Assembly: GCF_001431725.1 (NCBI RefSeq)
Contig: NZ_CP013106.1
Span: 1,426,001 to 1,490,000, forward strand
DNA: 64,000 nucleotides
From: Halomonas huangheensis
GTDB lineage: Bacteria > Pseudomonadota > Gammaproteobacteria > Pseudomonadales > Halomonadaceae
Reading direction: 5' to 3'
Position 1 is the stretch's first letter, and each line of letters opens with the position of its first letter. Below are positions 1 through 64,000 of this stretch, in pieces. A model generated the notes under the pieces. The model did not search any database, was not told where the DNA came from, and worked only from the letters and a program-made list of their open reading frames with translations. A program made the position numbers and the translations under genes.

Positions 1-1
1 C

Positions 2-208
2 ACTCCTCTGGGTGAGGGCGATATCGATGATGCGTGCCTGGTGCGTCATCTTGACGCCCGGAACGTACCTTTCTCGCTGGAGCTTCCGTTTCGTCTTCAC
101 CGCGACCTTGATGCACAACCCTGGCGGGATAACTCCCCGCTGACCCTTGACCATATAGAGCGGCAACTCAAGCAATCGCTCGCGTGGATGTCTGACATCC
201 TTTCCTGA
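2..208 (+). CDS. Sugar phosphate isomerase/epimerase family protein, C-terminal end (5' cut by window)
   Basis: An open frame enters from the left edge and ends at TGA 206-208, giving the last 68 residues. The fragment starts TPLGEGDID and continues with VPFSLELPFRLHRD, which fits the C-terminal part of xylose-isomerase-like TIM-barrel proteins, where a PLGxGxID segment is typical. It lies 14 bp before an SDR dehydrogenase followed by a GntR regulator, so it probably belongs to a sugar or sugar-acid catabolic operon. The substrate cannot be told from this piece. The family includes OtnI- and hydroxypyruvate-isomerase-like enzymes. Confidence 0.6.
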   Translation, partial: TPLGEGDIDDACLVRHLDARNVPFSLELPFRLHRDLDAQPWRDNSPLTLDHIERQLKQSLAWMSDILS

Positions 209-222
209 TCGGAGAATGAAAA

Positions 223-990
223 ATGCAAGTGGATAATCTGCTTTTGAAAGACAAGGTATGCATCGTGACCGGGGCGGCGGGGATCAATGGTATTGGCCTG
301 AGAACGGCACGCATGTTCTATGAACAGGGTGCTACCATCGTCATCTCCGATGTCAATGCTGATGCCTGTAACCAGGTTCGCTCAATGTTTGATGCAGAGC
401 GATCGATGGTGGAAGTCAGCAACGTTACCAATCGAGATGATTGTGTTGAATTGGCGAAAAAAGTCGTCGAACGTTTTGGGCGTATCGATGTTCTTGTCAA
501 TAACGCTGGTATCACACAGCCGGTCAAATTTGATGAAATAACTGGCGAAGATTACGACCGCATCATGGACGTTAACCTGCGTGGCATGCTGTATATGTCT
601 CAAGCGGTATCGCCGCAAATGAAAGCGCAGAAAAGTGGCTCCATCATCAATACCTCATCGGTATCTGCCCAGCGTGGCGGTGGAATTTTCGGTGGCCCGC
701 ACTACAGTGCTGCAAAGGCAGGAATGCTGGGGCTTGGCAAGGCCATGGCTCGTGAGCTTGGCGCACATGGGATTCGTGTCAATGCCGTGACTCCGGGGCT
801 GATCGCCACGGATATCACCGGTGGTAAACTGACTGAAGAAATGAAGGAAAGAATCCTTGAAGGCATCCCGTTGGCAAGATTGGGTAAGCCTGAAGATGTG
901 GCAAAGGCATTTCTATTCCTCGCCAGCGATCTTTCCGACTATATTACGGGTGCTACGTTAGACGTTAATGGCGGTATGCACATTCACTGA
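223..990 (+). CDS. SDR family NAD(P)-dependent oxidoreductase
   Basis: A 255-residue classical short-chain dehydrogenase/reductase, the usual length. The cofactor loop TGAAGINGIG lies at 16-25 (a two-residue expansion of the common TGxxxGxG), NNAG at 93-96, the catalytic Ser near 145, and the YxxxK pair Y161/K165. A C-terminal TGATLDVNGG stretch is typical of the family. The start follows GGAG by a short A-rich spacer. It probably oxidises a secondary alcohol of a sugar, polyol or sugar acid, since it sits between an isomerase/epimerase and a GntR regulator. The exact substrate is unknown. Confidence 0.85.
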   Translation: MQVDNLLLKDKVCIVTGAAGINGIGLRTARMFYEQGATIVISDVNADACNQVRSMFDAERSMVEVSNVTNRDDCVELAKKVVERFGRIDVLVNNAGITQPVKFDEITGEDYDRIMDVNLRGMLYMSQAVSPQMKAQKSGSIINTSSVSAQRGGGIFGGPHYSAAKAGMLGLGKAMARELGAHGIRVNAVTPGLIATDITGGKLTEEMKERILEGIPLARLGKPEDVAKAFLFLASDLSDYITGATLDVNGGMHIH

Positions 991-1032
991 CTGGTGCTAT
1001 CCTGCCCCTGTTCATGGTTGACAGGGGCAGTA

Positions 1033-1776
1033 ATGGATATTCGTATGGGCGCAATTGATCCAGGCCTCCTGGATAGACTCAAGGAATTCGTCTCTGTATC
1101 GGAGCTTTCGAAGGATGGGCGTCTCAAGCTTCCTCCCGAACGCGCCCTTTGCGAGCATTTTGATATGCATCGCACTTCCGTACGAAACGTGCTTTCCGTT
1201 CTTCACAGCCTGGGCTTTATCGAGCGTATACAGGGGAGTGGTACTTTCCTCAAGATGCCCGAACCTGTCTTTATACAACTGTATTTCGAGTTGGCGCTGA
1301 AACTCAACTATATCTCTGTCGACCATCTGGAGCATGCTCGTGAGATGTTTGAGCGTGAAATCGTCCAGGCCGCCGCCATTAATCATAACGCTCAAGAGTT
1401 GAAAAGGCTGGAAGAGCTTTGTGATCTTATTATCAAATCAACTGATGTTAATGAAGGGCTTCAGGCAGATTACGATTTCCATGAACAGCTAGCCATCATG
1501 GCAAGAAATCCTGCCATTCTAGTGATATTTCAGGGGCTGTCTTCGGTGTTGAAGACCGTGCTCCATCAGCGTCGTGTTCTGGCCCGCCAGTCCAGTGTTT
1601 CATTGGAAAAAACCAATGAAACACACATTGCCATTGTTGCTGCCATCAAGACGCGTGATAGAGAGATGGCGCGACAGGCCATGGACGAACATTTCGAGAC
1701 CTGGAATCGCCAGACCATGCGTTCCTATCCGGGGACTGCGCCATCTCTGGTGGATGATATCGAAGGTTCGACTTGA
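1033..1776 (+). CDS. GntR family (FCD-type) transcriptional regulator
   Basis: A 247-residue regulator with an N-terminal winged helix (about 10-75; PPERALCEHFDMHRTSVRNVL) and an all-helical C-terminal effector domain of the FadR/FCD type containing conserved His residues (HEQLA, HIAIV). I start at ATG 1033, preceded by GGGGCAG. An in-frame GTG at 994 would add 13 residues that do not look conserved. It is the last gene of the isomerase-SDR unit, 42 bp downstream of the SDR, and probably represses that operon in response to a sugar acid. Its 3' end faces the cupin gene, 6 bp away. Confidence 0.85.
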   Translation: MDIRMGAIDPGLLDRLKEFVSVSELSKDGRLKLPPERALCEHFDMHRTSVRNVLSVLHSLGFIERIQGSGTFLKMPEPVFIQLYFELALKLNYISVDHLEHAREMFEREIVQAAAINHNAQELKRLEELCDLIIKSTDVNEGLQADYDFHEQLAIMARNPAILVIFQGLSSVLKTVLHQRRVLARQSSVSLEKTNETHIAIVAAIKTRDREMARQAMDEHFETWNRQTMRSYPGTAPSLVDDIEGST

Positions 1777-1782
1777 ATGGGG

Positions 1783-2076
1783 TCAGGCTTTCATCTCGAC
1801 TTCGATGAACGAGAAGCTCTCGCTGCCGGCGTTGATCACATTGTGCTCCACGCCAACCGGGCGTCGGTAGGATACGCCGGGGGTCAGGGTGGCTTGCTGT
1901 TCCCCATCCGGTGTCTCCAGCTGCATGGTGCCCGAAGTCAGCGGGATCACAACATAGTCATGACCATGGCGATGCCAGCCCGTTTCTGCGCCTGGCGGGA
2001 AGTCCCAACGCGTAACGATGCAGCGCTCATCATCGATCTGAACAGTGGGGGTGGCAGCAGGGCGAGTTGAGTTCAT
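1783..2076 (-). CDS. Small cupin-domain protein
   Basis: A 97-residue single-domain cupin. The metal-binding first motif is seen as GWHRHGHDYVVIPLTSG and the second as PVGVEHNVINAG. A longer reading frame starts at 2190, but the MNSTRP start at 2076 fits the domain better. The upstream extension has no family similarity and would run to the neighbouring start codon. Small cupins like this bind a metal and either catalyse a simple reaction or sense a ligand. No function can be assigned. It is convergent with the GntR gene. Confidence 0.75.
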   Translation of the reverse strand: MNSTRPAATPTVQIDDERCIVTRWDFPPGAETGWHRHGHDYVVIPLTSGTMQLETPDGEQQATLTPGVSYRRPVGVEHNVINAGSESFSFIEVEMKA

Positions 2077-2159
2077 GGCTTGTCGTGTCCGTAGCAATGG
2101 ATAATTGTGTTTATTGGCGGTGGATGATCGATACGATAAGTGAGCTTCGCCCTGTGGGC

Positions 2160-2181
2160 AAACAACAACTGTGACAAGGAA
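2160..2181 (+). promoter_or_regulatory. ACAACAAC motif next to the Shine-Dalgarno of the DUF2938 gene
   Basis: The leader of the 2190 gene reads AAACAACAACT, then AAGGA, about 10 bp before the start codon. The A-rich AAnAAnAA pattern directly upstream of the SD matches what is known of Hfq/Crc target sites in pseudomonads. Here it is only a sequence resemblance. Similar motifs precede several transporter genes in this window. Confidence 0.35.
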
Positions 2182-2189
2182 TTCCCCCA

Positions 2190-2672
2190 ATGCTCGAGTT
2201 TCTGCTGTGGTCGGTGGTGATCGGTGGCTGTGGTACCGCGGTGCTGGACCTATGGAACCTGTTGCTCAACCGCACCATAGGCCTGCCGTTGCCGCCGTGG
2301 CATCTGGTCGGTCGCTGGTTTGCTGGATTGCCGAGCGGGCGCTTCGTTCACTCACATGGAATCAACGACTCGAAACCGGTGGCCAATGAACTGGCTATCG
2401 GTTGGGTCATGCATTACGCGGTAGGGATCCTGTTCGCCATCATTCTGCTGGCGATCTGGGGGCTTGGTTGGGTACAGGCACCGACCTTCCTGCCGGCGTT
2501 GATCGTCGGATTGGTCACCGTAGGTGCAGGCTGGTTCATCCTGCAGCCAGGCATGGGCGTCGGCATCGCCTGCTCGGGAGCACCCAACCCCAACGCCGCT
2601 CGGCTCAACAATATCGTCGGCCATGTGGTATTTGCCATTGGCATGTATCTGGCGGCAGTGGTGGTTGGGTAG
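2190..2672 (+). CDS. DUF2938 family membrane protein
   Basis: A 160-residue integral membrane protein with about four hydrophobic helices (roughly 1-20, 68-92, 96-115 and 138-158) and conserved loops such as WNLLLNR and PGMGVGIACSGAPNPNAARLNN. The pattern matches the uncharacterised DUF2938 family. The start follows AAGGA. It stands alone, divergent from the cupin gene and followed by about 250 bp without an obvious gene. Its role is unknown. Confidence 0.8.
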   Translation: MLEFLLWSVVIGGCGTAVLDLWNLLLNRTIGLPLPPWHLVGRWFAGLPSGRFVHSHGINDSKPVANELAIGWVMHYAVGILFAIILLAIWGLGWVQAPTFLPALIVGLVTVGAGWFILQPGMGVGIACSGAPNPNAARLNNIVGHVVFAIGMYLAAVVVG

Positions 2673-2925
2673 CGGTTTCAACAATATGGGTCACACGGAC
2701 GCCCCTTTCTCCACGTCGCTCCAAAAAGGCCTCCGGTACGCTCTGCGTGGTGCCGGAACCTGTGGTCATGGTCGAGGAGGTTGACGGTTCGCCTCCGATG
2801 TCCGCATAACGGAAGTGCGGTGGTATTGTCGATTTTGACCAGTGACGAACGACTACTCTATGCCAAGCTGCGTTATTCCGGTGGTGTAACCCGGAGCAAG
2901 GCTGACGCTACTGAGGAGGTCCGTC

Positions 2926-3672
2926 ATGAGCCAGAATGAATCACCGCGAGTCGTGTCCAGAGAGGAGTGGACCCAGGCACGTAAAGCCCATTTGAAGAAC
3001 GAGAAGGCGCTTACCCGCATGCGCGACCTGGTCGCCCGCGAGCGGCGTGAGCTGCCATGGGTGAAGGTGGAGAAGGAATACGTCTTCGACACGCCGGAAG
3101 GGAATAAGACACTCGCCGAGCTGTTTGGAACCAACAGTCAGCTGATCGTTCATCACTTCATGTTTGGCCCGGACTGGGATGCGGGCTGCCCGAGCTGTTC
3201 GCTGGAGGCGGATCATGCCGAGGGTGCCATCGTCCATCTTGCCAATCACGATGTGAGTTACGTTCGAGTATCCCGCGCCCCGCTGGAAAAACTGCAAGCC
3301 TACCGAAAGCGTATGGGGTGGAGAGCCTGCTGGGTGTCCTCCGAGGGCAGCGATTTCAATTTCGACTTTCGAGTCTCTTTCGCCCGGGAGGACCTGGAGG
3401 CTGGCCGGCTCTACTACAATTACCAGCCTATCGAGGACCCGAAATACTTCAGCGAAGAGCTGCCAGGCCTCAGCGTTTTCTACAAGGACGAGCGTGGGGA
3501 TCTGTTCCACACCTACTCCAGCTACGCCCGTGGTAATGAAGAGGTTATTGGGGCCTTTGTTTATCTCGACATCACGCCAAGGGGCCGCAACGAAAAGGAG
3601 ATCATGGACTGGGTGAGGCGCCATGATGAGTACGATGCGAGCCCGGCAGGCTCCTCGTGTCACTCCAGCTGA
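2926..3672 (+). CDS. DUF899 family thioredoxin-like protein
   Basis: A 248-residue protein of the DUF899 (AhpC/TSA-like fold) family. It opens with VVSREEWTQARKAHLKNEKALTRMRD and carries the typical HHFMFGPDWDAGCPSCSLEAD segment (about 75-95) with two cysteines in CPSC, and a C-terminal YLDITPRGRNE. A strong AGGAGGT lies upstream. The thioredoxin-like fold and CPSC suggest a redox role, but the family has no firm biochemical function. The gene is monocistronic, with non-coding sequence on both sides. Confidence 0.85.
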   Translation: MSQNESPRVVSREEWTQARKAHLKNEKALTRMRDLVARERRELPWVKVEKEYVFDTPEGNKTLAELFGTNSQLIVHHFMFGPDWDAGCPSCSLEADHAEGAIVHLANHDVSYVRVSRAPLEKLQAYRKRMGWRACWVSSEGSDFNFDFRVSFAREDLEAGRLYYNYQPIEDPKYFSEELPGLSVFYKDERGDLFHTYSSYARGNEEVIGAFVYLDITPRGRNEKEIMDWVRRHDEYDASPAGSSCHSS

Positions 3673-3876
3673 TTGCAGCTGTCGCGTGCACTCCACTTGG
3701 CAGCCGACCAAGGAAAAAATGCGCAACAATCCATTCCAGCGGGCGTTGCGCTGGCAGCACACCGCTGCTGCTCGCGACGTTATGCACTACGTTCGTTTTT
3801 ATGCACGTGCTAAAAAGCGTACATCTGGTGAAAAGTTGCACGCACAAGAAGGGAGCCATGCTGACGATCTAGACCT
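3673..3876. other. Gene-free stretch downstream of the DUF899 gene
   Basis: Several short open frames exist here, but none shows a recognisable domain or a convincing ribosome binding site. The stretch leads into the transposase relic at 3877-4177. I see no clear terminator or repeat. Confidence 0.5.
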
Positions 3877-4177
3877 TTATCGCGCTATGAGCCTCTTCGT
3901 TCCAGGATACTGCTGGCGACCGGGCTCCAGGTCCAGGAGGGTGCGCTCTTCCATGTTGGTTGGAATACAGCGGTAGCGGCGGTTCACGTACAGTTCATCG
4001 ATGCCCAGACAACCGTGCGTCCTGGAGCGTTGCCATGCCGCCAGAGAACCAACCTTTTTCTTGAAGACAGTCGCGTATCGTGTCTCGCCCAAGCTGCTCT
4101 GTGCTGCCCAAGGTGTAGAGGTGTTTGAATGACTCCTTTTCCACGTATTCATACAGCTGCTGCAAGACGTCGACCAT
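3877..4177 (-). pseudogene. Degraded transposase fragment (ISL3-like), frameshifted
   Basis: Two overlapping minus-strand frames share one message. The first carries LGRDTIRDCLQEKG and stops at 3995. A frame change near 4010-4020 continues with GIDELYVNRRYRC and then RTLLDLEPGR. A short-recognition stretch followed by an IDE(L/I) catalytic-Asp motif and an L-x-PGR end is the layout of ISL3-family DDE transposases. The rest of the gene and the terminal inverted repeats are missing. I judge it a relic; family assignment is tentative. Confidence 0.4.
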
Positions 4178-4318
4178 CTTTGGTAGTTGGAGAGGGGGCG
4201 GTCTTGCAGACGATGGGGGCGGGCGCGTTTTCTTTGAAGTACATTCCGTTATCGTTGTTTCTATAAACCAGTAATTTGTATGTCGCTAAGTTAAATATAT
4301 TGGAAGAGCCAATAAAAG
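4178..4318. other. Short AT-rich non-coding stretch
   Basis: An AT-rich gap between the transposase relic and the 3' end of the TetR gene. I see no gene or clear structure in it. Confidence 0.4.
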
Positions 4319-4873
4319 TTAGCCCTTTTTTCGTGTTGCATTGAGGAGAGTTTCTCGTATCATTCCTGTGTTTGGTAGGTTTATGTCAGACAATACTGCC
4401 ATCCATAATCCATCGACAGTCAGTCTGGTTATAGCCAGGTGCTCGTCACCATCTGTCTGAAAATGTTTCTTTTGCATCTCATTGAACCAGGATGCCCAAA
4501 TAGAACGAAGTTCAGAATCACTAATGGAAAGTACTGCTAAAGCCGTCCTTATGTCATACGTTCCATTCCATGCTGAGGCTAATGAAAACTCGATGTATGC
4601 GCGTGTGAATGACCCATACTTTTCAGGGTCTTTCTTCATGTGTTCATCCAGTTCACTTTCAATCGAAGAAATCAAGTCATTGAATATTGTTAGTATCAGG
4701 TCTCGCTTACAGGGGAAGTGATGTAAAAAACCTCCCTTTGTAACACCTGCTTCTTCAGACACGGCCTGGACTGTCACAGCGGCCAGACCACGACTGATTG
4801 CAATGGAAATGCCTGCTTCCAAAAGCTGCTTTCTCACTAACTCTGGCTGCTTTTTTCGGTGCTGTGGTTTCAT
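4319..4873 (-). CDS. TetR/AcrR family transcriptional regulator
   Basis: A 184-residue repressor. The N-terminal helix-turn-helix (about 10-60) reads LLEAGISIAISRGLAAVTVQAVSEEAGVTKGGFLHHFPCKRDL, a standard TetR DNA-binding domain, followed by a helical ligand domain. It lies 30 bp downstream of a small-multidrug-export gene on the same strand, and a 12-bp palindrome sits before that gene, so it probably represses its own two-gene operon. Base composition is clearly more AT-rich than the flanking transporter operons, hinting that the pair was acquired separately. Confidence 0.85.
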   Translation of the reverse strand: MKPQHRKKQPELVRKQLLEAGISIAISRGLAAVTVQAVSEEAGVTKGGFLHHFPCKRDLILTIFNDLISSIESELDEHMKKDPEKYGSFTRAYIEFSLASAWNGTYDIRTALAVLSISDSELRSIWASWFNEMQKKHFQTDGDEHLAITRLTVDGLWMAVLSDINLPNTGMIRETLLNATRKKG

Positions 4874-4903
4874 TTGTTTATGACCCTTTGTTTTATGTAA
4901 ATA

Positions 4904-5419
4904 TTAGTTGATTATTTGGTTCGGTGCTAGGGTTAAAGATGGAAGTGACCGCTCTTCGACGAAGCTTGCAAGTCCCATGTCAGCTAGTATCGCAAATACT
5001 ATCGAGAAAATTAATATAGAAGCCGAGAACCAGAAAACAATATCTCGTTTGTTGGAGCCTGAAGCTATAGCAAAAGCTGAAGCTGCGTGAACACCAATCA
5101 AGAAAGGCCCAAGAAAAGCCAGACCGGGTAGACCTAGTCGATCAAAAATCACTCGCTTGCGAGATTTCTCCATAGTGGAATTTTTTATACCTTCAGTTGG
5201 TGGTTTTTTATACCAGCGTTTAATCCATAAATTAATTTTATCTCCAGCATAAATTACTGGAAGTAAGGTAATAAAGTTGCCCAAAAATCCCACTAACGCA
5301 GTAGGCAACCAAGGTAAGCCAGCTAGTACACCTAGCGGGACAGCTAGCCATACCTCAAGCACAGGTGTCGCAGAACCTATGAATACGGCCGAGTACAACA
5401 TTAACTGATTCATACCCAA
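4904..5419 (-). CDS. Small multidrug export family protein (Sm_multidrug_ex)
   Basis: A 171-residue membrane protein with the family's early segment SATPVLEVWLAVPLGVLAGLP and four or five hydrophobic helices. The later segment LGLPGLAFLGPFLIGVHAA is also typical. These proteins are predicted small transporters, but substrates are unproven. It is the first gene of an operon with the TetR regulator. Two starts are possible (5419, or Met3 six bases in). An AGGGAG-type SD lies just upstream. Confidence 0.75.
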   Translation of the reverse strand: MGMNQLMLYSAVFIGSATPVLEVWLAVPLGVLAGLPWLPTALVGFLGNFITLLPVIYAGDKINLWIKRWYKKPPTEGIKNSTMEKSRKRVIFDRLGLPGLAFLGPFLIGVHAASAFAIASGSNKRDIVFWFSASILIFSIVFAILADMGLASFVEERSLPSLTLAPNQIIN

Positions 5420-5444
5420 TCTCCCTCGTCAACAAAACGTATCA

Positions 5445-5456
5445 TACCGTACGGTA
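5445..5456. promoter_or_regulatory. Candidate TetR operator (12-bp perfect palindrome)
   Basis: TACCGTACGGTA is perfectly palindromic and sits 25 bp upstream of the export gene start, in the expected promoter region of the export-tetR operon. TetR repressors commonly bind such dyads. The link to this TetR is an inference. Confidence 0.5.
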
Positions 5457-5772
5457 GGTATCTTTCAAGAGGATGGCTTGCTACCCACCAGATCTTCCGA
5501 TGTAGGGGCGAGATCGCTGCGATGTACAGGGTAGATCAACCAGAGATTCCGATTGCCCATCGGCTGATGACGACACAGCCGAGTCCCACCAGCCCATCGT
5601 TATCATGGGTAAGTGGAACAAGGCTGTGCTGCTGGCTGGAGAAGATTGTTCGGCAACCCTGGCAACGTTTTACCTACTAACGTTTTACCTACTCCGTGCT
5701 ACGGGGTCTCCGATGGTCCTGCTCGACAATCTTCGGGATTCATGGAGGGGACGGGGTCCGATATCGATATAT
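5457..5772. other. Gene-free stretch with a 15-bp tandem duplication
   Basis: No convincing gene is present. The unit AACGTTTTACCTACT occurs twice head-to-tail at 5664-5678 and 5679-5693. The left part holds the export-operon promoter and the right part the downstream flank of the binding-protein gene ending at 5773. A small open frame at 5605-5814 shows no domain. Confidence 0.45.
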
Positions 5773-6510
5773 TCAGCCAGGGTTAGGCGCAGCGATACTC
5801 GGGCTCTGTCCTGATTGGTGCAAGGCCTCGTGAATCAGACCACTCTCACGGGCTTCACGCAGAAAGGTTTCCAGAGCTTCAAGGACATCGGCATGCTCTC
5901 TGGGCACCGCCATGGCCTGTTCAATCGTTGTGAAGCGTCCTTCCAGCACTCGGTATCCAGGGTTTTCCCGACAGTAGCGCTCCAGGGGCTGGCGGACGCC
6001 TGCTGCTGCATCCAGTTGCTGGTCAACCATCCAGGTCACTGCGTCGGCGGATGTCGGGGCGCGGACGACACTAGCGTGCTTGAGAGTGCGGGATAGAAAG
6101 AGGTCATAGGCTGCGCCCTTGCCGACGGCAATACTGACGCCCGGCGCATCAAGTTGCTGGACGCCCGAGAACCCTGAGTTCTGTGACACCAGGTAGGTGC
6201 CTTCGATGATCACATAGGGCGAGGTGAAGGCGATTGACTCCGCCCGTTTGGGATCACGGGCCAGAAATGCCAGATCCCAGCTATCCTCTTCTTCGCGGGC
6301 AGCGACGACTTTGCCTGCGGCGTCATATTCACTGATTGCCAGCGTTACCTGAAGCTGTTCGGCTAGAGTTCTGGCAAGAGCTACAGAGACTCCACCCAAC
6401 TCTCCCTTGTCGCTGCGTTGGGCAAGTACCGGATTACCGAGGTTGATGGCAACACGTAATCGTCCATTTCGCGTTAAAGCGTCGCGTAGCTGCTCCAGAT
6501 GGCCAGTCAC
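5773..6510 (-). CDS. Family 3 solute-binding-like protein without signal peptide
   Basis: About 245 residues of the SBP_bac_3 fold: RLRVAINLGNPVLAQ near the N-terminus, then GVSVALARTLAEQL, AESIAFTSPYVIIEGTYLV and GVSIAVGKGAAYDLFL. No signal peptide is seen, so it should stay in the cytoplasm. I prefer GTG 6510, because GGAGGT ends five bases before it. The ATG at 6522 overlaps that SD. It follows tctA after a GC-rich hairpin, as the last gene of the TTT operon. It may be a cytosolic ligand binder, or an enzyme of the cyclohexadienyl-dehydratase-like branch of this fold. Confidence 0.7.
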   Translation of the reverse strand: MTGHLEQLRDALTRNGRLRVAINLGNPVLAQRSDKGELGGVSVALARTLAEQLQVTLAISEYDAAGKVVAAREEEDSWDLAFLARDPKRAESIAFTSPYVIIEGTYLVSQNSGFSGVQQLDAPGVSIAVGKGAAYDLFLSRTLKHASVVRAPTSADAVTWMVDQQLDAAAGVRQPLERYCRENPGYRVLEGRFTTIEQAMAVPREHADVLEALETFLREARESGLIHEALHQSGQSPSIAAPNPG

Positions 6511-6540
6511 TTTTACCTCCATGAATGTGAAAGAGAATGA

Positions 6541-6569
6541 GAAAAGCGCCCGGGGCCCGGGCGCATTTT
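6541..6569 (-). terminator. Hairpin between tctA and the binding-protein gene
   Basis: GCGCCCGG and CCGGGCGC form an 8-bp stem (6546-6564) with a three-base loop, flanked by AAAA and TTTT. On the minus strand it follows the tctA stop by 9 bases and could terminate or attenuate transcription into the last gene. The T run is short, so read-through is likely. Confidence 0.55.
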
Positions 6570-6573
6570 CATG

Positions 6574-8097
6574 TCAGTCCGAACCAGCAGATTCGATATT
6601 GGCGGCTCGCATGCGTCGCCGCAACACCGGGCCAACAATATAGGGCAGGATCAAACCGACAGCAGCAAAGATCCACAGGCCTATCGCCAGACCACTGTTC
6701 CATAGAATAGTCCAGTCACCGTCGGATATATCCAGCGCATGGCGCAGGTTCTTTTCCATTTCCGGGCCCAGCAACAGACCGAGAATGATCGGTACCAGTG
6801 GAATTTCGAGTTTGCGAAGGATATAGCCAGCTACACCGAAGGCGGTCATGAAGTAGAGGTCGAAGGTGGTATTGCTGATCGAATAGATCCCGACGAAAGC
6901 GATCATGGTGACGATCGGCAGTAGATACATCGGTGGTACCGACAGCAGTTTGACGAAGATTCCCACCAGCGGAATGTTGAGGATCAGCAGCAGGAAGTTG
7001 CCGATCAACAGTGCCGCGATGACACCCCAGACAATATCGGCGTTCTGAGTGAACATCAGCGGCCCTGGAGTGACGTTCAAGGAGATCAGCAGCGCCAGTA
7101 GCACGGCGGTCGTGCCGCTGCCCGGTACGCCCAGTGTCAACATCGGTACCAGGGCGCCGCTGGAGGCACCGTTGTTACCGGCTTCTGGCGCCGCAACGCC
7201 GCGTGGATCTCCTTCGCCGAAGGAGCCCTTGCTACCGATCACCTTCTTTTCCATGGTGTAGCCGATAAAGCTACCGAGAGAGGCTCCAGCACCGGGCAGG
7301 ACGCCAGCAATGAAGCCGAGGATGCCTCCTCTGATACTCGAAGGCAGGACGGCGCGAATATCCGACCATTTGAGGGAAAGCTTGTTGACCTTGATGGTTT
7401 CGTGGCCCTTGCCGGCACGGTTTTCGATGAAAGTCAGCAACTCGGATATTGCGAACAGCCCGACGATGGCGATGATGAAATCGACACCTTCATACAGCTC
7501 GAGAACGCCGAAGGTGTAGCGCTGAACTCCGGTGTTGTCGATGCCCATGGTAGCAATCATCAGGCCGAGACTAGCTGCAACCACAGTCTTGATCGGATTC
7601 TTGCCCGTAATACCGCCCAACGTGGCAAAGGCCAGCAGAAACAGAGCAAAGTACTCCGCCGGACCAAAGGTGAGGGCGAAGTCTGCGAGGATCGGGGCGA
7701 GAAGAATCAAGCCGATGGTGGCGATCAGACTGCCGACGAATGACGCAATCGCAGAGATCGCCAGGGCTTCGGCGGCCTTGCCGTTGCGCGCCATGGGGTA
7801 GCCGTCGAGACACGTCATCATCGCTGGCTCGTCGCCAGGAATATTGAGCAGGATCGACGAGATGCGGCCGCCATACATTGCCCCGGCGTACACTGCCGTC
7901 AGCATGATCAGTGCTGTTTCAGGCCGCAGCCCCAGGGTGAAGGCCAGTGGGATCAGTATCGCCACGCCGTTGGCCGGACCCAGACCAGGCAGTGCCCCGA
8001 TCAGTGTGCCGAGGATCGCGCCAAGCAGGCCGAATATCAGATTCTCGGGTGCCAGTGCCACGGCAAAGCCGTCAATGAGAAATCCCAATGTTTCCAT
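6574..8097 (-). CDS. tctA: Tripartite tricarboxylate transporter, large permease TctA (system 1)
   Basis: A 507-residue inner-membrane protein of the TctA family with about 12 hydrophobic helices. The N-terminal LIGALPGLGPANGVAILIPL and the internal LPGAGASLGSFIGYTMEKK and PGSGTTAVLLALLI segments are the conserved family repeats. Its start overlaps the tctB stop by one base (TGATG), indicating translational coupling. It works with TctB and a periplasmic TctC to import carboxylates, driven by ion gradients. The aconitase and lactonase genes upstream suggest a tricarboxylate substrate. Confidence 0.93.
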   Translation of the reverse strand: METLGFLIDGFAVALAPENLIFGLLGAILGTLIGALPGLGPANGVAILIPLAFTLGLRPETALIMLTAVYAGAMYGGRISSILLNIPGDEPAMMTCLDGYPMARNGKAAEALAISAIASFVGSLIATIGLILLAPILADFALTFGPAEYFALFLLAFATLGGITGKNPIKTVVAASLGLMIATMGIDNTGVQRYTFGVLELYEGVDFIIAIVGLFAISELLTFIENRAGKGHETIKVNKLSLKWSDIRAVLPSSIRGGILGFIAGVLPGAGASLGSFIGYTMEKKVIGSKGSFGEGDPRGVAAPEAGNNGASSGALVPMLTLGVPGSGTTAVLLALLISLNVTPGPLMFTQNADIVWGVIAALLIGNFLLLILNIPLVGIFVKLLSVPPMYLLPIVTMIAFVGIYSISNTTFDLYFMTAFGVAGYILRKLEIPLVPIILGLLLGPEMEKNLRHALDISDGDWTILWNSGLAIGLWIFAAVGLILPYIVGPVLRRRMRAANIESAGSD

Positions 8098-8552
8098 CAG
8101 CTTGTCTCCAGTAGCTCAAGGAGCCCCAGCGGCAACGCCAGGTCGAGAGCGTAGGTAAACAGGGTGAAGACCACCACGGCGGCGATGGCACCAGTCAGGA
8201 ACGATCTGGTGACGGGAGCTCCCATACGCCAGCACAGCGTACCGACCGCCAGGGTCGTGCTGAGAATGAAACCGAGTGGCTCCAGCAGCCCGGCGTAGAG
8301 AATCAACACGACGATGGCGATAATCAGTTCAATACCGGTACGGCTCCAGGGCCAGGCATTGTCGGGGTCTGGACGCACGATCATGTATAGGCTCGATAGT
8401 CCAAGTGTCACGCTAAGGATATAGGGAAAGGTCTCAGGGCCAATGGCCTCTGAGCCCCCTCCAAAAGGTTCGGGGAACTGGCTGGCGCCCCAGCCGTATG
8501 CAACGGCCAGGACGATCAGTAGTACTCCCGCAAAGCGGTCGTTGTAAGTCAT
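8097..8552 (-). CDS. tctB: Tripartite tricarboxylate transporter, small permease TctB (system 1)
   Basis: A 151-residue membrane protein with four predicted helices, the size and pattern of the TctB family (early FPYILSVTLGLSSLYMI; later IAIVVLILYAGLLEPLGFILSTTLAVGTLCW). It lies between tctC (16 bp upstream) and tctA (overlapping by one base) and forms the small membrane subunit of the transporter. Confidence 0.9.
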   Translation of the reverse strand: MTYNDRFAGVLLIVLAVAYGWGASQFPEPFGGGSEAIGPETFPYILSVTLGLSSLYMIVRPDPDNAWPWSRTGIELIIAIVVLILYAGLLEPLGFILSTTLAVGTLCWRMGAPVTRSFLTGAIAAVVVFTLFTYALDLALPLGLLELLETS

Positions 8553-8568
8553 GGTGAGCGTGTTCCTG

Positions 8569-9555
8569 TTACTGTGCGGTCATGCCGAGCTCGGCGGACA
8601 GCTCAGCGATATCCTTGACTTGTTGGGCCATGAACTCCTTGAACTCTTCTCCGCTGTAGTGGAAGGGCATCAGTCCATTGTTGGCCATGACTTCCTTCCA
8701 CTCTTCACTCTCGTAAAGAGTGTCAATAGCGTTCACCCAGTATTCGTAGGCCTCATCACTGATATCTGCTGGCATGTAGAAGCCGCGCCAGTTGGGGCCA
8801 ATGGCATCAATGCCTTGTTCACGAGCGGTAGGAATGGTGTCGAATTCACCGGGAAGTCGCTCTGGAGCGAGCACGGCTAGGATGCGCAGGTCACCGGATT
8901 CCCAGAAGCCACGAGCCTCGGAGATATCGCCAGTGAAGGCATCGAGATGGCCGCCGACGACCTGGGTCAGGGCTTCACCGCCGTTGTTGTAGGACAGGTA
9001 AGGAATCTCGCGCAGAGTATCAACGCCTGCTGCTCGCGCCGCAATCAGCGCCTTGAGATGGTCCCAACCGCCTTTGGCGCTGGCACCTGCGAACTTGACG
9101 GCGCGCGGATCGTCCTTGATGGCATCCATCAGTTCCCCGAGGGTCTGATAGGACGAGTCTTCAGTGACCGCAATCACGCCATAGTCCGAGCCCACGGTTC
9201 CGATCCAGCGCACCATGTCCATATCCATGCCAGGAAACTGACCCTGAGCGAGGCGAGTGGGCACGGCTGTTGAGGCAGCGATGATCAGGTTGTCATCGCC
9301 GGACCGCTTGGCCACCACGTGAGCGTAGGCAACACCGCCACCGGCGCCAGCCATATTGACGGTTTGAACATTACCAGGCACTAGATCGAGTTTGGACAGT
9401 ACTTGACCGCCGCTGCGGCAAGTAAAGTCCCAGCCACCGCCGGGGTCCGAGGGAGCAATACACTCCACGCCTGATCCGGGTTCAAACGCCTGGACGGCAA
9501 AAGGTACAGAGGCAAGGGCGGCCACCATGGCGGCCATCGAGATGGAATTGCGCAT
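8569..9555 (-). CDS. tctC: TTT periplasmic substrate-binding protein TctC (system 1)
   Basis: A 328-residue secreted binding protein. MRNSISMAAMVAALASVPFAVQA is a clear signal peptide, and the mature part begins FEPGSGVECIAPSDPGGGWDFTC, the ligand-loop region of TctC/Bug proteins. I start at 9555, after AGGA, rather than at upstream Mets (9570, 9657) that would bury the signal sequence. It is closely similar to the neighbouring protein at 9913-10896 (both have CIAPxDPGGGWDFTCR), so this locus has two related receptors for one set of permeases. Confidence 0.92.
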   Translation of the reverse strand: MRNSISMAAMVAALASVPFAVQAFEPGSGVECIAPSDPGGGWDFTCRSGGQVLSKLDLVPGNVQTVNMAGAGGGVAYAHVVAKRSGDDNLIIAASTAVPTRLAQGQFPGMDMDMVRWIGTVGSDYGVIAVTEDSSYQTLGELMDAIKDDPRAVKFAGASAKGGWDHLKALIAARAAGVDTLREIPYLSYNNGGEALTQVVGGHLDAFTGDISEARGFWESGDLRILAVLAPERLPGEFDTIPTAREQGIDAIGPNWRGFYMPADISDEAYEYWVNAIDTLYESEEWKEVMANNGLMPFHYSGEEFKEFMAQQVKDIAELSAELGMTAQ

Positions 9556-9609
9556 TGAGGAATTCCTCATTGTTGTGCTGGTGAGTGCGTATATTGCTAT
9601 TGTTGTTGG
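9556..9609 (-). promoter_or_regulatory. tctC leader: SD inside a 14-bp palindrome and two ACAACA motifs
   Basis: TGAGGAATTCCTCA (9556-9569) is a perfect palindrome that contains the tctC Shine-Dalgarno. In the transcript it is directly preceded by CACAACAAT, and further upstream by CCAACAACAATAG (9597-9609). The dyad could sequester the SD or bind a dimeric protein. The A-rich motifs resemble Hfq/Crc or GcvB-type target sites. Both readings are inference. Confidence 0.4.
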
Positions 9610-9839
9610 CCTTCCCTGGCGCTTGAATGCTCCTGCTGGCATTAACCTATCCAGCAAGCTGCTGAGCTGCTGGATAGGCTAGATCGCTGTGGTCGTGGCG
9701 GGAATTGACTATCGGGCAAGGCAACCTTTCTCTATCGAGTAAGGTTCTATGTTGTTGAAAACAAAATAATATATTTTTATTTTCAAGGTGACGTATGACC
9801 TTTGTCCAAGGCCGTGGATAGAGGGGAGGCATCAGATAC
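9610..9839 (-). promoter_or_regulatory. Upstream region of the tctCBA operon with an AT-rich dyad
   Basis: The gap between the two tctC genes holds an AT-rich inverted repeat at 9755-9786: TTGAAAA on the left, TTTTCAA on the right, with an almost pure A/T centre that includes TATATT on the minus strand. It is a good candidate for the promoter and operator of the tctC-tctB-tctA operon. No gene is evident. Confidence 0.4.
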
Positions 9840-9865
9840 GAAAAAGGGCCACCTTGTGGTAGCCC
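9840..9865 (-). terminator. Rho-independent terminator of the upstream tctC
   Basis: On the minus strand GGGCTACC, ACAA and GGTGGCCC form a stem (one G-T pair) followed directly by TTTTTCG. It lies 47 bp after the stop of the 9913-10896 gene, so that extra binding protein has its own transcript end and is separated from the tctCBA set. Confidence 0.8.
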
Positions 9866-9912
9866 TGAACGGTCTCTGGTTGGACAGTTACTGTGATTGA
9901 CTTGTCGAACCA

Positions 9913-10896
9913 TCATTGAGTCCGGCGAAGATCGGCCATGGTATTTTCCAGTGAGGCAATCTGTTCATGAAGGAATGTCTTGAACTCCTCTCCACTGAGC
10001 TGGAAGGGTGTCATACCATTGCGAGTCATGATTTCCTGCCATTGGGCACTTTCGTATACTTGATGAATAGCATCAGTCCAGAACGCCTTGTCGTCGTCAC
10101 TCAATCCAGCAGGAGCGTAGAAGCCACGCCAGTTGGGCGCTACAACATCTACCCCTTGCTCCCGTGCCGTCGGGAACCCATCCAATGGCTCCGGTAGCCG
10201 CTCTTCCGATAGCACCGCCAGCACTCGGAGGTCTCCGCTATCGACGAAACTCTTGACCTCCGAGATGTCACCGACGACTACATCCAGATGATGGCCCAGC
10301 ACTTGAGTGATGGCGCTGGCACCATTGTTGAAGTCGAGATAGGTCACCTTGTTCAGTGAAGTGATTCCTGCATTGGAAAGCACCCGTAGCATATTCAGTT
10401 GGTCCCACCCGAGTGGGCCACTGCCCCCGGAGAAGCTGACGGCTTTGATATCTTCGCGCAAGGCTTCAGTAAGGTCATCGAGCCCCTGATACGGAGAGTC
10501 ACTGGATACCGCCAGTGCCGCATAGTCGGCGCCTAGCGTACCGAGCCAGGTAACATCATCGGCACCTAATCCCGGGTACTGTTGCTGCGCCAGGCGTGTG
10601 GCGTTGGAAGAGGAGGCGGCGACGATCAGGCCGTCATTGCCCTCACGCTTGCTGGCGACATGTGCATAGGCCACACCACCCGCAGCTCCGGCCATATTGA
10701 TGGTCTGCATGCTGCCATTCGTAATGTTCAGCTGTTGCAGGGTGGCCGCAAACTGCCGACAGGTGAAATCCCAACCACCACCTGGGTCGGCAGGAGCAAT
10801 ACATTCCAGTCGCGAGGTTGGCGGTTCCGCGTTGACGTTGGCCGAGACGAGGGGGAGTGCGGTTAGCGAGAGGGCGAATAGAGTGAGTTGGCGCAT
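9913..10896 (-). CDS. tctC: Second TTT periplasmic substrate-binding protein TctC (system 1, extra receptor)
   Basis: A 327-residue TctC family protein with signal peptide MRQLTLFALSLTALPLVSANVNA and mature start EPPTSRLECIAPADPGGGWDFTCRQ. The C-terminal region (APNWRGFYAPAGLSDDDKAFW) closely parallels the protein at 8569-9555. It is transcribed from its own leader and ends at a strong terminator. Possible roles are a second receptor with different specificity for the same TctAB, or a receptor whose relative dose is set separately. Confidence 0.92.
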   Translation of the reverse strand: MRQLTLFALSLTALPLVSANVNAEPPTSRLECIAPADPGGGWDFTCRQFAATLQQLNITNGSMQTINMAGAAGGVAYAHVASKREGNDGLIVAASSSNATRLAQQQYPGLGADDVTWLGTLGADYAALAVSSDSPYQGLDDLTEALREDIKAVSFSGGSGPLGWDQLNMLRVLSNAGITSLNKVTYLDFNNGASAITQVLGHHLDVVVGDISEVKSFVDSGDLRVLAVLSEERLPEPLDGFPTAREQGVDVVAPNWRGFYAPAGLSDDDKAFWTDAIHQVYESAQWQEIMTRNGMTPFQLSGEEFKTFLHEQIASLENTMADLRRTQ

Positions 10897-10913
10897 GATG
10901 TTGACTCCATTTT

Positions 10914-10993
10914 GATTGTTTTGGGTAACTTTTGATTGTTGTGAGTGGATTTAGAATGTTGTGCGTGGCTATCGATTGTTGGAGATAGCGGCC
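10914..10993 (-). repeat. Four diverged 20-bp leader repeats carrying ACAACA-type motifs
   Basis: On the plus strand GATTGTT or GAATGTT recurs at 10914, 10934, 10954 and 10974, exactly 20 bp apart. In the transcript of the 9913-10896 gene these read AACAATC, CACAACAATC, CACAACATTC and CAACAATC. The rest of each unit has diverged, but the motif and spacing are kept. This suggests selection on a reiterated RNA or protein binding site in the leader. Confidence 0.5.
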
Positions 10994-11082
10994 AAAGCGC
11001 ATCCATGCGCCCCATGCGGGGCACAGTCGTCCATGGGCCGCCGGGTTCGCCCGGCAGCATTGGATTCAACCTGGTGAGTGGC

Positions 11083-12138
11083 TCAGTCCTCGCGGAACGC
11101 CACACACACCGGACTGGGAGTTGAAATGCGTTGAGTCGGGTTGCTCAACGACTCAGGTGATGAAGTTGTATAAAGACAGAGAGTGTCATCATCTTCATTG
11201 GCGATATGCAGCCGGCCTAGTGGATCGAAGCCCATGAAACGCGGAGTCTTGCCTCCCGAGGGGAGTGTATGGCTGTACTGTAGGTGGTCGTTGCGAGGAT
11301 CAATACGGTACACGCTGATGCTGTCCTCTCCGCGGTTTGTCACCAGCACATGGCTTCCCGAGGGTGACACTACGATTCCTGCTGCACGATTATCGCCGGT
11401 ATGGAAGGGCGATACGCTGGGGCTCACCTGATACGGAGTCAGCTGCCCACTGTCTGGATCAAAGCGGTAGGCGGTAAGCGTTGAGTCCAACTCATTGACG
11501 ACAAAAGCGAGGCGGCCTGAAGGATGGAAGTCAATGTGTCGAGGGCCTGCGCCTTCACGTGTCGCTACCGTCAGTTCGGGGCATGGGATCAGTCGACCAT
11601 GCCGGCTGTCGAATTTCATGACAAACAGGCAATCCAGCCCCTTGTCAGGGATCACCACAAAGCGGCCATCCGCAGTGAACGGGTTGGCATGTGGCTTGGG
11701 AAAGGGCTGTTCGATGCGGTGTGGGCCAACCTTGCCGGATAGCTCGATCAGGTCCACGACACCCTTCAGGCTGCCGTCGTCCTCCACCGCGACTACCGCC
11801 AGTGAGCTGGAAATATGATTGGAGATCACGATGAAGCGCTCATCCGCGGAGAGCGCCATATGCACCGGATTGGCACCACCGGTGCTGACCTGGTTGAGCA
11901 AGCGTAGTTCGCCGCTTACCGGGTGTACGGCAAAGGCACTGATATCGCTGCGATCACCATGAATACAGTAGAGCCGGTCGCCACGCCGGTTGATGACCAG
12001 CCAGGAGGGATTGATCAGGCCTTCGTAGCACTGCAGCTGTTCCCAACTGCTGCCATCGTCGCTGACATGGTAGACGCTGATCCCCTTGCCACGCGCCTGT
12101 CTGCGCTGAGTTGTTCGGCAACCAATGAAAGCCAGCAT
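11083..12138 (-). CDS. Beta-propeller lactonase family protein (6-phosphogluconolactonase/YbhE-like)
   Basis: A 351-residue seven-bladed-propeller lactonase. Family features are GANPVHMALSADERFIVISNH, the PHANPFTADGRFVVIPDKGLD region, GAGPRHIDFHPSGRLAFVVNELDSTLTAY and the late GKTPRFMGFDPLGRLHIANED. The start at 12138 follows AGGAG and comes directly after the aconitase stop, so the two are co-translated. The fold covers 6-phosphogluconolactonase and carboxymuconate-lactonising enzyme. Next to aconitase and a tricarboxylate transporter, a lactone of a tricarboxylic acid is a plausible substrate. Confidence 0.85.
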   Translation of the reverse strand: MLAFIGCRTTQRRQARGKGISVYHVSDDGSSWEQLQCYEGLINPSWLVINRRGDRLYCIHGDRSDISAFAVHPVSGELRLLNQVSTGGANPVHMALSADERFIVISNHISSSLAVVAVEDDGSLKGVVDLIELSGKVGPHRIEQPFPKPHANPFTADGRFVVIPDKGLDCLFVMKFDSRHGRLIPCPELTVATREGAGPRHIDFHPSGRLAFVVNELDSTLTAYRFDPDSGQLTPYQVSPSVSPFHTGDNRAAGIVVSPSGSHVLVTNRGEDSISVYRIDPRNDHLQYSHTLPSGGKTPRFMGFDPLGRLHIANEDDDTLCLYTTSSPESLSNPTQRISTPSPVCVAFRED

Positions 12139-12140
12139 GA

Positions 12141-14861
12141 TCAAACTCCTGAAGTAGACGACGGTGGTGTGGAGGGTGGCGCCTGCACGGTGGCTAACTG
12201 CTTGCGCAATACGTAGGGCAGGATGCCACCGTTCCACAGATAACGGAGCTCCTGGTCTGAATCAATCGGCAATTCCAGAGCGATACTCTGGGTCGTCTCG
12301 CCACGGCGGATTGTCAGACTGACGGGGTTGGTGCCGAGCTGAAGGTGTTCGGGGAGGTGTATGTCGAACCGCTCATTGCCCGAGAGTTTCAGCGCCTCTG
12401 GAGTCTGGCCGCCAGTCAAACGCAGGGGCAGAATGCCCATCCCGATCAGGTTGCTGCGATGGATGCGTTCGAAACTGATGGCAATGACTGCACGTACTCC
12501 CAATAGCGCTTGCGCCTTGGCCGCCCAATCGCGACTTGAGCCAGCGCCATAGTTGTTTCCGGCGAACACCACCAGTGGGACATCGGCTTTGACGTAGCTC
12601 TGAGCCGCTTCATAGAGAGGTTGAGGGGCGGACTCGTCCAGCGGCCTCGCCCAGACCCCCTTGCCACCGCTGCTGGTACCCGGCAGGAGATTATCCACGC
12701 GGGAATTGGTGAAAGCACCTCGCAGCATGACTTCATGGTTGCTGCGCCTGGTGGAGTACTGGTTGAGGTCCTGGGCAGACTCGCCGTGTTCGATCAGGTA
12801 GCGACCTGCAAGACTCTCTGCCGGGATCGCGCCTGCTGGAGACATGTGATCGGTCGTCACATTGTCACCGAGTTGCATGATGACTCTGGCCTCTCGGATC
12901 GCCAGGCTATCGCGCGCAGTGCGTGGTACTGCCTCCAGGTAGCGGGGGCGACGAAGGTAGGTGGAGTCGGCAGCCCAATCGAAGCGCAGGCTGCCTTCGG
13001 CTTGTAGCTGCTGCCAATGCTCGGTTCCGTCCCACAGCGTAGCGTTGCGTCGCGAAAAGGCTTCCGGTACTACAACCTCATGGACGAGCGCATCTACCTC
13101 TTCGTCACTTGGCATCAATTCATGAAGGTAGACAGGATCGCCGTTGTCATCGTGACACAAGGGGTCGCGAGTGATGTCTCGAGTGACATCGCCTGCCAAC
13201 GCATAGGCCACCACCAGCGCGGGAGACATCAGGTAGCCGGACGATAGCATGGGATTGACGCGTCCCTGGAAGTTGCGGTTGCCGGATAGGATGGCAACAC
13301 CGTCCAGACCGTTGCGCACCAACTGGTGGACTTCCGGAATCAGGCCTCCGGAATTACCGATGCAGGTCATGCAGCCGAAGCCCGCGACCGCAAAGCCGAG
13401 CGCATCGAAGTCGTCCTGCAGGTTTGCCGCCTCAAGGTAGTCGCCGACAATCCGCGAGCCGGGTGACAGCGATGTTTTCACCCAGGGGCGGCGTTTTAGA
13501 CCACGGGCTCTTGCACGGCGAGCCAGCAGGCCGGCCTGAATCATCTCGGCTGGGTTGGCAGTGTTGGTGCAACTGGTGATGGCCGCGATGGCGACTGTGC
13601 CATGATCCAGCTCCATCACCCAATCGGGAGTATCGTCCGGTAGTTCCGAGTGTCGGCTGGTAGCCAGCAACTCCACGGAAGGACGTCCTGTTTGACGGTA
13701 GGAATCCGCGAGTTGGGCCAATGGGTGGCGTTCATGGGGTTGGTGCGGTCCGGCAACGCTAGGTTCGATGGCACTCAGGTCCAGCGTCAAACGCTTGTGA
13801 AAGCGCGGTTCGGGAGCGTCGTCTCGGCGCCACAGTTGTTGCTGCTCCAGATAGGTACCGACTTGTTCACGCAATTCCACGGAGCGACCACTAAGCGTGA
13901 GGTAATCCATGGTCACGTCATCGAAGGGGAAGAACATCACGGTAGCGCCGTATTCCGGAGCCATATTGGCGACAGTGCCGCGCGCTGCCCAACCAAGAGT
14001 CGATAATCCGGGGCCACAGAATTCCACAAACTTGCCGACCACGCCCTCGGAACGCAACAGCTCGGCAATGTTCAGTGCCAGATCCATGGCCGTGACACCG
14101 GGCGACAGGCCTCCCGTCAGATGTATGCCAACCACTTCAGGTAGCGTCAGAGTGACGGGCTCGCCCAGCACGGCAGCCTGTCCCTCCAGTCCACCTACGC
14201 CCCAGGCCAGAATACCCAGGGCATTGATCATCGGCGTGTGGCTGTCAGTGGCGACCATGTTGTCCGGGTGAATCCATTGGCGTCCCTGATCATCCTCTTC
14301 AGTCCACACCACACGAGCCAGCGACTCCATGTTGACCTGGTGGATGATACCGGTACCCGGAGGCACGACACTGAAGTTATCGAGACTCCGCTCTGCCCAT
14401 TTGATGAATCGATAGCGCTCGGCGTTGCGCCGGAAATCAATATCAAGGTTGCGTGCGAGGGCATCGGGATGGTCGAACTCCTCGACAATCACGGAGTGAT
14501 CGATAGCCAGCACCGCGGGAATCGACGGATTGATCGCGCGGGCATCACCGCCCAGTTCGTGGACTGCGTCGCGCAGACCTGCAAAGTCGGCGAGAGCAGG
14601 CAGGCAGGTCGTGTCATGGAACATCAGACGATTGGGATAGTAATTGACTTCGCCGCCGCTGGAACTGCCGTCGAGAAATGCCAGCAGGTCGGGCAGATTA
14701 TGTGGGGAACAGCGCGCGACATTTTCCAGCAGGATACGCAGTGAATAGGGCATTCGCTGCAATTGCTCCTGACTGACAAGGTCGCACAGGTCGATGTAGT
14801 GATAGTCCTGGTCGGCGATATGCAGCTTACGCGGTGATGGTTGTTGTGTTGTCACTGGCAT
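12141..14861 (-). CDS. acnA: Aconitate hydratase
   Basis: A 906-residue AcnA-type aconitase, full length (E. coli AcnA is about 890). The [4Fe-4S] ligands are C431 in ITSCTNTANP and C497/C500 in GFGCMTCIGNSG. The substrate-site stretches NMVATDSHTPMINALGILAWGVGG and GAGSSRDWAAKA are present. The start at 14861 has GAGGG upstream; an earlier Met at 14876 has no SD. It interconverts citrate and isocitrate via cis-aconitate. Its place in an uptake operon suggests a copy dedicated to imported tricarboxylates rather than the housekeeping enzyme. Confidence 0.93.
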   Translation of the reverse strand: MPVTTQQPSPRKLHIADQDYHYIDLCDLVSQEQLQRMPYSLRILLENVARCSPHNLPDLLAFLDGSSSGGEVNYYPNRLMFHDTTCLPALADFAGLRDAVHELGGDARAINPSIPAVLAIDHSVIVEEFDHPDALARNLDIDFRRNAERYRFIKWAERSLDNFSVVPPGTGIIHQVNMESLARVVWTEEDDQGRQWIHPDNMVATDSHTPMINALGILAWGVGGLEGQAAVLGEPVTLTLPEVVGIHLTGGLSPGVTAMDLALNIAELLRSEGVVGKFVEFCGPGLSTLGWAARGTVANMAPEYGATVMFFPFDDVTMDYLTLSGRSVELREQVGTYLEQQQLWRRDDAPEPRFHKRLTLDLSAIEPSVAGPHQPHERHPLAQLADSYRQTGRPSVELLATSRHSELPDDTPDWVMELDHGTVAIAAITSCTNTANPAEMIQAGLLARRARARGLKRRPWVKTSLSPGSRIVGDYLEAANLQDDFDALGFAVAGFGCMTCIGNSGGLIPEVHQLVRNGLDGVAILSGNRNFQGRVNPMLSSGYLMSPALVVAYALAGDVTRDITRDPLCHDDNGDPVYLHELMPSDEEVDALVHEVVVPEAFSRRNATLWDGTEHWQQLQAEGSLRFDWAADSTYLRRPRYLEAVPRTARDSLAIREARVIMQLGDNVTTDHMSPAGAIPAESLAGRYLIEHGESAQDLNQYSTRRSNHEVMLRGAFTNSRVDNLLPGTSSGGKGVWARPLDESAPQPLYEAAQSYVKADVPLVVFAGNNYGAGSSRDWAAKAQALLGVRAVIAISFERIHRSNLIGMGILPLRLTGGQTPEALKLSGNERFDIHLPEHLQLGTNPVSLTIRRGETTQSIALELPIDSDQELRYLWNGGILPYVLRKQLATVQAPPSTPPSSTSGV

Positions 14862-15016
14862 TTGGCCCTCGAGCATCGTGATGGCGGCTTGATGGCACGA
14901 TACCCCTAAGGGGGAACATCGAAAATTGAGGCTTGGGCAAGGACGAGTTCGTCGCTGGAGAACGCGAAGGTCCGAGAGGGCGAAAATAGGCGGTTGGGCT
15001 GAGGGAACTACAGAGC

Positions 15017-15901
15017 TCAGGACGCGCGAAGGTGCTCGACAAAGGCCCGTGCAGTGGGGGATAGCTGACGGAAGTCCCTTACTCCGATTCTCAGGTTACG
15101 AATCGCCCAGGGTTCATCCAGCGGAACGTCGGTAATACCGATGGAGTTGGCATAGATTCTGATTACGTGCCGAGGCAGCAGAGCAATTCCCAGTTCGCCA
15201 GCCACCAACTGGCACATGCAGTCAAAGCTGCTGACTCTTATCTTGATCGTAGGAGTCATACCGAGCTTTTCCGCCTCTTGAGTAATCTGCGCATAAAGAG
15301 CGCTTTCGGCATGAGAGGCGATCAACTCGTGTCGCAGCACTTCCGGGAAGCGCACCGTCTCGCGATCGCTCAAGGGGTGATTCACCGATACTGCCAGGCA
15401 AATCTCATCGCTACGGTAGGCAAAGGTCTCAAGATCCGGGGCCGGAGTGTGGCTGGCGAATACCCCCACATCAGCGCGGCCGTCACTGAGTGCTCTGACG
15501 ATGGCGGCTCCTACGCGTTCCTCGATATCCAGCCGGACACCGGGAAACTGGGTGGTGAAGGTCTTTATCTCTGCGGGTAGAAACTGCGCCAATGCCGAAG
15601 TGGTGGCATGTAGCTGAACCTGCCCCTTGATACCATCGGAGTAGTCACCCAACTCGTCTTCCAGGCGATAGAGAGCCTCGAACACCTGGCGAGTGTGGGC
15701 AAGCATGGATTGCCCCGCAGGGGTCAACTCCACACCGCGCGGATAACGTGTAAACAGCGGGGAGCCAACACGATGCTCCAGCTCGGCTATACGCTTGCTG
15801 ATCGCCGACAGTGCCAGGTGAGCGCGCTTCGACGCTCGAGTCAGGCTTTTTTCCTCAGCCACACACAGGAATATCTGCAGGGAAGTCAGGTCGAAGCGCA
15901 T
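15017..15901 (-). CDS. LysR family transcriptional regulator
   Basis: A 294-residue LysR protein. The N-terminal winged helix reads MRFDLTSLQIFLCVAEEKSLTRASKRAHLALSAISKRIAELE, followed by the effector-binding domain (GQVQLHATTSALAQFLPAEI; VAGELGIALLPRHV). It lies 155 bp upstream of acnA on the same strand, so it may be transcribed toward the operon it controls rather than divergently. It is the likely activator of the aconitase-lactonase-TTT genes. No SD is evident before the start. Confidence 0.88.
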   Translation of the reverse strand: MRFDLTSLQIFLCVAEEKSLTRASKRAHLALSAISKRIAELEHRVGSPLFTRYPRGVELTPAGQSMLAHTRQVFEALYRLEDELGDYSDGIKGQVQLHATTSALAQFLPAEIKTFTTQFPGVRLDIEERVGAAIVRALSDGRADVGVFASHTPAPDLETFAYRSDEICLAVSVNHPLSDRETVRFPEVLRHELIASHAESALYAQITQEAEKLGMTPTIKIRVSSFDCMCQLVAGELGIALLPRHVIRIYANSIGITDVPLDEPWAIRNLRIGVRDFRQLSPTARAFVEHLRAS

Positions 15902-16033
15902 GAGGGGTGGCCCGGGTGGTCAATGACCTTGCAAGGGATAACACTTTGATATGGCTGAAGCAATGACCGTTGGTCCTTTATTGCCCGTATATACGTCTGG
16001 TCGTTACGGTACCCGCAGAGGGCTCAAGGCCGG

Positions 16034-16441
16034 TCAAGAATGCATAACGGCCCCTTTGGTAATCTTGTCGACTTGTTTTCTGTCGGCCCGTAATCCGATA
16101 CCGACCACGTTGTTGCGTTCCAGGTCGCTTTCTGAGAACACTGCACGGTTGGCTTCATCGTGGCCGGTGGTGAACATTTCCTCGATGTAGGTGGCCGTTA
16201 TTACCTCGCGCTCGCGGGCGCGCTGTCGGATGCGGCTCAGTGTTTCGGGGGAGGCACTGAGCACGATGACCGGCTGGCCGCAAAGGGGGAGGTGAGGGTA
16301 GCCATGGGCATCCTGGTAGCTGGCGCCAATGATGTCATCGTATCGTGCGGTGATCCCACTCATCAGAAACGCCGTTACGTTGAGCTTCTGCCATACGGCG
16401 AGATCTTCCCGGACCACGATGGCGATCTTGCTGGTAAACAT
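16034..16441 (-). CDS. DUF2000 family protein
   Basis: A 135-residue protein with the DUF2000 pattern: KIAIVVREDLAVWQKLNVTAFLMSG at the start, HLPLCGQPVIVLSA in the middle, and ERNNVVGIGLRADRKQVDKITKG at the end. GGAG precedes the start. The family is uncharacterised and often lies near amino-acid exporters and AraC regulators, as here (LysE and AraC upstream on the same strand, 57 bp before it). Confidence 0.8.
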   Translation of the reverse strand: MFTSKIAIVVREDLAVWQKLNVTAFLMSGITARYDDIIGASYQDAHGYPHLPLCGQPVIVLSASPETLSRIRQRAREREVITATYIEEMFTTGHDEANRAVFSESDLERNNVVGIGLRADRKQVDKITKGAVMHS

Positions 16442-16498
16442 TCATGAGCTCCTTTGCTGTCTGGGGGGGGATGGTTGTTGCCGGCGGGTCCAGAAGAC

Positions 16499-17095
16499 TC
16501 AGCTCAGTACGCTCCACCAGGCCATTCCGACCAGCGCACTGGCCATCAGGCAATTGAATATCCTCGTGCGCCGTGGCGTGGTCAGCATATGTCGACTGCC
16601 GGTGCCCATCAGCGCCCAACTGGTGCTGCCGATCAGTGCGAGGATCAAAAACAGCACTGCCATACCGGTAATGGTGGTGGGAGTGGGTTCGGAACCGGCG
16701 AACACCGTTACCGCGGTCAGCGCCATCATCCATCCCTTGGGATTGATCAGTTGCAGGCCGACGGCCTTCGTGCCGCTCAGCATGACGGTCTGTCCATTGG
16801 TCTTCGTGTCAGTGGCGGGGCTGGAAGTGGCCAGTTGCCAGGCCATCCAGCTCAGCCAGATTACGCCGACCCATGACAGGACGATGGGGATCAAAGGCGC
16901 CTTCACCAGCAAGCTGGCCAGACCCAGGCCTGCCAGTACGATGGTCAGCGCAGCAGTGGTGCAGGCCGCGATGATCGCCGGCAGCGTCGCGCGCCAACCG
17001 GCCTGACCCGCCATGGCCATCACCAGCAGATTGATGGGTCCCGGGCTGAAGGTGATCGCCAGGGTGAAGAATGTGTAGGGAAGCCACTGTGGCAT
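16499..17095 (-). CDS. LysE/RhtB family amino-acid exporter
   Basis: A 198-residue inner-membrane protein with about six helices. The family signature FSPGPINLLVMAMAGQAGWRATLP lies near the N-terminus, and NPKGWMMALTAVTVFA in the middle. GAGG precedes the start. It should export an amino acid or homoserine-lactone-like solute. The AraC regulator just upstream and the DUF2000 gene downstream make a three-gene module, a common arrangement for such exporters. Confidence 0.87.
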   Translation of the reverse strand: MPQWLPYTFFTLAITFSPGPINLLVMAMAGQAGWRATLPAIIAACTTAALTIVLAGLGLASLLVKAPLIPIVLSWVGVIWLSWMAWQLATSSPATDTKTNGQTVMLSGTKAVGLQLINPKGWMMALTAVTVFAGSEPTPTTITGMAVLFLILALIGSTSWALMGTGSRHMLTTPRRTRIFNCLMASALVGMAWWSVLS

Positions 17096-17214
17096 GCTGA
17101 GGTCCTCGTCATAGCTCGTGACATCGAGTGTCTGGATATAACGAGTGTCCCTGCTGGGAGTAGAGGAGTCTGGAAGGTTTGAGCAGCTCCGGCGGGAGAG
17201 AGTTCTCGGTTTGT

Positions 17215-17271
17215 GCAGGAGCCCTCAGCGTTTGCAGGAGCCTTCAGCGTTTGTAAAAAGCCTTCAGCGCG
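17215..17271. repeat. Three 19-bp tandem repeats at the 3' end of the araC gene
   Basis: The unit GCAGGAGCCCTCAGCGTTT (17215-17233) is repeated with one change at 17234-17252 and more loosely at 17253-17271. The last copy contains the araC stop codon. The array seems to have grown by duplication of the gene end. It lies between araC and lysE. Confidence 0.7.
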
Positions 17272-18109
17272 TGATCGGTCCAGGACGCAAGCATTGGCGT
17301 CGATATTGCGCTGGAGTCAGACCATAGGCGCGACGGAACCAGCGACCCAGGTGACTTTGATCGGCGAAGCCCAATTGATGCGAGACATCCACGGGCAGTC
17401 GACCAGCAGCCAACTGCTTGCGAGCCTGGTTGAGGCGTAGCTGCACCAGGTAGGCGTGAGGTGCCAGCCCGTAGGCGTCCTTGAAGGCTCGCGACAGTCT
17501 AAAGCGATCCACGTCGCAGGCAGTGGCGAGCTCATGCAGGCTGATGTCCTGCTCGATATGGGCATGAAGGTATTCGCGTGCACGAACGGCAATGGCTGGA
17601 TGTTGAGGTTGCCCGAGGTGGCGAGGCTTCCAGCCGATGTGCGGCAGTAGCTTCTGCACCATGGTGTCCAGCGCTGTATCGCGCATGATGCGCCAGGGCT
17701 GGTGACGTAGGGCGTCGAAAGCCTGATGGATATGGCTCGCCAGTTCGGGATCATCAGCAAGAGTGCTGTTGAAGCCTGGGTAGAGTGTGTTCGGTGCAGA
17801 GTCGCTTTGATGGCGTAATTCGTTATCCAACCACTGAGGGGAGATATAGAACATCGAGTAGGTAAAGCCAGCATCTGTTGCCGCATGGCCATCGTGCACT
17901 TCCCCGGGCTCGACCAGTACAAGGCGCCCTGGTGTGCTGCTGTGCCGGGAATGGCGGCAATGGAATTGCTGCACCCCCTGTTCGGTGACCCCAACAAGAT
18001 AGCTGTCGTGCCAATGCGGATCATAGGCATGACCATCGAAGTGCGCACGGATGGTCTCTATGCCCGTGTCACTGTCCTGGTGAAGGTCGACCCAATCGGA
18101 TGTTGCCAT
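17264..18109 (-). CDS. AraC family transcriptional regulator
   Basis: A 281-residue regulator with an N-terminal cupin-like AraC_binding domain (HWHDSYLVGVTEQGVQQFHCR; LVEPGEVHDGHAA) and a C-terminal double helix-turn-helix (DISLHELATACDVDRFRLSRAFKDAYGLAPHAYLVQLRLNQARKQL and VSHQLGFADQSHLGRWFRRAYGLTPAQYRR). I start at 18109, where the recognisable domain begins. An upstream Met at 18256 would add 49 residues of no family character. It probably controls the LysE exporter downstream. Confidence 0.85.
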   Translation of the reverse strand: MATSDWVDLHQDSDTGIETIRAHFDGHAYDPHWHDSYLVGVTEQGVQQFHCRHSRHSSTPGRLVLVEPGEVHDGHAATDAGFTYSMFYISPQWLDNELRHQSDSAPNTLYPGFNSTLADDPELASHIHQAFDALRHQPWRIMRDTALDTMVQKLLPHIGWKPRHLGQPQHPAIAVRAREYLHAHIEQDISLHELATACDVDRFRLSRAFKDAYGLAPHAYLVQLRLNQARKQLAAGRLPVDVSHQLGFADQSHLGRWFRRAYGLTPAQYRRQCLRPGPITR

Positions 18110-18166
18110 GGCGGAAGTGAGCTCCTGTGGCGATGGCAGAAGCGGGATTGCATCAGGATAACGAAG

Positions 18167-18197
18167 CCGAGCCAGTGATGTTTGTACACTGGCTCGG
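18167..18197 (-). terminator. Hairpin after the GntR gene (candidate terminator)
   Basis: CCGAGCCAGTG (18167-18177) and CACTGGCTCGG (18187-18197) make an 11-bp perfect stem with a 9-base loop. It lies about 100 bp past the GntR stop on the minus strand and upstream of araC. Only a weak T-rich tail follows, so it may be a terminator or a structural element. Confidence 0.45.
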
Positions 18198-18300
18198 TCA
18201 GCATGGCATTCAGGGACAGTACAAACTAGAAGATTTGTGACTGTCTCGCGTATCAACCTTCCGCGATATTTCAGTGGCCTCTTTGCAGGGGTGAAAATTC

Positions 18301-19230
18301 CTAACTCAGCATCCTCTTGACGATACTGGCCTTTTCTCTCCTTGCTTTGCCGAGATGGTCTTGCAGAAAATCTGCTGCTTCCAGGTATGCACCCTCTTCA
18401 AGCAGCATGATGATATGCAAGTGGTCTTCGCACTCGTGTTGCGGGGCAACTCGGGCAGAGTGAACGCTGTATTCGAGTAAACGGCGCAAGCGGTTGGCTT
18501 TCTGAAGGCCCTCCAGCAGGAAAGCGTTTCCAGAGAAGCCCACGATGGCTTCATGGAACTCCACACCAGTATTGAACATCCGACTCGCGGAACAGCTATC
18601 TGCGGATTCGAGCAACGCCTGCTGCTTCTGCTTCAGGGTGGTCAGTACCTGTTTGTCAGGGGAGTACGTTGGTTCACGTAATGCGGCGGGTTCAATCAAG
18701 GCTCGAAATCGATAGCACTGTTCGTACGAAAGTGAAGATGTGAGGAAGCTGCCGAATTCCCAGCCATAGCCGAGCAAGCGCTGAAGCCAGCCTTCCTTCT
18801 CCATCTCGATGAGAGCCTGCTGTACGGTTGCGCGACTTTCCTCGTACTGCCTGACGATATCGGACTCCGTGAAGTGGCCCGGCAGTTCGTGATGGAGATA
18901 ATCCCGAGCCAGTTTGTAGCACAACGGATGAAGATCGACACCTTGGGAGGAGGGCGCATCCTGAAGCTGCTCACGTATGCTGTCCATGTCCCGCAGGAAA
19001 AAGCCACGATTTGGGCGGCGCTCCAGTACCCCCTGTTCTTCAAGCAGCTTGAATGCGGACCTGGTGAGTGTCCGAGACACTTTGAGCCTGTCGGAAAAGT
19101 GAATTTCCCTGAGATGATCTCCAGTGGTCAACCCTTCCTGAACTACCAGGGAGCAGATATTTTTCGCCAACACCTCGGAAGAGCTGGTTTTTTTATTATT
19201 CGGACTGCTGATTGTCGTTTCCATGTCCAT
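18301..19230 (-). CDS. GntR family regulator with two winged helices and an FCD domain
   Basis: About 309 residues. A first winged helix (near 15-80) includes FSDRLKVSRTLTRSAFKLLEEQGVLERRPNRGFF. A second, degenerate one (near 100-165) includes FTESDIVRQYEESRATVQQALIEMEKEGWLQR. A helical FCD-like ligand domain follows (FRALIEPAALREP; FHEAIVGFSGN). Two DNA-binding heads in one chain are unusual for FCD regulators. It follows tctA after a hairpin and is the likely regulator of the acid-sugar operon. The start is uncertain: Met at 19230 or 19224, both without a clear SD. Confidence 0.75.
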   Translation of the reverse strand: MDMETTISSPNNKKTSSSEVLAKNICSLVVQEGLTTGDHLREIHFSDRLKVSRTLTRSAFKLLEEQGVLERRPNRGFFLRDMDSIREQLQDAPSSQGVDLHPLCYKLARDYLHHELPGHFTESDIVRQYEESRATVQQALIEMEKEGWLQRLLGYGWEFGSFLTSSLSYEQCYRFRALIEPAALREPTYSPDKQVLTTLKQKQQALLESADSCSASRMFNTGVEFHEAIVGFSGNAFLLEGLQKANRLRRLLEYSVHSARVAPQHECEDHLHIIMLLEEGAYLEAADFLQDHLGKARREKASIVKRMLS

Positions 19231-19283
19231 AAAAGGGAGGGCTCGATACTTATCGTTTCTGGATTTTTTGATTTTATTGCCTG

Positions 19284-19297
19284 GCCCTCTAGAGGGC
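19284..19297. promoter_or_regulatory. 14-bp perfect palindrome upstream of the GntR gene
   Basis: GCCCTCTAGAGGGC lies about 55 bp before the GntR start, in the gap after tctA. It could be an autoregulatory operator. No second copy was noticed elsewhere in the operon. Confidence 0.35.
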
Positions 19298-19354
19298 AAA
19301 CACGGTGGGCTCTTGCCCACATCGTCATTCAGTGACTCCTGAGTCCACATGGAA

Positions 19355-19376
19355 GGCGGGCCTTCCAGGGCCCGCC
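19355..19376 (-). terminator. GC-rich hairpin between tctA and the GntR gene
   Basis: GGCGGGCC and GGCCCGCC form an 8-bp stem with loop TTCCAG, 7 bases past the tctA stop on the minus strand. There is no T run, so it may be a weak or Rho-assisted terminator that sets a lower level of the downstream regulator. Confidence 0.5.
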
Positions 19377-19383
19377 CATAGAT

Positions 19384-20910
19384 TCAGATCGCCTTGACTC
19401 GGTGTTGACTGAGACGTCGCCAGATCTTGACCACATAGGGGGACAATACAACGACGGCGACTGCACAGGCCAATATCAGCGAGATGGGACGTTCCACGAA
19501 CACCATGAGACTGCCATCCGATGCAATCAGTGATTGCAATAGGGTATTTTCCGCCATGGAGCCCAGCACCAATGCGAGTACCGTGGCGGCAGGGGAGTAT
19601 CCGTACAACTTCATACCAAAGCCGAGTAGTCCACCAGCCACGAGCATCCATGTCTCGATGATGCTGGAATGCAGGGCGTAGCTACCCACCACACACAATA
19701 CGATGATGATGGGGATCACCAATCGATAGGGAATATCAAGAAACTTGACGAACAATGGAATCGCCGCGATACAGAGGAAAATCAGCACCATATTACCCAG
19801 ATACATGCTGGCGATCAGGCCCCACACAAACTCAGGGTCGTTGACGATCATCATCGGCCCGGGGCGCAGGCCCCACATCATGAAGGCACCAAGGAGTACC
19901 GCCGTAGCTCCGGATCCGGGAATACCCAGTGACAGCAGTGGAACCATTGATCCAGCAGAAGCCGCATTATTGGCACACTCCGGGGCGACGAGCCCACGCA
20001 TCTCGCCACGCCCGAACTTTTCGGGATCCCTGGCGATCTTCTTCTCGATCGAGTAGCCCATGATCGAGCCGAGGGTGCCCCCGGAGCCAGGTAGCAAGCC
20101 GGCCAGGAAGCCGATCACCGAACCTCGGAAGAAAGTGAACCTGGATTCGGAGAAATCCTTGCGCGTCGGCCAGAAGTTCTCACTGCGAAAGGACAGACGA
20201 AGTTTCTTGACTTCAATCCTGTGCTGGCCGGTATAGATGCAATACAGCAGTTCACCGATGCCGAAGAGGCCGATGGCCACAGGCACAAAGTAGATACCAC
20301 CGATCAATTCGGAGGACCCGAAGGTGAAGCGCTGAGCACCGCTTATGACATCGACACCAACCATGGCGATCGCGAATCCGATCAAGGCTGATACGATGCC
20401 ATTGATCTTGTTGTCTCCCATAACGGTAGCCAACAGCAGCAACCCGAATAGAATGATCAGGAAGTATTCGGAGGGGCCAAAAGAGGCGGCCAGGCTAGAC
20501 AAGTAGGGAATCAGAGCGCAGATCAGGATGACACCAGAAGTCCCTCCCACGAAGGATGCGACAGCTTGCATCACCAGGGCTGGTCCGGCGCGCCCCTGCT
20601 GAGCCAGGGGGTAACCATCCAGCGTTGAGGCAACTGTGGCTGACTCCCCAGGAGTGTTGATGAGAATGGAGGTGATGGTACCGCCATACATTGCCCCATA
20701 ATAGATTCCCGCCAACATGATGATAGCGGTGGTTGGGTCAAGACCAAACGTCAAGGGAAGCAATATGGCGATACCTGCGGCCGGTCCGAAGCCGGGGAAC
20801 AATCCGACGATCATTCCCACGAAGGCGCCGACAAACAGGAAAAGAAGGTTGATGGGGCTGACCGCAACCGATAGGCCCAGGCCCAGGTTGCTGAATATAT
20901 CTGCGATCAT
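19384..20910 (-). CDS. tctA: Tripartite tricarboxylate transporter, large permease TctA (system 2)
   Basis: A 508-residue TctA with the family repeats IVGLFPGFGPAAGIAILLPL near the N-terminus, GIYYGAMYGGTITSILINTPGE, and LLPGSGGTLGSIMGYSIEKK and GIPGSGATAVLLGAF further on. It is the last transporter gene of the otn operon, 22 bp after tctB. Given the kinase and aldolase upstream, it most likely imports a four-carbon sugar acid rather than a tricarboxylate. Confidence 0.93.
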   Translation of the reverse strand: MIADIFSNLGLGLSVAVSPINLLFLFVGAFVGMIVGLFPGFGPAAGIAILLPLTFGLDPTTAIIMLAGIYYGAMYGGTITSILINTPGESATVASTLDGYPLAQQGRAGPALVMQAVASFVGGTSGVILICALIPYLSSLAASFGPSEYFLIILFGLLLLATVMGDNKINGIVSALIGFAIAMVGVDVISGAQRFTFGSSELIGGIYFVPVAIGLFGIGELLYCIYTGQHRIEVKKLRLSFRSENFWPTRKDFSESRFTFFRGSVIGFLAGLLPGSGGTLGSIMGYSIEKKIARDPEKFGRGEMRGLVAPECANNAASAGSMVPLLSLGIPGSGATAVLLGAFMMWGLRPGPMMIVNDPEFVWGLIASMYLGNMVLIFLCIAAIPLFVKFLDIPYRLVIPIIIVLCVVGSYALHSSIIETWMLVAGGLLGFGMKLYGYSPAATVLALVLGSMAENTLLQSLIASDGSLMVFVERPISLILACAVAVVVLSPYVVKIWRRLSQHRVKAI

Positions 20911-20932
20911 TGATGAACTCTCCTGTACAGGC

Positions 20933-21469
20933 CTAGTAACCGAGGATGCCGTCGGGTAACCCCGCGCGGAGCCACACTTCGAAAAGCAGATAAATACCCA
21001 ATGGAAACAGGGCGCTATAGAGGATGTTGAACCTGGTTTGGTGAGGGTTGAACTTCCATAGCAGTATCAGCATGAAGAGCACCATGGATACGATGGCACC
21101 AAGAGGTTTCAGGAAGCCAATGAACAGTATCAGCAGAGCAACGGCCCACAGCACATCCCTGGGATATTTCTCATTCGGTACTTCATCCGCCGCCTCCAGG
21201 GATTTGCCTTGGGTCTCACTGCTGCCCTTTAGCTGGGAGGGTTCCACTCCCATAGCTGACTGATGCTGGCCAAGAGCTTTTTCTTTACGATCTCTATTAT
21301 CCTTGTAAATGTTTATCGCCGTAAAAATAACCAACCCCGCACCCACGAAAACAGGAAAGAATCCTGGGCCAGGGCGGCCCGTAGGTGTGAGTATTGTCAA
21401 TGTCTGTAGTCCATATATTAAATATAATAAGGACAGTAGGAATAGGGTCAGTGAAAACCAGATTCGCAT
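20933..21469 (-). CDS. tctB: Tripartite tricarboxylate transporter, small permease TctB (system 2)
   Basis: A 178-residue TctB with an N-terminal helix (FSLTLFLLSLLYLIYGLQTL), the GPGFFPVFVGAGLVIFTAINIYKD segment, a charged central insert and two C-terminal helices. It is separated from tctC by a strong intercistronic hairpin and lies 22 bp before tctA. Confidence 0.88.
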   Translation of the reverse strand: MRIWFSLTLFLLSLLYLIYGLQTLTILTPTGRPGPGFFPVFVGAGLVIFTAINIYKDNRDRKEKALGQHQSAMGVEPSQLKGSSETQGKSLEAADEVPNEKYPRDVLWAVALLILFIGFLKPLGAIVSMVLFMLILLWKFNPHQTRFNILYSALFPLGIYLLFEVWLRAGLPDGILGY

Positions 21470-21487
21470 AGGTGAGCCCCGGGTGTT

Positions 21488-21518
21488 ATATAGGCAAGGG
21501 TTCTCCCCTTGCCTATAT
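21488..21518 (-). other. Intercistronic hairpin between tctC and tctB
   Basis: A 13-bp perfect stem, ATATAGGCAAGGG with its complement, and a five-base loop lie between the tctC stop and the tctB start. No T run follows. Such hairpins after binding-protein genes are known to protect the upstream mRNA and let the receptor be made in excess over the permeases, which fits here. Confidence 0.7.
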
Positions 21519-21521
21519 TGT

Positions 21522-22505
21522 TTACTTGATTGCCCCGATGTCTTTCAGGGTTTCTTCAAACTGAGAGTTGGTTCTTTCCAGATAAGCTTCGAAATCATCA
21601 CCCCAGATAGTGTTTCCAGACATGCTGTTGGTCTTCAGGTAGTCTTCCCACTCGGGTGTTTCAACCACTTTCTGAAGAGTAGCGACCCACCAATCCTGAA
21701 TCTCTGTGTTGACTCCGCCGGGCAGGACGACACCGCGGGGCAAGGAGAAGGAAAGGTCGTAACCTTGTTCCATGAAGGTCGGGATGTCCGGGTAGATATC
21801 ACTACGCTCGGGTTCTGAATAGGCGAGGGCCTTGAAGTTGCCAGCATCAAGCTGCCCGGAAACCTCGGAAGGATTCGAAATGATGGCATCGACACTACCG
21901 GACGTCAGGGAGGTAACGACCTGGCCTCCATCCTGGGAGGGGACATATTCGAAGGTAATATCCGCGGCATCCATCAGCAGGCCTGCCACGACACGGTCGG
22001 GACCAGCGGCACCGATGCCACCCACCGTCAAGCGACGGGATTTCGCTGCATCGACGAAGTCATCCATTGACTCGAATTCGGAATCCTTCGGGACAACCAG
22101 GAACATGGCATCATTAGCCAACAATCCAATCGGCGTAAAGTCTGAGTAGTTCCAATCTGTATTGGAAATCAATGGAGTGGAAATGAAGTTTCCACTGGTT
22201 GATGTGGCAAAATAAGGGTTGCCTTCCTGGTTCTTGACGAAACTGAAGCCTACGGCACCGCTTCCGCCTTCGCGATTTTCCACGACGATATTTTCATCAC
22301 CGTAAAGGTCGTACTTGTTGATGATCTCAACAACGGTGCGAGACATCAGGTCATTGCCACCACCGGGGCCAAAGGCGATGATGTAATTCAGTGTATCTTC
22401 TGGATAGGCGTTTGCGTCGCTATCTTGCTGGTTGGCAGTAGCATAGGTGGCAAAAGACAGCGCAGCGACGGCAGCAACTGGAGTGATCATGTTGAACTTT
22501 TTCAT
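21522..22505 (-). CDS. tctC: TTT periplasmic substrate-binding protein TctC (system 2)
   Basis: A 327-residue TctC. MKKFNMITPVAAVAALSFATYATA is a signal peptide. The mature N-terminus is followed by LNYIIAFGPGGGNDLMSRTVVEI, the ligand-loop region, and later PSQDGGQVVTSLTSGSVDAIIS. An AAGGAAG SD precedes the start, with GACAACAT just before it in the transcript. Its operon suggests it binds threonate, erythronate or a related acid. Confidence 0.9.
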   Translation of the reverse strand: MKKFNMITPVAAVAALSFATYATANQQDSDANAYPEDTLNYIIAFGPGGGNDLMSRTVVEIINKYDLYGDENIVVENREGGSGAVGFSFVKNQEGNPYFATSTSGNFISTPLISNTDWNYSDFTPIGLLANDAMFLVVPKDSEFESMDDFVDAAKSRRLTVGGIGAAGPDRVVAGLLMDAADITFEYVPSQDGGQVVTSLTSGSVDAIISNPSEVSGQLDAGNFKALAYSEPERSDIYPDIPTFMEQGYDLSFSLPRGVVLPGGVNTEIQDWWVATLQKVVETPEWEDYLKTNSMSGNTIWGDDFEAYLERTNSQFEETLKDIGAIK

Positions 22506-22598
22506 AATAGTTCTTCCTTTATGTTGTCTTTATGGTATTGCAGAGCTTGGAGAGTCGTGCTCTTTAAGTTCTCGATCTCGTACTACACACCTCCTGTA

Positions 22599-23249
22599 TT
22601 ACGCCTTTATTGGATATTTATCTCTGAGCTCTTTCACTTCATCTGAAGTCAGAGATTTGTATCGGTGGTGATATACCGACAAGAATAACTTCGCCGTGGC
22701 CTCAAGCTCTTCTGTCGCATCGACGGCGGCACTCAGTGAGCTACCGGCAACGACTGGCCCGTGGTGGGCCAACAACATCGCATGATGCTTGCCTGAAAAT
22801 CGTCTTACCGTCTCCGCTAATGCCTTGTCCCCCGGAGCGAAATATGGGACGAGAGGCAGCTTGCCGACGCGCATGGCGTAATAGGCCGTCAGTGGTGGAA
22901 TAAGGTCGTGTTCATCAAGATCTTCGATCAGAGAAAGGGCGACGGAACAGCTCGAGTGCAGATGCACTATTGCATTGCTGGAGGGCCTTTCTTCATAGAC
23001 CGCAAGGTGCAGTGGTGCCTCCTTCGAGGGAGCATTGCCTGAGAGCAGGTTTCCTTCCCAGTCGAGCTTCGAGATCTGTTCGGGCTCCAGTGTGCCCATG
23101 GACGAGCCCGTGGGTGTCACGAGCCAGCCATCGCTGAGCTTGAGGCTGATATTTCCAGTACTGCCATGCGTCAGTCCTCGATCGAAAATCGATTTGGCGA
23201 TGGTAGCGATCTCTTTTCTTGCCTGGCCCTCATTCATGACGGTACTCAA
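22599..23249 (-). CDS. otnC: 3-oxo-tetronate 4-phosphate decarboxylase (class II aldolase family)
   Basis: A 216-residue class II aldolase/adducin protein. THGSTGNISLKL (27-38) holds the phosphate-binding loop. Zn ligands H97 and H99 lie in IVHLHSS and H163 in LLAHHGPVV, with E78 (SKEAPLH) as the catalytic acid. In characterised acid-sugar pathways OtnC decarboxylates 3-oxo-tetronate 4-phosphate to dihydroxyacetone phosphate. The gene overlaps the otnK end by 20 bases, supporting the pairing. Confidence 0.85.
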   Translation of the reverse strand: MSTVMNEGQARKEIATIAKSIFDRGLTHGSTGNISLKLSDGWLVTPTGSSMGTLEPEQISKLDWEGNLLSGNAPSKEAPLHLAVYEERPSSNAIVHLHSSCSVALSLIEDLDEHDLIPPLTAYYAMRVGKLPLVPYFAPGDKALAETVRRFSGKHHAMLLAHHGPVVAGSSLSAAVDATEELEATAKLFLSVYHHRYKSLTSDEVKELRDKYPIKA

Positions 23250-24495
23250 TAGCCGTGGTGAAAAAGTCCTCGTCTCCGAAGTTTCCGGACTTCAAGGCAA
23301 GGGATAGCTGCGGACCGGTCGTCGATACTGTCCAGGGAACACCTGTGGCTATCTCGGGACCGATTCTCAGCGCTTCTACCCCTAGCGCCTGCAGGACGGC
23401 CCCAGAGGTTTCCCCGCCAGCGATCACGTATTTATCTATGCCGTGTGCCTTGACTGCTTCGGCGATTCGAGCCAGCGCTGACTCGACGATTTCACCGGCA
23501 ACCTCCTTACCCAGAATGCGCTGAGCTTCTGTCACGGATTCGGGATCCGCACTGGCATAAACAAGAGCAGACTGTGTCGAGAGCTTGTCGATTGCCCAGG
23601 CAATGGCATCCTTGATCTGAGCATCACTTTTCGCCAGCGCTAGTGGGTCGAGCCGATAGCCAGGCTTGCTCCGAAGCCAGTGTGCGACTTGCTTGTTGGT
23701 CATGGCTGAGCAACTGCCTGCCAATACAAGGGCGTTACCTTGACTCAAGGAGATCCTGCTCGACTCTTCGGGCGTCTCGAGTTTTCCTCTCTTGACGAAG
23801 TTCAATGGCAAACCCTGAGCCACGCCGGATGCCCCGGTGATGAGCTTCAGGTCGGCCGCCGCATCGCCAATGATGTACAGCTGCTTGTCCGTAATCGCAT
23901 CTACGACGGCGTAGCCATCGGCATCCTGAGACAATGATGAGAACAGGTCCTTCAAGCGACTGGCTCCCTTGTCCACCATCTCGTGACTGCAGAGATAGAC
24001 GCCTCGATCTGTTTGCCTCTCCAGTACGCGCACGAGGTTGGCGTCCCTCATCGGAGTAAGGGGGTGATCTCGCATACTGGAATCGCTGAGCAGAGAATCG
24101 CCGACGAAAAGGTGTCCCTTGAACACCGTTCGCTGGTTTCCGGGAAATGCCGGGCAGACAATGGTGAACCTGGTATCGAGTTCATCCATCAGAGCATCTG
24201 CGACTGGACCGATATTGCCTGCGTCGGTGGAGTCGAAGGTCGAACAGTACTTGAAGAAGAATTGCTCGCAACCGGCGTCACGAAGGAATTCAAGTGCCTT
24301 CAATGATTCCTCTATTGCCAGGGCCTGACTGCAGGTCCTTGTCTTGAGGGCTACAACTATGGCATCCGCGTCGACCGGTGTAGAGGGGACCCCAAGACAC
24401 TGTATGGTGCGCATCCCACCTTTAACCAAGGTGCTTGCGAGATCGGTTCCTCCAGTGAAGTCGTCTGCGATACAACCCAATAAAGGCTTCTTCAT
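23230..24495 (-). CDS. otnK: Four-carbon acid-sugar kinase (3-oxo-tetronate kinase, former DUF1537)
   Basis: A 421-residue DUF1537 kinase. The N-terminal domain begins MKKPLLGCIADDFTGGTDLA, whose DDFTG motif is characteristic. The C-terminal nucleotide-binding domain has VIAGGETSGAVLQALG and GPEIATGVPW. I start at 24495, preceded by GGAGAATACG; an upstream Met at 24534 lacks an SD. It should phosphorylate 3-oxo-tetronate at O4 to feed OtnC. Confidence 0.87.
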   Translation of the reverse strand: MKKPLLGCIADDFTGGTDLASTLVKGGMRTIQCLGVPSTPVDADAIVVALKTRTCSQALAIEESLKALEFLRDAGCEQFFFKYCSTFDSTDAGNIGPVADALMDELDTRFTIVCPAFPGNQRTVFKGHLFVGDSLLSDSSMRDHPLTPMRDANLVRVLERQTDRGVYLCSHEMVDKGASRLKDLFSSLSQDADGYAVVDAITDKQLYIIGDAAADLKLITGASGVAQGLPLNFVKRGKLETPEESSRISLSQGNALVLAGSCSAMTNKQVAHWLRSKPGYRLDPLALAKSDAQIKDAIAWAIDKLSTQSALVYASADPESVTEAQRILGKEVAGEIVESALARIAEAVKAHGIDKYVIAGGETSGAVLQALGVEALRIGPEIATGVPWTVSTTGPQLSLALKSGNFGDEDFFTTAIEYRHE

Positions 24496-24545
24496 CGTAT
24501 TCTCCGTTCCACTAGCGCTATCCCGTACATTCACGAGTCGCCGGG

Positions 24546-25622
24546 TTAGCGCTTGGCTTCCAGCTGCTTTGCAACCTCTTCGGCAAACTCCTTGCAGCCC
24601 ATGGTTCCCCCAAGATCCGCTGTACGCGTCTCCGGGTTTTCCAACACCGAGTCGACAGCATTGGTCATGGCTTCAGCAGCTTCGAGAAGCTTGTCGTCAT
24701 GATGCTTCTCACCCAGCCAATGGATCAGCATGGCAACGGACAGAATCATTGAGGTTGGGTTGGCCTTGTTCTGGCCCTGAAGGTCGGGAGCTGAACCATG
24801 TTGTGCCTGAGCACAGCAGGCAACATCACTTGCCATCATCGAGCCGGCCAGGCCGAGGCTACCGCTCAACTCACTGGCCAGATCGCTGATGATGTCTCCA
24901 TAAAAGTTGGTGGCGACGATTACGTCGAACTGCTCGGGGTTCCTCACCAGGTGAGCAGTAGATGCATCGATCAGCAGGTCGTCGACCGCCACCTCGGGAA
25001 ATTCCCTGGCGACATCATTCACGGCCTCCAGGAAAAGCCCGTCGGTCATATGGAAGCTATTGGCCTTATGGATTGCCGTGACTTTCTTGCGGCGCTGCAT
25101 GGCGAGCTCGAACGCTCTACGGGCAATTCGTTCACTGCAATGGCGAGTAATCTTGCGTGTTGATAGCGCCATGTCTGGAGATGTCATTACCTCTCCCCAG
25201 CCTTTGGTCATGTTCCGGTCGGGATAGAACCCTTCAGTCGCCTCGCGCATTATTACCAAGTCCATGCTCTTGCCAGGTTTCATGTTTGACTCGAGGAAAT
25301 AACGTGTGCGTGCAGGCCTTACATTGGCATACAGGTCCAGGCCGATGCGGAACCCAGCGGAGACATTTCGGCCTCCATTTTCAGGAGATGGATAATCGGC
25401 ATGCGACTGAGTTCCCAGGATTATGCCATCGTATTTTCTAGCTTTTTCCAGGACATCTTCACGTAAAGTGGTGCCATACTTCTCCAAGCTTGAGAAGCCA
25501 ACCTCATCATATTCGTACTCCAACCCCAGAGATAACAGGTTGTTTGCTTTTTCCAGAACGCTGATCGAGGCGGCGACGATTTCAGGACCAATCCCGTCGC
25601 AAGGTAGAACTAGAAGCTTCAT
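24546..25622 (-). CDS. Isocitrate/isopropylmalate dehydrogenase family protein (tartrate-dehydrogenase-like)
   Basis: A 358-residue beta-decarboxylating-type dehydrogenase: MKLLVLPCDGIGPEIV, then LDLYANVRPARTRYF, the catalytic Tyr in ATEGFYPDRN, the Lys in TAIHKANSFHMTDGLF, and the metal aspartates in ATNFYGDIISDLASELSGSLG. It leads the acid-sugar operon, in the position where LtnD or DenD dehydrogenases occur in described otn operons. The likely reaction is NAD-dependent oxidation of a tetronate (or tartrate-like) hydroxyl. Oxidation at C3 would give 3-oxo-tetronate directly. Confidence 0.82.
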   Translation of the reverse strand: MKLLVLPCDGIGPEIVAASISVLEKANNLLSLGLEYEYDEVGFSSLEKYGTTLREDVLEKARKYDGIILGTQSHADYPSPENGGRNVSAGFRIGLDLYANVRPARTRYFLESNMKPGKSMDLVIMREATEGFYPDRNMTKGWGEVMTSPDMALSTRKITRHCSERIARRAFELAMQRRKKVTAIHKANSFHMTDGLFLEAVNDVAREFPEVAVDDLLIDASTAHLVRNPEQFDVIVATNFYGDIISDLASELSGSLGLAGSMMASDVACCAQAQHGSAPDLQGQNKANPTSMILSVAMLIHWLGEKHHDDKLLEAAEAMTNAVDSVLENPETRTADLGGTMGCKEFAEEVAKQLEAKR

Positions 25623-25707
25623 GTAAATTGTCCTTTGCCAGATATTGATATGTGAAACCTGCCATCATCCGCGCTTTCCATCACGGTCGATGGTGATTAC
25701 TCATAAA

Positions 25708-25732
25708 TTGTATTTTTCGTTAAACAAGTACA
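25708..25732 (-). promoter_or_regulatory. 25-bp element upstream of the acid-sugar operon (TTGTAT...TACA)
   Basis: The element starts TTGTAT and ends TACA, forming a loose dyad, 85 bp before the dehydrogenase start. Read on the minus strand its end gives TACAAT, a good -10 box. An element of the same length with the same ends lies upstream of the racemase gene (27064-27088); by eye 16 of 25 positions match. It may be a shared operator, a shared promoter, or both. Confidence 0.45.
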
Positions 25733-26205
25733 AATTATGCTCACAATGGTGTGATGTCAATGCAAGGACTGCTCTGGAAACGCGTTATTTTGTTATTCTT
25801 TAGTCGTATCTCTGTTGCCGAAACGCGCTGATAGGACAGTCTCTGATTACGATTTCTAAAGATAAATCGGATAGATAAATGGGCTGACTACGGCTCTATC
25901 GAATGTATACGATGGGGGGGATGAGAGAGGGTGATGTGAGGACGGAGTGCCATTGGCACCAGAGGATCATGTCTGTGGCCTGGTTCTGGATCAGGGAAAG
26001 GAAAGTCCATTAACGTTGAGGATGTAAAGGACCCCTGAGTCAAGATAGGTTGTGATATTGGAAAAGGGGGGGGGATAGCATCCATGCTCATGGATGCTGT
26101 GAAAGAATCTCTGTTGGATGCTTTTTTACCTTTGATACCTTTGCGATACTTTAAGTTTCTTCGGCTAAAGGTATCGAAGGGGGAAGTGAGCTTCCTGCTG
26201 TTGGT
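25733..26205. other. Gene-free stretch between the acid-sugar operon and the racemase
   Basis: No convincing gene. It is AT-rich near 25740-25880 and has G runs near 25910 and 26060. Toward the racemase end, GATACCTTT (from 26134) and AAAGGTATC (to 26175) form an inverted repeat enclosing CGATACTTTAAG. It could be a terminator-like structure after the racemase, but it lacks a T run on that strand. Confidence 0.4.
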
Positions 26206-26865
26206 TCATTCTTGAGAAAAATGTTTCTTCAAGAGTGATACGGCACCTTCAGGGCTGGAAAGCACCATCTTGTTGGTCTTTTTTTCGACGGTATCCTTGG
26301 CGCAGGAAGTTGAAAAGTGTGCCAGCATATAGGCATCGCATGCAGGCATATTGGCCACGGCTTCTGCCACAAGCTGATTATGTGCTTCGACATTTCCTTC
26401 CGCCAATGCCTGTCGGCCATCTTCCACCAGTACAGTCTCAAGTGTGGCCTCCGGGATTCCCAGTTCATGCTTCATCATCTCGAACTCATCAACCATGCCC
26501 TTCACGGCAGGCTTGAAGGTGGCCACCATACCGATCTTGCGACCCTGCTCTAGCGCTAGTCTGAACATACCCTCATTGGGTTTCAGTATCGGTATGTGCT
26601 GCGCATTGGCGACTTTATCGATGGCATCACCGAAGGCCGAGCAGGTGAAGAGGATGCCATCCGCTCGGCACTTCATGGCGTAATGTGCAAGTGCTGCAAT
26701 TCTCTTTTCGAAGAAGATCTCGTCATCATGAATGCGGTTTCTGTCTTTGGACAGGGAGTCGTCCAGTAGATTCATCAGCTCCGCATCCGGCCAGCTTTCA
26801 GAAAAGGCATGATGAATAGGTTCGATGGCAAGGGGGGTTGCGTGAACCAGCGCGATCTTTTTCAT
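26206..26865 (-). CDS. Aspartate/glutamate racemase family protein
   Basis: A 219-residue protein of the Asp/Glu/hydantoin racemase fold, with the two catalytic cysteines in place: C75 in GILFTCSAFGD and C188 in AHFSTSCAKD. The family also includes arylmalonate decarboxylase and maleate isomerase. AGG precedes the start. It has its own transcription unit but shares a 25-bp upstream element with the acid-sugar operon. It may epimerise or isomerise a substrate of that pathway. Substrate unknown. Confidence 0.8.
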   Translation of the reverse strand: MKKIALVHATPLAIEPIHHAFSESWPDAELMNLLDDSLSKDRNRIHDDEIFFEKRIAALAHYAMKCRADGILFTCSAFGDAIDKVANAQHIPILKPNEGMFRLALEQGRKIGMVATFKPAVKGMVDEFEMMKHELGIPEATLETVLVEDGRQALAEGNVEAHNQLVAEAVANMPACDAYMLAHFSTSCAKDTVEKKTNKMVLSSPEGAVSLLKKHFSQE

Positions 26866-27063
26866 CGGAACCTCATGGCATATTTTCTATGTATGGGGGT
26901 AGGAGCTCGCAAGCGAAAACCTTCTTGATCCGTGTATTGCCGCTGATGCAGTGTACTGCTCTGACGTGGTCGCTGGAGATTGTCATGCTCCGAATAGGCG
27001 ACCTGCAGCATACAATTGGTGGCATGGGACATGCAGATCAAAAGTCGACAGTAGTGATGTTTA
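26866..27063. other. Leader between the racemase start and its upstream element
   Basis: About 200 bp of non-coding leader. Only the AGG-type SD next to the racemase start is recognisable. I see no repeat or alternative gene. Confidence 0.4.
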
Positions 27064-27088
27064 TTGTATATTTAATGTCAAACATACA
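27064..27088 (-). promoter_or_regulatory. 25-bp element upstream of the racemase gene (TTGTAT...TACA)
   Basis: It has the same length and end sequences as the element at 25708-25732. On the minus strand it includes TTGACA and ends in TACAAT. The -35-like and -10-like boxes are too close together to be one promoter, so an operator over a promoter is possible. The match is suggestive, not proof, of co-regulation. Confidence 0.45.
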
Positions 27089-27172
27089 TTTCGGAGCCTA
27101 CCTTAGCGCCTGTGCATGTGCAAGAAGGTGCTGCACGTACTGGTTGAGCTTGAAACATCATGACGCAGGCCC

Positions 27173-27203
27173 AGTGGGCGTTTCACTTGGGGAAACGCCC
27201 ACT
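27173..27203. terminator. 12-bp-stem hairpin downstream of cysK
   Basis: AGTGGGCGTTTC and GAAACGCCCACT form a perfect 12-bp stem with a seven-base loop, 50 bp after the cysK stop. No T run follows on either strand. It probably ends or stabilises the cysK transcript. Confidence 0.5.
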
Positions 27204-27252
27204 GTAGTTCGATGGAGTTACGTTGCGTCGCGTGTGGTGTGTAGTGCTGAGA

Positions 27253-28224
27253 CTACGGTTGGGTTTCCTGCTCACCAAACATGCCTTCGAACAAGGCTGT
27301 GCTCAGATAGCGTTCGGCGCTGTCCGGCAGAATGACCACGATGTTCTTCGAGCGGAATTCCGGTTGCTGGGAGAGGCGCACGGCAGCGACCACAGCGGCT
27401 CCGCAGGAGATACCGCCGAGGATGCCTTCTTCGCGCATCAGGCGGTGAGCCATCTCTATCGCATCTTCGTTTGATACCTGTTCGACACGATCGACCAGTG
27501 ACAGATCAAGGTTGTCGGGAACGAAGCCTGCGCCGATGCCCTGGATCTTGTGCGGCGAGGGTTTCAGTTCTTCTCCGGCCATGGCCTGAGTGATGATCGG
27601 CGAGGCGGTGGGTTCCACGGCTACTGTGGTGATCGCCTTGCCCTGGGTGTGCTTGATGTAGCGCGAAACCCCTGTCAGCGTACCGCCAGTGCCGACACCC
27701 GAGACGAAGACTTCGACTTCACCGTCGGTGTCTTCCCAGATTTCCGGACCGGTGGTGGTTTCGTGGATCTTCGGGTTGGCCGGGTTGTTGAACTGCTGAG
27801 GAAGGAAATACTTGTCTGGGTCGGACTGGGCAAGAGCCTCGGCCTCGGCGATGGCACCGGGCATGCCCTTCGCGGGCTCGGTCAAGATCAACTGCGCTCC
27901 CAATGCCTTGAGCACCTTGCGCCGCTCCAGACTCATCGACGAGGGCATGGTCAACACCAACGGATAACCACGAGCTGCTGCCACATAGGCGAGGGCGATG
28001 CCGGTGTTGCCGCTGGTCGGTTCAATGATGGTCATGCCGGGCTTGAGTTTACCGCTCTGTTCGGCGTCCCAGATCATTGCCGCACCGATCCGACACTTCA
28101 CCGAGTAGGCGGGGTTGCGCCCCTCTATCTTGGCCCAGATCGTGGCGCCGTTGTTGACACGGTTGAGGCGGACCAGCGGCGTGTTGCCGATGGAACGGGA
28201 GTTGTCATCGTGAATGCGCGCCAT
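27253..28224 (-). CDS. cysK: Cysteine synthase A
   Basis: A 323-residue CysK. The PLP lysine is K43 in [19 protein letters not shown]. The phosphate and substrate loop [20 protein letters not shown] and the [16 protein letters not shown] glycine-rich loop are present. It forms L-cysteine from O-acetylserine and sulfide. AAGGAG precedes the 28224 start. An upstream Met at 28257 has no SD. It is monocistronic and unrelated in role to the acid-catabolic neighbours. Confidence 0.95.
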
Positions 28225-28373
28225 ATCATGCTCCTTTCCGAAAACGGCTCGCCGCACATGCTCCAGGCAGAGGTGCGGGAGTACATAGGAATCCGGCGGT
28301 TATCATGCCTGAGTATGAGTGAGATATCCGCATTGAATCCTTGCCGGGTCGAAGGATAGAGAGTAACGGATAT

Positions 28374-28410
28374 AGCCTGGCATACCACTCGAAAGTCGGC
28401 ATGCCAGGCT
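28374..28410 (-). terminator. Hairpin after the RND permease gene
   Basis: AGCCTGGCAT and ATGCCAGGCT (10-bp stem, 17-base loop) lie just past the permease stop on the minus strand. The tail ATATCCGTTACT is only weakly T-rich. It is the likely end of the efflux operon. Confidence 0.55.
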
Positions 28411-28417
28411 TGGTGAT

Positions 28418-31400
28418 TCAGGCTGGGATTTCGACCGGCCTGGTCGCGTGGCGACGCCGTTCCACCAGGCGCCGGACTCCGACGTAGAACAGTGGCGTCA
28501 GCAGCAGGCCAAACACAGTGACGCCGATCATGCCATAGAACACCGCAACCCCCATCGCCTGTCGCATCTCGCTGCCAGCGCCGGTAGCCAGCATCAGCGG
28601 TATTACCCCGGCGGAGAAGGCGACAGAGGTCATCAGGATCGGCCGCAGGCGCAACCGGCAAGCCGTGAGCACAGCCTGTACGCGGGACTCTCCTGCGTTC
28701 TGGCGCTCGCGAGCGAACTCGACCAGCAGGATGGCGTTCTTGCATGCCAGCGCCACCAGCACGATCAGGCCGATACGGGTGAAGATGTTGTTGTCGCCCT
28801 GGCTCAACCATACACCAGCCATCGCCGACAGCAGCGTCATGGGCACGATCAGGATGATCGAGAACGGCAGAGACCAACTTTCGTACTGTGCTGCCAACAC
28901 CAGGAACACCAGCATTACCACCAGCGGGAAGATGTAGATCATGGTGTTGCCTGCCAACTCCTGCTGGTAGGTAACCTCTGTCCACTCATAGCCGATACCC
29001 TCGGGAAGCTGAGCGGCGAGAATTTCCTCGATGGCCTGTTTGGCCTGATCGCTGGAGACGCCCGGCGCCGGGGAGCCATTGATGTCGGCACTGACAAAGG
29101 TGTTGTAGTGCATGACTCGGTCAGGTCCCGTGGTTGGCATGATCGAGACAAAGCTGCCCAGCGGTATCATGCGCCCGTCACTACTGTTCACCTTGAGCTG
29201 GCGAATCGCTTCCGGATCGAGCCGCCAGTCCGCATCTGCCTGGGCGCGGACCTGGTAGGTGCGACCAAAACGGTTGATGTCATTGACATACAGCGAGCCA
29301 AGATAGATCTGCAGGGTATCGAACACGTTATCCAACGGTACACCCATCAACATCGCCTGTTCCCGGTCGACATCGATATCGAACTGGGGAACCTGGATGC
29401 GGAAGCTCGAATAGACACTCGCCAGACGCGGGTCCTGCTGGCCGGCATCCACCACCTTCTGCACGGCGCCGAACAAGCCCTCGAAGCCCAGGTTGGCACG
29501 GTCCTGAAGTTGCAGTTTGAAGCCACCGGTGGTGCCCAGCCCTAATATCGGCGGCGGTGGGAAGACCGCGACAAAGGCTTCGTCAATGGCGGAGAGGCGG
29601 CCATTGAGCTCCGCGGCAATGGCATCGGCGGAGAGCTCTGGAGATTGTCGGTCCTCGAAGTCATCCAGGGTAGTGAAGACGATACCGGAGTTCGAGGCAT
29701 TGACGAAGCCATTCACCGATAGCCCGGGAAAGGCCACCGTGTGCTCCACGCCGGGCGTATCCAGAGCAATACGTTGCACTTCATCGATGACATCGCTGGT
29801 GCGATCGAGACTGGCAGCATCGGGAAGCTGTGCCATCGCTACCAGGTATTGCTTGTCCTGGGAAGGGATAAAGCCTCCCGGCACAGCATCGAAGACCTTG
29901 ACGGTCAACAGCAGTAGCCCGAGATACACCACGCCGACGATCACGCCGAGGCGCAACAGGCGCTTGATCAGGCTGGTATAGCCGTGTGACATCGCGGAGA
30001 ACATGCGGTTGAATGGTCTGAACAGCCATTTTCCAAACAGCGCGTTGATGATGCGAGTGAACCGATCAGGCGGCGCATCATGAGCCTTGAGCAACAGCGC
30101 TGACAATGCCGGCGACAGGGTCAGAGAGTTAAAGGCGGAGATCAGCGTCGAGATGGTGATGGTCAGCGCAAACTGCTGATAGAACTGGCCGCTCAACCCG
30201 CTGATGAAGGCAGTGGGAACGAATACCGCGGTCAGCACCAGTGCAATGGCAATGATCGGGCCGGTGACCTCGGACATTGCGATACGTGTCGCGTCGAACG
30301 GTGAGTGGCCGAGTTCGATATTGCGTTCGACGTTTTCCACCACCACGATCGCATCATCGACCACGATACCTATTGCCAGTACCAGACCGAATAGTGACAG
30401 GGTATTGATCGATACCCCCAATAACTGCATGACCGCGAAGGTGCCGATCAGCGACACCGGTACCGCGATCAGCGGAATCAGTGATGCACGCCAGGTCTGC
30501 AGGAAGATCACTACGACCACTACAACCAGCATGATGGCTTCCAGCAGGGTATGGACTACCGCTTCGATGGAGCCACGTACGAACACCGTGGGGTCATAGA
30601 CGATGTCATAGCTGACGCCATCGGGGAACTGCTGTTGAGCCTCGGCCATATAGCTGCGCACAGCATCCGATAGCGCAATGGCGTTTGACCCCGGCCGCTG
30701 GAAGATCGGCATTGCCACGGCATCGAAGCCATCCAGTTGCGCACGCAGCGCGTACTGATCCGCGCCCAGTTCAACGCGTGCCACATCGCCCAGCCGAGTC
30801 ACACGGCCGTTTGGGTCGACACGAATCACGATGTCACGGAACTCCTCCGGTGTCTCGAGGCGGCCCTTGACGTTCAACAGCTGCTGGAACTGGCTGTGGT
30901 CGGCACTCGGTTGCGCCCCGAGGCTACCCGCGGCCACCTGCTGGTTCTGGGAGCGGAGTGCACTGACGACATCCGCGGCACTCAAGCCACGAGCCGCTAC
31001 GGCATCAGGGTCCAGCCATACACGCATCGCGTATTCGCCTGCACCAAACAACTGCACATCACCCACGCCGTCCAGACGAGCAATATCGTCCTGTAGGTTC
31101 AGGCGCGCGAAGTTGGACAACCACAACTGATCATAGCGCCCATCAGGTGAGGTCAGGTGGACGACCATGCTCAGATTGGGCGAGGATTTTTCCGTAGTGA
31201 CCCCCAGCGCCTGAACCTCCTGTGGTAGACGCGGCGTGGCTCTGGCAACACGGTTCTGAACATTGACCTGAGCCTGGTCCAGGTCAGTACCAAGACCAAA
31301 GGTCACGGTCAGAGTCAGGTTGCCGTCTGCTGTGGCCTGGGAGTCGAGATACAGCATACCTTCGACCCCCGTAATCTCCTGCTCCAGCGGGGTTGCCACC

Positions 31401-31585
31401 GTCCGCGCGATGACATCGGGGTTGGCACCGGGGTAGGTGGCACGCACCACGACCGTGGGAGGCACCACTTCGGGGTACTCGGATACTGGCAGCTTGATCA
31501 GTGCAAGGCTGCCGGCAACCACGATCAGGATGGAAAGGACCGCGGCGAATACCGGTCTCCGTATGAAGAAGCCCGACAGATTCAT
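28418..31585 (-). CDS. RND efflux permease (HAE1/AcrB type)
   Basis: A 1055-residue inner-membrane pump with the standard two-repeat layout: helix 1 (FAAVLSILIVVAGSLALI), a large periplasmic loop, a central helix bundle with the proton-relay GIVVDDAIVVVENVERN, a second periplasmic half and C-terminal helices (ILMTSVAFSAGVIPLMLATGAG). It overlaps the adaptor gene by 4 bases. It should export drugs or toxic hydrophobic compounds with the lipoprotein adaptor and an outer-membrane channel encoded elsewhere, as none is present here. Confidence 0.94.
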   Translation of the reverse strand: MNLSGFFIRRPVFAAVLSILIVVAGSLALIKLPVSEYPEVVPPTVVVRATYPGANPDVIARTVATPLEQEITGVEGMLYLDSQATADGNLTLTVTFGLGTDLDQAQVNVQNRVARATPRLPQEVQALGVTTEKSSPNLSMVVHLTSPDGRYDQLWLSNFARLNLQDDIARLDGVGDVQLFGAGEYAMRVWLDPDAVAARGLSAADVVSALRSQNQQVAAGSLGAQPSADHSQFQQLLNVKGRLETPEEFRDIVIRVDPNGRVTRLGDVARVELGADQYALRAQLDGFDAVAMPIFQRPGSNAIALSDAVRSYMAEAQQQFPDGVSYDIVYDPTVFVRGSIEAVVHTLLEAIMLVVVVVVIFLQTWRASLIPLIAVPVSLIGTFAVMQLLGVSINTLSLFGLVLAIGIVVDDAIVVVENVERNIELGHSPFDATRIAMSEVTGPIIAIALVLTAVFVPTAFISGLSGQFYQQFALTITISTLISAFNSLTLSPALSALLLKAHDAPPDRFTRIINALFGKWLFRPFNRMFSAMSHGYTSLIKRLLRLGVIVGVVYLGLLLLTVKVFDAVPGGFIPSQDKQYLVAMAQLPDAASLDRTSDVIDEVQRIALDTPGVEHTVAFPGLSVNGFVNASNSGIVFTTLDDFEDRQSPELSADAIAAELNGRLSAIDEAFVAVFPPPPILGLGTTGGFKLQLQDRANLGFEGLFGAVQKVVDAGQQDPRLASVYSSFRIQVPQFDIDVDREQAMLMGVPLDNVFDTLQIYLGSLYVNDINRFGRTYQVRAQADADWRLDPEAIRQLKVNSSDGRMIPLGSFVSIMPTTGPDRVMHYNTFVSADINGSPAPGVSSDQAKQAIEEILAAQLPEGIGYEWTEVTYQQELAGNTMIYIFPLVVMLVFLVLAAQYESWSLPFSIILIVPMTLLSAMAGVWLSQGDNNIFTRIGLIVLVALACKNAILLVEFARERQNAGESRVQAVLTACRLRLRPILMTSVAFSAGVIPLMLATGAGSEMRQAMGVAVFYGMIGVTVFGLLLTPLFYVGVRRLVERRRHATRPVEIPA

Positions 31586-32946
31586 GAACGTCCCCCATGG
31601 CTTGTCGCCGCAACCGCCTCATCCTGTGCCAGCGATGGAGCATCACGCAGTTGGGAAGCCAGGCGCTGGGTACGCTCTGCCAACTGGCTCAAGCTTTCAC
31701 TGTCAGGTCCGGGCACTTCGCTGGCGTCAACGGTCATGCCGGGGCGTAGCTTGGCAGGCCCTGCCGCCACGACTTGCTCACCACCCTGAAGGCCGGAGGT
31801 GATTTCACGCCAGGCGCCAAAGCGGCTCCCCACGGTGACCGGGGAGTAGTTGACCAATCCATTGTCGTCGACAGTCAGCACGAAGCGGCTATCGAGATCG
31901 GTACCTACGGCGCGATCCGGCACCAACACACCGGGTTTCTGGCGTGCAGCGGCGATGCGAAGGCGCGCGAAAGCTCCGGGACGCAACGAAGCATGATCGG
32001 CCGAGAAGCGGGCGCGAACGCGCAGGGTTCCTGTGTCGGCATCAACGCGGTTGTCGATGAAGTCCAGGCGGCCATCGAAGGCAAAGTCATCCTGTCCGGC
32101 GAGTTGCAATTCCACTGGCCAACCGGTTGTCGCGCTGAGCTGTGCAAAATCACGGTTCCAGGTGCGTTCATCGATATCGAAATAGGCATCGACCGCTGAG
32201 GTGCTGACCAGAGTGGTCAAGATGCTCTCGCCGCTGGTCACCAGATTGCCTTCGGTCAACTGGGCATTGGAAATCTGTCCACTGATCGGCGCACGCAATC
32301 GAGAGTGGTCGAGGTCGAGTCTGGCGCTATCCAACTGTGCCTCAAGGGCCAAGAGTTGAGCGCCCAGCGCACGAGAATTGCTGTGCCGTGCCTCGGCTTC
32401 CTCCCGCGACATCAAATTACGACCGACCAGTTGCGAGGCGCGGTTGGCCTCGCCCTGAGCCTGAGCCAATTCGGCACGACCGCGTTCCAGTTGGGCCTCG
32501 AGCTCGCGGATATTGGCCTCGAAGGGAGCCGGATCAAGTACGACCAGCAGGTCTCCGGCGTCGACGCTGGCGCCCTCGGTGAACATGATCTCATCGATCT
32601 GGCCACTGACGCGGGGACGAACGGTAACGCGCTCGGGAGCCTCCAGGCGAGTGGTGTACTGATGCCAGGTGGCGATGGGCTGGCGCACGGCGTCGACCAC
32701 TTCAATAACGGGAAGAGGGGCGTTGGAAGCCTGTGAGTCGTCCGCAGGGGCGCGCTGACACGCACTCAGCGCCATACCAAGCAGGGCGACGGTAGCGGCC
32801 AGTCCCCAGACTCGCCAGCGTTTGTGATGGGCTCGGCGTGATGGTGGCTGCGGTGATTGAGCTAATTGCGGTGATTGAGAAAAGGGCAATAACGATTCTG
32901 AGGGCTGCGAACTTGCCGCAGCCGCGATGATGTCTATGCTTGGCAT
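31582..32946 (-). CDS. RND efflux periplasmic adaptor (membrane fusion lipoprotein)
   Basis: A 454-residue HlyD/AcrA-type adaptor. A basic stretch and helix (WRVWGLAATVALLGMALSAC) end in a lipobox with lipidated C63. Then come the barrel-sandwich halves (VRPRVSGQIDEIMFTEGASVDAGDLLVVLDP; APISGQISNAQLTEGNLV) around an alpha-hairpin (about 145-200). The chosen start (32946) leaves an unusually long 40-residue N-region; the true start may be a non-ATG codon further in. A much longer frame to 33480 is not credible. Confidence 0.85.
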   Translation of the reverse strand: MPSIDIIAAAASSQPSESLLPFSQSPQLAQSPQPPSRRAHHKRWRVWGLAATVALLGMALSACQRAPADDSQASNAPLPVIEVVDAVRQPIATWHQYTTRLEAPERVTVRPRVSGQIDEIMFTEGASVDAGDLLVVLDPAPFEANIRELEAQLERGRAELAQAQGEANRASQLVGRNLMSREEAEARHSNSRALGAQLLALEAQLDSARLDLDHSRLRAPISGQISNAQLTEGNLVTSGESILTTLVSTSAVDAYFDIDERTWNRDFAQLSATTGWPVELQLAGQDDFAFDGRLDFIDNRVDADTGTLRVRARFSADHASLRPGAFARLRIAAARQKPGVLVPDRAVGTDLDSRFVLTVDDNGLVNYSPVTVGSRFGAWREITSGLQGGEQVVAAGPAKLRPGMTVDASEVPGPDSESLSQLAERTQRLASQLRDAPSLAQDEAVAATSHGGRS

Positions 32947-33148
32947 GGCTGCAAAGGGTCCTGATGAAGGTTGCCTGCCAGTGTAAGAGTTAAAACAAGG
33001 TTGTATTAGACCAGTCGGTCGCACATTATTGTTGCTGAAATTGCACGCAAGCTGGCGGTCGTATTGGTAGCCAGTCAGTCGCTTGAATGATGAGGACTGG
33101 CTTGTTGCTCGGGAGTGCGGCTTGCTGGAAACCACACTGGAGCCGTAT
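32947..33148. promoter_or_regulatory. Divergent promoter region between the efflux adaptor and LysR
   Basis: About 200 bp separate the two divergent starts. CCAGTCGGTCGC (near 33011) and CCAGTCAGTCGC (near 33070) are similar 12-bp direct repeats and could be LysR contacts. This is the layout expected for a LysR controlling the adjacent RND operon. Confidence 0.4.
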
Positions 33149-34177
33149 ATGGATACTCCGAGCCGTATTCTGATGCTGGTGGAAGTCGCGGAGCTGGGGA
33201 GCTTTTCTGAAGTTGCCAAGCGCCGCGAGATGGACCGATCCGTTGTTTCGAAGCACATTGCTCGGCTGGAGCAGGATCTGGGTGTCAGGCTGATCAATCG
33301 TTCCACGCGCTCGCTATCGCTGACCGAGGCCGGACAGACCATGGTCGAGCAGGGGCGAGTATTGCGCGAGTGGATACACGACACGGAAACTCTGGCCGAA
33401 AGTCTCGGGCAGGGATTGAGCGGGCGCCTGAAAATCAGTGCTCCGGGGGTATTGGGGCGCTGCATAGGCTTCAATGCCATGCGCAGCTTTCATGCTCAGT
33501 ACCCGGATGTAGAGTTTGACCTACAGCTTGAGGAGCGGCGCGTTGACTTGATCGCCGAGGGCTATGACCTGGCGTTGAGGGTAGGGGATCTGGAGGATTC
33601 CAATCTGATTGCCCAGCCGTTGGCGCTCAACCATCTGTTGATTGGTGCCAGTCCGGAATTCATTGACCGCTGTGGCGAGCCTCGAGACCTCAAGCAGTTG
33701 GCATCGCTGCCGGCGCTGACCTGGTCATCGCGTGACCTGCAGGTTGATTTCCTGCGTTATCGGGATGCCAATGGCGTCGCACAGCAACTGCGACTCAACA
33801 GTCTGGTACGCACCAGTGAAGTGGAAGTGATTCGTCGTGGCGTGCGCGCGGGCATGGGGATTGGGGTGCTGCCGGCTTTTGCCGTTGGCAACGACGTGCT
33901 CGATGGTTCGATCATACCCGTGATGACTGATCTGCCGCTGGAACCCTTTGGCGTCATCAATATGATCTATCCCCACCGTCAGGTACCGCTGCGCACGCGT
34001 CTGCTCATGGACATCATGCGCGAGATGGTGGGGTCTCCACCGATGTGGGAGCAGCGCATTCCGGGGTTCGACAGAATGTACGGCAAACACCGTGAAGCGT
34101 TTGCCGCAGCGGGCGGACCGGCCTCCGGCAGTGTGCTGGATCCGGTGCCATCAAGCCTGGTCGAAAACCTTGCGTAG
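33149..34177 (+). CDS. LysR family transcriptional regulator
   Basis: A 342-residue LysR. The winged helix starts MDTPSRILMLVEVAELGSFSEVAKRREMDRSVVSKHIARLEQDLG, then a substrate-binding-like domain (GRLKISAPGVLGRCIGFNAM; GVRAGMGIGVLPAFAV). I start at 33149, just after GGAG; a frame opening at 33083 lacks family similarity. It is divergent from the RND operon and convergent with mdaB, overlapping its 3' end by 27 bases. It may respond to a redox-active or toxic compound handled by both. Confidence 0.87.
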   Translation: MDTPSRILMLVEVAELGSFSEVAKRREMDRSVVSKHIARLEQDLGVRLINRSTRSLSLTEAGQTMVEQGRVLREWIHDTETLAESLGQGLSGRLKISAPGVLGRCIGFNAMRSFHAQYPDVEFDLQLEERRVDLIAEGYDLALRVGDLEDSNLIAQPLALNHLLIGASPEFIDRCGEPRDLKQLASLPALTWSSRDLQVDFLRYRDANGVAQQLRLNSLVRTSEVEVIRRGVRAGMGIGVLPAFAVGNDVLDGSIIPVMTDLPLEPFGVINMIYPHRQVPLRTRLLMDIMREMVGSPPMWEQRIPGFDRMYGKHREAFAAAGGPASGSVLDPVPSSLVENLA

Positions 34178-34735
34178 ATGATCACGATAGGCGGCGCAGT
34201 GAGCGTCGATGTCCGGGGCCTTGATCACATCGTTGGCGAGGAAGGTCGGCAGAGGGCTCATGCCCAGAAATTGATGGGCCTTGTGCATCGGGAAATAGAC
34301 ACCATCGACGCCTTGGCCCTCGAAGAAATTGCCGGGTTCATCGAAGGCCTCAAGGGGCGCATTCCATGTCAGTGACAGCATGTAGCTGCGGCCCTGCAGC
34401 AGGCCGCCACTGCCGTAGTGGCGTTGCGGATCGTGGCGTGACCGGCCATCGCTGGCATACAGGCGACCATGGCCTGTTGTCAGTACTTCGTCGAGATAGC
34501 GCTTGACCGTCCAGGGCGCACCCATCCACCAGCCGGGCATCTGGTGAATGATCACATCGGCCCACAGCCATTTCTCGACTTCGGTTTCCAGGTCATAGCC
34601 GTCATCGATACGGGTTTCCCGCACCTGGTGGCCCAGTTCTGCCAGTTCTCCCCGTGCAATGTCATGCAGGGTGTCGTTGTAGCGTCCGTTGGAGTGGGCA
34701 TAGGCCTTGGCGCCATTCAGCAGCAATATGTTCAT
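34151..34735 (-). CDS. mdaB: NAD(P)H-dependent quinone reductase MdaB
   Basis: A 194-residue flavodoxin-fold oxidoreductase with high visible similarity to E. coli MdaB: MNILLLNGAKAYAHSNGRYNDTL, the strongly conserved MPGWWMGAPWTVKRYLDEV, YASDGRSRHDPQRHYGSGGL and MLSLTWNAPLEAF. It reduces quinones by two electrons, avoiding semiquinones. It lies 52 bp downstream of ygiN; in E. coli the order is mdaB then ygiN, so the pair is kept but swapped. Confidence 0.92.
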   Translation of the reverse strand: MNILLLNGAKAYAHSNGRYNDTLHDIARGELAELGHQVRETRIDDGYDLETEVEKWLWADVIIHQMPGWWMGAPWTVKRYLDEVLTTGHGRLYASDGRSRHDPQRHYGSGGLLQGRSYMLSLTWNAPLEAFDEPGNFFEGQGVDGVYFPMHKAHQFLGMSPLPTFLANDVIKAPDIDAHCAAYRDHLRKVFDQA

Positions 34736-34787
34736 TCAGGTTCCTCGAGCATTCGAAAATGTGGCACGCAGTAGTGGCGCCCTGGCT

Positions 34788-35099
34788 TCAGGCCTGTGGG
34801 TCGAGCAGACGCACATCGCGCTCGACAATGACGCCCTCTACCTGACGATGGAATTCCTGCATGTGCGCTGTTTCCAGGTGACGGTGCAACGCGCCTTCGG
34901 AGGCCCAGGTTTCGAACACGGTAATGGTGTTCGGACGCGGAAGGACGTCAGCAGTGAGGCCCTGCGCGCTATCCACACAAGGGTGATAGGTAATGCAGCC
35001 GGGCTCGTCCTGTACGGTAGGTGTGACCTGTTGCAATGCCTTGAGTACCTGGTCGGTGTGTTCCGGATCAATCTTCAGCGTGGCAACGACGCACAGCAT
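34788..35099 (-). CDS. ygiN: Antibiotic biosynthesis monooxygenase family protein (YgiN-like)
   Basis: A 103-residue ABM-domain protein: MLCVVATLKIDPEHTDQVLKAL, then EPGCITYHPC and a late VFETWASEGALHRHLETAHMQEF. This matches YgiN-type quinol monooxygenases. The start at 35099 has GGGAG upstream. A long in-frame extension to 35684 is an artefact of reading through non-coding sequence. With MdaB it probably forms a quinone redox cycle. Confidence 0.85.
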   Translation of the reverse strand: MLCVVATLKIDPEHTDQVLKALQQVTPTVQDEPGCITYHPCVDSAQGLTADVLPRPNTITVFETWASEGALHRHLETAHMQEFHRQVEGVIVERDVRLLDPQA

Positions 35100-35220
35100 G
35101 ATTAGGCTCCCTGCGAATGATGGATCATTCGCTAGCTGGCTAATGAATGCGGCGAGTGTGAGGGATGCAGGAGCGGCGAAAAACCCGCCAAAGTGAAAAA
35201 CACTTTTACGCTGTTGGGGG

Positions 35221-35259
35221 GTAACTGCTGAGGGTAACTGCTGAAGGTGGCTGCTGCGG
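35221..35259. repeat. Three 13-bp tandem repeats
   Basis: GTAACTGCTGAGG, GTAACTGCTGAAG and GTGGCTGCTGCGG follow each other head-to-tail between ygiN and the tctA terminator. No function is apparent. Confidence 0.6.
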
Positions 35260-35269
35260 CACCGCAATA

Positions 35270-35300
35270 CCCGTGACCGACCGGGGCGGCCGGTCACGGG
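35270..35300 (-). terminator. Hairpin after tctA (system 3)
   Basis: CCCGTGACCG and CGGTCACGGG form a 10-bp stem, 8 bp past the tctA stop on the minus strand. The tail TATTGCGG has few T residues, but the strength and position suggest it ends the tctCBA transcript before ygiN. Confidence 0.6.
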
Positions 35301-35308
35301 AGAGAGGG

Positions 35309-36808
35309 TCAAGCAGTCTGCACGCTGCGATGACGGCGGTGGTGACGAATGGCGAGAACAATCGAGACAGCTGCCAGCACCAACAGAGCCAGCGATATGG
35401 GCCGAGTGAGGAACAGCATCCAGTTGTCGTCCGACATCAGCGCCCGGCGCAGGTTGGATTCGGCAATCGGACCAAGGATCACACCGAGTACCAAGGGTGC
35501 CAGTGGATAGCTGAGTTTGCTGAGGATGTAGCCGAAAATGCCGACGCCCAACAGTAGGTAGATGTCGGTAATGCGGTTGTTCAGCGCGAAGGCACCGATC
35601 ACGCAGCACACCAGTACCACCGGCACGATGATCGACTTCGGAATGGCGGTCACGCGCAGGAACAGTCGCATGCTGAATAGACATACCACCAGCACCATTG
35701 CGGCGGCCACCAGCATGGCCATGAACATGCCATAGACCAGATCGCCATGATCGAGTATCAATCTTGGCCCCACGCCGATGCCATGCACCATCAGCGAGGC
35801 CATCAGTACTGCATCCACGGCACTGCCGGGAATGCCCAGCGCGATCATCGGTATCAGGCCGCCGCCTGAAGTCGCCGAGTTGCCTGATTCAGAAGCAATC
35901 ACGCCTTCCGGGGTACCGGTACCGAATTTCTCGGGAGTTTTCGACGCGCGTTTGGCCTGATCATAGGCCAGCAGGTTGGCGATGCTGCCACCTGCGCCGG
36001 GTACCGCACCGATGAACACCCCGACAAACGATGAACGTACCAGGTTGACCGGGTAGCTGAGAGTCTCACGCATGCCGTCCAGCGGACGAAAGGAGACCTC
36101 TGTGGGCAGCAGGGGCTTGTTGTTTGCGACCTGGTCGGCGTCTTCGACTTCCGACAGCAACTGACTGACCGCAAAGATCCCGATCAGCACCACCAGAAAG
36201 GGGAAACCATTGGCCAGTAGGTCGCTGTCGAAGGTGAAGCGGGGCACCCCCATCATCGGGTCGGAGCCCACCGTGGCAATCAACAGCCCCAGTAATCCGC
36301 TCAACAGGCCCTTGAGCATTGATTTGCCGACCAGGCTGGCGACCACCGTCATGGCGAAGATGATCAGCGAGAAGTATTCCCAGGAGCCTAGTTTGACTGC
36401 CACCAGCGCTAGCGGGGGCGCAGCCACCATCAACACGATGGCACTGATCAAGGCGCCGAAGAATGACGCCCAGATGCCCAGTGCCAAGGCGCGTCCCGGT
36501 TGTCCTGCGCGAGCCATGGGAAAGGCATCAAAGGTGGTAGCGACCGAGGACGGCGTGCCAGGGATGCCCAGCAGCGCCGCCGAAATCAGGCCGCCGGAAT
36601 AGCCGCCGACGTAAACCGCCAGCATGGTGGCGACACCTTGCAGCGGTGGCATGGAGAACGTCAGTGGCAGTGTCAGCACGATCGCCATGGTGATGGTAAA
36701 ACCGGGAATCGCTGACGCGATCACACCGGCCACCACTCCCAACAGCATGGTAGCCATCGTGGAAAGGGTGAATAGCTGGTCCATGCCGGACAGCAGCGCA
36801 TCCATCAT
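35309..36808 (-). CDS. tctA: Tripartite tricarboxylate transporter, large permease TctA (system 3)
   Basis: A 499-residue TctA: VIASAIPGFTITMAIVLTLPLTF, YVGGYSGGLISAALLGIPGTPSS, and later GAVPGAGGSIANLLAYDQAK and GIPGSAVDAVLMASL. The start at 36808 follows AGGA; an upstream in-frame Met at 36841 has no SD. The protein is more diverged from systems 1 and 2 (GYSGG in place of AMYGG), so its substrate may differ. Confidence 0.92.
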   Translation of the reverse strand: MMDALLSGMDQLFTLSTMATMLLGVVAGVIASAIPGFTITMAIVLTLPLTFSMPPLQGVATMLAVYVGGYSGGLISAALLGIPGTPSSVATTFDAFPMARAGQPGRALALGIWASFFGALISAIVLMVAAPPLALVAVKLGSWEYFSLIIFAMTVVASLVGKSMLKGLLSGLLGLLIATVGSDPMMGVPRFTFDSDLLANGFPFLVVLIGIFAVSQLLSEVEDADQVANNKPLLPTEVSFRPLDGMRETLSYPVNLVRSSFVGVFIGAVPGAGGSIANLLAYDQAKRASKTPEKFGTGTPEGVIASESGNSATSGGGLIPMIALGIPGSAVDAVLMASLMVHGIGVGPRLILDHGDLVYGMFMAMLVAAAMVLVVCLFSMRLFLRVTAIPKSIIVPVVLVCCVIGAFALNNRITDIYLLLGVGIFGYILSKLSYPLAPLVLGVILGPIAESNLRRALMSDDNWMLFLTRPISLALLVLAAVSIVLAIRHHRRHRSVQTA

Positions 36809-36898
36809 GTTGGCATTCCTCTGTGATGATGGGTTCTGCAATGACTGGTTTTGTCGCTATTGGCCGTGTTGCTGGTGAGTATGTCGCGATTGAGCATG

Positions 36899-37453
36899 TC
36901 AGCCGAGCAGACCCCGCGGCAGGCTGATGACAAAGACCTCGCGGAACAGCAGGTCAATACCGAAGGAGAAACACAGCGCGATGACCAGCGCGATTGCCAG
37001 GCTGCGGGGAGTGCGCGCACCGAGCAGCCATTGCCCTGCGAGTACAAAACCCAGTGACGCCAGCGCAAATCCCAACCAGGGCACACAAAGGATGTAGACG
37101 GCCAATAGAGCCAGTACACCGAAGGCCAGACGATGGCGCTTGATCCACTCGCTGACCATTCCCGGTTTGCCCGCAGGTAGAGCGCGAAAGCGACGCAGCT
37201 CCTTGACCATGATGGCCAGGTTGATGACCACCAGGATGGCCAGTACCAGGCGCGGAAAACTGCCGGAACCCAGCGGTTCCCACATCGAGGAGGGCAGGTT
37301 ACCCGCCTGCAGGAATAGCGCGGTGAACAGCAGCGCAAGGCAGCCATTCAAGATCAGATGAGCCAGTGGTTCACCGCGGTTCATCTCTCTGCGCTGTGGC
37401 GATGGAACGGGCCGCTCCTCCGAGGAGGAGCGGGATGAGGATGGAGCGTTCAT
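36899..37453 (-). CDS. tctB: Tripartite tricarboxylate transporter, small permease TctB (system 3)
   Basis: A 184-residue TctB with a 25-residue Ser/Arg-rich N-terminal tail, then four helices (LNGCLALLFTALFLQAGNLPSSMW; LGSGSFPRLVLAILVVINLAIM; LAFGVLALLAVYILCVPWLGFALASLGFVLAGQWLLG; LAIALVIALCFSFGIDLLF). It overlaps the tctC end by 4 bases (ATGA), unlike system 2, where a hairpin separates them. Confidence 0.88.
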   Translation of the reverse strand: MNAPSSSRSSSEERPVPSPQRREMNRGEPLAHLILNGCLALLFTALFLQAGNLPSSMWEPLGSGSFPRLVLAILVVINLAIMVKELRRFRALPAGKPGMVSEWIKRHRLAFGVLALLAVYILCVPWLGFALASLGFVLAGQWLLGARTPRSLAIALVIALCFSFGIDLLFREVFVISLPRGLLG

Positions 37454-38418
37454 CGTGCCAACTTCCCAGCGAGGCGCTCGATGGTGGCATTGGTCTGCTC
37501 GAGGTATTCAGCGAAGGCCTCGGGCCCTTCATAGACTACGCTGGCACCAGCATTGTGGACTTCCCTGGCGTACTGTTCGTCGCCACTCATGGCTTCGAAG
37601 GCGGCAGCCAGGGTGTCGACCTGTGCCTGAGGAGTCCCCTTGGGGGCAAGAATGCCGCGAACGATATTCAGCTTGAGTTCGGGGTGGCCCAACTCGGCGA
37701 AGGTCGGCACATCCGGCGTTTCCTGCTGGCGCTCTTCACTGCCAACCGCGAGGAAGCGCAGATCCCCATTCTTGACGAACTCACCACTGGATGAGATATC
37801 GCCGATGGCGGCATCGATATGGCCACCGACCAGCGCGCGAATGCGCTCACCGGTACCCTCGAAACCGACATAGCGGAACTGGAGATCCTCGGCCTCTTCC
37901 ATCATCGCAGCATGAAGGTGGGGCACTCCGCCGAGGGTAACGCCGAAGCGGATCTCACCCGGGTGTTCGCTGGCGTACTCGACGAATTCCTCATAGGTGG
38001 TATAGGGCGCATCGCCCGGCACCGTCAGGTACTGAGGCGATTGAGTGACGGCAGCAACCGGCGTGAAGTCATCCCAGTTCTGCTGAGTCAGACCGGTGTG
38101 GTGCGCCACCATCAAGCCCTCGTGCACCTGACCGATGGTGTAGCCATCGGCATCGCGGCGCGCGAGGTCCTTGAGTCCGGTGGTGCCGCTGACACCAGGC
38201 ATGTTGATGACCGGCAGCGCCTGGCCGAGATGCTCCTCGGCATGGTGCGACACCAGTCGCATCAGGGTGTCGCTACCGCCACCCGGCGACCAGGGGACGA
38301 TGAATTCCACTGGCTTGTCGGGATAGCTATCATCCTGGGCCAGACTCACCGAGGCCGTGCCCATTGCCAGGCTGGCAGCCAATATCGCGGTGGTCATAGT
38401 AAAAGTTCGCTTGCCCAT
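37450..38418 (-). CDS. tctC: TTT periplasmic substrate-binding protein TctC (system 3)
   Basis: A 322-residue TctC. MGKRTFTMTTAILAASLAMGTASVSLA is a signal peptide, and the mature part has PDKPVEFIVPWSPGGGSDTLMRLVSHH, the typical ligand loop. I start at 38418, preceded by GAGGA; the longer frame to 38613 runs through tandem repeats. The leader carries six 16-bp repeats with CAACAATC motifs, and AACAACAAG directly before the SD, strongly suggesting post-transcriptional control. Confidence 0.9.
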   Translation of the reverse strand: MGKRTFTMTTAILAASLAMGTASVSLAQDDSYPDKPVEFIVPWSPGGGSDTLMRLVSHHAEEHLGQALPVINMPGVSGTTGLKDLARRDADGYTIGQVHEGLMVAHHTGLTQQNWDDFTPVAAVTQSPQYLTVPGDAPYTTYEEFVEYASEHPGEIRFGVTLGGVPHLHAAMMEEAEDLQFRYVGFEGTGERIRALVGGHIDAAIGDISSSGEFVKNGDLRFLAVGSEERQQETPDVPTFAELGHPELKLNIVRGILAPKGTPQAQVDTLAAAFEAMSGDEQYAREVHNAGASVVYEGPEAFAEYLEQTNATIERLAGKLAR

Positions 38419-38422
38419 CGGA

Positions 38423-38442
38423 GGAGTCCTCTTGTTGTTGAT
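38423..38442 (-). promoter_or_regulatory. AACAACAAGAGGA motif at the tctC ribosome binding site
   Basis: In the transcript AACAACAAG runs directly into the GAGGA Shine-Dalgarno of tctC. This is close to the CA motif (AAnAAnAA by the RBS) through which Hfq and Crc repress catabolic genes in pseudomonads. Presence of Crc in this organism is not shown by the window. Confidence 0.5.
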
Positions 38443-38532
38443 ATGAGAGATTGTTGATATGAGAGATTGTTGATATGAGCGATTGTTGAAATGAGCGGTT
38501 GTTAATATGAGCGGTTGTCGATATGAACTGCT
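38437..38532. repeat. Six 16-bp tandem repeats in the tctC leader
   Basis: Units begin at 38437, 38453, 38469, 38485, 38501 and 38517. The first two are identical (GTTGATATGAGAGATT) and the others differ by one to several bases. In the transcript nearly every unit presents CAACAAUC or CAACAACC. No spacer/repeat alternation exists, so this is not a CRISPR array. Confidence 0.85.
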
Positions 38533-38560
38533 CTTACTCTTACTCTTGCTCTTGCTCTGG
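38531..38560. repeat. Five 6-bp tandem repeats (CTCTTA/CTCTTG)
   Basis: CTCTTA, CTCTTA, CTCTTG, CTCTTG and CTCTGG follow the 16-bp array directly. Such short repeats are prone to slippage, so promoter spacing may vary between isolates. Confidence 0.7.
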
Positions 38561-38581
38561 TTCTGAATGGAAGCGTGAGCG

Positions 38582-38602
38582 GCGCCGAATCGATATCGGC
38601 GC
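38582..38602 (-). terminator. Hairpin after the CHR operon
   Basis: GCGCCGA and TCGGCGC form a 7-bp stem 18 bp past the stop of the 38621-39151 gene on the minus strand. There is no T run. It possibly ends the NhaC-GGT-CHR transcript and separates it from the tctC leader. Confidence 0.4.
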
Positions 38603-38620
38603 GACTTGCCCATTCCAGTA

Positions 38621-39151
38621 TCAGCCCAGCAACAGCGCGCCGTAGCCGAGGCCGAAGCACACCACCAGTGCCGGATGAATGCGTGTCTTCAGCAGCAGTG
38701 CCGCCGCGACGGCTGCGATGATCAGGGTGTGCAACCAGCCGGAGGCATCAACGCCTTCCTGTAGAAAGCTCCAGGTCAAGCCGGCCATCAACACCATGAC
38801 CACCGGGCGTACCCACTGACTCATCGACTTGACCTTGATCGAGTCGCGGTAGCGGTACAGGGTGCCCAGCGCTACCAGCATCAACAGGAGCGAAGGGCCG
38901 ACGGTGGCGAACAGTGCGACGAAGGCGCCGCCGATACCGGCAACGTCATAACCGATATAGCCGGCCATCTTGGTGGCGATGGGGCTGGGCAGAGCGTTGC
39001 CGAGGGCCAGGGTTTCGGCGAACTGCTGGTGCGTCATCCAGCCGTAGGTGCCGACTACCTCGTTCTCGACCAATGGAATGATCGCCGGGCCACCGCCGTA
39101 ACCAACGATGTTGGGGATGAAGAAGGCGAGAAACAGCTCCCAGTAGATCAT
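38621..39151 (-). CDS. Half-size CHR (ChrA-domain) transporter, subunit 2
   Basis: A 176-residue single-CHR-domain membrane protein. FFIPNIVGYGGGPAIIPLVENEVV (the GGGP loop) and LALGNALPSPIATKMAGYIGY are family signatures. Its start overlaps the preceding CHR gene by 4 bases. Short CHR proteins work as pairs in opposite orientation and export chromate in known cases. With a gamma-glutamyltransferase and NhaC in the same operon, another anion substrate is equally likely. Confidence 0.87.
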   Translation of the reverse strand: MIYWELFLAFFIPNIVGYGGGPAIIPLVENEVVGTYGWMTHQQFAETLALGNALPSPIATKMAGYIGYDVAGIGGAFVALFATVGPSLLLMLVALGTLYRYRDSIKVKSMSQWVRPVVMVLMAGLTWSFLQEGVDASGWLHTLIIAAVAAALLLKTRIHPALVVCFGLGYGALLLG

Positions 39152-39768
39152 GGCGCAGACTCCTCATTCTTCTGGAGGTCTGACTTGCGGCGTTGAGGGT
39201 CCGGGCGCAGCAGAGCCGCGATCAGAATGCCGCCGATCACCAGCCCCGGGTGTACGCCGAGCACGAGAATCAGCACTCCCGCCACAACGCCCATCGCCAG
39301 GGTCGCAATCAAGCCCATTCCGGCGCGGGACTTGGCGAAGAAGTCCCAGGTCAGTTGCGCCATCATCACCATCACCACCGGCACCACACCAAGGCCCATG
39401 CCATGCACCCAGCGCTGGTCGCCGAACAGCGCATAGATACCCAGCAGGCCGATCATGGCGATGACCAATGGCACCGTCACCGCGACCACGGCATTGATCG
39501 CACCGAAGGCACCGCCAACGCGATAACCAATATAACCAGCCATCTTGGTGGCTATCGGGCCGGGCAGCGTATTACCGATGGCCAGCACGTCAGCGAAGGC
39601 TTCGTCATCCATCCATGCGTAGCGTTTGACGACTTCCTGGTGGACCAGCGGGATCATCGAAGGACCGCCGCCGAAGCCGAAGATGCCGATACGGAAGAAG
39701 GCCATGAACAAGTGGCCCTGTCCGCGGACAGAATGTGGCGTGTCGGGAGAGGAATCGACCATGGTCAC
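39148..39768 (-). CDS. Half-size CHR (ChrA-domain) transporter, subunit 1
   Basis: A 206-residue single-CHR-domain membrane protein: FFRIGIFGFGGGPSMIPLVHQEVV and LAIGNTLPGPIATKMAGYIGY, then further helices and a charged C-terminal tail. The frame opens with GTG at 39768 overlapping the stop of the gamma-glutamyltransferase (GTGA); ATG at 39762 is an alternative start. It pairs with the next gene to form the two halves of the transporter. Confidence 0.87.
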   Translation of the reverse strand: MTMVDSSPDTPHSVRGQGHLFMAFFRIGIFGFGGGPSMIPLVHQEVVKRYAWMDDEAFADVLAIGNTLPGPIATKMAGYIGYRVGGAFGAINAVVAVTVPLVIAMIGLLGIYALFGDQRWVHGMGLGVVPVVMVMMAQLTWDFFAKSRAGMGLIATLAMGVVAGVLILVLGVHPGLVIGGILIAALLRPDPQRRKSDLQKNEESAP

Positions 39769-41426
39769 AGCACCGCAATGGCGGCATCGGTGCGTGGCTC
39801 AGTGCCGCCACAGTAAATACCGGTGTCGGGGTCGCGCAGGATCACCTGGCCGCGGCCATAGCTGCGGCTGTCATGGGCGACCTGCATATCGTGCCCACGT
39901 GCCGACATGGCACGCACCAGCGCCGGGGTGTAACCGTGCTCGATGCCGATGGTGCGTTCGCCCAGCCACTGCCAACGTGGAGCGTCCAGCGCGGACTGCG
40001 GGTTGAGCCCGAAATCGACCAGGTTCATCACTACCTGAACATGACCCTGAGGCTGCATGAATCCCCCCATCACACCAAAGGGGCCCAGCGCTTTACCGCC
40101 ACGGGTCAGGAAGCCGGGAATGATGGTGTGAAAGGTCTTCTTGCCGGGTTGCAGGCAGTTATCGTGGGTCTTGTCGAGGCTGAAATCATGACCACGGTTC
40201 TGCAGCGCGATGCCGGTATCCGGGACCACGATCCCCGAGCCGAAGCCGTGATAGTTGCTCTGGATGAACGACACCATGTTGCCGTCTGCATCGGCAGTGG
40301 CCAGGTAGACGGTACCACCGGCATTGGGCTTACCCGGTTGCGGGTCGATGGCCTGTTCGCCGATCAGTGAGCGGCGCTGTTCGGTATAGGCATCCGACAA
40401 CAGTTGTTCGACCGACCAGCTCATATGGTCGGGCTGAGAGATGTGCGCCTTGCCGTCGGTGTAGGCCAGCTTCATGGCCTCGAGCTGGCGGTGCAGCAGT
40501 TGCGGATCATCGCGGTGAGAAGGGGGGAAACCATCCAGAATGCGCAATGCCATGAGCGCCACCAGGCCCTGGCCATTGGGCGGGATTTCCCAGACATCGA
40601 CGTCGCGATAGCGTGCCGAAATCGGCTCGACCCATTCAGGGTGATAGCCCGCCAGGTCTTCCTTGCGCAGCAAGCCGCCGGTGTCGCGCGAGAAGGCATC
40701 GATCTGGTCCGCCAGTTCGCCGCGATAGAAGCTTTCCGCTTGAGTGCTGGCAATGCTCTCGAGGGTGCGGGCCTGGGCTTCGCAGCGCCACCAATCACCT
40801 GTCTGGGGCGCCTCGCCATCAACGGTAAAGGTCTCGAACCAGGGGCGGGTTGCGGCGCCTTTTTCCAGTTTGCGCTTGAAGTTGGCAGTATCACGCTGCC
40901 ACAGGCTGGCAATGATCGGAGACACCGGAAAGCCATCGCGCGCCAGGCGAATCGCGGGCTCAAGCAAGCTGGCGAAGTCGAGCTTGCCGAAGCGGCGTGA
41001 CAGTTCCGCCCAGGCAGAAGGCGTGCCGGGTACCGTGACCGGCGTCCAGCCGTAGAGCGGCATGCTGTCGTGTCCGGCCTCGCGTACGGCCTCTCGAGTC
41101 AGCGCCGCCGGCGCTGTGCCACTGGCATTCAGGCCGTGGAGCTGGCCATTGCCCTGCTGATCGCTGGCGATCCACACCAGCGCGAAGGCATCGCCGCCGA
41201 TACCGCAGCCGGTAGGCTCGACCACCGTCAAGGCTGCCGCTGTGGCGATTGCCGCATCTACCGCATTGCCGCCCTGAGCCAGAATATCGCGACCGACCTG
41301 AGCGGCCTGTGGCTGTGATGCCGCCACCATGCCATTGCGCGAATAGGTCGGGCTGCGGCGAGAGGGATAGGGCGTCGCATCGGGATAGCCCTTGGCGTCA
41401 GTATCGTTCGGGACCAGCGTAGTCAT
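39765..41426 (-). CDS. Gamma-glutamyltransferase family protein (Ntn hydrolase), no signal peptide
   Basis: A 553-residue GGT-family precursor: NGMVAASQPQAAQVGRDILAQGGNAVDAAIATAAALTVVEPTGCGIGGD near the start, and the autocleavage/nucleophile region with Thr in AGGTVYLATADADGNMVSFIQSN. PFGVMGGFMQPQGHVQV lies near the end. Unlike periplasmic GGTs it lacks a signal peptide, so it should act in the cytoplasm on a gamma-glutamyl or similar amide. AGGAG precedes the 41426 start. It is co-transcribed with NhaC (43 bp upstream) and the CHR pair. Confidence 0.88.
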   Translation of the reverse strand: MTTLVPNDTDAKGYPDATPYPSRRSPTYSRNGMVAASQPQAAQVGRDILAQGGNAVDAAIATAAALTVVEPTGCGIGGDAFALVWIASDQQGNGQLHGLNASGTAPAALTREAVREAGHDSMPLYGWTPVTVPGTPSAWAELSRRFGKLDFASLLEPAIRLARDGFPVSPIIASLWQRDTANFKRKLEKGAATRPWFETFTVDGEAPQTGDWWRCEAQARTLESIASTQAESFYRGELADQIDAFSRDTGGLLRKEDLAGYHPEWVEPISARYRDVDVWEIPPNGQGLVALMALRILDGFPPSHRDDPQLLHRQLEAMKLAYTDGKAHISQPDHMSWSVEQLLSDAYTEQRRSLIGEQAIDPQPGKPNAGGTVYLATADADGNMVSFIQSNYHGFGSGIVVPDTGIALQNRGHDFSLDKTHDNCLQPGKKTFHTIIPGFLTRGGKALGPFGVMGGFMQPQGHVQVVMNLVDFGLNPQSALDAPRWQWLGERTIGIEHGYTPALVRAMSARGHDMQVAHDSRSYGRGQVILRDPDTGIYCGGTEPRTDAAIAVL

Positions 41427-41469
41427 GGCGGCTCCTGTCATGGCTATTGAAGGTGGTTGTTGAAAATGG

Positions 41470-42912
41470 CTAGCGAGTCGACTGAGAAGTACTCAGGCGC
41501 TGTGTCGCGTGCTGATGACCGAGACCAATACCGGTCAGTACGTAGAACAGCGAGAACAGAATCGTTGCGTAGCAGAGAATCGCGTAGATGAAGAAGTCCG
41601 CCGTCGAGACGCCCAGCGTGGCGGCAGTAAAGGCGCCTGTGACACCCCAGGGCACCAGCGGGGAAAGGGTGGTGCCGGTATCTTCCATGATGCGCGACAG
41701 ATTCTTCGTCGGTGTGCCGCTGTTGGCCACCAATGGGCGCAGCAGCGGCCCCAGCAATGAAAAGGTCACGTAATAGCTGCCAGTCAGCAGGAAGGCCAGA
41801 CTGTGTAGGCCCATGGATCCGCCGAGCACCTGACGGCGTCCGGCCTGGCGCTTGTTGAGCATGGTGATCGCGGCATCCAGGGTACCGGCACTCTTGAACG
41901 GTGTGCCCAGCACGGAGGCGGCGATCAGCACCGCGACGGTCGACATCATGCTTTGTAGGCCGCCACGCGAGAGCATGTCGTCAATCATTTCGATGCCAGT
42001 GTTGGCGGCGTAGCCACCATTCATTGCCTGGCCGATCTCGGAGAGGCTGGCGTGTTGCAATAGCAGCGCAATGCAGGCACCACTCGCGATACCGATGGCA
42101 AAGGACGGCAGTACCGGCTTCTTCAACAGGATGCAGCCGAATACCACCAGCGGTGGAATCAGGGTGATCAGGTTGGTGTTGAACAGCGTGTGAAGTGTCG
42201 AGATGATCTCGGAGGTCTGCTCGGCAGTGCCGATTTCCGCAACACTGATACTGCTGCCCAACCAGGCGTAGACGCCTAACGCGATCAGGTAAGCGGGGAG
42301 GGTGGAATACAGCATATGACGAATGTGGCTGACGATATTGACCTCGCACACCGCTGCGGCCATGACGGTGGTGTCCGACAGCGGCGAAAGCTTATCGCCG
42401 AAGAAGGTACCGGTGATGATCGCGCCGGCGGCCCAGGCGGGCGGGATATCGAGGCCGATCGCAACTCCCATCAGGGCCACACCAATGGTGCTCAGCGTAC
42501 CCCAGGACGTGCCAGCCATGATCGACATCATCGAGCATGACAGGCAAGCCACCACCAGAAACAACGCAGGGGTCAGCAGCTCCAGACCGAGGGTTACCAT
42601 CGCTGGAATGGTGCCAGACAGCATCCACACGCCAACCATCATGCCGACGCAGATCAGAATCAGGATAGGCACCAGCATGGCCTGAATGCCCTTGAGCAGA
42701 TCGGCTTCCAGGCGTGCCCAGGGAATCCCCCACAACAGGCACAGGCCCATGGCCAGGCTACCGGCAACGATCAGCGACACCGCCGTGGGGATACCCAACA
42801 GCATGATGGAGACAAGCAGGGTGCCGATAGCAATGCACAGTAGCATCAGGTGACGAAAGCCGCTGAGTGATGGCGAGACGATAGTCTCAGCGGTAGTGCT
42901 GGAGTCGGACAT
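41470..42912 (-). CDS. nhaC: NhaC family Na+/H+ antiporter-like transporter
   Basis: A 480-residue membrane protein with 11-12 helices and NhaC landmarks: SCSMMSIMAGTSWGTLSTIGVALMGV, GAIITGTFFGDKLSPLSDTTVMAAAV, and late MEDTGTTLSPLVPWGVTGAFTAATLGVS. Members exchange Na+ for H+ or for an organic solute such as malate and lactate. As first gene of an operon with GGT it may import a substrate rather than only extrude Na+. CCACAACAACG lies about 40 bases upstream in the leader. Confidence 0.88.
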   Translation of the reverse strand: MSDSSTTAETIVSPSLSGFRHLMLLCIAIGTLLVSIMLLGIPTAVSLIVAGSLAMGLCLLWGIPWARLEADLLKGIQAMLVPILILICVGMMVGVWMLSGTIPAMVTLGLELLTPALFLVVACLSCSMMSIMAGTSWGTLSTIGVALMGVAIGLDIPPAWAAGAIITGTFFGDKLSPLSDTTVMAAAVCEVNIVSHIRHMLYSTLPAYLIALGVYAWLGSSISVAEIGTAEQTSEIISTLHTLFNTNLITLIPPLVVFGCILLKKPVLPSFAIGIASGACIALLLQHASLSEIGQAMNGGYAANTGIEMIDDMLSRGGLQSMMSTVAVLIAASVLGTPFKSAGTLDAAITMLNKRQAGRRQVLGGSMGLHSLAFLLTGSYYVTFSLLGPLLRPLVANSGTPTKNLSRIMEDTGTTLSPLVPWGVTGAFTAATLGVSTADFFIYAILCYATILFSLFYVLTGIGLGHQHATQRLSTSQSTR

Positions 42913-43209
42913 GATCGTTTCTCTAAGCTGGGGTTTTATCGTTGTTGTGGTGCGTTCTGTACTGCTTGATCGCGTGCTTGTTGGTCGTGATGACCTGTGC
43001 CAATAATTCGATTGTTGTGTTAAAAATCGCTCTAAGTTGAAATAATCGATTTTTTTCGACTATGCCCTGGCGCTTGGCGAACGTCAATCCAGCACGTAAC
43101 CTGCATTCTCATTGGCAAGCGCGCAGCGGGCGAAGTGGGCGACGAGGGTGGCCAGGATGACAGGAGTGACAAGAGTGACAGGAGTGGCGAGAGAGATGAG
43201 AATGACGGT
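42913..43209. promoter_or_regulatory. Divergent regulatory region between nhaC and the GntR gene
   Basis: About 300 bp. An AT-rich core near 43000-43060 holds TCGATT (43007) and AATCGA (43041) as an inverted pair, with TAAAAATCG and TTGAAATAATCG between them. It is a likely promoter/operator area for both directions. GTGACA-GA-type short repeats lie at 43158-43195. Confidence 0.4.
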
Positions 43210-43896
43210 ATGACTACCCCCCATTCGCTGTATTCCAGTCCCGTCACCGGTGCAGCCGGCGAGACGGCCGCAAGCCAGGCCTTCGAGGCCATCAAGCGCG
43301 ACCTGATTCGCGGCCGTTTCGCGGCGGGCGAGAAGCTCGCCATCAGCGCCTTGAAATCGGAATACCAGATAGGGTTGAGTCCTCTGCGCGAGGCCCTCAA
43401 TCGTCTCTCGGCCTATGGCCTGTTGGAACAGCATAATCAGCGTGGTTTCCGCGTCCCGCCTCTGTCGGCGCAGGAACTGGAAGACATCGCCGGACTGCGC
43501 ATTCAACTCGAGTGCATGGCGCTGACCCAAGCCATGCAACAGGGTGATGCCGAATGGGAATCACAACTGCTGGCGGCGCATCATCGCCTGATGCGCGCAG
43601 ACCAGGCGCCTGCCGAGCTGGAACAATGGGAGCAGGCGCACCTGCGTTTTCATAGCACGTTGCTGGCACCCTGTGGCTCACATTGGCTGTTGCGCTTCAT
43701 CAGTCAGTTACATGATCAATTCGATCGCTATCGGCGTCTGGCTCCCCCCAACCCGGCGATTCGCGCACAGCTTGACGCCCAACACAGCGAACTGGTGGAG
43801 ATGGCTCTGGAACGACGTATCCAGGACGCACGCCATCTGCTGGAAAAGCATATCCAGTTGTCATGGCAGGTGGCGAAGGGCGCTACCGAGTCCTGA
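43210..43896 (+). CDS. GntR family (FCD-type) transcriptional regulator
   Basis: A 228-residue regulator. The N-terminal winged helix is seen in QAFEAIKRDLIRGRFAAGEKLAISALKSEYQIGLSPLREALNRLSAYGLLEQ, then an FCD domain (DIAGLRIQLECMALTQAM; HLRFHSTLL; HSELVEMALERRIQDARHLLEKHI). I start at ATG 43210; an in-frame GTG at 43135 would add a repetitive acidic stretch. It is divergent from the nhaC operon, which it probably controls. Confidence 0.86.
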   Translation: MTTPHSLYSSPVTGAAGETAASQAFEAIKRDLIRGRFAAGEKLAISALKSEYQIGLSPLREALNRLSAYGLLEQHNQRGFRVPPLSAQELEDIAGLRIQLECMALTQAMQQGDAEWESQLLAAHHRLMRADQAPAELEQWEQAHLRFHSTLLAPCGSHWLLRFISQLHDQFDRYRRLAPPNPAIRAQLDAQHSELVEMALERRIQDARHLLEKHIQLSWQVAKGATES

Positions 43897-43909
43897 TAGC
43901 GGGCTGGCG

Positions 43910-44599
43910 TCAGTTGAAGGCGCGCCTGTAGAGACTCAGATAACGCTCCTTCGAGGGCAGCAGATGTTCTCGGCAGAGTTGGCGTAACCGGGAGCGGTCC
44001 TGGTCGCGGATGGCATCCAGCATCGCTTGATGTTCACGACGCGCCTGGGAAAGGCTTTCCGTATCGGCTATCGCGATAAAGCGAATACCATGGGCGCGTT
44101 GCGCAAATTCATTGATGGTCTGGTACAGGTAGGGGTTGCCGGTTGCCGCAAACAGGGTGCGATGGAAGGCAATATTGAGGTGAAACACCTCACGCAGATC
44201 GTGCTTGTCGACCGCCGTGCTGTAGGCCTGGTGCACACTTTCCAATTGTTGCAGCCATTCGCTGGGGGCCGGCAGTGGTAGTGCATCGACGCCCGCTAGC
44301 TCGAGAATTTCGCGCATCGCGTAGAGGTTCTCGACTTCCTCCGGTGTCCACGCCTTGACGAAGGCGCCACGATTCTTGATGCGTTCAACCAGGCCGATAC
44401 TTTCGAGTTGAAACAGCGCCTGACGCACCACATGACGTTTGCCGCTGAAGCGCTCGATAAGGTCTTCCTCGACCAGGCGCTCACGAGGGTGCAGCCGGCC
44501 CAGGACGATATCTTCCTCAACTGCGGCGACGATATCCTCGACCCCGGAGCTTGCATCCGCTGCTGGTGTGGAGCGGACAGTTGAAGACGGATTTCCCAT
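43910..44599 (-). CDS. GntR family (FCD-type) transcriptional regulator
   Basis: A 229-residue regulator: winged helix (IVAAVEEDIVLGRLHPRERLVEEDLIERFSGKRHVVRQALFQLESIGLVER) and FCD domain (LYAMREILELAGVDAL; LNIAFHRTLFAATGNPYL; RREHQAMLDAIRDQDRSRLRQLCREHL). It lies 103 bp downstream of the IlvD-type dehydratase on the same strand and converges with the previous GntR gene (13 bp apart). It is the likely regulator of the sugar-acid cluster to its right. Confidence 0.87.
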   Translation of the reverse strand: MGNPSSTVRSTPAADASSGVEDIVAAVEEDIVLGRLHPRERLVEEDLIERFSGKRHVVRQALFQLESIGLVERIKNRGAFVKAWTPEEVENLYAMREILELAGVDALPLPAPSEWLQQLESVHQAYSTAVDKHDLREVFHLNIAFHRTLFAATGNPYLYQTINEFAQRAHGIRFIAIADTESLSQARREHQAMLDAIRDQDRSRLRQLCREHLLPSKERYLSLYRRAFN

Positions 44600-44702
44600 A
44601 CTCGCTTCCCCTGCGATGAGTGCTGTTTCGTATATGCGGCGCTTCAGAGCAGGCGATGCTGGTGGTGCATCGCCGTGCTGTCAGTCTACCAGGAATGGCC
44701 TC

Positions 44703-46460
44703 TCATGAGCGAGGCACACGGCAATGTGGCTCAGGACGGCAAGCGCGGAAATCGCAGCCTTCCTCGGCTTGCAGAATCTGCTCCATGAACAGGCGCCGGT
44801 AGCCAAGCAGCTTCGCATCCTCCTTGCGTGCCGGCTGTTGCTGGCGCCGGGCTTCAAGGGCCTCGTCCTCGACTTCCAGTTCCAGCACTCGAGCCTCGAC
44901 ATCGAGACGAATCATGTCGCCATTGCGAATCAAGCCCAACGGGCCTCCCTCTGCTGATTCCGGCGAGACATGCAGCACAATGGTGCCTGCCGCAGTACCG
45001 CTCATGCGGCCGTCGGAAATCCGCACCATGTCCTTCACTCCCTGGGCGGCGAGCTTCTTCGGGATCGGAATATAGCCGGCTTCCGGCATGCCCGGTGCGC
45101 CACGCGGGCCGATATTCTGCAGCACCAGTACGTCATCGGCGTGTACATCGAGGTCCGGATCATCGATGCGCTGAGCAAGATCCTCCAATGAGGTAAACAC
45201 GACCGCACGGCCTAGATGACGCATCAACTCGGGGCTGGCGGCGGACTGTTTGATGATCGCACCGGATGGTGCGAGATTGCCGCGCAGCACCGCGATACCG
45301 CCACGCGCGTAGATGGGGTTGTTGAAGGGACGTACCACAGGTTGATCGATCAGTTGGGTAGCGGCATCGATATTCTCCCCCAGTGTGCGGCCATTGATGG
45401 TCATGGCGTCGAGGTGCAGCAACGGCTTGAGCTCGCGTAGCAGGGTGGGCAGGCCGCCAGCACGATGCAGGTCCTCCATGTAGTGTTCGCCGGAGGGTTT
45501 CAGGTCGACCAGCACTGGAGTCTCGTGACTCATGCGATCGAAGGCGTCGAGGTCGATATCGATACCCAGACGTCCGGCAATCGCGGTCAGATGGATCAGG
45601 CCATTGGTCGAGCCGCCCAGTGCCAGTAGTACGCGCAGGGCATTCTCGAAGGCGGCGGGGGTCAGGATCTGATCCGGCGTGATGCCGTCTCTTGCCATGG
45701 CGACAGCCAGACTCCCGGAATCTTCGGCCACGCGTAGCCGGTCAGCATATACCGCGGGAGCGGTGGCACTGCCCGGCAGCATGATGCCCAGCGTCTCGGC
45801 GATGCAGGCCATGGTACTGGCGGTACCCATCACCGAGCAGGTGCCCACGGTGGGTACCAACTTGTCATTGACCTCGGCGATTTCGTTGTCGTCGATATCC
45901 TGTCCGCGATACATGGCCCAGTAACGACGGCAGTCGGTACAGGCACCGACACGGGTACCGCGATGTGAGCCGGTCAACATCGGGCCTGTCACTACCTGCA
46001 CGGTAGGAATTCCGGCGCTGGCCGCGGCCATCAATTGGGCGGGTACGGTCTTGTCACAGCCGCCGATCAATACCACCGCATCCATCGGCTGAGCGCGAAT
46101 CATCTCCTCGGTGTCCAGCGCCATCAGGTTGCGCAGGTACATGCTGGTGGGGTGGGCGAAAGACTCATGCAGCGTGATGGTCGGGAAGTCCACGGGCAAA
46201 CCGCCGGCCAGCATGACACCGCGTTTGATGCTCTCCACCAACCCTGGAACGTTGCCGTGACAGGCGTTGTAGCCGCTGTAGGTGTTGGCAATACCGATTA
46301 CCGGGCGTGATAGCGCGTCATCGGTGTAGCCCATGCCCTTGATGAAGGCCTTGCGCAGAAACAGGGAGAAGTCTGCATCGCCATAGTTGGTCAAGCGGTT
46401 CGACATGCCGCGGGGCGCGCTGCCTTTATTGTCGTTGCGCTGATCATGGTCATCGGTCAT
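44703..46460 (-). CDS. IlvD/Edd family sugar-acid dehydratase
   Basis: A 585-residue Fe-S dehydratase. The cluster ligands fall in the region of NTYSGYNACHGNVPG, LIGGCDKTVPAQLMAAASA and GTCSVMGTASTMACIAETLG, and the DGRMSGTAAGTIVLHVSPE segment is near the end. Length and motifs fit the aldonate branch (L-arabinonate/D-xylonate dehydratases) rather than biosynthetic IlvD. It should turn a sugar acid into a 2-keto-3-deoxy acid for the DapA-like aldolase at 51 kb. AGGA precedes the start, with AACAACAA just upstream. Confidence 0.88.
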   Translation of the reverse strand: MTDDHDQRNDNKGSAPRGMSNRLTNYGDADFSLFLRKAFIKGMGYTDDALSRPVIGIANTYSGYNACHGNVPGLVESIKRGVMLAGGLPVDFPTITLHESFAHPTSMYLRNLMALDTEEMIRAQPMDAVVLIGGCDKTVPAQLMAAASAGIPTVQVVTGPMLTGSHRGTRVGACTDCRRYWAMYRGQDIDDNEIAEVNDKLVPTVGTCSVMGTASTMACIAETLGIMLPGSATAPAVYADRLRVAEDSGSLAVAMARDGITPDQILTPAAFENALRVLLALGGSTNGLIHLTAIAGRLGIDIDLDAFDRMSHETPVLVDLKPSGEHYMEDLHRAGGLPTLLRELKPLLHLDAMTINGRTLGENIDAATQLIDQPVVRPFNNPIYARGGIAVLRGNLAPSGAIIKQSAASPELMRHLGRAVVFTSLEDLAQRIDDPDLDVHADDVLVLQNIGPRGAPGMPEAGYIPIPKKLAAQGVKDMVRISDGRMSGTAAGTIVLHVSPESAEGGPLGLIRNGDMIRLDVEARVLELEVEDEALEARRQQQPARKEDAKLLGYRRLFMEQILQAEEGCDFRACRPEPHCRVPRS

Positions 46461-46500
46461 CGCGACTTCCTCATTGTTGTTGATGCTTGTTGTTGATGCT
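46461..46500 (-). promoter_or_regulatory. Dehydratase leader: AACAACAATGAGGA and a duplicated 13-bp unit
   Basis: In the transcript AACAACAATGAGGA (46468-46481) places the CA motif directly before the SD. The surrounding 13-bp unit TGTTGTTGATGCT occurs twice in a row on the plus strand (46475-46487, 46488-46500), giving a second copy of CAACAACA. This is the same arrangement as in the tctC leaders. Confidence 0.45.
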
Positions 46501-46540
46501 TGTGGCTGGAGCTTTTCATTGAATGCTAGGCGCGGATATT

Positions 46541-46580
46541 ATTGTTGGCAAGATTATTGACAATTTTATTGGCGATCTAC
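46541..46580 (+). promoter_or_regulatory. Candidate promoter/operator between the dehydratase and tctC (system 4)
   Basis: ATTGT (46541) and ACAAT (46560) make a 24-bp spaced dyad. TTGACA (46557-46562) followed 18 bp later by TAGCTT could be a promoter toward tctC. Three TTATTG repeats lie in the same stretch. It is a likely site for the GntR regulator. Confidence 0.4.
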
Positions 46581-46666
46581 TAGCTTGAATCTGGCAAGTG
46601 CGAACCACTGCCCACAACGCGTGTTGTGGCGCGGCACAATGACAACAGCACTGGAGGTACTTTCGC

Positions 46667-47698
46667 ATGACCAAGCTCGCGAAGAACAAGCTCCCCATGA
46701 ACAAGCTCCCCATGAACAAGCGTGGAGCACGCGTCGCCATTCTCATGCCTGGCCTACTGGCAGCGGGTCTGTTGAGCGCAGGTCTGGCGCAGGCCGAGTA
46801 CTCAGCTGGAGACGAAATACAGGTCCTTCAAGGATTCAAGGCAGGGGGTGGGAGTGATGCTCTGGCCCAACTGACACAGCCATTCCTCAGCGAGGAGCTG
46901 GGTGTCGACTTCGTCAATCAGTATCTGCCTGGCGCCACGGGAGCCATCGCCTGGACGCGACTGGCCAAACAGTCTCAGGCCGATGGAACGGTGATCAGCA
47001 TCACCAATACCCCGATGCTGATGACCAACTACATCATGAATGACTCCATCACCTACTCGGTTGACGAGCTGACACCGATCGCCAATGTGGTGACGGATCC
47101 CGGCATCATCGTGGTCCCTGCCGAGAGCCCCTACCAGACCGTGGAAGACTTCCTCGCCGCTGCCGAAGAGAGTCCCGGTGCCATCACCGTGGGCAATTCC
47201 GGTGTCGGTGGCGATGATTTCTTCTCCACCATTCTGATCGAGCAGGCCACCGGCCTGACTTTCCAGAAAGTGCCGTTCCAGGGCGACGGGCCTTCAGCGA
47301 CGGCGGCCATGGGCGGTCAGATTGATGCCAGCTTCAACAACCTCGGTAATGTCTATGGCCACATCGAAGCAGGCAGCCTGCGTGCTCTGGCAGTGTTCTC
47401 GGCGGAGCGCCTGGAGATGCTGCCCGATGTTCCGACCATGAAGGAGAAGGGCGTTGACGTCGTCGCGGGGTCATCGCGTGGTTACAGCGCTCCTGCAGAT
47501 ATTCCGGAGGAAGCTCGTGAGCAGCTGATCGCCGCATTTGAATCACTGAAGGACAACGATGAGTTCAAGCAGACCGCGCAAGACCGGGCGCTCAACCTCG
47601 ATATCCAGACGGGCGATGACTACACCCAGATGATCAAGGACATGGAAGCGCAGTACGAGAAGATCTGGGAGGAGGTAAAGGATCAGGTCAACGAATGA
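46667..47698 (+). CDS. tctC: TTT periplasmic substrate-binding protein TctC (system 4)
   Basis: A 343-residue TctC. The N-region contains the duplicated stretch NKLPMNKLPMNK before a hydrophobic core (VAILMPGLLAAGLLSAGLAQA), the signal peptide. The mature part has IQVLQGFKAGGGSDALAQLTQPFL and YLPGATGAIAWTRLAKQ. TGGAGG precedes the start; a second start at Met11 or Met16 is possible because of the repeat. It leads the sugar-acid operon, and its cargo is probably an aldonate or aldarate. Confidence 0.9.
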   Translation: MTKLAKNKLPMNKLPMNKRGARVAILMPGLLAAGLLSAGLAQAEYSAGDEIQVLQGFKAGGGSDALAQLTQPFLSEELGVDFVNQYLPGATGAIAWTRLAKQSQADGTVISITNTPMLMTNYIMNDSITYSVDELTPIANVVTDPGIIVVPAESPYQTVEDFLAAAEESPGAITVGNSGVGGDDFFSTILIEQATGLTFQKVPFQGDGPSATAAMGGQIDASFNNLGNVYGHIEAGSLRALAVFSAERLEMLPDVPTMKEKGVDVVAGSSRGYSAPADIPEEAREQLIAAFESLKDNDEFKQTAQDRALNLDIQTGDDYTQMIKDMEAQYEKIWEEVKDQVNE

Positions 47699-47736
47699 AT
47701 ACCAATGGTCTCGCGTAGCCTGGAAGGGGCACAGCA

Positions 47737-48222
47737 ATGAACATCAGTCGTCTGACGCTGGCACTGTTCAGCATCGTGGTTGCCGGGGTGTTCTATATCG
47801 ATGCGCTGGGCTACCCATCCCGCGCCGCAAGTATGCCTCTGATCTATTCGGTAGCAGTCGCGTTGCTTGGCTTTGCGATGCTGGCTCAGGAAGTGATTGG
47901 AGCACGGCGACAGGGGATGTCGCCGGTCACGTCGGGTGACGCTGATACACCCGATGACACCGCCTCCAGTGCCGCCGGGCAGCGCTGGAAGGCGATGCTG
48001 GTTCTCGTACTGGCAGCGGTCTACGTCTACAGCATCATGTGGTTGGGCTATGTGCTGGCCACAGTACTGTTCATGTTGGTGGCACTTGCCATCGTTCGTC
48101 ATGTCAGCCTGCGTTTTCGCATGATTGGCATTGCGGTGCTGGTGGCAATGGTGTGCGTGGTGTTCATCGGCTTTCTCGGGTTGCCGGTGCCGTTACTGCC
48201 TGCTGTTCCCGGCGTATTCTGA
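47737..48222 (+). CDS. tctB: Tripartite tricarboxylate transporter, small permease TctB (system 4)
   Basis: A 161-residue TctB with four helices (LTLALFSIVVAGVFYIDALGYPSRA; SMPLIYSVAVALLGFAML; WKAMLVLVLAAVYVYSIMWLGYVLATVLFMLVALAIV; MIGIAVLVAMVCVVFIGFLGLPVPLL). It lies 38 bp after tctC and 70 bp before tctA. Confidence 0.88.
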   Translation: MNISRLTLALFSIVVAGVFYIDALGYPSRAASMPLIYSVAVALLGFAMLAQEVIGARRQGMSPVTSGDADTPDDTASSAAGQRWKAMLVLVLAAVYVYSIMWLGYVLATVLFMLVALAIVRHVSLRFRMIGIAVLVAMVCVVFIGFLGLPVPLLPAVPGVF

Positions 48223-48292
48223 TATCTCCTGATACCGCGGTATGCCATGACGAGGTCGGCAGGCGGCGGTAGATGGAGAGGAGTCTCGAGTA

Positions 48293-49801
48293 ATGGATAA
48301 TTCTCTGATCATGACCGGACTGGTCAATGTTCTGAGCTTCACCAATGTTGCGCTGGTGGTTGGTGGCACCCTGTTGGGGCTGTTCGTTGGTGCCATGCCG
48401 GGTTTGTCGGCAACCATGGCGCTGGCGTTGTTGCTGCCACTGACCTTTTCGATGGATCCGGCCAGCGGCTTGAGCATGCTGGCGTCGCTGTATGTCGGCG
48501 CATCCTATGGCGGCTCGATTGCAGCCATTCTGCTGCGTACTCCGGGGACTCCCTCCGCCGCGGCAACGGTACTGGATGGCTTTCCGCTGTCACAACAGGG
48601 CAAGGCGGGGCAGGCGCTGGGTGTCTCACTGTTTGCATCGTTCTTTGGCGGGCTGCTCAGTGGGCTGGCGTTGCTGACAGCCGCCCCGCTATTGGGTGTG
48701 ATGGTACTCAAGTTCGGCCCGGTAGAGTTGTTCGCCATCGCCGTGCTGGGGATCACCATCATCGGCTCGTTGTCGCAGGGTTCGGTAATCAGCGGCCTGC
48801 TATCCGGTGCACTGGGGTTGCTGCTGAGCACGGTAGGCATGGATCTGATTACCGGTACGCCACGCATGGCCTTCGGCAACATCAATCTGTTCTCCGGTAT
48901 CGAGTTTACCGTGGCCCTGATCGGGCTGTTCTCGATTCCTCAGGCACTGCTGTTGATCGAGAAGGCGCATGGTTCCCAAAAGGTCGCCAGCCGCATTACC
49001 GATCGACTGATTCCGCGTATCTCAGAACTGCGCCGACTGATGCCCAATATCCTGCGCTCCAGTGGTATCGGCATTGTCACCGGCCTGATTCCAGGCACCG
49101 GCGGCGATACGGCCAGCTGGTTCGCCTATAACGAAGCCAAGCGCTTCTCCCGCGACAAGAGCCGTTTCGGCAAGGGAGAGCTTGCCGGCGTGGCCGCCCC
49201 CGAAGCCGCCAATAATGCGGTGGTTGGTGGTGCGCTGATTCCGACCATTGCGTTGGGGATTCCCGGCAGCTCCTCGACCGCCATTCTGCTCGGTGCGCTG
49301 ATGGTGCAGGGCATTCTGCCCGGCCCGAATCTGCTGACTGACTACGGTGATGTCACCTACACCCTGATCTGGGCGGTGATCATGGCCAACATCGGTCTGC
49401 TGGTTGTCGGTCTGATGTTCACTCGTATGTGTGTCGCCGTGACCAGGGTGCCGGACAGCTTCGTGGCCTGCGCGATCATCACCCTCTGCGTTATCGGCTC
49501 CTTCGCCATCAACAACAGTTTGTTCGATGTCGGACTGATGCTCGGCTTCGGTCTGTTCGGCTATTGGATGCAGAAGGCGGGCGTGTCGCCCGCGCCGATG
49601 GTGATCGGCTTGATTCTGGGGCCGGTGATGGAGACCAGCTTCCAGCAATCGATGCTGATCGGCCAGGGACGCATGGGTATCTTCCTCGATAGCCCGATTG
49701 CCGTGGTGTTGTTGAGTATCGCTGCGCTGTCGATTCTGCAAGCCACTCCGCTGTTTGGCTGGTTGCGTACGGCGATCCGTGGTCGACATCAAGCTCAATA
49801 G
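48293..49801 (+). CDS. tctA: Tripartite tricarboxylate transporter, large permease TctA (system 4)
   Basis: A 502-residue TctA: LLGLFVGAMPGLSATMALALLLPLTF, SLYVGASYGGSIAAILLRTPGTPSAA, GLIPGTGGDTASWFAYNEAKRF and GIPGSSSTAILLGALMVQG. GAGGAG lies upstream of the start. The 3' end of the gene merges into the 21-bp tandem repeats that follow. Confidence 0.93.
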   Translation: MDNSLIMTGLVNVLSFTNVALVVGGTLLGLFVGAMPGLSATMALALLLPLTFSMDPASGLSMLASLYVGASYGGSIAAILLRTPGTPSAAATVLDGFPLSQQGKAGQALGVSLFASFFGGLLSGLALLTAAPLLGVMVLKFGPVELFAIAVLGITIIGSLSQGSVISGLLSGALGLLLSTVGMDLITGTPRMAFGNINLFSGIEFTVALIGLFSIPQALLLIEKAHGSQKVASRITDRLIPRISELRRLMPNILRSSGIGIVTGLIPGTGGDTASWFAYNEAKRFSRDKSRFGKGELAGVAAPEAANNAVVGGALIPTIALGIPGSSSTAILLGALMVQGILPGPNLLTDYGDVTYTLIWAVIMANIGLLVVGLMFTRMCVAVTRVPDSFVACAIITLCVIGSFAINNSLFDVGLMLGFGLFGYWMQKAGVSPAPMVIGLILGPVMETSFQQSMLIGQGRMGIFLDSPIAVVLLSIAALSILQATPLFGWLRTAIRGRHQAQ

Positions 49802-49862
49802 CCATCACATCAAACCCAAGAGCCATCACATCAAACCCAAGAGCCATCACATCAAACTCAAT
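49800..49862. repeat. Three 21-bp tandem repeats between tctA and the enolase-family gene
   Basis: Units start at 49800, 49821 and 49842; the first two are identical, and each begins AGCCATCACATCAAAC. The last bases of tctA (near 49785-49799) resemble the unit end, so the array probably arose by duplication of the gene tail. In the transcript it presents ACAUCAAAC-type A-rich stretches. Confidence 0.75.
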
Positions 49863-49885
49863 AACCGCCTCAGTGAGGACTCCCC

Positions 49886-51007
49886 ATGACAACCATAAAA
49901 GCCGTGCGTGCTCGAACCGTCAGCGTGCCGCTGGATCATCCGACCAGTTTCTCCAATCGCCAGGTGTTCAAGCGCGACTACGCGCTGGTGGAGGTTGAAG
50001 GTGAGGACGGCCACAAGGGCATTGGTTTCTGCTATGGCGGCAACAATGCCGGTTCGCTGGTGACGCATGCGGTACGCGAGCTGTTTGCACCGTTGCTGGT
50101 CGGAGCTGATTGCCACGCCACCGAGGCGTTGTGGCAGTCAATGTATCAGGAAGCCTTGCTGCATGGTCGCTGTGGGGCGGTGATGCGTGCGATCAGCATC
50201 ATCGACACCGCCTTGTGGGACAGGAATGCACGAGCGGCGAATCTGCCGCTGTACAAGTATCTCGGCGCCAGTGACCTTGAGTCGGTTCCGGCCTACGCCA
50301 GTGGCGGCTATTACCTCGACGGCAAGACCCCGGATCATCTGGCGCAGGAAATGCTCAACCATGTCGAGCAGGGTTTTACCGCCGTCAAGATGAAGGTCGG
50401 GCGTGGAGATCTCGCTAGCGAGGAGGCTCGCCTCGCTGCGGTGAGGGAAGCCATTGGTCCGGACGTCCAATTGATGATGGATGCCAACAACGCCTGGCAG
50501 GACCTGCCCAGCGCGCTGGCATTCATGCGCATGGCCGAGCCCTATTCGCCGTTCTGGATCGAGGAACCGTTCAGTCCGGACGATATCGACAATCATCGAC
50601 GTCTTGCCGAGCGCACGCCGATTCCGGTGGCAACCGGTGAGATCGAAGCGGGGCGCTGGCGCTTCCGTGAACTGCTCGACAAGGAAGCGGCGATGATTCT
50701 TCAGACCGACGCCGCAGTCTGTGGTGGCATCACCGAGTTCCGCCGCATCGCCGCCACGGCAGCCAGTTTCGGTGTCGAAGTCTACCCGCACTGGTTCCAC
50801 GACTTGCATACCCACCTCGTGGCGTCGGCCCCCAATGTGCGCATGGTCGAATTCTTTGCCGATGATCAGGTGCTCAATTTCCGCCGCCTGGTCGATACCC
50901 AGCTCGAATGTCGCGATGGTCGCCTGTTGTTGCCGAAGAGGCCGGGGCTTGGCTTCGACTTCGACGCCGAGACCGTGGATCGCTATGCCAGTGATGCCTG
51001 GCAATAG
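49886..51007 (+). CDS. Enolase superfamily (mandelate racemase/muconate lactonizing type) dehydratase
   Basis: A 373-residue enzyme with the capping domain and TIM barrel of the MR subgroup. The KxK motif is K168/K170 (AVKMKVG). The Mg2+ ligands are D199 (MMDAN), E226 (IEEP) and E252 (TGE). A catalytic Asp/His pair is likely D275 and H302 or H305 (YPHWFHD). GAGG precedes the start. Members dehydrate acid sugars to 2-keto-3-deoxy acids. Its place between TTT and an aldolase fits that role. The precise sugar acid is unknown. Confidence 0.88.
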   Translation: MTTIKAVRARTVSVPLDHPTSFSNRQVFKRDYALVEVEGEDGHKGIGFCYGGNNAGSLVTHAVRELFAPLLVGADCHATEALWQSMYQEALLHGRCGAVMRAISIIDTALWDRNARAANLPLYKYLGASDLESVPAYASGGYYLDGKTPDHLAQEMLNHVEQGFTAVKMKVGRGDLASEEARLAAVREAIGPDVQLMMDANNAWQDLPSALAFMRMAEPYSPFWIEEPFSPDDIDNHRRLAERTPIPVATGEIEAGRWRFRELLDKEAAMILQTDAAVCGGITEFRRIAATAASFGVEVYPHWFHDLHTHLVASAPNVRMVEFFADDQVLNFRRLVDTQLECRDGRLLLPKRPGLGFDFDAETVDRYASDAWQ

Positions 51008-51037
51008 GCCGCGTAACCACTGTTAAAGGGGGACATC

Positions 51038-51964
51038 ATGTCTCAAGTAACAGGCAAGGTCTGGGCGCCGGTGATTACGCCCTTCGATAGTAATCTGGAA
51101 CCACTGGTGTCACGGCTGGTGGCCCATGGTCACTGGCTGGTGTCGCATGGCGTCGGCCTGGCGGTGTTCGGCACCAACTCCGAAGCCAACTCGATGAGCG
51201 TCGCCGAAAAGCAGCGACTGTTGAGTGCGCTGGTGGAGGGTGGCATTGATGGTGACCGGCTGATGCCTGGCACAGGGCATTGTGCGATTCCCGATACCGT
51301 CACGTTGTCGCGCCACGCGCTCGATTGCGGTTGTGCGGGGGTGTTGATGCTACCGCCGTTCTATTACAAGGGCGTCAGCGATGAAGGCATCTTCCGCTAT
51401 TACGCCGAAGTGATCGAGCGGATCGGTGATGATCGCTTGCGCCTGTATCTCTATCACATTCCTCAGGTAGCGCAGGTTCCTCTGTCGTTGTCGCTGATTG
51501 CACGCCTGCGTGCGGCCTTTCCGAACATCATCGCCGGAATCAAGGACAGCGGTGGTGACTGGGCCCATACCCAGGCGCTGATTGAGCGCTTCTCTGACGA
51601 CGACTTTGCAGTCTACGCCGGTAGCGAACGCTTTCTGCTCGATACGCTGAGAGCGGGAGGCGCGGGCTGTATCAGCGCCACGGCCAACGTCAATCCACAG
51701 GCAATCGTCGCGCTGGCCGCCAGTTGGCAGGCCGATGATGCCGACGATCAGCAGCAGCGGTTGAACGCGGTTCGAGACTGTTTCGAAGGCTATCCGGTCA
51801 TTCCGGCGATGAAGGTGGCCACGGCGCACTTCTCCGGGCAGCAAACATGGCGCTCGGTACGTCCACCGCTGATCGATCTTGATGATGACAAGAGCCAACA
51901 GTTGATCAAGCAGCTTGAGGCGCTGAGCTTTGTCATGCCGGGAATGGAGAGCAGCCATGCCTAG
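51038..51964 (+). CDS. Dihydrodipicolinate synthase family aldolase (2-keto-3-deoxy acid type)
   Basis: A 308-residue class I aldolase of the DapA family. The Schiff-base lysine is K169 (IAGIKDSGGD) and the conserved Tyr is Y139 (YLYHIP). The GTTGE loop of DapA is replaced by GTNSE (45-49), which argues for a keto-deoxy acid aldolase rather than lysine synthesis. GGGGG precedes the start. It would cleave or process the product of the dehydratases to pyruvate and an aldehyde. Confidence 0.88.
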   Translation: MSQVTGKVWAPVITPFDSNLEPLVSRLVAHGHWLVSHGVGLAVFGTNSEANSMSVAEKQRLLSALVEGGIDGDRLMPGTGHCAIPDTVTLSRHALDCGCAGVLMLPPFYYKGVSDEGIFRYYAEVIERIGDDRLRLYLYHIPQVAQVPLSLSLIARLRAAFPNIIAGIKDSGGDWAHTQALIERFSDDDFAVYAGSERFLLDTLRAGGAGCISATANVNPQAIVALAASWQADDADDQQQRLNAVRDCFEGYPVIPAMKVATAHFSGQQTWRSVRPPLIDLDDDKSQQLIKQLEALSFVMPGMESSHA

Positions 51965-52994
51965 CCAGCAATACATGGGAGAGCGACGTATCGTTGCGCT
52001 ACGTCGCCTCGACGAAGCGCAGCTCGAGAGACTGCGGCAGGTGGCTGTCGTTGATGCCTTTGATGACTTGACCGATGACAATCGCGGCGCCTTCATGGCG
52101 TCATTGTCCCGAGCTCACGGACTGGTCGGCGGTAAACTCGAACTCGATGAGGCAATGCTGGAACAGGCACCGTTGCTGGAAGCCGTCTCAACCATCTCGG
52201 TCGGCTACGACCATCTGCCATTGGCGGCGATGAATGAGCGCGGCATCCTGTTGTGCAATACGCCGGATGTGTTGACCGAGACCACCGCAGATACCGCGTT
52301 TGCCTTGATCATGGCGACCCAGCGTCGGCTGGTGGAGCTATCGGTGATGGTGCGCGAAGGGCGTTGGCAGGCACATATTGATCGGCCCCATTTCGGTACA
52401 GATGTGTATGGCAAGACGCTTGGCATTGTCGGTGCTGGAAGGATCGGTGCAGCCATCGCCAGGCGTGGCGCGTTGGGCTTCAATATGCCGATTCTTTATA
52501 CCGCCAACTCGCCGAAGCCCGAGCTCGAGACGGAACTTGGAGCACAGTATTGTGACCTGGAGGAGTTGCTGGGGCGTGCGGATATCGTCTGCCTGGTGGT
52601 GCCGTGGAATGCCGATACCCACCATTTGATTGATGCCGAGGCGTTGGCGAGAATGCAGCCGCATGCAGCATTGATCAATGTGGCGCGTGGCAAGGTTGTC
52701 GATGAACCTGCGCTGATCGATGCCCTTGAGCGCGGAGTGATTCGTGCCGCCGGGCTCGATGTGTTCACCGAGGAACCCGTGTCGGCGTACTCACCATTGG
52801 TGACGATGGATAACGTTGTGGTATTACCGCATATTGGCTCAGCCACCCATGAGACTCGCGATGCCATGGCGCAACGCGCCGTGGACAATATCATTGGTGC
52901 ACTGGCGGGTGATGGGCCGGTCAGTGCAGTCAATGAGTCGCAATGGCGACGATGTCATCGATCAATTGAAGGCAGTACAGAGGATAATGCATGA
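51957..52994 (+). CDS. D-2-hydroxyacid dehydrogenase (GhrB-like, NAD(P)-dependent)
   Basis: A 345-residue D-isomer-specific 2-hydroxyacid dehydrogenase. The dinucleotide loop is GIVGAGRIGAAIARRGALGF. Catalytic residues are expected in NVARGKVVDE (Arg), the Glu of FTEEP and His of LPHIGSATHETR. I start at 51957, inside the end of the aldolase gene, after GGAG. It probably reduces hydroxypyruvate or glyoxylate made from the aldolase aldehyde. A lactate/glycolate dehydrogenase role is possible. Confidence 0.88.
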   Translation: MPSQQYMGERRIVALRRLDEAQLERLRQVAVVDAFDDLTDDNRGAFMASLSRAHGLVGGKLELDEAMLEQAPLLEAVSTISVGYDHLPLAAMNERGILLCNTPDVLTETTADTAFALIMATQRRLVELSVMVREGRWQAHIDRPHFGTDVYGKTLGIVGAGRIGAAIARRGALGFNMPILYTANSPKPELETELGAQYCDLEELLGRADIVCLVVPWNADTHHLIDAEALARMQPHAALINVARGKVVDEPALIDALERGVIRAAGLDVFTEEPVSAYSPLVTMDNVVVLPHIGSATHETRDAMAQRAVDNIIGALAGDGPVSAVNESQWRRCHRSIEGSTEDNA

Positions 52995-54160
52995 CCGCAA
53001 GGCTGGAACGGATTCTGAACCTGGACGATTTCGAGCACGCTGCTCGTCGACACCTGCCACGGCCATTGATGGGCTATGTGTCGAGTGTCGCGGAAGATGG
53101 GATGACTGCCCGCGCCAGCCGCGACGCATTCGAGGATTATCAGTTCCTGCCACGAGCATTGGTCAACGTCTCGACGATAGATACCCGCACAGAACTGTTT
53201 GGGCGCCGCTATGCCTTGCCGTTCGGCATTGCCCCGATGGGCATCAGCGCGCTGAGCGCCTGGCGTGGAGACCAGGTGCTGGCGCAATCGGCGGCGAGTG
53301 CCGAGATTCCGATGATCGTCAGTGGCTCCTCGCTGATTGCGATGGAAGAGTTGGCGGGCGAGAACGGAACGGACTGGTTTCAGGCCTACCTGCCGGGCAC
53401 ACACGAGGATATCGAAGCGCTGCTGGCGAGGGTCGAGCGCGCCGGTTTCCGTAATCTGGTGATCACCGTGGATTTCGCCGTGCCACCCAACCCCGAAACC
53501 CATCGTCGTCACGGTTTCTCCAGCCCGTTGCGTCCCAGCCCGCGTCTGGCGTGGGATGGCCTGGTGCGCCCACGCTGGTTGTTCGGCACCTTTCTGCGCA
53601 CCCTGATCCAACACGGCATGCCGCACTTCGAGAACAATGCGGCAACTCGTGGTGTGGCGGTGATGGCGCGTAACGTCAACCGTGACTTTTCCGGACGCCG
53701 CCACCTCGACTGGTCAACGCTGGCCCATGTGCGCAAGCACTGGCCGGGCAAGCTGGTGGTCAAGGGCATTCTGCATCCCGATGACGCGCGCAAGGCCGTG
53801 GCAACGGGGGCCGATGGTTTGATTGTTTCCAATCATGGGGGGCGCCAGTTGGACTCCACCGTGGCCCCGCTGCGCATGCTGCCCGAGGTATTGCAGGCGG
53901 TCGATGGCAGTGTGCCGGTGATGATCGATGGTGGCTTCCGGCGCGGCAGTCATGTGCTCAAGGCGTTGGCCCTGGGTGCCGACTTCGTGTTCCTCGGCCG
54001 GCCCTTCAACTATGCGGCCAGTGTTGGCGGGCATCAGGGCGTGGCCCGCGCGATTCATCTGCTGGCGGAGGAGCTGGAGCGTGATATGGCATTGCTCGGT
54101 GTCACCGACCTCGCTGAGTTGGGCATGCAGCAACTACGCCCGGCAAGGGCAGGGGATTGA
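52991..54160 (+). CDS. FMN-dependent L-2-hydroxyacid oxidase/dehydrogenase (LldD/GOX family)
   Basis: A 389-residue alpha-hydroxyacid oxidase: RHLPRPLMGYVSSVAEDG at the start, ALPFGIAPMGISALSAWRGDQVLAQSA, and the catalytic His/Arg motif GLIVSNHGGRQLDSTVAPLRMLPEV (residues near 275-300). It overlaps the preceding gene by 4 bases (ATGA). It oxidises an L-2-hydroxyacid such as lactate, glycolate or mandelate to the keto acid. A diverged copy of its last 27 codons lies 440 bp downstream. Confidence 0.9.
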   Translation: MTARLERILNLDDFEHAARRHLPRPLMGYVSSVAEDGMTARASRDAFEDYQFLPRALVNVSTIDTRTELFGRRYALPFGIAPMGISALSAWRGDQVLAQSAASAEIPMIVSGSSLIAMEELAGENGTDWFQAYLPGTHEDIEALLARVERAGFRNLVITVDFAVPPNPETHRRHGFSSPLRPSPRLAWDGLVRPRWLFGTFLRTLIQHGMPHFENNAATRGVAVMARNVNRDFSGRRHLDWSTLAHVRKHWPGKLVVKGILHPDDARKAVATGADGLIVSNHGGRQLDSTVAPLRMLPEVLQAVDGSVPVMIDGGFRRGSHVLKALALGADFVFLGRPFNYAASVGGHQGVARAIHLLAEELERDMALLGVTDLAELGMQQLRPARAGD

Positions 54161-54211
54161 TGGCTAGGCTATGGCAAGATAAATGCTGAAACAGTGGAAA
54201 TGGAGTGAAGT

Positions 54212-54604
54212 ATGAATATTCGTCCGATTCGTACCGAGATGGACTACAGGTTCGCTCTGCGGGAAGTGTCTGCATACTTTGACGACGAGCCTGAGCTCGG
54301 CTCCGAGGATGGTGATCGCTTCGAGATTCTACTGACATTGATCGAGGCCTATGAAGCCAGGCACTTTCCTGTGGACCTGCCTGGTCCCATCGAGGCGATA
54401 AAATTCCGCATGGAGCAAGAGGGCCTGACCGCCAAGGATCTTGAGCCAGCCATTGGCAAGCGTAACCGGGTTTACGAAGTTCTCAATGGCAAGCGTAATC
54501 TGACTCTGGCGATGATCTGGAAACTCCACGAAATGTTCGGAATCCCGGCTGAGAGCCTGATCAAGCCACCGCGTCAGACCGATAAAGCTACCGTATCAGC
54601 CTGA
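54212..54604 (+). CDS. HigA-type antitoxin/HTH regulator (orphan)
   Basis: A 130-residue protein of the HigA/COG5499 type: an N-terminal helical region, then PGPIEAIKFRMEQEGLTAKDLEPAIGKRNRVYEVLNGKRNLTLAMIWKLHEMFGIP, a Cro/C1-type HTH. GGAG precedes the start. No HigB toxin gene lies on either side, so it is an orphan or a new-type partner. It sits between the oxidase gene and a relic of a second oxidase gene end, pointing to insertion by recombination. Confidence 0.8.
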   Translation: MNIRPIRTEMDYRFALREVSAYFDDEPELGSEDGDRFEILLTLIEAYEARHFPVDLPGPIEAIKFRMEQEGLTAKDLEPAIGKRNRVYEVLNGKRNLTLAMIWKLHEMFGIPAESLIKPPRQTDKATVSA

Positions 54605-54683
54605 TATTCTGGCCCTGCTCGGCATCACCAACCTCGCGGAGTTGGGCATGCAGCAACTGCGCCCGGCAGCGGCGGGGTCTTGA
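54603..54683 (+). pseudogene. Relic of a second L-2-hydroxyacid oxidase gene (C-terminal 26 codons)
   Basis: Directly at the end of the HigA gene a frame reads DILALLGITNLAELGMQQLRPAAAGS then stop. The end of the oxidase at 54160 reads DMALLGVTDLAELGMQQLRPARAGD. Many differences are silent, so the copy comes from a diverged homologue rather than from a recent duplication. No start or body of the gene remains. Confidence 0.75.
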
Positions 54684-54716
54684 AGCAGGGAGCCGATGTC
54701 TGCAGCCTGAAAGGTG

Positions 54717-55136
54717 TCAGGCGCCGTGGTAGCCGTCGTCCTCTGGGTCTTCATTCTCACCACGCGGTAACTCGGAGACCCAGGCGATGGCTGCGTTGCG
54801 CTCGGCGGTGGTGAAGGATTTGATCTCGATGGCCTTGAACAGTTTCTCCTCAAGGTGCGCCATGTGCTTGATCCACTCCTGGTCGGTGACCACCGCAGCG
54901 CGGTGGTAGCGCTTGAGTTCGCCGAACTGGGTCAGGCCATATCCGATATCCTTGAGGACCGCGGTCGCTGTCATCCAACGCAGGTTGTCGATCTCGGCAA
55001 GCATGCTGATTCTGCCGTGATCCTTCTTTGCTGCTTCCACGGCGTCAATGGCATGTTGCAGTTCCCTGGCGGTGACGGTACCGCCTACCTTGAGCGCTAC
55101 GACATGGGGAGCGGGGGAAGGGAGTTTTTCCAGCAT
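54717..55136 (-). CDS. STAS/SpoIIAA-like family protein
   Basis: A 139-residue protein of the SpoIIAA-like (DUF3478) family: MLEKLPSPAPHVVALKVGGTVTARELQHAIDAVEAA, DNLRWMTATAVLKDIGYGLTQFGELKRYHRAAVVTDQEWIK, and an acidic C-terminal tail. The start at 55136 follows AGGAG. Such proteins have a STAS-like fold and no settled function. It stands alone. Confidence 0.75.
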   Translation of the reverse strand: MLEKLPSPAPHVVALKVGGTVTARELQHAIDAVEAAKKDHGRISMLAEIDNLRWMTATAVLKDIGYGLTQFGELKRYHRAAVVTDQEWIKHMAHLEEKLFKAIEIKSFTTAERNAAIAWVSELPRGENEDPEDDGYHGA

Positions 55137-55437
55137 GAGCGTGCTCCTGAGAAGTCCATGGAAGAGGAGATACCCTAAGGACACTCTGAATAACTGCCTG
55201 CACAGTCGAATCACTGCGTCGTGTGGTGCTCACAATCCTCACATATCACCCATATGCTGCGGTTGATGCGCTCCAGACTTCTTGTGCTTCATCCTGTTCG
55301 GCGACTTCTTCAGAGCATCCTTCCAAGTCCAGCGGTACCTCCATGCTCCTTTTTACGGTTTGCCGATACGGCTTGCCGACTCATTCAGCATAGCTGTATT
55401 GCGCCATGGCGAAAGCGGCGCGATATGACGTTGCTGG
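55137..55437. other. Gene-free stretch
   Basis: About 300 bp between the SpoIIAA-like gene start and the oxidase gene end. It includes the promoter of the former. I see no other gene; nothing else is recognisable. Confidence 0.4.
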
Positions 55438-56889
55438 TCAGACGGGTGGTGTCCAGACCAGCACCTTGTCGCGATTGAGCAGGCCGTGGGGGTCCAGGGC
55501 TTGCTTGAGTGTCGTCATCAAGGCCATTTCGGCCGGGCTGCGTGAGAGGTGTAGCCAATCGCGCTTTTCCAGCCCGATACCATGTTCGGCAGAAATCGAA
55601 CCATTGAGTTCCGCGAGCGGTTGGTAGAGACACTGCTCGATCTGGTGTCTTGCGCCTTCGGTGTCGTCACCATCATTACCCATGCCGACCGAGAGATGCA
55701 GGTTGCCGTCGCCGAGGTGCCCAAAGACCACCAGTCGGGCTTGTGGGTAGTGCGTATGCAGTTCGTGTTCGACACGGGTGACGTAATCCTGCATATGCTC
55801 GATCGGCAAGCTGACATCGAAGGCGAGTAGTGGTGCCAGTGATTCCACAAGCCCTTCAATATCGTCACGGATGGCCCACAGCGCGTCACGTTGGTTGCTT
55901 GACTGGGCGATGACTGCATCCTCGATCAGCGCCTGTTCGAAGGCCTGCTCCAGGGCGTGATCGAAGCCCTGTTGGTGGCCCTCAGCATCGATTGCCAGTG
56001 ATTCCACCAGTGCGTAGTAGGGCGCATCGGTGGCGAGCGGGGGATTGTGGCGACCACTGTGTTCGGCGATCAGTGCGAAGTGGCTTTGCCACATGACCTC
56101 AAAGGCCGACAGGCTGCCGCCGAGCGATTGACGAAGGTGGGGCAGCAGCGCCGTCAGAGCCTCGAAGTTCGGGCAGGCGAGCAGTGCTGTGCGTACATCC
56201 GGCATGGCGGGCTGCAAGCGCAGTACCGCACGGGTGACGATGCCCAGAGTGCCCTCGCTGCCGATGAACAACTGCTTGAGGTCGTAACCGGCATTGTTCT
56301 TGAGCATCGGACTCATCGAACTGACGATATCGCCATTGGCCAGTACCGCCTCCAGCCCCAGCACCTGCTGGCGCATCATGCCGAAGCGAATAACGCGATT
56401 CCCACCGGCGTTGGTGGCGATATTGCCGCCGATGGTACAGCTACCGCGAGCGCCAAGGTCGACAGGGAACTGCATATCGACTGCCGCGGCAGCTTCCTGC
56501 ACCTGTTGTAGTGGGACCCCGGCCTGGACGTGAATGGTTCCGGCCACCGGGTCGATATGCTCAATGGCATTCATGCGTTCGAGCGATACCACCAACTCAT
56601 CAGGGCCAGCTTCGGCACCATGTACCAATCCAGTCAGTCCGCCGTGAGTGACCACGGGCTGTCGAGCTTCATGGCACAACTGCATGATCTGCTGCACCTG
56701 CTGAGGAGTAGCAGGACGCAGGATGGCGGCGGCGCGGCAATGGCTCTTGCTCAGCCAATCGACTTCACGACGACTGGCGTCGCTACCGGTCAGAACAGCA
56801 TTGTCACCCAACATCTGGCGCAGGCGCTCCAGCAGAATGCTCAGTTTCTCGTTCTGCTGGGAGGATGGAGCGGAACAGGAAATGCTCAT
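55438..56889 (-). CDS. FAD-linked D-2-hydroxyacid oxidase/dehydrogenase (GlcD-type)
   Basis: A 483-residue FAD-binding type 4 oxidoreductase: the PCMH segment RPATPQQVQQIMQLCHEARQPVVTHGGLTGLVHGA, DLGARGSCTIGGNIATNAGGNRVIRFG (FAD binding), GTLGIVTRAVLRL, and C-terminal VFGHLGDGNLHLSVG and SAEHGIGLEKRDWL. It oxidises a D-2-hydroxyacid such as D-lactate, glycolate or 2-hydroxyglutarate. It is the last gene of an ABC importer operon (4-base overlap), so it probably processes part of the imported compound. Confidence 0.88.
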   Translation of the reverse strand: MSISCSAPSSQQNEKLSILLERLRQMLGDNAVLTGSDASRREVDWLSKSHCRAAAILRPATPQQVQQIMQLCHEARQPVVTHGGLTGLVHGAEAGPDELVVSLERMNAIEHIDPVAGTIHVQAGVPLQQVQEAAAAVDMQFPVDLGARGSCTIGGNIATNAGGNRVIRFGMMRQQVLGLEAVLANGDIVSSMSPMLKNNAGYDLKQLFIGSEGTLGIVTRAVLRLQPAMPDVRTALLACPNFEALTALLPHLRQSLGGSLSAFEVMWQSHFALIAEHSGRHNPPLATDAPYYALVESLAIDAEGHQQGFDHALEQAFEQALIEDAVIAQSSNQRDALWAIRDDIEGLVESLAPLLAFDVSLPIEHMQDYVTRVEHELHTHYPQARLVVFGHLGDGNLHLSVGMGNDGDDTEGARHQIEQCLYQPLAELNGSISAEHGIGLEKRDWLHLSRSPAEMALMTTLKQALDPHGLLNRDKVLVWTPPV

Positions 56890-58514
56890 GTGATCGTGGT
56901 CGCCTCGTCGTGATGGGCATGATGGCGTCCCGGAATGGCCTCCAGTAGCTGCCGGGTATAGGCGTCCTGCGGATTGAGGAACACATCGCGGGCCAGGCCC
57001 TGCTCAACGATGCGTCCCTTTTGCATCACGATGATGCGGTCGCAGATCTGAGCGGCAACGCGCAGGTCGTGGGTAATGAACAGCAGTGACAGTGAGAAGC
57101 GTTGCTTGAGGTCCTCCAGCAGTTCGAGCACCTGCGCCTGAATTGAGACATCGAGTGCCGAGACGGCCTCGTCGGCGACGATCAACTCCGGGTTCAGAGC
57201 CAGTGCTCGGGCAATACCGATGCGTTGGCGTTGGCCACCGGAGAACTCGTGAGGGAACCGGTCAGCGCTGCCTTCCAGTCCGACAGTGGCGAGTAATTCA
57301 TCGGCCCTGGCCAGAGCTTCGGCACGCGCTACGCCGTTGGCAATGGGCCCCTGAGCAATGGCCATGCCGACGCGTGTGCGAGGATTCAGTGAGGCGTAGG
57401 GGTCCTGGAATACCATCTGCACCTGATGGCGTTGGCGACGTAGCTCCTGTCCACTGAGTGAGGACAGCGGTACACCGTTGAGTACGATCTGGCCGCTATC
57501 GGGGCGCTCCAGGCGCACGATACAGCGACCCAGAGTGGACTTTCCGGAACCGGATTCGCCGACGATGCCGATGGTTTCGCCGCGTGACAGCGTGAAGCTG
57601 ACATCATCCAGTGCCTGGACGGAACGCGCTGGCTTGAACAGGCTGCGTCCAGAACGAAACACACGGTTGAGCTGCGACACTTCCAGTAGCGGGCTGGGGG
57701 CCAACGGCGAGCGTTGCGGTGGCGCAGCATCGCTGGGGATCGCTTCCAGCAGCGCACGTGTATAAGCATGACGAGGGTTATCGAGCACGTCGTCACGGCT
57801 ACCCAGCTCCAGAATCCTGCCATGGCGCATCACGCAGACCCGTGTGGCGATTTCTGCGACCACACCGAAATCATGGGTGATGAACATCACTGCCATCTGA
57901 CGATGGCGCTGAAGGTCGCGGATCAGCTCAAGAATCTGCGCCTGAGTAGTGACATCCAGTGCGGTGGTCGGCTCATCGGCGATCAGCAGTTTTGGCTCCA
58001 GGGCCAGCGCCATGGCGATCATGACGCGCTGACGCTGGCCACCGGACAGCTCGAAAGGGTAGGCGCGAATCGCACGCTCGGGCTGTGGGATGCCGACTTC
58101 CTTGAGCAATTCCAGCGCGCGGGCCTGGCGCTCGGAACTCGGCAGAGCGCGGTGCGCCTCGAACACCTCAGCGATCTGGTCCCCGACTCGCATCAGTGGG
58201 TTGAGTGCGGTCATCGGCTCCTGAAAGATCATACCGATTTCCTTGCCGCGCAGTGCACGATGCTTGCGCTCCTTGAGCTGCAGCAGGTCCTGACCGGCAA
58301 ACATGACCTCACCGCTGACTGGCCGCACCCCTCGAGGCAACAAGCCCATTACCGCACTGGCGGTGATCGACTTTCCGGAACCGGATTCCCCCACCACACA
58401 CAGGATCTCCCCGGGGAAGACCTCATAGCTGATGTCTTCCACCGCATACTCGCGATCGGCGCCGGGGGGCAGGGCTACCGTAAGATCGCTGATGCGCAAT
58501 AGTGCATCGGTCAT
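56886..58514 (-). CDS. ABC transporter ATPase, fused DppD-DppF type
   Basis: A 542-residue protein with two complete nucleotide-binding domains. The first has Walker A GESGSGKS (near 40), the signature LSGGQRQRVMIAMAL and LLIADEPTTALDVT. The second has GESGSGKSTLGR, FSGGQRQRIGIARAL and LIVADEAVSALDVS. The fusion (YejF-like) drives a dipeptide/oligopeptide/opine-class importer with the two permeases upstream. I start at 58514 after AGGAG; Met at 58550 lies within the permease gene end. Confidence 0.93.
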   Translation of the reverse strand: MTDALLRISDLTVALPPGADREYAVEDISYEVFPGEILCVVGESGSGKSITASAVMGLLPRGVRPVSGEVMFAGQDLLQLKERKHRALRGKEIGMIFQEPMTALNPLMRVGDQIAEVFEAHRALPSSERQARALELLKEVGIPQPERAIRAYPFELSGGQRQRVMIAMALALEPKLLIADEPTTALDVTTQAQILELIRDLQRHRQMAVMFITHDFGVVAEIATRVCVMRHGRILELGSRDDVLDNPRHAYTRALLEAIPSDAAPPQRSPLAPSPLLEVSQLNRVFRSGRSLFKPARSVQALDDVSFTLSRGETIGIVGESGSGKSTLGRCIVRLERPDSGQIVLNGVPLSSLSGQELRRQRHQVQMVFQDPYASLNPRTRVGMAIAQGPIANGVARAEALARADELLATVGLEGSADRFPHEFSGGQRQRIGIARALALNPELIVADEAVSALDVSIQAQVLELLEDLKQRFSLSLLFITHDLRVAAQICDRIIVMQKGRIVEQGLARDVFLNPQDAYTRQLLEAIPGRHHAHHDEATTIT

Positions 58515-58530
58515 GGTATCTCTCCTGGCG

Positions 58531-59367
58531 TCAGCGACGTTCGCGGGCAAGTTTGGGGTTCAGGGCGTCATCGAGTCCTTCGCCAACCAGGTTCAAGGCC
58601 AGCACGGTCAACAGGATTGCCACCCCGGGAATGAACGACAGCCACCAGGCTTGACGAATCACCGTGCGCGCAGCGCCGATCATGTATCCCCAGGACATGG
58701 TGTTGGGATCGCCAAGGCCGAGGAACGATAGCGAGGATTCGAGCAGAATCGCCGTTGCGACCATCAATGATGCCAGCACGATGATTGGCGACAGCGTGTT
58801 GGGCAGAATCTGGCGCAGAATGATCTGAGTGTTGGTCTGGCCGACCAGCCTGGCGGCTTCGACATATTCGCGATGGCGCAACGTCATGAACTCGGCGCGC
58901 ACCAGACGTGCCACCGGTGGCCAGCTGACGATGGCAATGGCCAGCACGATCGAGGTCACACTGGGTTGCATGATGGCGACCAGCACAATCGCCAGCGCAA
59001 AGTTGGGAATGGTCTGGAAGAACTCGGTGAAGCGCATCAGCGCATCGTCCAGCCAACCGCCATAGAAGCCTGCGATGGCACCCAGCGGAACGCCGATCAG
59101 CAGCGCGACCGAGGTCGAGATCAGACCGATCAGCAATGAGACCCAGGCACCATGCATCAGCCCAGCAGCTACGTTGCGTCCCATGGTGTCGGTGCCCAGC
59201 CAGAATCCGTCCACCTCAAAGGGTGGCAGGAAGGGGCGCTGCACCATACGCCATGGAGATTCGGGAAACACGATCGGCGCCAGAATCGCCATGCCGATGA
59301 TGACCCACAGAATGACCAGACCGAACAGGGCTCCACGATTGCGGGCAAAACGAGCAGCGAATGTCAT
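58531..59367 (-). CDS. ABC transporter permease (DppC/OppC family)
   Basis: A 278-residue permease with a cytoplasmic N-tail, first helix (GALFGLVILWVIIGMAILAPIVF), the FWLGTDTMGRNVAAGLMHGAWVSLLIGLISTSVALLIGVPLGAIAGFYGG region and the EAA loop (YVEAARLVGQTNTQIILRQILPN). Overlaps the DppB gene by 4 bases. It forms the heterodimeric pore. Confidence 0.93.
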   Translation of the reverse strand: MTFAARFARNRGALFGLVILWVIIGMAILAPIVFPESPWRMVQRPFLPPFEVDGFWLGTDTMGRNVAAGLMHGAWVSLLIGLISTSVALLIGVPLGAIAGFYGGWLDDALMRFTEFFQTIPNFALAIVLVAIMQPSVTSIVLAIAIVSWPPVARLVRAEFMTLRHREYVEAARLVGQTNTQIILRQILPNTLSPIIVLASLMVATAILLESSLSFLGLGDPNTMSWGYMIGAARTVIRQAWWLSFIPGVAILLTVLALNLVGEGLDDALNPKLARERR

Positions 59368-60344
59368 GCGCTGGCCTCCTTGATGCGTGGATCGGCGAGG
59401 CGATAGACCAGATCGGTAATGATGTTGAACACAATCACCAGAGCGGCGGAAAAGAAGAAAATGCCCAACAACAGGTTGTAGTCACGTTGCACCAGCGCCT
59501 CATGCATCAGGCGCCCGATACCCGGCCAGGCAAAGACCGTTTCGGTCAGAATCGCACCGCCAACCATCTGGCCTGCCTGTAGGCCGGCCAGGGTGATGAT
59601 CGGCAGCAGCGCGTTGCGCAGAATGTGTCGTCGTTGTATTACCCCCGGCGACAGCCCCTTGGCACGCGCGGTCTTGACGTAATCCTGCTGGGCCGCCTCA
59701 AGCATCGAGGTGCGCGTCATGCGGGTATAGATCGCCATGAAGAACAAACCGAGGGTCGTGGCGGGCAGGATCAGATGCTTGGCCACGTCGACGGCCAGCG
59801 CCAGGCCTTCCAGGTTGGCACCGACGGTGAACATGCCGTAGGCGGGCAGCCAATCGAGATAGACCGAAAACAGCACCACCGCCATCAGCGCCACCCAGAA
59901 CAGCGGGGTGGCGTAGAACAGCAGTGCCAGTGCCATGATCAGCGAGCCGGAAGGCTTGCGCGCTCTCATCGCCGCCATGGAACCGGCGATGATGCCGAGG
60001 ACCAGCGACAGCACGAAGGCGGTGCCGGTCAGCAATAGCGTGGCGGGTAGACGTTCAAGAATCAGATCGAGTACTGGCATCTGTTGGCGGTAGGAGTAGC
60101 CAAAATCCAGAGTCAGGATGCCGGAGAGGTACTTCCACAGCTGGACGTACAAGGGTTGATCCAGCCCGAACTGTTCGCGTAGCTGGGCGATGAAGGCTTC
60201 ATCGGCAGCACCTGCTTCACCCGCCATGATCGCGGCGGGGTCACCGGGAGCCAGTTGGATCAGCACGAAGTTGAAGATGATGATCATCATCAACACGATC
60301 GCAGCCTTGAAGAGGCGTAACAGGATCAAGCGCGCGTAGACCAT
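59364..60344 (-). CDS. ABC transporter permease (DppB/OppB family)
   Basis: A 326-residue permease: LLRLFKAAIVLMMIIIFNFVLIQLAPGDPA at the start, the characteristic PGDPA, LPATLLLTGTAFVLSLVLGIIAGSMAAMR, the EAA loop DYVKTARAKGLSPGVIQRRHILRNALLPIITLAG, and TVFAWPGIGRLMHEALVQRDY. It comes after the binding-protein gene and an intercistronic hairpin. Confidence 0.93.
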   Translation of the reverse strand: MVYARLILLRLFKAAIVLMMIIIFNFVLIQLAPGDPAAIMAGEAGAADEAFIAQLREQFGLDQPLYVQLWKYLSGILTLDFGYSYRQQMPVLDLILERLPATLLLTGTAFVLSLVLGIIAGSMAAMRARKPSGSLIMALALLFYATPLFWVALMAVVLFSVYLDWLPAYGMFTVGANLEGLALAVDVAKHLILPATTLGLFFMAIYTRMTRTSMLEAAQQDYVKTARAKGLSPGVIQRRHILRNALLPIITLAGLQAGQMVGGAILTETVFAWPGIGRLMHEALVQRDYNLLLGIFFFSAALVIVFNIITDLVYRLADPRIKEASA

Positions 60345-60400
60345 GTTTACTCCTGGCGGTATGGGCCGTAGTCGTCCTGCGGCCTCAAGAAGGAAATCTA

Positions 60401-60432
60401 CCGAGTGGGCTGTCGATTGGCAGCCCGCTCGG
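60401..60432 (-). other. Intercistronic hairpin between binding protein and permease genes
   Basis: CCGAGTGGGCTG and CAGCCCGCTCGG pair over 12 bp with one G-T, loop of eight. It follows the binding-protein stop by 6 bases on the minus strand. The tail is only partly T-rich, so it probably acts as a partial terminator and 3' protector that keeps receptor mRNA in excess. Confidence 0.6.
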
Positions 60433-60438
60433 CAACGA

Positions 60439-62103
60439 TCATTCGGCGATCCAGGCGTCGCGGAAGCCTTCGTTCACACCCACCGATGAGTTGACCAGGT
60501 TCTTGACGTTGCAGCGATAGATGGTGGGGAAGCCCAATTCCAGCAGCCAACCCAACGGCACGTCTTCCTGGAGGATTTCCTGTACCTCGTGGTAGCGCTT
60601 TTCGCGCTCGCTATCGGGATGCGCTGTCGCCGCAGCATTGAACAGTTCATCGACCTTGGGATTGGCGTAGCCTTCGACGTTGTTCCACGGCGAGCCCGCT
60701 TCAGCATTGGTCGACAGATAGGTGCGCGAGATACCCAGTGCTGGGTCGCCGTACTGATACAGATAGGTGAAGGCGAGATCGTAATCGCGCTCGGCCAGGC
60801 GCTGGTTCCAGCCACCGACATCAGTGGCTACGGTGCGCACGTTGATGCCGACTTCCTTGAGGTTCTGCTGCACTGCTTCTGTCCAGCGGGTCCAGGTTTC
60901 ACCATAAGGTATCCCCAGAAGAGTCACTTCCTCGCCGTCGTAGCCCATCTCGTCGAGCAACTCCTCGGCTCGGCCCGGGTCGTATTCATAAGGTGTCAGA
61001 TCCTCATTCTGGAAGCGGGCATTGGAGCCGAACGCCCCCAGCGGTACCTCGCCCATGCCGTTCCACAGCACATCACGGGCAAACTCACGATCCATGGCGT
61101 ACATCACTGCCTGGCGGAAGCGTTTGTCCGCCATCGGCCCCTGACGGTTGTTCATCCACAGCATGGCGAAGGGGCTGAAGTACTCATGGCCCTTCTGCGT
61201 GGAGCAGGTGTTGTCGAGCTCCGTCAAGCGTGGCACATCGAAGTTCTCGACGGTGCCATAGGGCAGCACATCGACGGTGCCGTTTTCGTAGGCGATGGCA
61301 CGCGAGGCGCCATCGGGAATGATGTGCCAGTTGACGCCATCCAGGTACGGCAGGCCTTCCTCGTAATAGTCGTCATTGCGGGTCAGCTTGATGACGGTAC
61401 CGCGATCCCAGCTATCGAACTTGAAGGGGCCAGTGCCGATGGGATGGTTGTTGGCTTCGTTGTTGCGGAAGTCGGTACCTTCATAGATATGGCGCGGCAC
61501 CATGGTGAAGGTCCCGGCCTCGAACGACAGCAGGAATGGCCCGAATGGCTGTTTCAGGGTGAACACCACCGTATGCTCGTCAGTGGCTTCGATACTTTCG
61601 ACATGGTCCAGCACTGCTCGAGCGCTGGGGTTGAGCTCGCGGTGGAAGACATCTGCAGAGAACACCACGTCCGCGGCGGTGAAAGGCTCGCCGTCGTGCC
61701 ACAGTACGCCTTCATGCAGATGGAAGGTGTAGACCTTGCCATCTTCACTGACATCCCAGCTTTCGGCCAATTGTGGAATGGGTTCCAGATCCGTTGTGTA
61801 GCGCAACAACCCTTCGTAGATATTGCCGGCAACTGTCCGCGTGGGCGCATTCTGGATCATGCCGAGAATCAAGCTGGGAGGCTCGGGCTGGATAATGGTA
61901 TCGATGGTGCCACCACGTTGAGGCTCCTGCGGTGACTCCTCGGCATGAGCCGAGAGGGGAAGAGCAACCAGTAGCGCCAGGCCGAGACCACTGAACATAT
62001 TGCGCAGACTGACTGTATTGCGAACGCAGCCGGCTGTCGGACGGAGGTTGGCGAGGCTACTGCACGACAGTCCGGACGGTGAAGTCGGGAGAGGTTTTTT
62101 CAT
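60439..62103 (-). CDS. ABC transporter substrate-binding protein (family 5, peptide/opine type)
   Basis: A 554-residue SBP_bac_5 protein. A long N-region leads to the signal core FSGLGLALLVALPLSAHA (36-53), and the mature part starts EESPQEPQRGGTIDTIIQPEPPSLILGM. The family core ITAD-like segment reads LHEGVLWHDGEPFTAADVVFSADVF; GTGPFKFDSWDRGTVIKLTRNDDYYEEGLPYLDGV is also typical. I keep the 62103 Met because AAGG precedes it, while the internal Met36 has no SD. Cargo may be a peptide, opine or acylated acid. Confidence 0.92.
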   Translation of the reverse strand: MKKPLPTSPSGLSCSSLANLRPTAGCVRNTVSLRNMFSGLGLALLVALPLSAHAEESPQEPQRGGTIDTIIQPEPPSLILGMIQNAPTRTVAGNIYEGLLRYTTDLEPIPQLAESWDVSEDGKVYTFHLHEGVLWHDGEPFTAADVVFSADVFHRELNPSARAVLDHVESIEATDEHTVVFTLKQPFGPFLLSFEAGTFTMVPRHIYEGTDFRNNEANNHPIGTGPFKFDSWDRGTVIKLTRNDDYYEEGLPYLDGVNWHIIPDGASRAIAYENGTVDVLPYGTVENFDVPRLTELDNTCSTQKGHEYFSPFAMLWMNNRQGPMADKRFRQAVMYAMDREFARDVLWNGMGEVPLGAFGSNARFQNEDLTPYEYDPGRAEELLDEMGYDGEEVTLLGIPYGETWTRWTEAVQQNLKEVGINVRTVATDVGGWNQRLAERDYDLAFTYLYQYGDPALGISRTYLSTNAEAGSPWNNVEGYANPKVDELFNAAATAHPDSEREKRYHEVQEILQEDVPLGWLLELGFPTIYRCNVKNLVNSSVGVNEGFRDAWIAE

Positions 62104-62281
62104 GGGGCACCTTGTGTTGCCGGGGTTGCGTTACACAAGGTGTGTAGCGGTGTCTCGAGGCTCGGATTTCAAGTATCCGGGGCGAGTACTCGTGCCTTGT
62201 GTGCAACCTGGCAAATTGTTGTTGTAGAACAGGCGAACAATGTATCGGTCTCTTGAAGTTAGCAGCGACTTCACAAACTGT

Positions 62282-62297
62282 CGACAGTCGACTGTCG
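62282..62297. promoter_or_regulatory. 16-bp perfect palindrome, candidate GntR operator
   Basis: CGACAGTCGACTGTCG is perfectly palindromic and overlaps a 12-bp palindrome that starts at 62277. It lies 179 bp upstream of the ABC operon start and 283 bp before the GntR gene. FCD regulators bind short dyads; the pairing with this GntR is inference. Confidence 0.45.
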
Positions 62298-62373
62298 TCG
62301 CCAGTAAAAGTCTTCCATACTCAAATACACGAAACCGGATGGATAGCTGCTGGAGATGACAGGTAAAGCAGGT

Positions 62374-62425
62374 AGGTAGAGATAGCAGGTAGAGATGGAA
62401 GGTAGAGATGGAAGGTAGAGATGGA
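62374..62425. repeat. Four 13-bp tandem repeats (AGGTAGAGATGGA)
   Basis: Units at 62374, 62387, 62400 and 62413; the last three are identical and the first differs at its end. It lies in the ABC/GntR divergent region. Confidence 0.8.
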
Positions 62426-62504
62426 AGGCGGAAAGCGACATCCAGGGCGGAGCTGACAACTGGAATCGAGGTGGCTGACGCGCAATGCCCGGGCGTGAAG
62501 TTCT

Positions 62505-62564
62505 GGGGTGTGAAATGCAGTGCTGGGTTGTGAAATACAGTGCTGGTTTATGAAATACATCGAC
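62505..62564. repeat. Three 20-bp tandem repeats just upstream of the GntR gene
   Basis: Units start at 62505, 62525 and 62545 and share TGAAATACAGTGCT with changes in the third. The array ends 15 bp before the GntR start codon and so forms part of its leader. Confidence 0.75.
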
Positions 62565-62579
62565 GCAAGGTGGGATGCC

Positions 62580-63263
62580 ATGAAGTCAACAGGCTCTGCA
62601 ACAGCGCCATTTTTCCCTCAGCGCAACCTGGTCGATCAGGTAGCCGACTATCTGACTGAGGCTATTCTGTCATCGCGATTTGCGCCGGGAGAGAGGCTGT
62701 CGGAAGTGGCGCTGGCCACCGAGCTTGGTATCAGCCGTGCCCCCGTACGCGAGGCTGCGCGGCTGCTCGAGAGTCGTGGTCTGGTTATTTCTCGGCCTCG
62801 GCGTGGTTTTTTCGTACGCTCGTTGGATGCAGAGGAGTTGGGCGATGTCTTCGACCTGCGTATTTGTCTCGAGCGTCACGCCTTCGAGCGGCTTCAACAG
62901 CGTTTCACGCCTGCCATCGACGCCCAATTGAGTCGCGTGATCGAAAATCTGTGTGATGTGACGCGAGGTAAGGATAAGGGCAGCAAGATCGAGGACGACC
63001 TGGCTTTCCATCGTCTGGTGTTCGAGCTGGCCGGTAATGCCCGTCTATTGCGGGCTTTCGATGATCTTTCCTTCGAGTTGCGGCTGTGTATTGCCTTGAT
63101 CAGCAAGACCCACAAGGCGCCCGCCACCATCGCTGAGTCACACTGGATGCTGCTGGAAGGGCTGCGCAGTGGTGATGCCGAGCGATGCCGTGCCGAGGTG
63201 GATAACCATATCGGCGTGGCACGAGACTCGGTGCTGGCCCACCTCGCCGAGGTTGGTGTTTGA
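62580..63263 (+). CDS. GntR family (FCD-type) transcriptional regulator
   Basis: A 227-residue regulator: winged helix (NLVDQVADYLTEAILSSRFAPGERLSEVALATELGISRAPVREAARLLESRGLVISRPRRGFFVR) and FCD domain (DVFDLRICLERHAFERL; DLAFHRLVFELAGNARLL; HIGVARDSVLAHLAEV). I start at 62580 after AAGGTGG; an upstream Met at 62520 would lie in the 20-bp repeats. It is divergent from the ABC importer and FAD-oxidase operon, its probable target. Confidence 0.88.
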   Translation: MKSTGSATAPFFPQRNLVDQVADYLTEAILSSRFAPGERLSEVALATELGISRAPVREAARLLESRGLVISRPRRGFFVRSLDAEELGDVFDLRICLERHAFERLQQRFTPAIDAQLSRVIENLCDVTRGKDKGSKIEDDLAFHRLVFELAGNARLLRAFDDLSFELRLCIALISKTHKAPATIAESHWMLLEGLRSGDAERCRAEVDNHIGVARDSVLAHLAEVGV

Positions 63264-63381
63264 TCCTGTTTGAGCTGGCCCTCCCGAGTAATATTGTGCC
63301 CAGCCCGACTGAGGCCTGTTCAATGTGCATCGCTATGCAAGGGTGGCTCGAGAATGAGCTCGACGTATCATCCTGAGTGCG

Positions 63382-63459
63382 CGTTTGGCATAGTAGTGCC
63401 ATTCGTTTGACACAGCAGTAACATTCGTTTGGTACAGTAGTACCACTCGTTTGATACGA
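63382..63459. repeat. 22-bp repeats, each with a small inverted repeat
   Basis: Units start with CGTTTG at 63382, 63404, 63426 and (partial) 63448. Inside, GGCA...TGCC in unit 1 and GGTAC...GTACC in unit 3 are different sequences that each pair with themselves. This looks like a dyad kept while the bases change. Unit 2 pairs poorly. Confidence 0.65.
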
Positions 63460-63495
63460 CTTATGCTCCACGGCTGAGTACGCAAGGCCCATCAA

Positions 63496-63521
63496 CCCGA
63501 TTGCAGCGCGCTGCAATCGGG
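63496..63521. other. 26-bp perfect palindrome upstream of vgrG
   Basis: The left half is CCCGATTGCAGCG and the right half is its exact complement. It lies 70 bp before vgrG and 233 bp after the GntR gene. No T run follows, so it is either a T-less terminator of the GntR gene or a protein-binding site. Confidence 0.6.
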
Positions 63522-63590
63522 ATAAGTTGATTGTGTACCAGACATGACCACACTGCGGGACCCACCTCATACGGAAATGAGGCCAGACTC

Positions 63591-64000
63591 ATGGACCAGA
63601 CTGACGCACTGCTTTCTTACCTTGGTACCGACCCCTTGTCGCAACACGAGCGCCTGCTTCAGTTGCAGCTTGGGTCCGTAGATCTCATTCCTCATCGATT
63701 GATCGGTAAGGAACGCATCTCGCGGCCTTTCGCCTATACCCTCGACTGTATTTCCCAGAACGGCGACATCGAACTCAAGACACTGATGGCTCAACCGGCC
63801 GAACTGTCGATACGGCAGGCCGACGGCAGCTACCGCCAGCTCTCCGGGTTGGTCGAGTCCGCTGCGTTGCTGGGAGAGGATGGCGGAGTCTTTTATTACC
63901 AGCTGACCCTGGTGCCGTGGCTGGCGATGCTCAAGCTGGGGCACGACAGCCGCATCTTTCAGGACCGCAGTGTGGTCGATATCCTCGAAGAGGTCTTCGA
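63591..64000 (+). CDS. vgrG: Type VI secretion tip protein VgrG, N-terminal part (3' cut by window)
   Basis: The frame is open to the window end: 136 residues starting MDQTDALLSYLGTDPL. It contains LIGKERISRPFAYTLDCIS, the conserved start of the gp27-like domain, then YRQLSGLVESAA, FYYQLTLVPWLAMLKLGHDSRIFQDRSVVDILEEVF, which is very typical of VgrG. It forms the spike of the T6SS and often carries an effector at the C-terminus or in the next genes, which lie beyond this window. Confidence 0.92.
   Translation, partial: MDQTDALLSYLGTDPLSQHERLLQLQLGSVDLIPHRLIGKERISRPFAYTLDCISQNGDIELKTLMAQPAELSIRQADGSYRQLSGLVESAALLGEDGGVFYYQLTLVPWLAMLKLGHDSRIFQDRSVVDILEEVF

Follow-up and report, generated by a model that had tools for sequence, protein, structure and literature searches.

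Here, we identify an A-rich motif abutting the Shine-Dalgarno (SD) sequence of a Halomonas tctC gene and, going by sequence comparisons, consider it fairly likely that this motif serves as the Hfq/Crc site in a CbrB/CrcZ-type circuit whose translational target is the tctC leader. The motif is probably an Hfq/Crc site because the host genome encodes Hfq, Crc and a CrcZ-like RNA, because leaders of this genome are biased towards the same word, and because the word is conserved within a conserved gene run. In the proposed circuit, Hfq hexamers would bind the A-rich AACAACAAG at the SD via their distal face when a preferred carbon source is present; Crc would clamp the Hfq-RNA complex, and 30S loading on tctC would be blocked. 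Once the preferred carbon source is exhausted, CbrB and sigma54 would make the CrcZ-like RNA, the AACAACAA loops of which would titrate Hfq and Crc and thus allow TctC to be made. The components, the motif, the leader bias, the conservation and the gene run were established by computation; from these we infer Hfq/Crc binding, repression, the direction of control and any role of the tandem array in the leader. If the circuit is right, Halomonas, which serves as a chassis for industrial bioproduction, would join the hosts of Hfq/Crc-CrcZ catabolite repression, and its decoy RNA would be one that escapes the Rfam CrcZ model. Among the titles listed by searches of a mostly open-access literature, none was on a Crc/CrcZ circuit in Halomonas.

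The window, i.e., the whole 64,000-nt stretch analysed (G000:C1:1426001-1490000), is part of the host genome G000, which comprises 4.76 Mb in one contig; genes were called with our own codon-score script and not with a standard caller. The leader and its gene contain the following features:

37450..38418, minus strand: tctC, tripartite tricarboxylate transporter solute-binding protein, 322 aa (PF03401, E 3.3e-43; SD and signal-peptide-like N terminus)
38419..38620, minus strand: chrA-tctC intercistronic leader, 202 nt
38427..38431, minus strand: GAGGA SD of tctC, read from the sequence, inside a predicted 4-bp mini-hairpin GAGG-ACU-CCUC
38431..38439, minus strand: AACAACAAG abutting the tctC SD, the best candidate Hfq/Crc site
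38432..38527, minus strand: tandem array of six 16-bp units, CTCATATCAACAATCT-like, the last unit ending AACAACAAG (TRF, with units read in register)
38527..38556, minus strand: hexamer tract AAGAGC/AAGAGT, a second tandem tract of ten consecutive ARN triplets (TRF row 38531-38558; ARN run)

The preliminary description had placed AACAACAAG directly against the GAGGA SD, and this is borne out: on the minus strand, 38427-38440 match CAACAACAAGAGGA without a mismatch, as no other place in the window does. An AAnAAnAA word that overlaps or abuts the SD is what an Hfq/Crc target mRNA should have, and here AACAACAA at 38432-38439 lies against GAGGA. Within a run of four ARN triplets, AACAACAAG is the sole full AAnAAnAA of the 142-nt leader. 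ARN runs cover 66 of these 142 nt compared to 26.9 nt (sd 8.3) in dinucleotide shuffles, and not one of 1000 shuffles reached 66. The AAGAGC/AAGAGT tract upstream of the array had been overlooked in the first reading of the sequence.

Several observations argue for a functional Hfq/Crc system acting on such a motif. First, the search for hfq and crc that the preliminary description had called for was positive for both. Hfq is encoded in the genome, and a Crc-like gene sits between pyrE-like and rph-like genes (named by ORF resemblance). The best PDB match of its product is P. aeruginosa Crc (E 2.4e-76), with 120 of 249 aligned residues identical. In an alignment with the exonuclease homologue 2jc5, an active Neisseria enzyme, the host protein is ExoIII-like with a broken nuclease signature, i.e., QEL, GDWN and SDH, intact in 2jc5, read QNL, GTWH and SEY. 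The signature is also broken in P. aeruginosa Crc, and both Crc proteins read RKRRE where 2jc5 has NEGRD. The basic patch for RNA contact (K77, K135, R138, K139, R140 and R141) is fully identical between host and P. aeruginosa Crc, as are the dimer residues E142, E193, R229 and R230 together with W161 and R196, while eight interface positions differ (R137, K155, M156, R162, N184, F231, R233 and W255); these roles are those assigned in the excerpts of PMC6422490 and PMC9890229 used here. As judged from these alignments, the host Crc is catalytically degenerate and keeps the RNA-binding patch of Pseudomonas Crc. The protein is 92% identical in the relative G010 and 94% identical in the relative G011. 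Co-occurrence of Crc and the motif across the class was tried as a further line: 142 of 184 genomes match Crc at E<=1e-20; however, the three other matches inspected (L132-L134) keep the nuclease signature, and this count, therefore, mixes Crc with ExoIII-type enzymes and is not discriminating.

Second, a scan of the available sequence for clustered CA motifs picked out one host region, which is intergenic, belongs to L111 and packs four motifs into 220 nt:

L111:15713-16080 (G000:C1 about 4435713-4436080): CrcZ-like RNA with a sigma54-like site, between a cbrB-like gene and pcnB

The flanking genes encode an NtrC-type response regulator (cbrB-like, 13902-15401) and PcnB (at 16343), with gluQ-RS and dksA further before and folK and panB after pcnB, all named by resemblance. 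The Pseudomonas order is dksA-gluQ-cbrA-cbrB-crcZ-pcnB-folK-panB; in the host genome, cbrA is not adjacent to cbrB. The sigma54-like site AGGCACGAGAACTGCA lies at L111 15713-15728, ∼15 nt ahead of the first AACAACAA, and the pattern occurs only twice, this site included, in 928,000 strand-nt of the host sample. In Azotobacter, crcZ and crcY are RpoN-dependent according to the excerpt of PMC6292655 used here. The host RNA folds with a z of −5.2 and exposes its AACAACAA motifs in hairpin loops; in the predicted folds, 11 of 12 AAnAAnAA words are unpaired, compared to 13 of 13 in G011 and 8 of 11 in G010. Both relatives in which this region was examined share the layout, with a CrcZ-like RNA upstream of pcnB and a sigma54-like site in each (G011, L338 from 14165; G010, L334 minus strand from 2685). 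At the expected place of cbrA, G010 has a 978-aa ORF; in G011 (L338 13893-14892), no cbrB separates gluQ from the CrcZ-like RNA, though Crc and the RNA are kept. The locus resembles CrcZ and CrcY of the Pseudomonadaceae in its position between cbrB and pcnB, its sigma54-like promoter and its many AACAACAA-type loop motifs, and differs from them in the separate cbrA and in an otherwise diverged sequence. The Rfam CrcZ model (RF01675) gave 0 hits genome-wide, with control genomes also without a hit, and on the decoy locus itself it scored 10.5 bits, far under the gathering score of 95; for this reason, we refer to the RNA as CrcZ-like and not as CrcZ. We suggest that the host genome encodes a CrcZ-like RNA, and we propose that it titrates Hfq and Crc. 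Further 3' of the CA motifs (L111:16050-16200), GTCGTGGTTGGATTATTGTTTTGAATACGAG and later GTATTCAAGGCGATGCGCCATCACGAAGAAGAATCAGCAG are nearly unchanged in G010 and G011.

Third, the word is overrepresented in leaders of the host genome. Among hexamers seen at least 6 times at −60 to −10 of 373 sample leaders, ACAACA, CAACAA and AACAAC are the three most enriched (37, 38 and 31 occurrences vs 8.0, 10.0 and 7.7 expected), and since their reverse complements occur 2, 4 and 2 times, i.e., under expectation, the enrichment is strand-specific. A search for CAACAA-SD-ATG returned 73 matches, 68 after merging overlaps, of which a gene filter kept 38 and rejected 30; one filtered-out place, at 3268884, looks real: an array precedes a gene of 208 aa there (L202). 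Solute-binding proteins are encoded by 13 of the 38 genes (5 TctC, 5 DctP and 3 ABC-type) vs 1 of 40 controls (p 2e-4), the controls being a random draw from a pool of 166 that may include internal operon genes; four further genes encode DcuC or NhaC-type carriers. With all transport genes pooled, the contrast is weak (17/38 vs 9/40, p 0.03). The pattern precedes 5 of the 18 TctC genes of the host genome; among the 18, three starts (L122, L125 and L130) were mis-called inside the gene.

Fourth, the motif is kept within a conserved gene run, which in the window comprises, besides tctC:

41470..42912, minus strand: NhaC-like transporter gene, head of the run (ORF; label from resemblance, not from a family search)
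39765..41426, minus strand: gamma-glutamyltranspeptidase (GGT) gene (PF01019, E 2.4e-155; synteny)
39148..39768, minus strand: second chromate-transporter-like gene, with 4-nt overlaps with its neighbours (ORF; label by gene order and resemblance; syntenic hits)
38621..39151, minus strand: chromate transporter gene, directly upstream of the tctC leader (PF02417, E 4.8e-40)
36899..37453, minus strand: tctB (ORF; label from resemblance and gene order; synteny)
35309..36841, minus strand: tctA (ORF; label from resemblance and gene order; synteny)

The order GGT-chrA-chrA-tctC-tctB-tctA on one strand is found in 29 of 31 Halomonadaceae loci; in L041, the contig starts inside the chrA pair, and L054 is without GGT and chrA. 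An NhaC-like gene heads the run in 5 of the 31 loci (hand count of rows), and in the window the leader of this gene also has three CAACAA motifs. The composition of the run at 35309-42912 points to an operon that takes up a glutamyl compound. Gene junctions in the run are overlapping or short, and tctC is probably an internal operon gene; its leader would, therefore, be transcribed even without a local promoter. Named relatives of tctC come from Halomonas (H. cupida, 87%; H. litopenaei, 80%), Chromohalobacter, Modicisalibacter, Salinicola, Kushneria and Aidingimonas, and alphaproteobacteria are more remote. Of the tctC leaders of 31 Halomonadaceae loci, 20 have AACAA adjacent to the SD, whereas 31 of 272 leaders of other genes at these loci do; after collapsing similar leaders because relatives are not independent, the tctC count is 9 of 17; by the pattern used, 11 of the 31 orthologues are without it. 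A looser count over 120 nt gave 23 of 31 tctC leaders vs 29 of 136 controls. Among alphaproteobacterial orthologues, 5 of 11 have such a word, ∼80 nt upstream of the start, and 7 of 41 controls do.

Some findings count against the circuit. In G011, the leader hexamers are in only slight excess over expectation (CAACAA 12 vs 8.8, AACAAC 9 vs 6.8 and ACAACA 21 vs 9.8) despite Crc and the decoy RNA. Moreover, SD-proximal CAACAA exceeds the reversed control also in same-class genomes without a Crc-like hit, e.g., 23 vs 3 in G092, and part of the signal may, therefore, be generic leader composition. The host genome has the highest raw SD-proximal count among 184 same-class genomes (73 vs 13), although not the highest per base. 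Also on this side are the 11 orthologues without AACAA, the weak contrast for all transport genes, the eight Crc interface differences, the separation of cbrA from cbrB, the G011 locus without cbrB and the scan between chrA and tctC, which found no promoter-like site.

The 16-bp array most likely reflects expansion in this lineage and may modulate the SD site. TRF reports a 16-bp period x5.8 with 90% matches at 38435-38526, and its score of 135 is the top among 37 window rows. In register, the units are TTCATATCGACAACCG, CTCATATTAACAACCG, CTCATTTCAACAATCG, CTCATATCAACAATCT (twice) and CTCATATCAACAACAA; the two identical CTCATATCAACAATCT units are near the SD and the two 5' units are degenerate. 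The preliminary description had seen a CAACAA-like motif in each of six units. Six units are present; however, exact CAACAA is found in four of them, with the two 5' units reading GACAAC and TAACAAC, and AAnAAnAA is confined to the SD-proximal end. The array and the AAGAGC/AAGAGT tract would have arisen by lineage-specific tandem duplication and would not be the conserved part of the leader; their ARN runs may nevertheless provide weak Hfq contacts upstream that can be tuned.

An alternative, which we regard as unlikely, is that selection favored the array as a docking site in several copies, in which Hfq hexamers bridge neighbouring AACAAY units, repeat number sets strength or cooperativity, and slippage provides a heritable rheostat. 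In its favor, the tctC leader has the highest ARN coverage in a sample of 195 fully intergenic leaders that includes the window, being the only one to reach 66 nt. Similarly, in the excerpt of PMC9890229 used here, P. aeruginosa leaders, that of rbsB among them, assemble several Hfq through blocks of ARN repeats that differ in spacing and contain imperfections. On the other hand, a strong version of this idea would have AAnAAnAA in every unit, whereas the 142 nt hold one such word and the units carry two ARN triplets, two in each of four units and no run of two in the 5'-most. Other leaders of note in the host genome are:

8569-9555 gene, leader at 9556..9608, minus strand: another tctC, CAACAACAATAGCA ... 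CAACAATGAGGA
10897..10981, minus strand: leader of a third tctC (start 10896), 20-bp imperfect CAACAATC array
46461..46550, minus strand: leader of an IlvD/Edd dehydratase gene, 13-bp CAACAACAAGCAT array ending CAACAACAATGAGGA
G000:C1:1883766-1883848 (L158, L124): leader of a TctC paralogue, independent 15-bp CAACA-cored array ending CAACAAGAGGGGA at the SD before the start codon

The 15-bp unit of the paralogue is unrelated to that of tctC and is likewise CAACA-cored and ends at the SD, and CAACA-unit arrays end close to the SD of further genes in the host and in same-genus genomes (at loci chosen for CAACA arrays), both of which favor a docking array. Also in its favor, some short tandem repeat is present in 11 of 31 named Halomonadaceae tctC spacers, and 9 of these 11 units contain CAAC (hand reading of the table). 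By contrast, the preliminary description had proposed to compare the repeat across related genomes, and the tctC 16-bp array is in no other tctC leader among the relatives examined; thus, it is not a conserved array. The finding that the preliminary description held to speak against its own reading, i.e., repeats persisting in a relative without the motif, is seen in part: in the G011 tctC leader, a 15-bp repeat without the motif spans −150 to −117 and CAACAA is absent, yet AACAAGGA is kept at the SD.

Short arrays are also frequent in intergenic DNA in general, as the 74 kb of intergenic DNA in a 464-kb host sample (L093-L112) contain 50 non-coding arrays with periods of 9-30; CAACA or AACAA is in 6 of these 50 units in printed orientation (hand reading). 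Array density per kb intergenic DNA is 0.67 in the host, 0.92 in G011 and 0.11 in G010, with mostly unrelated units. G011, therefore, has many arrays and a slight motif excess, whereas in G010, ACAACA and CAACAA are also the top leader hexamers and arrays are few, which argues that motif and arrays are separable and, in the case of G011, against a docking array. Finally, in a genus-wide reversed-word control over 90 genomes, ACAAC arrays were as frequent as CAACA arrays (157 vs 125 matches; host genome 12 vs 23), i.e., without CAACA excess, in a comparison that is not clean because ACAAC is also found in CA-rich leaders; near-start arrays with the motif are sense in 5 of 14 cases vs 1 antisense, which is too few to decide. 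CA-cored arrays ending at SDs fit slippage within CA-rich leaders and selection for more half-sites alike.

Known systems offer points of comparison. In the excerpts of PMC9890229 and PMC6422490 used here, the Pseudomonas amiE, estA and rbsB leaders, rbsB being described as a putative ribose transporter gene, carry A-rich ARN blocks where translation of these uptake or catabolic genes starts, with several imperfect, variably spaced blocks in each leader. The tctC leader is like these targets in having several ARN blocks at the start of an uptake gene and unlike them in that its extra blocks come mostly from the 16-bp array and the hexamer tract, and in its Halomonas-type host. Because multi-block ARN leaders are already known from P. 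aeruginosa (excerpt of PMC9890229), the array would be a variation and not a novel class. With VNTR-like intergenic repeats, the array shares 16-bp direct repeats that are most alike near the SD, lineage specificity and the presence of many arrays in the genome; unlike these, it ends exactly in an SD-adjacent motif kept in many relatives. A broader idea, to which we give little credence, is a Halomonas-type CbrB-CrcZ-like-Hfq-Crc circuit in which, in the lineage of the host genome, slippage in intergenic DNA would repeatedly expand a lone CA motif next to an SD into an array of ARN half-sites (units of 16 bp at this tctC, 15 bp at the paralogue and 13 bp at IlvD/Edd), with repeat number tuning repression of each uptake or catabolic gene as an evolvable translational rheostat. 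With natural tandem arrays of half-sites, one could directly measure how Hfq/Crc repression depends on the number of sites.

It is similarly doubtful that the CA-rich leader is a generic, unstructured landing zone for ribosomes that raises translation independently of any regulator. The widespread excess of SD-proximal CAACAA over control among the 184 same-class genomes would fit this scenario, and so would the SD-proximal half of the array, which is predicted to be unpaired except for the mini-hairpin. However, the whole leader is no less structured than shuffles (z −1.55 and −1.04), and the motif set favors solute-binding-protein genes, with ribosomal protein genes at 0 of 38 vs 2 of 40 random controls, which are small numbers. 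Moreover, the CrcZ-like RNA repeats this very word in its loops.

A role of the array as DNA, i.e., as operator repeats or as part of a tctC promoter with the transcript start inside or below the array, is very improbable: direct repeats can be operators and a gap of 202 nt could hold a promoter; however, no sigma70-like site was found in 38380-38900 at the scan threshold, the conservation of the gene run in 29 of 31 loci indicates that the leader is probably read through, and the unit sequence is unconserved among relatives. Least probable of all is pairing of the leader with a GcvB-type small RNA: GcvB targets CA-rich leaders of binding-protein genes, a class to which the tctC leader belongs, but RF00022 gave 0 hits in the host genome with a positive E. 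coli control, a search outside which a diverged G/U-rich small RNA would fall. Of the two repressors that the preliminary description had offered, GcvB is accordingly dropped, and Hfq/Crc is retained on the grounds of Crc, a CrcZ-like RNA with the motif, strand-specific CAACAA enrichment and the bias towards solute-binding proteins.

The spacer between chrA and tctC, 202 nt here, varies from 80 to 181 nt among the 30 named Halomonadaceae loci for which it was measured, a range that depends on the choice of start codon. In Salinicola halophilus (L063), this spacer contains a perfect 7-bp TCGCAAC repeat x11.7.
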